NCBI GenBank assembly: GCA_026770585.1
Contig: MU647088.1
Coordinates: 34,013 to 54,157 of the forward strand
DNA length: 20,145 bases
Origin: Baffinella frigidus
Lineage: Eukaryota; Cryptophyceae; Cryptomonadales; Baffinellaceae
Direction: 5' to 3'
Shown: positions 1 to 20,145 of the stretch, piece by piece
How positions within the stretch are numbered: the stretch's first letter is position 1
How the letters are laid out: the number at the start of each line of letters is the position of its first letter
Translations under genes and position numbers: made by a program
Notes under the pieces: model-generated
What the model was told of the DNA's origin: nothing
The model's input: the letters and a program-made list of their open reading frames with translations, nothing else
The model's database searches: none

Positions 1-79
1 GGGGGGGGAGAGAGAGAGAGAGAGAGGGAGGGAGGGTGTAAGAGAGCCCCGTACCCCCTTGCCCCCCCGAGCATGCTTA

Positions 80-213
80 TCCGGGGAAACCTATTTTTCT
101 GTCATTTGATGGCAATCAAAGTTACTACGCAGGTTCTTTTATATTACTAATAAGAACGAATTGTGTAGTAATTTTCGTTGCCATCAAATGAAAGAAAAAT
201 AGGTTTCCCCGGA
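80..213. mobile_element. Long-arm foldback with TA flanks
   Basis: Arms of about 37 bp (TCCGGGGAAACCTATTTTTC ... / GAAAAATAGGTTTCCCCGGA) surround a divergent AT-rich middle with GTGTAGTAATTTTC. TA flanks both sides. It lies inside a direct repeat (about 34-76 and 290-331), so it may have inserted into one unit. Confidence 0.8.
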
Positions 214-240
214 TAAATGCGCCTCAGCCCACGCGAGCGT

Positions 241-242
<2 letters not shown>

Positions 243-289
<47 letters not shown>

Positions 290-295
290 GGGAGG
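243..295. repeat. GA microsatellite within a direct repeat
   Basis: A GA tract followed by GGAGGGTGTAAGAGAGCCCC-GTACCCCCT. The same tract and flank occur at 1-60. Confidence 0.88.
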
Positions 296-341
296 GTGTA
301 AGAGAGCCCCGTACCCCCTGCACCCCGAGCACGCGCCTCAG

Positions 342-426
342 GCGAAATGGTCACGGCCGTGCGCTCCCGCCGCAACTCCGTCTCTGCTGCGGTCACGATC
401 ACCTCCTCCCCCCCACACCGTTTTGA
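342..426 (+). pseudogene. Exon-like repeat copy (EMVTAVRSRRNSVSAAVTIT)
   Basis: After CCTCAG this segment reads EMVTAVRSRRNSVSAAVTIT and then SSPPHRF followed by a stop. It shares its first half with 581-630. It shares about 60 bp with the minus-strand segment at 2653-2715, where the frame continues as THRFEAYGHG into GGTACTCTC, a possible donor. The three copies look like duplicated exon pieces next to GA/CT tracts. Confidence 0.3.
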
Positions 427-580
427 TAGTTACATTTGTGTGCGAGCCAGGATGTTGTGCCTTAAGTCAACAAAGGGGATCTCGGCAGTAAGTTGCCATG
501 TCGTGTAGATGGACCTGCTCTGGGAGCAGAGCTGCCAAAAATTGGCTTAAGGCGCTAGCTTTCAGGGGGAGTTGACTTAG

Positions 581-630
581 GCGAAATGAGCACTGCCGTG
601 CGCTCCAGCCGAAACTCCATCTCTCCAAAG
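581..630 (+). CDS. Candidate small exon (EMSTAVRSSRNSISPK), unknown
   Basis: This 50-nt segment is bounded by an acceptor-like GACTTAG and a good donor (AAAG|GTGAGG). It reads EMSTAVRSSRNSISPK. A related longer segment occurs at 342-426 on the + strand and, inverted, at 2653-2715. The function is unknown. It could be a repeat that happens to carry splice-like borders. Confidence 0.3.
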
Positions 631-844
631 GTGAGGATCTCATGTAAAAACAGATTAGATGGTACAGTGGACCTACCCTAACACATACCCGTCGGGGCCG
701 GACTGATTGAGTATGTGTCGAGGGTAGGTATGCGTTAGGGTGTCCACCCTTCAGGCATACTTCCTTGCAGGGGGGTATAAAAGGAGGTTGAAATTGCATG
801 GCCTCGGACACTCATGTATGTGCCTCGGCGATGACTAACCCCTA

Positions 845-986
845 GCTCTGTCCCACTTGATTTCGTCTCATCATTAAAAACATTAGCCGTCATTATTAGT
901 TTTCAAGGATTATCTCCCGTACAAATTAAGTGTCCATCTACGGCTAATTTTTTTTAATGATGAGACGGAATCAAGTGGGACAGAGC
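845..986. mobile_element. Long-arm foldback with TA flanks
   Basis: Arms of roughly 45 bp beginning GCTCTGTCCCACTTGATTTC and ending GAATCAAGTGGGACAGAGC, flanked by CTA/TAG. The short AT-rich loop holds no gene. Confidence 0.82.
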
Positions 987-989
987 TAG

Positions 990-1357
990 AACCCGGGCAG
1001 GCCTGGTCCTAGGAAAACCTTGTTATCATTAGTTACCAGGAAGTCCTTCTCCCCATTACCCACCACGAAAAACACGTGTTACCATCAGTCAACCACCATG
1101 AAACTTCTCTTGTAGGGTTTAGGGCTGAGGGCGACAAAGGAGCGAACACAAGGCCATTTCCTCGCATCTTCGTATACGTTGTGTCCTTGGTGATATACGA
1201 CGCTGGGTAGGTGACTCTCTCGAGCTATCTCCTGCTCTCGTGAGTCGCCTCCCACCTTTTGATAATTTTATCTCGCCGAGAACATACCAGAATCTATCCT
1301 GATAAAAAGGCGTCAGATAGCATCATTTCATGCCTAAAATAGCACATACACCCTTAC
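990..1357. other. Non-repetitive stretch, no supported gene
   Basis: No repeat family or clear exon is seen. It contains small inverted motifs (GGTAGGTGACTC / GAGTCGCCTCCCACC). A minus-strand reading of 51 codons at 1185-1033 is Trp-rich and unproven. It would be intron or 3' sequence of the 1358-1636 exon if that exon is real. Confidence 0.4.
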
Positions 1358-1636
1358 CTTCCGCGCGGGGAGCCTAAGATAGCGGGACAGAATCTGTCTG
1401 GTGCCAAAATTGAATCGAGAATCCCACGCACCCTCAACAACACCCCACATCATCGTGTATTCGTCAACACGGTACCACCCTGGAGTCAACTTGGGGGCAA
1501 ATCTTGAGTCAATCTCCCACAGATGCACTCGGATTCCAAGTGCATTAAATTTCTTCTCTGGAAGCAGGACGAACCACCGCCCCTTCCGCCCAGCGTTCAT
1601 CAACCCCAGGGCCGCCCCCGAGATCGCGACACGGTA
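1358..1636 (-). CDS. Probable orphan exon, unknown protein
   Basis: An open frame of exactly 93 codons has non-repetitive, protein-like composition (for example GRWFVLLPEKKFNALGIRVH, then WEIDSRFAPK, GWYRVDEYTMMWGVVEGAWD). It ends in ARK at a strong donor (GAAG|GTAAGG). The 5' border is inside GAGAGAGTACCG, next to a long GA tract, so the acceptor is ambiguous. I do not recognise the family. A possible downstream reading of 51 codons ending in TAA (1185-1033, minus strand) follows an AG but is weak. Degraded repeats of its first codons occur at about 1905-1925 and 2010-2020. Confidence 0.5.
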
Positions 1637-1890
1637 CTCTCTCTCTCTCTCTCTCTCGCTCTCTCTCTCGCTCTCGCTATCGCTCTCTCTCGCACTCTCT
1701 CGCACTCTCTCGCACTCTCGCTCTCTCTCGCTCTCTCTCGCTCTCTCTCTCGTTCTCGCTCTCTCTCGATCTCTCTCGCTCTCTCTCGCTCTCCCTCGCT
1801 CTCTCCCTCGCTCTCGCACTCTCGCTCTCTCTCGCACTCTCGCTCTCGTTCTCTCTCGCACTCTCGCTCTCTCTCTCTCTCTCTCGATCT
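1635..1890. repeat. CT microsatellite with CG interruptions
   Basis: A long (CT)n tract is broken at intervals by CG, CAC or CAT. Open frames through it (poly Ser-Leu or Arg-Glu) are low-complexity artefacts. Confidence 0.9.
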
Positions 1891-2221
1891 CCGTGACGTC
1901 ACAGAGAGCGTGACACGGTACCCCCAACTCCCCAAGAGAGATTGGTAACCTATTGCCAAACAACCAGCGTCCGCCCTGGTGCTCTCTGTGACAGAGAGCT
2001 TCACACGGCACAGCCACCCCAAGGTTTAGGGGGTTAAGGTGTAGGGCTTCAGGAACCCAGCGCCGTCCCAGAGAGCGACTAGTCAACCGCGTCTTGTTCG
2101 TGTCGAGATTACGATTTTGTCTCGGCCTGCGGTAGGAGGTCCGAGGCAATGCCGTAGGCCTAACTACCCCATTTTCAGGCCGTTACCCTATTAATGTGAA
2201 GACGGAGTCCAAGGCGAGCTA

Positions 2222-2341
2222 CAGGGGTACCTCGCTCATAAGAAACTGCCCCCCTCCCCCTAGGACCACCATAGGGCCCTAGGCGTAGGCCTACTGTAGG
2301 GTCCTAGGGGGGGGCGGTTTCTTATTAGTGAGGTACCCCTG
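2222..2341. mobile_element. Family A foldback MITE, copy A1
   Basis: A complete copy with terminal inverted repeats CAGGGGTACCTCGCTCATAA / TTATTAGTGAGGTACCCCTG flanked by TA on both sides. The core carries CCTAGGACC...GGTCCTAGG type inner repeats. There is no coding capacity, so it is a non-autonomous element. Confidence 0.85.
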
Positions 2342-2394
2342 TAGAGGGTGATGTCTCCCAGTCCTGAAGCGGGCCCATTTCCCGCCATTCCTGA

Positions 2395-2512
2395 GCCACA
2401 CAGCGGGCTGCGAAGGGATTTTCGGGCACCGAGAGCCCGATTTTCCGTGACCTTGTCCGTAGGAACCCCCCTATGTCCCTACGGATTGCCTAGCGTAGGG
2501 TCGTAGGTCTGA
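2395..2512. mobile_element. Family C foldback, partial
   Basis: It starts CCACACAGCGGGCTGCGAAG, with the hairpin GGGCACCGAGAGCCC and a GTAGG...CCTACGGAT core. The right CCCGCTGTGTG end is missing. Confidence 0.6.
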
Positions 2513-2559
2513 TCGCTAACTATCGAAGAACACAGAACGTGTATCGTTAGGTCGTTTAG

Positions 2560-2602
2560 GAGAGAGCGAGAGCGAGAGAGAGCGAGAGCGAGAGAGAGCG
2601 AG

Positions 2603-2639
<37 letters not shown>
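2560..2639. repeat. GA microsatellite
   Basis: A GA/GC-GA tract next to a possible exon border (GTACCGTGTCC), inverted relative to the tract at 1635-1890. Confidence 0.9.
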
Positions 2640-2641
<2 letters not shown>

Positions 2642-2652
2642 CGTGTCCGTAG

Positions 2653-2738
2653 GCCTCAAAACGGTGTGTGGGGGAGGAGGTGATCGTGACCGCAGCAGAG
2701 ACGGAGTTTCGGCGCGAGCGAGGCTTTCTTGTTGCCAA
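2653..2738 (-). CDS. Candidate exon fragment upstream of the 1358-1636 exon
   Basis: On the minus strand this reads RRNSVSAAVTITSS, then PTHRFEAYGHG, up to ACACG|GTACTC. That border is the inverted complement of the GAGTACCGTGT at the start of the 1636-1358 exon. Joining G|GTACTC to GAG|AG TAC would keep one frame (H-E-YRVAISG). This is a plausible but unproven splice, in an intron flanked by inverted ends and GA tracts. Confidence 0.3.
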
Positions 2739-2880
2739 CCGCGCTTCTTGTGCGGGTCAACATTAGTCAACCGCGCTTCGTGTGCGTGTCTCGATCAGTC
2801 AACCGCTTCGTGTGCGTGTCTCTATTAGTCAACCGCTTCGTGTGCGTGTCTCTATTAGTCAACCGCGCTTCTTGTTGGCA
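2736..2880 (+). repeat. ~30-32 bp minisatellite (TAGTCAACCGCTTCGTGTGCG)
   Basis: About five units of AGTCAACCGC(GC)TTCGTGTGCG plus TGTCTCTATT. A single related unit occurs at about 2082-2113. Confidence 0.8.
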
Positions 2881-3212
2881 GGTGGACACTCCGATCCGCG
2901 CGGTCCCGGAACTTCCCGAGACTGACTCGTGCGTTCCCCAACCCTAAGAGCGATGCTGGTCAATGTTGGCCGCTTTTCGGGTAGCCGGTTCGTCGGTTTG
3001 CTCGTTTGATTTGTACCAGAATTCTCGAAACGATGCGTTTTGACGTGGAAACGACGAACCGTCGCATGTCACCAGGCCAGTACGTACCATCTGTACCACG
3101 AAAACGAAACGTTGCGTTCTGAGATTCCCACTGATGACCTGCCGTGCGCAGGTCGCCGTTACCGCAGAGGCCTGAACTCCAGCGGAAGAACAGCACCGGC
3201 AGCAACCGGGCG
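2881..3212. other. Unassigned stretch
   Basis: Mixed-composition DNA without a convincing exon. TTTGTACCAGAATTCTCGA resembles the loop of the 17407-17555 foldback (TTTGTACCAGAATCG), so it may hold element debris. Confidence 0.4.
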
Positions 3213-3321
3213 CGCAGCCACCTCTAGGCCTGTCAACTTTAGGGATGGCGCCCGAAAGTTGACCGCCCTAGAGCAGCCACCTCTAGGGCTGTCAGCTTTA
3301 GGGATGACGCAGCCACTTCTA
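3213..3321 (+). repeat. Direct repeat used as family A target
   Basis: GCAGCCACCTCTAGG-CTGTCA-CTTTAGGGATG occurs at 3214 and 3273, and starts a third time at 3309, where family A copy A2 interrupts it. Confidence 0.75.
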
Positions 3322-3438
3322 CAGGGGTACCTCGCTCATAAGAAAGCGCCCTCCCCTAGGACCCTACCGTAGGGCTATGCCTAGGGCCCTATGGTGGTCC
3401 TGAGGGGGGGGGGGGTTCTTATGAGCGAGGTACCCCTG
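3322..3438. mobile_element. Family A foldback MITE, copy A2 (with empty-site comparison)
   Basis: It carries the same ends as A1 and is flanked by TA. It sits in the third copy of a local direct repeat. Copy two reads CACCTC-TA-GGGCTGTC and this one reads CACTTC-TA-[element]-TA-GGGCTCTC. The uninterrupted repeat therefore serves as an empty site and shows a TA target duplication. Confidence 0.88.
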
Positions 3439-3499
3439 TAGGGCTCTCGACTGCACGTGTGAGGACTGACCGCCTCGGGCGGAGCACACAAGACTTTTA

Positions 3500-3599
3500 T
3501 CCCTTAAGTGGCGAGTAGGCTCACACACCCTACGGTAGAGTCCTAGGACCTGCCTAGGGCGAGTGAGGGCGAATATTCGCCCGTCCGCCGCTTAAGGGA
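3500..3599. mobile_element. Family B foldback MITE, copy B1
   Basis: Inverted ends TCCCTTAAGTGGCGAG / CCGCTTAAGGGA surround a core with CCTACGGTAGAGTCCTAGG and the palindrome GGGCGAATATTCGCCC. The element is about 100 bp with no coding capacity. Confidence 0.82.
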
Positions 3600-3689
3600 T
3601 GCAGACTTTAGGGTTTAGAGCAAGACACCGCCTCCCCCTGGGACCCTCCAGTGCCAGACCGACCAAAACTCCTTGAGGTATGTACAGTA

Positions 3690-3807
3690 CAGGGGTACCT
3701 CGCTCATAAGAAACCGCCCCCCCCTAGGACCCTACAGTAGGCCTATGCCTAGGGCCCTATGGTGGTCCTATGTGGGGGGGCGGTTTCTTATGAGCGAGGT
3801 ACCCCTG
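3690..3807. mobile_element. Family A foldback MITE, copy A3
   Basis: Complete inverted ends and TA flanks. TGTACAG also occurs on both sides, which may be chance or a longer duplication. The core lies in the orientation opposite to A1. Confidence 0.85.
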
Positions 3808-3872
3808 TATGTACAGTAGAGCCGATCCGTAAGGCTCTGTGGTGGTCCTAGGAGGCTGCATCGGTGTGAGTA

Positions 3873-3989
3873 CAGGGGTACCTCGCTCATAAGAAACTCC
3901 AACCCCCCTAGGACCACCATAGGGGCCCAGGCATAGGCCCACTGTAGGGTCGTAGGGGGAGGTGGTTTCGTATGAGCGAGGTACCCCTG
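3873..3989. mobile_element. Family A foldback MITE, copy A4
   Basis: Complete inverted ends flanked by TA. The core is in the A1 orientation. It lies 65 bp from A3. Confidence 0.85.
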
Positions 3990-4151
3990 TAGGTTGGGGG
4001 GATGGGGCGAGAAGATGCGGGGTGTGTTGAGGATCCGTGCGTGTTTGTCGATTGTTTTATTTTTGTCGGCGGGGCGACGAAAGAGCGTGTGGGAGTCGAA
4101 TGTGTTTATGTTTCCAGTGCAACGGACGGAGATGCGTGAGAAAGAGACGTT

Positions 4152-4262
4152 GTGCCATCCGAAAGCAAAAATGCTTTCCCTGCAGATCCCTTCTACGGAA
4201 CGGCGTGTCGTTGAGCTATGTTGGGAGAAATTAAAACCTAAAGGACCTAAAGGATCAAATTT
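4152..4262 (+). repeat. Dispersed repeat E, copy 1
   Basis: GCAAAAATGCTTTCCCTGCAG is followed by CTACGGAA.GGCGTGTCGTTG and ATTAAAACCTAAAGGACCTA. It is shared with 5310-5392 and 8440-8527 (both minus). All copies retain a frame reading CW[EA]KLKPKGPK. Possibly a remnant of a larger element. Confidence 0.6.
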
Positions 4263-4352
4263 AGGCGAGGTCGCTCGTGCTGCTAGGTGTGACTCTATGC
4301 CCTCTCCGCTCAGCTGCGGCACCCTCGCGCCCCGGTGCAGGAGTTAGTGAGC

Positions 4353-4430
4353 GGAGTTTGTGCTAAGCTTGCTTCCCTCCTTGTAAAACTCACAGGAAAA
4401 ATCTGGATAAAAAGTCTCAGCACAAACTCC
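4353..4430. mobile_element. Small foldback GGAGTTTGTGCTAAG
   Basis: Arms GGAGTTTGTGCTAAG / CTCAGCACAAACTCC. Single arms also occur at 4551-4568 and 5258-5275. Confidence 0.6.
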
Positions 4431-4867
4431 TTAGTACGCCGTGACCTACCCCGACCCAAGGATATGTGTCTGGATGGGGCGCGCACTGTGGCACTATCCC
4501 CTTTCCGCTCAGCTGTGCCCCCCTCGCGTGTCCCGGCCCTGGAGTTTGTGGGAGGAGTTTGTGCTGAGATTCCGAGCAGTTTGTGCTGCTATGCATCCGC
4601 ACAGCTCGTCGTGTGCGAAGCGATTGTGAGCAATTCGGGACGAAGGCGGCAACCAGTTCACACTAGTCACCGTCGAGGGCATGCTTACTGAAGCTGGTTG
4701 GTACTCTAAAACTGGTTGATGTTATAAAGACGCGTACACACACGGACGACTGGTTGTGGGGTTAGTAAAGGTGGAGGGCACGCTTACTGAAACAAATGCC
4801 AACGACCCGCCCTTCCGCGCGGGGTCCGGTTCAGGTTTGGGGATTTCTCAAAGGAAGATCAGGTTCC
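4431..4867. other. Unassigned stretch with short direct repeats
   Basis: TCCGCTCAGCTG...CCCTCGCG at 4505-4535 repeats 4306-4330, and GAGGGCA.GCTTACTGAA occurs at about 4675 and 4774. No gene recognised. Confidence 0.4.
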
Positions 4868-5024
4868 GTTGGTGGAGCCATTTGCTGATGAAACTTTTCA
4901 TTGATCGTGTCCAATTCTGACCCAATTTTATGCTTTCCCTGACAAATTGGCTTGATCGTGTCCAATTTCCATGAATATCGGGACAATTTTGAAGTATATA
5001 TTTTAGAAAATGGCTCCACCAACG
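4868..5024. mobile_element. Foldback with GTTGGTGGAGCCATTT arms
   Basis: Arms GTTGGTGGAGCCATTT / AAATGGCTCCACCAAC surround an AT-rich loop that contains TTGATCGTGTCCAATT twice. No coding content recognised. Confidence 0.65.
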
Positions 5025-5309
5025 CGACCTGAGGTCGCGTTGGGATTTCCTAAAACTGGATCGGATCCCGCGTAGTGAGATTCCGCCTACGCGGAACAGC
5101 TAAATGCCATTTCGCCCTGAGTATTTCGATTATTCTCTTTAGGCCTTGGAATCGGCAACTTTTGGAGGGAACACACACAAATAATTGACTTTAACTTGTC
5201 TTCCAACCGCAAGAAATACCCGCGGTCGGCCGGATGAGACATCTAGCCCTCCCGCGTAGGGAGTTTGTGCTGAGATTCTGCAGCCTGCGTCCCTCCTTTC
5301 TACGCCTCA

Positions 5310-5392
5310 GAACCTTTAGGTCCTTTAGGTTTTAATTTCGCCCAACATATGCCAACGCCACGCCCAAAAAGCATTTTTGCCTTCGGATCGCG
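5310..5392 (-). repeat. Dispersed repeat E, copy 2 (internally deleted)
   Basis: It has the same ends as copy 1 but lacks the CTGCAG...CTACGGAA middle. It reads CWAKLKPKGPKG on the minus strand. Confidence 0.55.
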
Positions 5393-5483
5393 ATTAGCTC
5401 GCCAGTGTAGAGGCTCATGTAGAGGGGATAAAGGGTGGCTCTCTTGGAACAGTATCCCGTGGTTGCGGGAGGCTGCGCATCCT

Positions 5484-5590
5484 TTAGGCGGACACCGGAA
5501 CTTGTTCTGAAGAAAGGCCATGCTTCCTTTCGAATCACATCAAGCCCCCCCTGCACAGAGGATCGCGGCAGAAACCGGCTCAAAGGTTTC
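5484..5590 (+). repeat. Dispersed repeat F, copy 1
   Basis: GCGGACACCGGAACTTGTTC through GAGGATCGCGGCAGAAACCG is shared with 6818-6915 with scattered substitutions. No gene recognised. Confidence 0.6.
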
Positions 5591-5613
5591 CTCGTCGGGC
5601 ATGTCACACGCTA

Positions 5614-5730
5614 CATGGGTACCTCGCTCATAAGAAACCGCCCCTCCCCTAAGACCACCGTAGGACCCTAGGCATGGTCCTTCTGTAGCGCCCCAGGGGG
5701 AGGCTGTTTCTTATGAGCGACGTACCCCTG
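5614..5730. mobile_element. Family A foldback MITE, copy A5
   Basis: The left end begins CATGGGTACCTCG (one substitution) and the right end is GAGCGACGTACCCCTG. Flanking TA is present on both sides. Confidence 0.83.
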
Positions 5731-5784
5731 TACCCGCCAGGCCAGCTCTCCAGAGCTGCATGGCTCCGTTCTGCTGCATACGTA

Positions 5785-5885
5785 TCCCTTAAGTGGCGAG
5801 TAGGCTCATGCGCCCTACCGTAGGGTCCTAGGACCTGCCTAGGACCTCTTGGGGGTCAATTTTGACCCCCTCGCCACTCAGGGGA
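5785..5885. mobile_element. Family B foldback MITE, copy B2
   Basis: Ends TCCCTTAAGTGGCGAG / CTCGCCACTCAGGGGA with TA on each side. The inner palindrome is GGGGGTCAATTTTGACCCCC instead of the B1 palindrome, so the loop has been replaced or diverged while staying self-complementary. Confidence 0.82.
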
Positions 5886-5937
5886 TATGTAGTGCCATAG
5901 TCGGAGTTCCCCATTTATAAGACGGAGCGCGGGGACA

Positions 5938-6002
5938 CCAAAAGCGCCCGCCCCCACACACCGTGTGTGGGGAGGCGCTTTCTTATGAGTGAGGTACCCC
6001 TG
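5938..6002. mobile_element. Family A remnant, copy A6
   Basis: An intact right arm (TTTCTTATGAGTGAGGTACC) is preceded by a CACACACCGTGTGTG palindrome instead of the usual core. It is a deleted copy. Confidence 0.6.
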
Positions 6003-6047
6003 CAACAGCCAGCTTATCAGCAAACTTGCGAGCGAGGCTTTCGTGCC

Positions 6048-6100
6048 TAGAGCCCTATGGTGGTCCTAGGGGGGAGAAGTGTTTTCTTACGAGCAAAGTC
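6048..6100. mobile_element. Family A decayed right-half fragment
   Basis: The core CCTATGGTGGTCCTAGG and a mutated TTTTCTTACGAGCAAAG arm remain. The left arm and outer end are missing. Confidence 0.5.
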
Positions 6101-6221
6101 TGCCACCTTATCTGCGAACTTCCTAGCGAGATTCGCGTCCTCGACAAACGGGACGTTTCCCTGCTCCAGCCTGAGAACGTTGGCCCTGCGGGAACGCAGG
6201 ACGTTTAGCACCTTTAGGTTA

Positions 6222-6339
6222 CAGGGGTACCCCGCTCATAAGAAACCGCCCCCCCCTAGGACCCTACCGTAGGACCATGCCTAGGGTCCTAGCGTGGCCC
6301 TAAGGGGGGGGGTGCTTTCTGGTGAGCGAGGTACCCCTG
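6222..6339. mobile_element. Family A foldback MITE, copy A7
   Basis: A complete element with TA flanks. GCACCTT occurs close to both ends outside the element. Confidence 0.83.
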
Positions 6340-6366
6340 TAGCACCTTGGGGTTTGATTCCCAACA

Positions 6367-6635
6367 TCCACTCGAGAATGGAAGAGGAGCCTATTTACAT
6401 GTGGGGTTGTACACAGATGCTGAAGGCCCTGCTTTGCCGCAGGCCCTGCCACACACGGCGGATCAATCACCCTTTTTAAAACCCGGGGAGCTGTACACGT
6501 GAGGCACTGTGTAGTAATTTTCATATGATTGTCACGTGACCGCCCGCTTTTCGGGCGGCCACGTGACCAATCCCCATACAAACCGCCTACACTCGACTTT
6601 GAAAAGGGTGTTGGATCGGCCTCGTGTGGAGCTGG
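6367..6635. repeat. Dispersed repeat J, copy 1, with a long hairpin
   Basis: It shares GGAAGAGG...ATGTGGGGTTGT and GCCTCGTGTGGAGC with 14526-14742, and GTGTAGTAATTTTCATA in inverted orientation. It contains the hairpin CACGTGACCGCCCG / CGGGCGGCCACGTG at 6532-6566. Confidence 0.55.
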
Positions 6636-6670
6636 ACCCTCAGGACCTTTACGTTTCGTTGATTCCCACC

Positions 6671-6775
6671 ATACTTCACGTGCCCAGTAGGCGCAGACGC
6701 CCTACGGTAGGGCCGTAGGACCTGCCTAGGACTTGGCGTGGGTCTTTCAAGACCCCCCGGCCACTTAAGGTGTAT
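6671..6775. mobile_element. Family B decayed copy B3
   Basis: The core CCCTACGGTAGGGCCGTAGG-ACCTGCCTAGG is intact. Ends are mutated (ATACTTCACGTGCCCAGTAGG / GGCCACTTAAGGTGTAT). The inner stem is GGGTCTTTCAAGACCC. Confidence 0.7.
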
Positions 6776-6817
6776 CATACCTGTGGGTCCTTTAGGTTCT
6801 TCGAGCTCCCAACATAG

Positions 6818-6915
6818 GCGGACACCGGAACTTGTTCTGCGGGAAAGCCATGCTTTCTTTCGGATCACATCACCCCCGGTGCAGAGGATCGCGGCCGAAA
6901 CCGGCTAAAGGGTAT
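6818..6915 (+). repeat. Dispersed repeat F, copy 2
   Basis: Second copy of the segment at 5484-5590. A shortened repeat E-like motif (TCCTTTAGGTTCTTCGAGC, CCAACATAG) precedes it, so E and F may be parts of one element. Confidence 0.6.
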
Positions 6916-6982
6916 CCTCACCTGACCACCGAGTACGAGCCAGACTTTCAAGAGCTGGACGGCAAAGCCAAGTTGAAAGGTA

Positions 6983-7082
6983 TCCCTTAAGTGACCAGTA
7001 GGTTCATACTCCGTACCGTAGGGCCCTAGGACCTGCCTAGGGCGAGTTAGGGCGAATATTCACCCTATGGTCACTTAAGGGA
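6983..7082. mobile_element. Family B foldback MITE, copy B4
   Basis: Ends TCCCTTAAGTGACCAGTAGG / TGGTCACTTAAGGGA with perfect TA flanks. The inner stem is GGGCGAATATTCACCC. It abuts family A copy A8 through one TA. Confidence 0.85.
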
Positions 7083-7084
7083 TA

Positions 7085-7199
7085 GGGGCACCTCGCTCAT
7101 AAGAAACGCCCACCACCCTAGGACCATCATAGGGTCCTAGGCATAGACCTACTATAGGGTCCTAGGGTGAGGCGCTTTCTTACGAGCGAGGCACCCCTG
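7085..7199. mobile_element. Family A foldback MITE, copy A8, abutting a family B copy
   Basis: The arms are GGGGCACCTCGCTCATAAG / CTTACGAGCGAGGCACCCC. The left flanking TA is the same TA that flanks the family B copy 6983-7082, so the two elements share one target dinucleotide. Confidence 0.83.
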
Positions 7200-7206
7200 T
7201 AGCTCT

Positions 7207-7350
7207 CCACTTAGCAGCGGCCGAGTTCTTTTTCGCCCGGAGATCCGGGCGAAAATCCGTTGGCATCCGTAGCAATGGATAAGATTCTACAAATGGTTCA
7301 GGTGGACTGTATCCGTGAAGGTCCGTGAAGCCCCCAGTGTCTGCTAAGTG
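7207..7350. mobile_element. Family K foldback, copy 1
   Basis: Ends CCACTTAGCAGCGGCC / GTCTGCTAAGTG. The internal hairpin is TTTCGCCCGGAGATCCGGGCGAAA. Its reverse complement matches 15913-16051 across the middle (CTTCACGGAT.CAGTCCA, AATCTTATCCAT). Confidence 0.65.
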
Positions 7351-7438
7351 CATGTAAAGGGACTTGCAGGCAGCACCAGCGGTTTCAGTCAGGCCGGTTC
7401 ACACGCGCGTGCAGGAGCCTCCTAACGTTTAGGTCCTA

Positions 7439-7559
7439 CAGGGGTACCTCGCTCATAAGAAAGCGCCTCCTCGTAGCACCCTACAGTAGGTCCATGCCTA
7501 GGGTCCTGTGGTGGTCCTAAGGGGGGGGGGGGCGCTTTCTTATGAGCGAGGTACCCCTG
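7439..7559. mobile_element. Family A foldback MITE, copy A9
   Basis: The left end has TA and the right end reads CCCCTG-CA instead of TA. A truncated relative in inverted core orientation follows 11 bp later, suggesting a local duplication or inversion. Confidence 0.82.
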
Positions 7560-7570
7560 CACGCTCTGAG

Positions 7571-7679
7571 TCCTCATAAGAAAGCGCCCCCCCCCCCCCA
7601 GGACCACCACAGGACCCTAGGCATGGTCCTACTGTAGGGTGCTACGAGGAGGCGCTTTCTTATGAGCGAGGTACCCCTG
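7571..7679. mobile_element. Family A copy A10, left end truncated
   Basis: It begins inside the left arm (CTCATAAGAAAGCGCC), lacks CAGGGGTACC, and has an intact right arm ending ACCCCTGCA. The flank GCACGCT[CT/TA]GAGTCCT is repeated on each side. Confidence 0.78.
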
Positions 7680-7710
7680 CACGCTTAGAGTCCTGGGGCT
7701 ATCTTCCTAG

Positions 7711-7778
7711 AAGGAGAGGGTGCGGCGCGCTTCACGGCGGCGAGGCTCGCGCTCCACGACGCTCTGGGACATGTCAAA
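7711..7778 (+). CDS. Candidate exon (GEGAARFTAARLALHDALGHVK)
   Basis: Acceptor-like TATCTTCCTAG precedes it and a consensus donor AAA|GTAAGT follows. The 68-nt interval reads GEGAARFTAARL, then ALHDALGHVK, in one frame. The acceptor side (about 48 bp) is copied at 8024-8071 and the exon interior at 7866-7912. On the minus strand the same copy offers a good acceptor (CTCTCCTTCTAG), so orientation is not certain. No family recognised. Confidence 0.35.
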
Positions 7779-7806
7779 GTAAGTGCAGCAGCAGGGTTTC
7801 GCAAGG

Positions 7807-7862
7807 CAGTCACCTCGGACAGTTGGCTTCGGCGTCCGCGTGACCGGTCACGCGGGCGTACC
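7807..7862 (+). repeat. Dispersed repeat with GTGACCGGTCAC, copy 1
   Basis: GGCTTCGGCGTCCGCGTGAC-CGGTCACG.GGGCGT is shared with 13829-13882, together with the preceding AAGGCAGTCAC. It contains the palindrome GTGACCGGTCAC. Confidence 0.6.
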
Positions 7863-7920
7863 CGGATGCGGGCGCGCTTCGCGGCGGCGAGGCTCGCGCT
7901 CCACGACGCTGTCCGCATCC

Positions 7921-8026
7921 GGGTACACCCTCAACCCCTCAACCCATCCACCCCTCGACCCCTCAACCCTCAACCCTCAACCCATCCACCCCTCCACCCC
8001 TCAACCCCTCACCCCTCAACCCTGCA
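7921..8026 (+). repeat. CCCTCAA-type telomere-like array
   Basis: Tandem CCCTCAACCC/CCCATCCACCCCTC units. It is one of the few arrays with the C-rich strand on +. Confidence 0.8.
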
Positions 8027-8093
8027 CGCTCTGAGTCCTGGGGCTATCTTCCTAGAAGGAGAGGGTGCGGAAAGTCAGCATCCTCCACAAGAA

Positions 8094-8307
8094 ATTAATA
8101 AACGAGCATTCAACAAATGAAGTTTCTCTCTCTCTCTTGTACGCCCACCATGTACTCCCATCCTCGAGGGGAACGAAGCGAGGCCCGCCTCATGCTCAAG
8201 AAACCACCTCCTCCGAGGACCCTACAGTAGGCCTATGGGCTTGAATGGGGCTGTCGGGGCGTGCAAGAGAGAGATAAACTTCATTTATTGAATGCTCGTT
8301 CATTAAT
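8094..8307. mobile_element. Foldback with ATTAATAAACGAGCATTCAA arms
   Basis: Arms of about 40 bp (ATTAATAAACGAGCATTCAA ... CTCTCTCTCTTG) are inverted at 8268-8307. The interior contains a decayed family A core (8187-8240). Confidence 0.7.
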
Positions 8308-8339
8308 ACGGGGGCCAGCCCCCGACCCCGCCCTCCGGG

Positions 8340-8380
8340 GGCCTCCCGGGGGGTGATGGTGTGCTTTCCGCTCGTGAATT
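8340..8380 (-). pseudogene. Partial copy of the 8525-8621 exon start
   Basis: GGGGGGTGATGGTGTGCTTT with flanking bases is shared with 8590-8621. The copied frame reads TSGKHTITPREA and then runs into G-rich sequence, so it is not a working exon. Confidence 0.5.
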
Positions 8381-8439
8381 ACGGGCAATTCACGAGGCTG
8401 TGGACTGTGGTCTGCAAGGCCTTACACAATTACGGGTAA

Positions 8440-8527
8440 TTAGGTCCTTTAGGTTTTAATTTCGCCCAACATATGCCAACGACACGCCCTTCCGTAGAAA
8501 GGACTGCAGAGAAAGCATTTTTGCTTT
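8440..8527 (-). repeat. Dispersed repeat E, copy 3
   Basis: Nearly full length, with GCAAAAATGCTTTCTCTGCAG at its 5' side. It abuts the candidate exon 8525-8621. Confidence 0.55.
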
Positions 8528-8621
8528 GATGTGCCCCAGCTCCTTGCACAACTCCAACGCCGTGTCCTGCGCGACGCCCTCCTCGGCCTCCTGGGGGGTG
8601 ATGGTGTGCTTTCCGCTCGTG
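8525..8621 (-). CDS. Candidate exon (TSGKHTITPQEAEEG...ELGHIK)
   Basis: After acceptor-like GGAGCAG the minus strand reads TSGKHTITPQEAEEGVAQDT and then ALELCKELGHIK in 32 codons of balanced composition. The 3' border runs into a dispersed repeat (GCAAAAATGCTTT) and lacks a clear GT donor. A partial copy of the exon start (TSGKHTITP, then diverging) lies at 8340-8380. Family B element 8641-8739 sits just upstream. Function not recognised. Confidence 0.4.
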
Positions 8622-8640
8622 CTGCTCCCCCCGCACCGTA

Positions 8641-8739
8641 TCCCTCAAGTGACCAACGGGTGAATATTCACCCTAACTCGCCATAGGCAGGTCCTAGGGC
8701 CCTACGGTAGAGCGTATGATCCTACTGGTCACTTAAGGG
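8641..8739. mobile_element. Family B foldback MITE, copy B5 (reverse orientation)
   Basis: TCCCTCAAGTGACCA begins it, the GGTGAATATTCACC stem lies on the left, and GGTCACTTAAGGG ends it before TA. The core is inverted relative to B1-B4. Confidence 0.82.
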
Positions 8740-8764
8740 TAGGGGCACCTCGCTCATAACAAAC
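8740..8764. mobile_element. Family A left-arm fragment next to family B
   Basis: TAGGGGCACCTCGCTCATAA directly follows the end of family B copy 8641-8739, the same junction as at 7083. The rest of the element is missing. Confidence 0.6.
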
Positions 8765-8939
8765 TCCCTCACCAGCATCCGAAACGAAAAATTGGCGGGC
8801 CAAGCTCTTTGTTGAATTGCTTTCTCCCACCCCCTCACGCAAAGTCGGCGCACTCCCCGGATCCTAGCTACGACGACCCCCCCCACATCGGCCCTGCCCA
8901 GGCGCACACCACCCCCCATCTCTAGACGGGGGTGTGGTA

Positions 8940-9070
8940 TCCCTCAAGTGGCGAGTAGGTTCGTACGCTCTCCGGCAGGGCCCTACAGGGGTACCTATGA
9001 GCGAGGTACCCCTGTAGGACCTGCCTAGGGCGAGTCAGGGCGATTAATCGCCCGTCCGCCACTCAAGGGA
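8940..9070. mobile_element. Family B copy B6 interrupted by a minimal family A element
   Basis: Ends TCCCTCAAGTGGCGAG / CGCCACTCAAGGGA and stem GGGCGATTAATCGCCC. It is interrupted at 8984-9016 by a nested family A remnant. Nesting shows that family A was active after this B copy inserted. Confidence 0.83.
8986..9014. mobile_element. Minimal family A copy nested in family B
   Basis: Only the outer arms remain (29 bp: CAGGGGTACCT / ATGAGCGAGGTACCCCTG), flanked by TA. Other family B copies read CCC-TA-GGACCTGCC without interruption at this point, giving a second empty-site comparison for TA duplication. Confidence 0.8.
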
Positions 9071-9090
9071 TCTGGAGCGTTGGAAAGATA

Positions 9091-9206
9091 CAGGGGTTCC
9101 TCGCTCATACGAAAGTGCCCCCCTACGACCCTACAGTAGGCCTATGCCTAGGGCCCTACGGTGGTCCTAGGGGGGGGGGGCGTTTCTTATGAGCGAGGTA
9201 CCCCTG
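9091..9206. mobile_element. Family A foldback MITE, copy next to poly-C
   Basis: Ends CAGGGGTTCCTCGCTCATA / TATGAGCGAGGTACCCCTG with TA flanks. It is immediately followed by a 40-base C run. Confidence 0.83.
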
Positions 9207-9208
9207 TA

Positions 9209-9209
9209 G

Positions 9210-9248
<39 letters not shown>
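9209..9248. repeat. Poly-C run
   Basis: About 40 consecutive C directly after a family A element. The length is liable to sequencing error. Confidence 0.85.
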
Positions 9249-9249
<1 letters not shown>

Positions 9250-9342
9250 CTCTCACATCGCGTGGTAACACCCGCCACAAAGGAATCAGCACCCAGTGGA
9301 ACAACGCCTCCAAGACCCCCCCCCTCCCCCCTCCGTCGTGGC

Positions 9343-9505
9343 AACACGTCCTGGCGTGTGATAACACGTCCTGGCGTCCCCCAGGGACAACACGTCCTGG
9401 CGCGTCCGCGAGAAGTGTGCACACGCGTCCGTGGCAAGGACGAGATGACTGGTCTCGTCCCGAGAGATGACTGGTCTCGTCCCGAGAGATGACTGGTCTC
9501 GTCCC
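9343..9505 (+). repeat. Two minisatellites 3' of the PTB stop
   Basis: AACACGTCCTGGCG occurs three times at 9343-9403. GAGATGACTGGTCTCGTCCC occurs three times at 9442-9506. The latter begins a few bases past the PTB stop and would lie in the 3' UTR. No polyadenylation signal was recognised. Confidence 0.75.
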
Positions 9506-9510
9506 GCTGA

Positions 9511-9603
9511 CTAGGCGATGTTGGACGTGGAGAAGGACACGCGGAGGCGGAGGCCCTCGGGGGTCGTGGATCCGTGCAGCGCGCAGATCGCCTCCGACGC
9601 GTC
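9511..9603 (-). CDS. PTB terminal exon (end of RRM4, stop codon)
   Basis: This 93-nt exon follows acceptor CCGTGCAG and reads DASEAICALHGSTTPEG, then LRLRVSFSTSNIA and a TAG stop at 9513-9511. It corresponds to the PTB C-terminus 'AVQALIDLHNHDL...LRVSFSKSTI-stop', so the protein ends where the family normally ends. A partial, diverged copy (VLHGSTTP) lies upstream in the last intron at 9704-9750. Confidence 0.92.
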   Translation of the reverse strand, partial: DASEAICALHGSTTPEGLRLRVSFSTSNIA

Positions 9604-9891
9604 CTGCACGGGGAGTCAACAGGTGGGTGTGTTACTTACGAGCGGGAAAGAGAGAAGTGGTGTGTACCCCCCGAGGAGAGGCAGAGAGAGAGAGAGAGAG
9701 AGAGAGAGCCACGGGGGTGGTGGATCCGTGCAGCACGCCGGGCGCCACGCTCGTGTGAGATGGGCTGAAATTAAGGGTTTCTTGTGAGCGAGGTACCCAT
9801 GTAGGGCGACGCGTGTCCTTACTGTACAGGGGTACGTCGCTCATAAGAAACTGTACAGGGGTGGTCGGACCTGGACGGAGGGGTGTAGGGT

Positions 9892-9951
<60 letters not shown>

Positions 9952-10643
9952 GGGTGGTCGAACCTGGACGGAAGGAAGCTCGATCAGGGCCATCTTGCGG
10001 TCGGCCGTGGGGGTAGGCTCGCGGTTGTTGGTGATGAACTTGAACTTCGACACCTGTACCATGAATGAAAACGCGCGTGTTACAATCGGGGGAACACTTC
10101 ATCTGGCCACGCCACGTGATACCTCAGAATGGAAAGCCCTCCAAAGCGAACCAGATCGGTCGTGTGGCGAAACCCGGTTTATCTCCGGTAAACCCTGGCA
10201 AAAGTCCGAGAGACAAACCAAACCGGGACACACCAGCTCACTTCACAAGGCTGGCGGGTGGGTTGGATGCAGATATACCATACCATCCCCCATCACTAGC
10301 CGGATCAGGTTCAGGTCCAGGGTTCATGGTTCAGAGTTCATGGTTCAGGGTTCAGAGTTTAGGGTTCAAGTTTCAGTTTTCAGTTTTCAGGGATCAGGTT
10401 TAGGGGTCAGGGTTCAGGGTTCAGGGATCAGGTTCAGGGGTCAGGGTTCAGGGTTCAGGGATCAGGTTTAGGGGTCAGGGTTGAGGGTTCAGGGTGTCGG
10501 GGGTAGGTACCGGGCCGAAGGCGTCCTCGAAAAGGGCCTTGAGGCCCTCCTCCTCCATGTGGCTCGGCACGTTGCTCACGTGCAGCAGTCGCGAGGGCTC
10601 GATTGAGGGCACCGAACGCGCTGCCGCACCCCGGTATCTGTTG

Positions 10644-10674
<31 letters not shown>

Positions 10675-11203
10675 GGGTGAGGGTTGAGGGTTGAGGGGTG
10701 AGGGGTGAGGGTTGAGGGGTGAGGGTTGAGGGTGGAGGGGTGAGGGTTGAGGGGTGAGGTGTGAGGGTTGAGGGTTGAGGGTTGAGGGTCGAAACCCTGA
10801 ACACGTGTACCGCCCGCGTCCGTCACCACACAGCGGCCTACACAGGGACTTCGTGAATACCCCACACGTGGATAATCCACAGGACCCTGCGGTAGGCCAT
10901 CCGTAGGGACATGGGGTTGTTCCTACGGATATCCCAACCGAATCTCGGCGGCTCAGTCACCGAAAATCCCGTCGTAGCCCGCTGTGTGGCCACGTGAAAT
11001 CCCTGCAGGTTTTTTTGTGCCTGGAAATCGCTCTTTTCGGTTCGCGCACCCATTCGGCTGCCGTAGGGTTTAGAGTTTGGGGTGTAGGGTTTAGGGTTTA
11101 GGGTTGAGCACCTGTGGAGAACGGAGGAGGTGTAATCTCGTCTGGGGTTTTCTGTGGACCCAGCTCAGTACATGCTATCAATAAAGCAACTCTCCCTCTC
11201 TCC

Positions 11204-11238
<35 letters not shown>

Positions 11239-14200
11239 GCTCTCTCTCTCTCTAGACTGGGTTGGTAACCTGTGGAGAACGGAGGAGGTGTAATCTCCGA
11301 ACAGCTTCGAGGACTCGTCCTCCAAATCGCTCCGGTTCGCCTGCGCGGGGAACTCCGATTTACAATCGAATATGCGCTTTACACTCGAATATGCGGGGAA
11401 CGCCGCTTTACATTCGAATATGCGGGGAACGCCGCTTTACACTCAGGCGCCACCGCGCCCGGACACGAACTGGTCCACGTCTTTTCAAATTCGTATTTTC
11501 ATTTCGGATAAAGAAAGAGCCCAAATTTGGTTTCTTTTGGGGTGGTTTCGATTAATTTTTGCCAGATTACACCATCTCCGAACAGCTTCGAGGACTCGTC
11601 CTCCAAATCGCTCCGGTTCGCCTGCGCGGGGAACTCCGATTTACAATCGAATATGCGCTTTACACTCGAATATGCGGGGAACGCCGCTTTACATTCGAAT
11701 ATGCGGGGAACGCCGCTTTACACTCAGGCGCCACCGCGCCCGGACACGAACTGGTCCACGTCTTTTCAAATTCGTATTTTCATTTCGGATAAAGAAAGAG
11801 CCCAAATTTGGTTTCTTTTGGGGTGGTTTCGATTAATTTTTGCCAGATTACACCATCTCCGAACAGCTTCGAGGACTCGTCCTCCAAATCGCTCCGGTTC
11901 GCCTGCGCGAGGAACTCCGATTTACAATTGAATATGCGGGGAACTCCGATTTACAATTGAATATGCGGGGAACTCCGCTTACACCCAGACGCTAACTTTA
12001 CACGCACGCGCTTTACACTCAGGTGCGTTGCTTTACACGCATGCGCTTTACAGAGGCGCTGTACGTTACACTCATGCGCGTTACAGTCAGGTGCTTTACT
12101 TCACACTCTCATAGGGCAACGTCCTGAAAACCGGGTAGTTAAGCCTACGGTATTGCCTACGGCCATTGCCTACGGTAGGCCGTAGGCCTCCTAGGACCTA
12201 ATGTTTCATAGGACCCCCCCAAGGCCCAAACAAAGCAACTTTCTTTATCTCAAAGTGTGTGAGGGGGGGCTCCCACAGTCAACATCAAACGACGAGAAAA
12301 TCAAACGACGAGGTGGTGGTGGTGGTGTGTGTGTGGGGGGGGGTGAGTACAGTCAACATCAAACGAAGAGAAACGGCGAGAGGAAAAAACGGACCTGGAC
12401 GGTCAAGTGCTTGGAGGTGGAGACACCGAGTCCCGCCCAGCTGCACTCCCTCAACAGAGCAACTCTCGCTCTCGCTCTCTCTGCCGCTGTCTCTCTCCCA
12501 CTGTCTCTCTCCCTCTGTCTCTCCCTCTCTCGCTCCCTCCCTCTCAAAGCGGGAGCGGGCGCTCACCTGGACGGTCAAGTGCTTCGACGTCGACACAACG
12601 AGGTTGCGTCCCCAGAGGGGGCACCCCGAGAGGATCGCCCGCGCGTTCTCCGCGTGCTCCGCGCACTCGAACTGCCAAGGGTCAGGGGTGAGGGGTGAGG
12701 GGGGGTTCAGGGCTTCACGGTCAAGGGTTCCAGGGCTGAAGCCACCACCCCTGAAACCCGGGTAGAGTGAGGGGTGGGGGGGGTGGGGGGTTAGGGGTGA
12801 GGGGTGTGAGGGGTGAGGGGTGAGGGGTGAGGGGGTTAGGGTTAAGGATTCAGCGTGCAGAGGGGGAAAGGATGCAGTGTGCAGAGATGGTCAGGATTCA
12901 GTGTGCAGAGGGGGGTCAGGATGCAGTGTTCAGTGGTCAGTGCTCAGGGGTAAGGGTTACTCGTACTGGACCAGGGGAGGGGTGAGGGGGTCAGAATTCA
13001 GGGTTTCACGGTCAAGGGTTCCAGGGCTGCGCGCACTCAAACTGCAGTAGGTGTTCCAGGTGTCAGTGTTCAGTGTTCAGTGTGCAGGGGTTAGGGTTCA
13101 GTGTTCAGTGTTCAGTGTACAGTGTTCAGTGTTCAGTGTTCAGGGATTAGGGTTACTCGAACTGTCAATGGTGTCAGGGGTGATGGGTTCAGGGTTCAGG
13201 GGTTCCGGGGCTCCGTGCACTCGAATTGGAGCAGGGGAGGGAGTGAGGGATTTAGGTTTTAGGGTTTAGGGTTTAGGGTTTGGGGGAGAGGGGTGAGGGG
13301 TTAGGGGTTAGGGTTCAATGGTTAGGGTTCAATGGTTAGGGTTCAAGGGTTGGGTTCAAGGGTGAGGGTTTAAGGGTTGCGGTTTCGGGTACACCCCACA
13401 ATGTTCCTGTTCCCCCCACCACGCCAGATTGGATGTGTGGGTTATTTTTTTTAAATCGTATGAGGATACGGGTGTGAACTTTTGAAAACCTTCACTTGAG
13501 GAGGAATTGACTTTTGGCGACCCCTTCCAAGAATCTGGCGTGGCAGACACCACCATAGTCCTGCGCCCCATTGCTGGTGGACGGTGGGCCCTTGCACAAC
13601 CGGGTTTGAAAGATTATAGCCCTTGTCTCTGAGGCGGGCCCGTTTCTTAAGGCTCACAGCCTTTTGTATCACTCAACTCAAGGCTCAAGGGCCTCATTTA
13701 GGACCTTTATCGAGAGTAATGAAGAAGAAGAAGAAGTTTGAAAGGACCTGGATGAGCGCAGAGTCGCGCTTGTTGAACAGGATCTTGATCCGCGAGAGTT
13801 TGAGACACCATTCTAGGAACACGCAAGGCAGTCACGACCGACCGTCTGGCTTCGGCGTCCGCGTGACCGGTCACGTGGGCGTTCACGAGCCTGCCGGCGG
13901 GGCTGTTCCACGGGTTAGGGTTTCGGATTTGAAAGGACCTGGATGAGCGCAGAGTCGCGCTTGTTGAACAGGATCTTGATCCGCGAGATCGTCCCCTGGT
14001 TTGGCGGTTACGGTTTAGGGTTTAGGGTTCAGGGTTTAGTGTTTAGGGTTTAGGGTTTAGGGTTTAGTGTTTAGGGTTTAGGGTGTAAGGTTTAGGCTTC
14101 AGGCCCGAAACCCGAAACCCTAAATCCTAAACCCTAACCCCTAAACAGGCCCGAAACCCTGAGCTTGTTGAAAAGGATCTTGATGCGCGAGATCGTCCCC

Positions 14201-17200
14201 TATTTTGCGGTTTCGAAACCAGTTTTATAAAAGGGTTTAGGCCCGAAACCCGAACCCCGGAAACCTAAAACCTGAACCCCGAAACCCTTGATCCTCACGG
14301 AGCCCCGCTCACAAGCGAAGCTGATGTCAAATTCGAGGGCGCTGACGTCAAATTCGAGGGTGCTGACGTCAAATTCAGGTCCTTAGACGTCAAATTCGCG
14401 GCTTCTGGCGTCAAATTCGAGGCTGCAGACGTCAAATTCTGATAAGCCAGTCAGGACCAGAATCTGGCCTTGGCTTCCAGGTGAAAGTCCTTGAAACCAA
14501 TCAAGTTCTTCGCTTCTCGCTCGGCAGCCACTCGAGGCTGGAAGAGGGGGTGTTTAAAATGTGGGGTTGTTGAATTTAGTGCCAGTCACGGGCAGGCTTG
14601 GTCACGTTGCTTCCATACAGGCGGGAGGGACGTGACCAAACGCGATATTTGTATGAAAATTACTACACAGCGGTCCACTTGTAAAAGACTTGTAACGTTG
14701 AAACTTTTAAAATAGTCAAATTTCTAGCCTCGTGTGGAGCGGCCTCGCCGTACCGCACCGGTTCAGGGTTTATGGTGCTTCGAGACTTTACATTCTCTTC
14801 GAGGGGTTAGGGTTCAGGGTCCAGGGTTCGGGGTTCAGGGTTCAGGGTTCAGGGTTCAGGCCACACAGCGGACTTCGAAGGGATTTTGAATAACCCCTAA
14901 GCGATAAGACCTGCGACCCCACGGTAGGCAACCCGTAGGGACAGAGGGGAGTTCCCACGGATAAGGTAACGGAAACTCGGGCACCGAGTGCCCGAAAATC
15001 CCTTCGTAGCCCGCTGTGTTGTGTACCGCGGTCGAGAAGAGGTTGAACAGCGCCGCGCAGTGGGAGCGGGCTCTCTCTCTCTCCCTCTCTCTCTCCCTCC
15101 CTCCCTCCCTCCCTCCCTCTCTCTCTCTCTCATCCGACCCCACTCCCAAGGAATACCAACACGTCCGCCCCCAACGCCGTGCAGCAACATATTGCGAGGG
15201 GCGGCGCCGCGTGGGGCTGCGGGGAACTCCCTTTCTCTTCCCCTCTCTCTCTCCCTCCCTCCCTCTCTCCCTCCCTCTCTCCCTCCCTCTCTCCCTCCCT
15301 CCCTCTCTCCCTCCCTCTCTCTCTCCCCCCCTCCCTCCCCCTTGGGGCCAGTCGCCAGGGGGGTACCGCGGTCGAGAAGAGGTTGAACAGCGCCGCGCAG
15401 TTAGAGCGCTCCGGGTCCAGGTTGTTCACCAGCACCACCGGGGAGCGCCCCGGCATCATCCCCCCGCCCCCCATCATCCCGCCCGCCTGCATCTGCATGC
15501 CCATCATCCCCGGGTCGACGTAGCCCGGCATGCCCGCAGCGCCCTGGTAGCCCCCCGGAATGCCAGCCGCGGAGCGCGCCTGCCCGGGCGAGCCGACCAT
15601 GCCCCCCCCCCGCCCCATCGTTTGCGGGAGGTACCTGCAGGGTTTGGGGTTTGGGGTTTGGGGTTTGGGGTTTGGGGTTTGGGGTTTAGAGTTTGGGGTT
15701 TAGGGTTTAGGGTTGAGGGTGCAGCCCCGCGTGGAACCGTTTCAGCAATGGCCATGTAGCGATGTCTCAGTCGATTGGGGTGAGGCGTTTTGGTGAGCCC
15801 GGGCTGGTTCCCGCCCCAAAGTTGACGGATGTGTACCGCATGTCAACTTGAGAATAGTCGGCCAACCCGAGTGAGGCAGAACTAGGGCATCCTCGAGGTC
15901 GAGAGGCCCCCGCCACTTAGCAGCCACCGCGGTCTTCACGGATGCAGTCCATCTAAACGATGTGTACTGGAATCTTATCCATCGCTATGGATTCCAACCG
16001 GAATTCCCCCCGAGAATCCGGGGGGAAATATCTTCGGTCGCTGCTGAGTGGATGGACGACTCTCGACTGAACCGAGCAGGGTGAGTACCGGAGCGGTAAC
16101 TGGACCGGGGAGGCTTTGCACCGGAAGAGAGATAGGCTTGACAATGTTTCACTAAACATGGTAAAGCCTATTTTCGTCGTAATCCCTTTTATCATATCTC
16201 TTCCAGGAAAACCCTGTGGACAGGCAAAAGCCGTACACGGGACATCCTTCACGAGGACAGGAGGCGGGGGGGTAGAATCAGAGCAACTTTACAGACTCGG
16301 CCTAATCCGGGGACATGTTTAATTTAAAAGAAAATGGATCTCTATTTGTTCTTAGGAGTTAGACGAAGGTCAATTAGGGCCCTAAGTAAATTTAATTAGG
16401 GCCAGAATCCGTTTTGAGAGGCCATTTTCTTTTAAATTAAACATGTTCCCGGATGAGGCCGGGGCTGGGCTGCGCTGGGCTCTCGGGGTTTCGGGCTTCG
16501 GGTTTCGGGTTCCGGGTTCCGGGTTCCGGGTTCCGGGTTTCGGGTTCGGATTTCGAGTTTCGGGCTTCGGGTTTCGGGTTTCGGGTCTAGGTGTAGGGCC
16601 GATGCGCCCCCCCCCCCACTGTTGGACGTAGGCCCCCTTTTCGGGTTTCGGGTTTCGGGTCTAAGTTCATGCAAAAAGCCAACGCCAGTGGACCACTTAG
16701 ATCGGACGCGACTGGGTACATTTTTTTTAACGGAAAACGATTTAGGACTTTAAAAGTCAAAATTTGCTTTTAGAATCGTTTTAGAGCTGGTAAGTCCCTC
16801 TCCAGCGAGTGACTCAAGTGGTCCGCTGGCGTTAGCTTGTGGCATTAAGGTGTAGGGCGGGCGCCCCCCCCCCCCTGTTGGGCGTAGGCCCCCTTTTCGG
16901 GTTCCGGGTTTCTGGTCTAGGCCACACAGCGGACGTCGAAGGGATTTCGAATAACCCCTAAGCGATAAGACCCAGGACCCTACGGTAGGCAACCCGCAGG
17001 GACATAACGAAGGTCCTACGGATAAGGTAGCGGAAAGGTGGCCCGATCTGGGCCGAAAATCCCTTCGTAGCCCGCTGTGTGGGTTGGCGCGTAGCACGGG
17101 TGCAGGTGGGTCTACGGTTCAGAGGGTTTCGGGTTTCGGGTCTAGGGTCTAGAGTTTAGGGTCCAGGGTCTAGGGCTGTGTGGGTGTAGGGCGGGCGGGC

Positions 17201-19497
17201 ACCCCCCCTGTTGGGCGTAGGCCGCCTGCTCCCAGCCAGCCCCCCCCCCAGGGGCGACGCCCGGCAGCAGCGCTGCGCCCATCTGCGAACATGGGGCGGA
17301 GTGTTAGCTGCACACACGGAGGAAGAGCCGGACCCCCCCCCAGGGGCGACCCCTGTCAGCAGCGCTGATGGGGCCATCTGGGAACAGGGGAAGGCGCGGA
17401 GTGTTAGAGCGCTTGCCGATTTTAGGGAGAAACATCTTCAGAATTTGTACCAGAATCGTTTAGATGGACCGTTTACATGTCACGTCCTGGTACAAAATTC
17501 TCGATTTCTGAAAAAGTTTCTTCTTGAAATCGGCCAAGTTTTCCCGCAAGCGCTCTAGCTGCACACACGGAGGAAGGAAGTTGGCGGAAAACAAGGACAG
17601 GTTATGACAAAAAGACAGGTTATGAAGAACTGTTCAGCTGAATGCTGTGTTAGGCATGGGCTGTATATGCCAAGATAGCAACACCCACCCTAACATGTCA
17701 CACATGAAAGCCCAACGTAGCATAAAAAGTGCAACTGCATCCGTGATCTCCCGGGATGAGGTTAGGGGTTTGGGGGGAGAAAGAGGACTTCCCAAACACC
17801 TCCCGGTATGTTGAGCCCTACAAGTACGAAACGGGCCGTTTCAAACGGCTCCAACTCCAAGCCAAATCTGAGATATAATCTATACCTCAAGTGGCGAGTA
17901 GGCCCATACGCCCTACTGTAGGCCCCTAGGACCTGCCTAGGAACTCTTGGCCGTCAAATTTGACGGCCTCGCCACCCAAGGGATAAGGTGACGGGACTCG
18001 ATTCGGGGTTTGGGGGAGGAGGAAGGACCTGACGATGGACGTCGAGCCCTCGCAGAAAGCTCAAATCACTCACGTCCTTCTATGTTCCTGGTACAAATTG
18101 CGCCACGGGCGTCGGATTCCGACGTCCTCGGCCTAACCCGATTCAGGTTTGTGATCACGTCCTTCTATTTTCCTGGTACAAATTGGGGCGGGGGCGTCGG
18201 ATTCCGACGTCCACCGATTGAGGCGTGTGATCTCATCCCCGCAAGCATTTAAATCAAATGCTCGAAAGGCATACTTTTGGCGTCAGATTCTGCCTGAAGT
18301 GGCCAAATTGGCAACTTCTGGCAACTTCTGACGCCAAAAGTATGCATTTCGAGCATTTAATTTGCATGCCTGTGGGGATGAGATCAACCTGTGCGGGCTG
18401 GTGGAGGATCGCCTGGGTTCAGGGTTCATGGTTCATGGTTCATGGTTCATGGTTCAGGGTTCAGGGTTTAGGGTTTCGGGTTTCGGGTTTCGGGTTTCGG
18501 GTTTCGGGTTTACGGTTTACGGTTTACGGTGTAGAGTTCAGGGTTTAGGGTTTAGGGTTTAGGGGTTGTTCTCGCCTGGGTTTAGGGTTTAGAGTTCAGG
18601 GTTCAGGGTTTAGGGTTCAGGATTTATTCTCGCCTGGGTGGGGTTGGCCGCGGGGAGCCCCGGGTTGGTGTAGTCGTAGGTGCGTTCGTTGTTGAGCTTC
18701 ACCGTCACGTCCGAGAGGTTCGAGTACTGAATGTGCAGGCAGTTGCACGCTGCGGGAGGGGGAGGAGGGGGGGGTAAGAGGTAGGAAGGTAGATCTAAGG
18801 CTGTCGGGAACCGGGACCGTTACGTCAGAGTGGTTCGAGTGCTGGATGTGCAGGCAGTTGCACGCTGCGGAGGAGGGGGAGGAGGGGGGGGTAAGAGGTA
18901 GGAAGGTAGATCTAAGCCTTGCGGGGACCGGGTATTCCGATAGTGAGGGGAGGCGGGGAGGCGGGGTTAGGGGTTAGGGGGTGTACATGTGTAGATGGTA
19001 TGGTCCTGCAAGGCTGGAGTGCACCAAACTAGCAATAGCCCAAGAACGTGCCCGCGCGTTCTTGCGATGTGTGCTAGTGCTGGTTTGGTGGACTCCAGCC
19101 TTGCAGGGGGTGAACACGGCGCGGGGGGGGGGTAAATATGTAGATGTTCTGGTCAAGGCTGTCGTTCACCAAACGAGCGATAGTGCGGGGATGCGGGGAG
19201 GCGGGGTTAGGGGGCGTACATGTGTAGATGTTCTGGTCCTGGAGGCGCACCGGGATGGGGAATTGAAGAGGGCGGTAAGTCCTCTTAACTCCTCTTACCG
19301 CCCTCTTAAATTCCCTATCGAACTAGCGATAGTGCGGGGAGGCGGGGATAGGGGGCGTACATGTGTAGATGTTCTGGTCCTGCACGGCTGACGATCACCA
19401 AACGAGCGATAGTTAGGGGGCGAACACGGCGGGGGGGCGTACATGTGTAGATGTTCTGGTCCTGGAGGCGCACCAGCGCCGCCGCCGCATCCACCGC
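9511..19497 (-). CDS. Polypyrimidine-tract-binding protein (PTB/hnRNP I-like), 3' part, 8 exons, 5' end outside window
   Basis: This is the 3' part of a PTB-family splicing regulator, a nuclear RNA-binding protein with four RRMs that binds CU-rich pre-mRNA. Exons join in the order 19497-19443, 18749-18634, 15634-15367, 13995-13939, 12671-12567, 10637-10511, 10053-9964, 9603-9511 (911 nt). They give the end of RRM2 (QDQNIYT, SCNCLHIQYSNLSDVTVKLN), a Gly/Met-rich linker, RRM3 (VVLVNNLDPE, SRIKILFNKRDSALIQ, STSKHLTVQ) and RRM4 (LLHVSNVP, DRKMALIELPSV, LRVSFSTSNIA-stop). Spacing and motifs follow PTB closely; 'KILFNK..SALIQ', 'SKH.TVQ' and 'DRKMALI' are family hallmarks. Introns are 360-2999 nt and repeat-filled. 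The start codon and RRM1 are not in the window. Two junctions (exon 2/3 and 5/6) are one base out of frame with GC/GT donors and would be restored by GA donors. I am confident of the family; the exact splice sites at those two junctions are uncertain. Confidence 0.92.
9774..9852. mobile_element. Two family A arm fragments in the last PTB intron
   Basis: A right arm (TTTCTTGTGAGCGAGGTACC, 9777-9802) is followed by a left arm (CAGGGGTACGTCGCTCATAA) from about 9834. They are the only family A pieces seen inside the PTB gene. Confidence 0.6.
9892..9953 (+). repeat. TTGAGGG array in last PTB intron
   Basis: About eight tandem GGGTTGA units, a variant of the TTTAGGG telomere repeat. The sense transcript of the gene would carry CCCTCAA. 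Confidence 0.9.
9964..10053 (-). CDS. PTB exon 7 in window (RRM4 core)
   Basis: This 90-nt exon, phase 0 at both ends, reads VSKFKFITNN and then REPTPTADRKMALIELPSVQ. It matches PTB RRM4 'VKGFKFFQKDRKMALIQMGSVEEA' with a short insertion before DRKMALI. The acceptor is GGTACAG and the donor is GTTCGA. A short echo of the exon end and donor (CCGTCCAG|GTCCGACC) lies at 9861-9880. Confidence 0.9.
10310..10497 (+). repeat. TTCAGGG array in PTB intron
   Basis: Irregular GGTTCAGGGTTCAG units with TTCATGG and ATCAGG variants. Confidence 0.88.
10511..10637 (-). CDS. PTB exon 6 in window (inter-RRM linker and RRM4 start)
   Basis: This 127-nt exon follows acceptor CCAACAG. In the RRM frame it reads YRGAAARSVPSIEPS and then the RRM4 RNP2 strand LLHVSNVP, followed by SHMEEEGLKALFEDAFGP. 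This matches PTB 'TLHLSNIPPSVSEEDLKVLF'. The donor is GTACCT. The exon begins with one extra base before the TAC codon, so the upstream exon must deliver two bases. Confidence 0.88.
10641..10790 (+). repeat. TTGAGGG/TGAGGGG array in PTB intron
   Basis: About 20 GGGTTGA or GGGGTGA units run up to the acceptor of exon 6, so the acceptor's pyrimidine tract in RNA is made of CCCUCAA repeats. Confidence 0.9.
10827..10988. mobile_element. Family C foldback in PTB intron
   Basis: Ends CACACAGCGGCC / GTAGCCCGCTGTGTG, with the core GGACCCTGCGGTAGGCCATC and a TCGGCGGCTCAGTCACCGA stem. About 160 bp with no coding capacity. Confidence 0.75.
11107..11298 (+). repeat. Direct repeat flanking a CT tract
   Basis: ACCTGTGGAGAACGGAGGAG-GTGTAATCTC occurs at about 11109 and 11269, enclosing a (CT)n tract at 11190-11253. 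On the minus strand both read CTCCACAG|GT, an acceptor-like border. Confidence 0.8.
11294..11930 (+). repeat. 281-bp tandem repeat, about 2.3 copies
   Basis: TCTCCGAACAGCTTCGAGG recurs at 11294, 11575 and 11856 with period 281. By eye the first two copies are identical, implying a recent duplication. Each unit contains a short internal repeat (AATATGCGGGGAACGCCGC). 281 is not a multiple of three, and no conserved protein is evident. It lies in the intron between exons 5 and 6. Confidence 0.92.
11931..12110 (+). repeat. Degenerate GCTTTACAC minisatellite
   Basis: GCTTTACACTCAGGCGC-like units continue from the 281-bp repeat with many variants. No gene seen. Confidence 0.7.
12567..12671 (-). 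CDS. PTB exon 5 in window (end of RRM3)
   Basis: This 105-nt exon (35 codons) reads FECAEHAENARAILSG, then GRNLVVSTSKHLTVQ. It corresponds to PTB 'MADGNQAQLAMSHLNG...ITLSKHQNVQ' with exactly the same spacing in the first block. The acceptor is TTGGCAG and the apparent donor is CAG|GTGAGC. Using that donor, the following exon is one base out of frame. A GA donor two bases later, or an unseen small exon, would fix this. Confidence 0.9.
12677..13390 (+). repeat. TGAGGGG/TTCAGTG/TTTAGGG arrays in PTB intron 4
   Basis: Successive blocks of GGGGTGA, GTGTTCA and GGGTTTA variants fill this intron. Short echoes of the exon 5 acceptor (ACTCGAACTG type) occur at 12959, 13031, 13155 and 13215. TCACGGTCAAGGGTTCCAGG is repeated at about 12715 and 13005. 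Confidence 0.85.
13829..13882 (+). repeat. Dispersed repeat with GTGACCGGTCAC, copy 2 (PTB intron)
   Basis: Same segment as 7807-7862. It lies between the two identical copies of the exon 4 end. Confidence 0.6.
13939..13995 (-). CDS. PTB exon 4 in window (RRM3 core)
   Basis: This 57-nt exon has phase 0 at both ends and reads GTISRIKILFNKRDSALIQ, the RRM3 segment most typical of PTB (plant and animal forms have VKIL[FY]NKK[ED][NS]AL[VI]Q). The acceptor is AACCAG and the donor is GTCCTT. The exon end, donor and intron start are repeated identically over 61 bp at 13737-13797. A variant of the acceptor and exon start lies at 14163-14206. Confidence 0.9.
14015..14290 (+). repeat. TTTAGGG array switching to CCCGAAACCC
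   Basis: TTTAGGG units (14022-14095) turn into CCCGAAACCC/CCTAAACCC units (14103-14160, 14240-14288), giving a potential large inverted repeat. A copy of the exon 4 start lies between them. Confidence 0.85.
14320..14446 (+). repeat. 21-bp tandem repeat (GACGTCAAATTCGAGGG)
   Basis: Six units carry an invariant GTCAAATTC. Because 21 is a multiple of three, one + frame reads ADVKFEG heptads six times before a TGA. No start or splice context was found, so a minisatellite is more likely than a gene. Confidence 0.8.
14526..14742. repeat. Dispersed repeat J, copy 2, in PTB intron
   Basis: Related to 6367-6635 at both ends, with the middle partly inverted (TATGAAAATTACTACACAG). No gene is seen in it. 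Confidence 0.5.
14862..15019. mobile_element. Family C foldback in PTB intron
   Basis: Ends CACACAGCGGACTTCGAAGG / CCTTCGTAGCCCGCTGTGT, plus the hairpin GGGCACCGAGTGCCC. It directly abuts the echo of exon 3 at 15023. Confidence 0.8.
15069..15132. repeat. CT microsatellite in PTB intron 3
   Basis: CTCTCT and CCCTCCCT units. A second such tract lies at 15236-15340, between the exon 3 border and its echo. Confidence 0.88.
15367..15634 (-). CDS. PTB exon 3 in window (Gly/Met-rich linker and RRM3 start)
   Basis: This 268-nt exon follows acceptor CTGCAG. It encodes a low-complexity Gly/Met/Pro/Gln linker (for example GMMGMQMQAGGMMGGGGMMP) and then RRM3 beta1/alpha1, with RNP2 VVLVNNL followed by DPERSNCAALFNLFSTA. 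The donor is GTACCC. It contains a 10-G homopolymer (minus strand), so a length error there could also explain the one-base phase conflict with the preceding exon. The last 36 coding bases plus GTA are repeated exactly at 15023-15061. Confidence 0.88.
15640..15720 (+). repeat. TTTGGGG/TTTAGGG array at an acceptor
   Basis: About eleven GGGGTTT/GGGTTTA units immediately upstream (in gene sense) of the exon 3 acceptor. Confidence 0.9.
15913..16051. mobile_element. Family K foldback, copy 2, in PTB intron
   Basis: Ends CCACTTAGCAGCCACC / GTCGCTGCTGAGTGG, plus the hairpin TCCCCCCGAGAATCCGGGGGGA. It is in the opposite orientation to the copy at 7207-7350, and the hairpin bases have changed in a compensated way. 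Confidence 0.65.
16306..16453. mobile_element. Long-arm foldback in PTB intron
   Basis: Arms of about 32 bp (TCCGGGGACATGTTTAATTT ... / AAATTAAACATGTTCCCGGA). The AT-rich loop contains GGTCAATTAGGGCCCTAA. No TA duplication is evident. Confidence 0.78.
16485..16665 (+). repeat. TTTCGGG/TTCCGGG array in PTB intron 2
   Basis: Tandem GGGTTTC and GGGTTCC units, with the C-rich unit GTTGG[AG]CGTAGGCCCCC at the end, which recurs at 16873 and 17211. Confidence 0.88.
16678..16836. mobile_element. Foldback between copies of a GGGCGTAGGCCCCC repeat
   Basis: Arms GCCAACGCCAGTGGACCACTT / AAGTGGTCCGCTGGCGTTAGC with an AT-rich loop. It is flanked by direct repeats of the GTTGG[AG]CGTAGGCCCCCTTT unit, at 16606-16663 and 16855-16920. 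Confidence 0.75.
16923..17081. mobile_element. Family C foldback in PTB intron
   Basis: Ends CACACAGCGGACGTCGAAGG / CCTTCGTAGCCCGCTGTGTG, and a core nearly identical to 14862-15019 (AATAACCCCTAAGCGATAAG). The inner hairpin is GGCCCGATCTGGGCC. Confidence 0.8.
17251..17578 (+). repeat. Tandem duplication with one interrupted copy
   Basis: AGGGGCGAC...CAGCAGCGCTG...GCGGAGTGTTAGCTGCACAC occurs at 17251-17323 and again at 17341-17578. The second copy is split by the foldback at 17407-17555. Confidence 0.85.
17407..17555. mobile_element. Foldback inserted in a tandem repeat unit; TA duplication
   Basis: Ends GAGCGCTTGCCGATTT / AATCGGCC...GCAAGCGCTC. It splits one copy of a local tandem repeat. 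The neighbouring uninterrupted copy (17294-17323) reads GCGGAGTGT-TA-GCTGCACAC, whereas here TA stands on both sides of the element. This directly shows a 149-bp insertion with TA duplication. Confidence 0.9.
17579..17880. other. Unique-looking intronic DNA
   Basis: No repeat family or exon signal is recognised. It lies inside the 3-kb PTB intron 2. Confidence 0.4.
17883..17983. mobile_element. Family B foldback MITE, copy B7, in a PTB intron
   Basis: Ends TACCTCAAGTGGCGAGTAGG / CTCGCCACCCAAGGGA with TA flanks and the stem GGCCGTCAAATTTGACGGCC. It is the only B copy found in the PTB half of the window. Confidence 0.82.
18070..18212 (+). repeat. ~85-bp tandem duplication
   Basis: CACGTCCTTCTAT.TTCCTGG-TACAAATTG and GGGCGTCGGATTCCGACGTC occur twice in tandem. 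They contain the palindrome GTCGGATTCCGAC. The TGGTACAAA motif also occurs in the foldback loop at 17491. Confidence 0.75.
18229..18385. mobile_element. Long-arm foldback in PTB intron
   Basis: Arms of about 60 bp (GATCTCATCCCC...GCATACTTTTGGCGTCAGA and complement). The loop carries GGCAACTTCT twice. Confidence 0.82.
18413..18625 (+). repeat. TTCATGG/TTTCGGG/TTTACGG/TTTAGGG array in PTB intron 2
   Basis: Ordered blocks of heptamer variants follow one another. Two echoes of the exon 2 donor (CCCAG|GCGA on minus) are embedded at about 18410 and 18568. Confidence 0.9.
18634..18749 (-). CDS. PTB exon 2 in window (end of RRM2 and start of linker)
   Basis: This 116-nt exon completes the split Ser codon (T|CG) and reads SCNCLHIQYSNLSDVTVKLN, then NERTYDYTNPGLPAANPTQ. 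It corresponds to PTB '[24 protein letters not shown]'. The acceptor is CCCGCAG. The 3' border is CCCAG followed by GCGAGA, so the donor is either GC or, two bases on, GA. Only the latter keeps the next exon in frame. A tandem copy of the acceptor and exon start lies at 18811-18918. Confidence 0.88.
18690..18918 (-). repeat. 115-bp tandem duplication across the exon 2 acceptor
   Basis: The start of exon 2, its acceptor and about 45 bp of intron recur 115 bp upstream in gene sense (18811-18918). The copy would read SCNCLHIQHSNHSDVTV: three synonymous and two Tyr/Leu-to-His changes. It could be a pseudo-exon or an alternative acceptor. Confidence 0.85.
19007..19107. mobile_element. Foldback within the exon-edge repeat array
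   Basis: Arms CTGCAAGGCTGGAGT / ACTCCAGCCTTGCAG extend to CACCAAAC/GTTTGGTG. Neighbouring array units contain GGCTG..CACCAAACGAG without the second arm, so the palindrome may have arisen from, or into, one array unit. Confidence 0.7.
19258..19316. mobile_element. Small foldback within the exon-edge repeat array
   Basis: Arms AATTGAAGAGGGCGGTAAG / CTCTTACCGCCCTCTTAAATT with a tiny loop. It interrupts one unit of the 18950-19500 array. Confidence 0.65.
19443..19497 (-). CDS. PTB exon 1 in window (RRM2 C-terminal part)
   Basis: This 55-nt exon reads AVDAAAALVRLQDQNIYT plus one base. It matches the RRM2 stretch of PTB that ends in 'DGQNIYN'. The acceptor is GTGCAG before 19497 and the donor is GTACGC after 19443 (phase 1). 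The upstream intron holds a second, degraded copy of acceptor and exon start near 19764-19795 and a fuller exon copy at about 19653-19700. Which copy is spliced was judged from the presence of both borders and an intact frame. Confidence 0.82.
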
Positions 19498-19500
19498 CTG

Positions 19501-19940
19501 CACGCGACACCGAGGGAAGACCACGTTACGCCATCGCCCGCCATCGATGGGAGTTTCAGCGCCCACACGACACGACCGAACAAACACCCGATCCATCCGC
19601 CCCCTCGCGATCCCAGCACGGTCACGGTTTGGGCGAGTTGGTCGCGTCCGTGGTGTAGATGTTCTGGTCCTGGGGGCGCACGTGCGCCGCCGCCGCGTCT
19701 AACAGGCAAGCACCGGTTACTCGCCCAGAGTAACTTTCACTACCTTGGGGGCCATGCTATCGTCCACTGCCTGCAGACGACGAGGGAAGAAAACGTTACC
19801 CTGGGCGAACGCAAGCACAGATTACTGCTGGAGAACGCACTCTTGACCCCCCCCCCGGGGGGGGGCATGCCGTGTTTTGACCAGAGAGAACTACAGCGGG
19901 AAGCTCAAGTTGAGGTGGGGCGTCGAGCGCCAACTGGGAC
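19501..19940. other. Upstream PTB intron with decayed exon echoes
   Basis: It contains the minus-strand copy QDQNIYT (19653-19700) and a second copy of the exon 1 acceptor (TTTTCTTCCCTCGTCGTC-TGCAG|GCAGTGGAC, about 19764-19795). A C10/G10 palindrome lies at 19848-19866. The preceding RRM2 exon was not found before the window end. Confidence 0.5.
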
Positions 19941-20008
19941 GCCTACGAGAAAAAGACTCGAGCGAAAAAGACTCGAGCGAAAAAGACTCGAGCGAAAAGA
20001 CTCGAGCG
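19940..20008 (+). repeat. AAAAAGACTCGAGCG tandem repeat
   Basis: Four near-perfect 15-16 bp units ending in GACGTCACGTGAG. The short + frame through it (EKDSSEKDSS) is low complexity. Confidence 0.8.
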
Positions 20009-20085
20009 ACGTCACGTGAGTTCCTGGGACACATTTGCAATCTCTTCGCGGAGTGGTGCTTGGTGAGGATGTGTGTGTGGGTCGG

Positions 20086-20145
20086 AGAGAGATAGAGAGA
20101 GGGATAGAGGGATAGATAGATAGATCGAAAGAAAGAGAAGGGAAG
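20086..20145 (+). repeat. GATA/GAGA microsatellite at window end
   Basis: AGAGAGATAGAGAGAGGGAT and GATAGATAGATAGATC units run to the window edge. Confidence 0.85.

Follow-up and report, generated by a model that had tools for sequence, protein, structure and literature searches.

The PTB gene of the window

The window, by which we mean the whole stretch of 20,145 nucleotides of DNA from the Arctic cryptophyte alga Baffinella frigidus analysed here, carries on its minus strand the 3′ part of a gene for polypyrimidine-tract-binding protein (PTB). Ten exons can be joined in frame into 353 residues and a stop codon. The joined protein matched the RRM_5 and RRM_1 domains, and the peptide of e1 and e2 matched RRM2 of human PTBP1 (3zzy) with an E value of 1.4e-9. 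Identity with a transcript-derived protein, P0001 (source mmetsp), extends over residues 137–353 and spans six junctions from e3 to e8, and the junctions e1-e2-eL-e3 are based on frame, homology and a codon model. When the codon model was trained without PTB, all ten exons were recovered. The exons listed in an earlier note on this DNA were confirmed; two had been overlooked there, at 17282–17203 (eL) and 11340–11270 (e5b).

PTB exons
19443–19497, minus: e1 (exon 1 of the earlier note); in-frame model, PTBP1 RRM2 match of the e1+e2 peptide
18634–18749, minus: e2, with a GC donor; in-frame model, PTBP1 RRM2 match of the e1+e2 peptide
17203–17282, minus: eL, linker before RRM3; frame and phase, codon model trained without PTB, no transcript cover
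15367–15634, minus: e3; in-frame model, exon end covered by P0001
13939–13995, minus: e4; P0001, 100%
12567–12671, minus: e5; P0001, 100%
11270–11340, minus: e5b; P0001, 100%
10511–10637, minus: e6; P0001; no echo in the exon-by-exon comparison
9964–10053, minus: e7; P0001
9511–9603, minus: e8, with the stop codon; P0001

The e2 donor at 18634 reads GC (GCGAGA), and GC is kept in both of the short e2 donor echoes. In the related proteins P0008 and P0009 the frame is continuous over the e5|e5b, e5b|e6 and e6|e7 borders (window 10511–12671), and P0008 has about 44 additional residues at e7|e8, where the PTB intron here is 360 bp. Judging from these sequences, the PTB introns between e5 and e8 seem to be absent or shorter in a relative, unless they were spliced out by the predictor. 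No relative of P0009 was confirmed in a viral contig collection.

Echoes of exon borders in the PTB introns

The exon-border echoes that had been noticed in the PTB introns are real, and self-comparison recovered the copies listed in the earlier note. When each exon was compared with the whole window at E<0.01, 17 copies of PTB exons were found, all on the same strand, in the flank of their own exon and at most 565 bp off; none of the 17 was inverted and none lay outside its own exon's flanks. The upstream copies contain exon starts and the downstream copies contain exon ends.

PTB exon echoes
19653–19699, minus: e1 upstream echo, nt 7–53 of 55 (nearly the whole exon), 91%, E 1.6e-12
19763–19799, minus: e1 upstream echo, acceptor and first 8 nt, 80%, E 0.008
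19215–19251, minus: e1 downstream echo, end and donor, 37 bp exact
19321–19382, minus: e1 downstream echo, end and intron start, 81% over 64 bp
19105–19154, minus: e1 downstream echo, exon end, 86%
18977–19008, minus: e1 downstream echo, exon end, 91%
18816–18932, minus: e2 upstream echo, acceptor and exon start, unit of a 117-bp tandem repeat
17326–17407, minus: eL upstream echo, acceptor and start, 79% over 82 bp, tandem unit of about 100 bp
16849–16894, minus: eL downstream echo, exon end, 89%
16608–16638, minus: second eL downstream echo, exon end, from self-comparison
15023–15061, minus: e3 downstream echo, end and donor, 39 bp exact
14163–14201, minus: e4 upstream echo, acceptor and start, 95%
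13737–13797, minus: e4 downstream echo, end and donor, 61 bp exact
12393–12430, minus: e5 downstream echo, end and donor, 87%
11293–11938, minus: e5b 281-bp repeat (2.3 copies), acceptor and start; echoes at 11902–11855 and 11621–11574, the final copy being the exon
11112–11139, minus: e5b downstream echo, exon end, 28 bp exact, then GT
9704–9746, minus: upstream echo of e8, the last exon, nt 12–54 of 93, 81%, E 5e-7; missed in the earlier note

Echoes occur both upstream and downstream of e5b and of eL (those of eL are also delimited as 17367–17326, 16894–16870 and 16638–16614), and as neither exon had been known when the pattern was first described, they provide an independent check of it. 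Some of the other echoes in the earlier description are present but weak. The e2 donor echoes, at 18580 and 18420, cover only about 12–15 bp and lie within or next to telomere-like arrays; the e7 end echo, likewise within or next to arrays, is an 11/14 nt match that falls below the listing of the exon-by-exon comparison; and the best of the four e5 start echoes, which are placed in the same way, is 23 nt at 13225 (E 0.09), the other three lying below that listing. The observation that intron 6 shows no echo agrees with ours, as the exons at 10637–10511 and 10053–9964 had no match in the exon-by-exon comparison.

The upstream echoes of e2 (117 bp), e5b (281 bp) and eL (about 100 bp) are plain tandem units. 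The downstream echoes of e3, e4, e5, e5b and e7 are set off from the exon by GA arrays, by telomere-like arrays or by an element that recurs at 7864–7800. At 11 of the 18 internal PTB exon borders a simple array, in most cases telomere-like (CCCTAAA variants) or GA, begins within 30 bp; the median distance from an array start to an internal border is 23 bp, and to random intron points it is 230 bp.

Signs of neutral decay in the echoes

The earlier note had considered that the echoes might be maintained as decoy splice sites. PTB genes are known for splicing autoregulation, and AG or GT is still present in most of the scored echoes (14/18), as would suit echoes selected as decoys or as alternative exon pieces. 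However, 15.66 ± 1.33 intact dinucleotides are expected from echo identity (this score leaves aside the four weak e5 starts and two e2 echoes lacking an identity estimate), and the splice dinucleotides are thus kept no better than their surroundings. Mismatches between exon and echo, counted by codon position over 18 echoes, number 7, 14 and 20 (of 211, 211 and 207); the numbers are small, and the pattern fits an exon that changes at synonymous sites next to an echo that is free to change at any site. P0001 contains none of the echoes that it spans, and similar echoes are carried by genes unrelated to PTB. The idea of maintained decoys did not hold up, and we regard selection of the echoes for splicing as very improbable.

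Local duplications in a sample of the same genome

Sixteen stretches of the same genome with 119,021 readable bases yielded 74 predicted exons of 72 to 400 nt. These exons are predictions of the codon model, which was trained on known exons and which also called some echoes coding. Four of 78 exons were longer than 400 nt and were excluded, as were predicted exons lying close to N or to the end of a stretch. In one set of 20 stretches, seven were N throughout; a further one, L033, which is mostly N and has no strong exon, was excluded from the exon, family and window counts, and several of the remainder contain some N.

A same-strand copy within 700 bp was found for 22/74 predicted exons versus 44/168 non-coding segments of like length. 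Six of the 22 had copies only within other predicted exons, and discounting these leaves 16/74. Inverted copies were found for none of the 74 exons versus 27/168 non-coding segments. Among random 150-bp segments from ten stretches (L019–L028), 122/400 had same-strand and 45/400 inverted copies, and a wider set of stretches gave 148/520 and 75/520; shuffled segments had no copy in 100 trials of this test. We also collected eighteen domain-matched loci, several of them from the same genes, and examined 17 (L002 was left out): exons had a same-strand copy in 7/17, or in 6 after setting aside L003 with its paralogous RRM domain, and none had an inverted one.

At the level of duplication families, 22 of 91 families in 102,975 free bases touch an exon, versus 21.6 ± 3.9 expected when exon positions are rotated, and 12 cross an exon border versus 13.3 expected; this null includes events that would be fatal to a real exon, so that any excess is understated. 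Local direct duplication, usually with filler between the copies, pervades the genome sample in both coding and non-coding sequence, and the echo pattern recurs at sampled genes unrelated to PTB. At an unrelated predicted exon, for instance (L022, about 5398–5518, C39), four upstream copies of the exon start were found by alignment and five by eye; downstream come an array and then a copy of the exon end, which is the PTB pattern at another gene.

The earlier note had proposed that introns grow by repeated duplication anchored at exon junctions. Its first element stands, as repeated local duplications of exon edges do occur in introns, at unrelated genes as well; the tie to exon junctions is not supported: non-coding segments show local same-strand copies at about the frequency seen for exons, and families reach exons no more often than chance predicts.

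Coding selection and the border layout

Among the non-exonic copies in the genome sample, 28/29 come from the matching half of the exon, that is, from the start half when upstream and from the end half when downstream. We refer to this as the side rule. Capture of nearby DNA in either orientation or from anywhere was rejected as an explanation, since any part of the exon would then be expected and inverted copies of exons were absent.

If a duplicated segment starts in an exon and finishes in an intron, or the reverse, it has to include the border between them. The argument that splice borders would not be struck repeatedly by random duplication is therefore mistaken in part. Duplications that span a border are tolerated since they leave one complete exon, formed by the copy still attached to its remaining part, and exon-internal duplications should be lost; the border layout is thus the outcome expected when selection acts on a blind process. 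We conclude that this layout is imposed by coding selection. In every border event one of the two copies belongs to a functioning exon, and coding selection thereby gives each echo its orientation.

The side rule also bears on the quality of the assembly. Some copies are exact, as would be expected if the echoes were assembly errors. But the identity of the copies ranges from about 74 to 100%, their flanks differ, the contigs examined include some of up to 1.9 Mb, and the side rule would not be expected from a faulty assembly. An assembly error is, in our judgement, very improbable.

Duplication near exon borders

In a stricter count we used 45-bp windows and one side at a time, the tolerated side being the one that leaves the exon intact. 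Tolerated-side border windows had a copy in 20/142 cases versus 352/4800 for non-coding windows (odds ratio 2.07, Fisher p 0.0055), and copies were found for 2/142 wrong-side border windows and 5/142 exon middles. In a repeat count with the same exon figures, the non-coding windows gave 192/2560. The excess is p 0.005 at a stricter score threshold and falls to an odds ratio of 1.56 (p 0.067) at a looser one; among young copies the odds ratio is 2.59 (p 0.0125). A bootstrap over loci placed the border ratio between 0.98 and 3.6, the non-coding rate varying widely between loci. The profile has a peak of 11–14% at the exon edge and lies at 5–10% from 15 bp into the intron outward. For the PTB gene itself, 9/20 border windows had a copy versus 33/300, and a rotation test gave p 0.03–0.05 for border crossing and p 0.22 for how many exons have a copy; the gene is an outlier by selection because it was chosen for its echoes.

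The roughly two-fold excess at border windows, which includes young copies, may be read as targeting: duplication would be aimed at exon–intron borders, for example because breaks are commoner there through transcription, splicing or fragile simple-repeat arrays next to the splice sites. The closeness of arrays to the internal PTB borders and the high count in the PTB border windows speak for this reading. On the other hand, families touch exons at the chance rate, the bootstrap interval reaches below one, the PTB gene was picked for its echoes, and only 2/32 arrays have direct repeats on both sides that exceed the 95% null, the arrays at e5 and e5b falling just short (p 0.06). The last count also led us to reject insertion of telomere arrays with flanking repeats as a general mechanism. 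Part of the excess is explained by the slower decay of pairs in which one copy is exonic, which inflates old border pairs more than young ones. We consider targeting of borders unlikely; we hold it a little less likely again that borders are a genuine duplicate-and-insert hotspot from which introns lengthen at their ends by repeated copying of exon edges, that is, border-directed intron growth. Duplications were to be expected as often away from borders if the anchoring to junctions were wrong, and they are in part: the segment and family counts are about equal, and the border windows differ about two-fold. If duplication is directed at exon borders at all, it is so only to a mild degree.

Geometry of the pairs and a proposed mechanism

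The sample and the window together contain 237 local pairs, of which 17 overlap or lie within 10 bp of each other and 220 are spaced by at least 10 bp. The 34 young pairs (24 from the sample and 10 from the window), which were chosen for a spacer above 0, have copies with a median of 38 bp and spacers with a median of 204 bp. More than 30% of the spacer is a simple array of any kind in 12/34.

The echoes might also have been left by an introner-like or retroposed element whose insertion creates a long target duplication. Such an insert would be flanked by direct repeats, as these spacers are, and foldback elements are common in the window. However, young spacers resemble another sampled locus no more often than controls (11/34 vs 16/54) and show no excess of hairpins over controls, and their direct repeats of 30–60 bp are far longer than the 3–9 bp quoted for introners (Gozashti et al. 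2022, PMC9760276). We regard element scars as improbable.

The reading we prefer, and think probable, is that short direct duplications, each close to its source, abound in the sampled genome, that the layout arises from selection on a near-blind process and that the echoes decay neutrally. Each event would leave two same-strand copies of about 40–60 bp, usually with 50–400 bp of other sequence between them and sometimes as plain tandem units. Its source may be break repair or template switching, in which a staggered or re-copied end would be joined with filler in between. The process would fall anywhere, or nearly so. A duplication wholly within an exon would destroy the exon and be lost; one that spans a border would be tolerated, the copy still joined to the remainder of the exon being intact and spliced. 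The surviving copies of exon DNA would then contain or reach the border, exon starts lying upstream and exon ends downstream, while introns would grow and echoes decay neutrally. The counts above show the abundance of duplications in the sample, their orientation, the side rule and signs of neutral decay; what we propose for the repair pathway, for the sequence of events and for the source of the filler is inference. A tandem duplication whose copies are separated by filler, such as repair of a staggered end could produce, would fit the orientation, the side rule and the flushness of the copies.

Comparison with known systems

Tandem duplication with filler has reportedly been traced to the repair of staggered breaks by Vaughn and Bennetzen in 2014, under the name of patch-mediated repair. 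The echoes share with it new sequence flanked by direct repeats, the geometry and the side rule. They differ in their long spacers (the median given above being that of a selected young set), and the break itself would have to be supposed here.

In the tandem-duplication model of intron gain, the start of the downstream exon is said to come first in the new intron and the end of the upstream exon last. The echoes that follow e3, e4 (where the e5 echo is weak) and e5 have the opposite order, and intron gain by AGGT duplication was rejected for this reason. Intron gain by tandem duplication is described for potato RdRp (PMC4974935); the echoes have in common with it tandem duplication and a connection with introns.

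Short linked duplications with filler, including pieces of exons and splice sites in introns, are described for vertebrates by Pace et al. 2009 (PMC2671141), where coding constraint was absent in both duplicated exons tested. The echoes resemble this proximal duplication in their linked short copies, their filler and the exon and splice-site pieces in introns. According to that paper the copy may be inverted, as for an exon of ACSBG2, unlike the exons sampled here; furthermore, edge pieces on the matching side prevail here, and the density looks far higher, by methods that are not comparable.

Telomere-like arrays between flanking copies, as in several PTB introns, recall the insertion of telomere repeats at breaks, for which Nergadze et al. 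2007 (PMC2246262) give duplications at 6/130 rodent and 4/25 primate insertions; unlike those insertions, only the 12/34 young spacers counted above consist of simple array for more than 30% of their length. Inserted sequence also alters introns in diverse eukaryotes through introners, whose target duplications are short (PMC9760276); the echoes share the alteration of introns by inserted sequence and differ in that no common element was found among the spacers and no short target duplication was seen.

Among the titles and abstracts listed in literature searches, none dealt with echoes of exon edges in Baffinella, and in the main text of the Baffinella genome paper (PMC9756366) the word "intron" does not occur. 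The same paper reports a genome of 534.5 Mbp for Baffinella sp. CCMP2293, which makes it 6.1 times as large as the genome of Guillardia theta. With a same-strand copy beside about one quarter to one third of sampled segments, local duplication is a plausible contributor to the growth of introns and of the genome, if the DNA belongs to the CCMP2293 lineage. Because coding selection orients every echo, a mutational process of intron growth can be counted in one genome.

Other features of the window

A probable exon of another gene at 7688–7781 on the plus strand has parts copied downstream at 7871–7910 (40 bp, 98%) and 8033–8070 (38 bp, exact). A probable exon on the minus strand (ITPQEAEEGVAQDTALELCKELGHIK), for which no family was found, has at its start a 48-bp direct repeat (92%) at 8621–8575 and 8376–8329. 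A tRNA-Arg call at 16459–16537 on the plus strand is probably false, as it overlaps a GGGTTTC array, and Rfam gave no match at gathering scores. Searches of frames from the left half of the window gave no Pfam match in a set of two and, in a set of ten, a best match to ISPD_C that is not credible (E 0.26); one peptide from this half had no match in the PDB.

A foldback element with ends like CAGGGGTACCTCGCTCATAAGAAA occurs at 3688–3809, 3320–3440, 2220–2343, 7440–7559 and elsewhere. The exact pattern of its terminus had no match in viral and genome contig collections, which may omit the genome of the window. Its translation (RGTSLIRN) recurs as a predicted protein in public data, with 143 matches at E<=0.01; among 120 of these 143, the one that bears a species name is P0111 of Baffinella frigidus, which has 70% identity over 48% of the query, a frame derived from the repeat. 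A second element family, beginning CACAGCGGGCTACG, is found at 17091–16899, 15030–14838 and 10989–10826, all within PTB introns, and at about 2398–2520.
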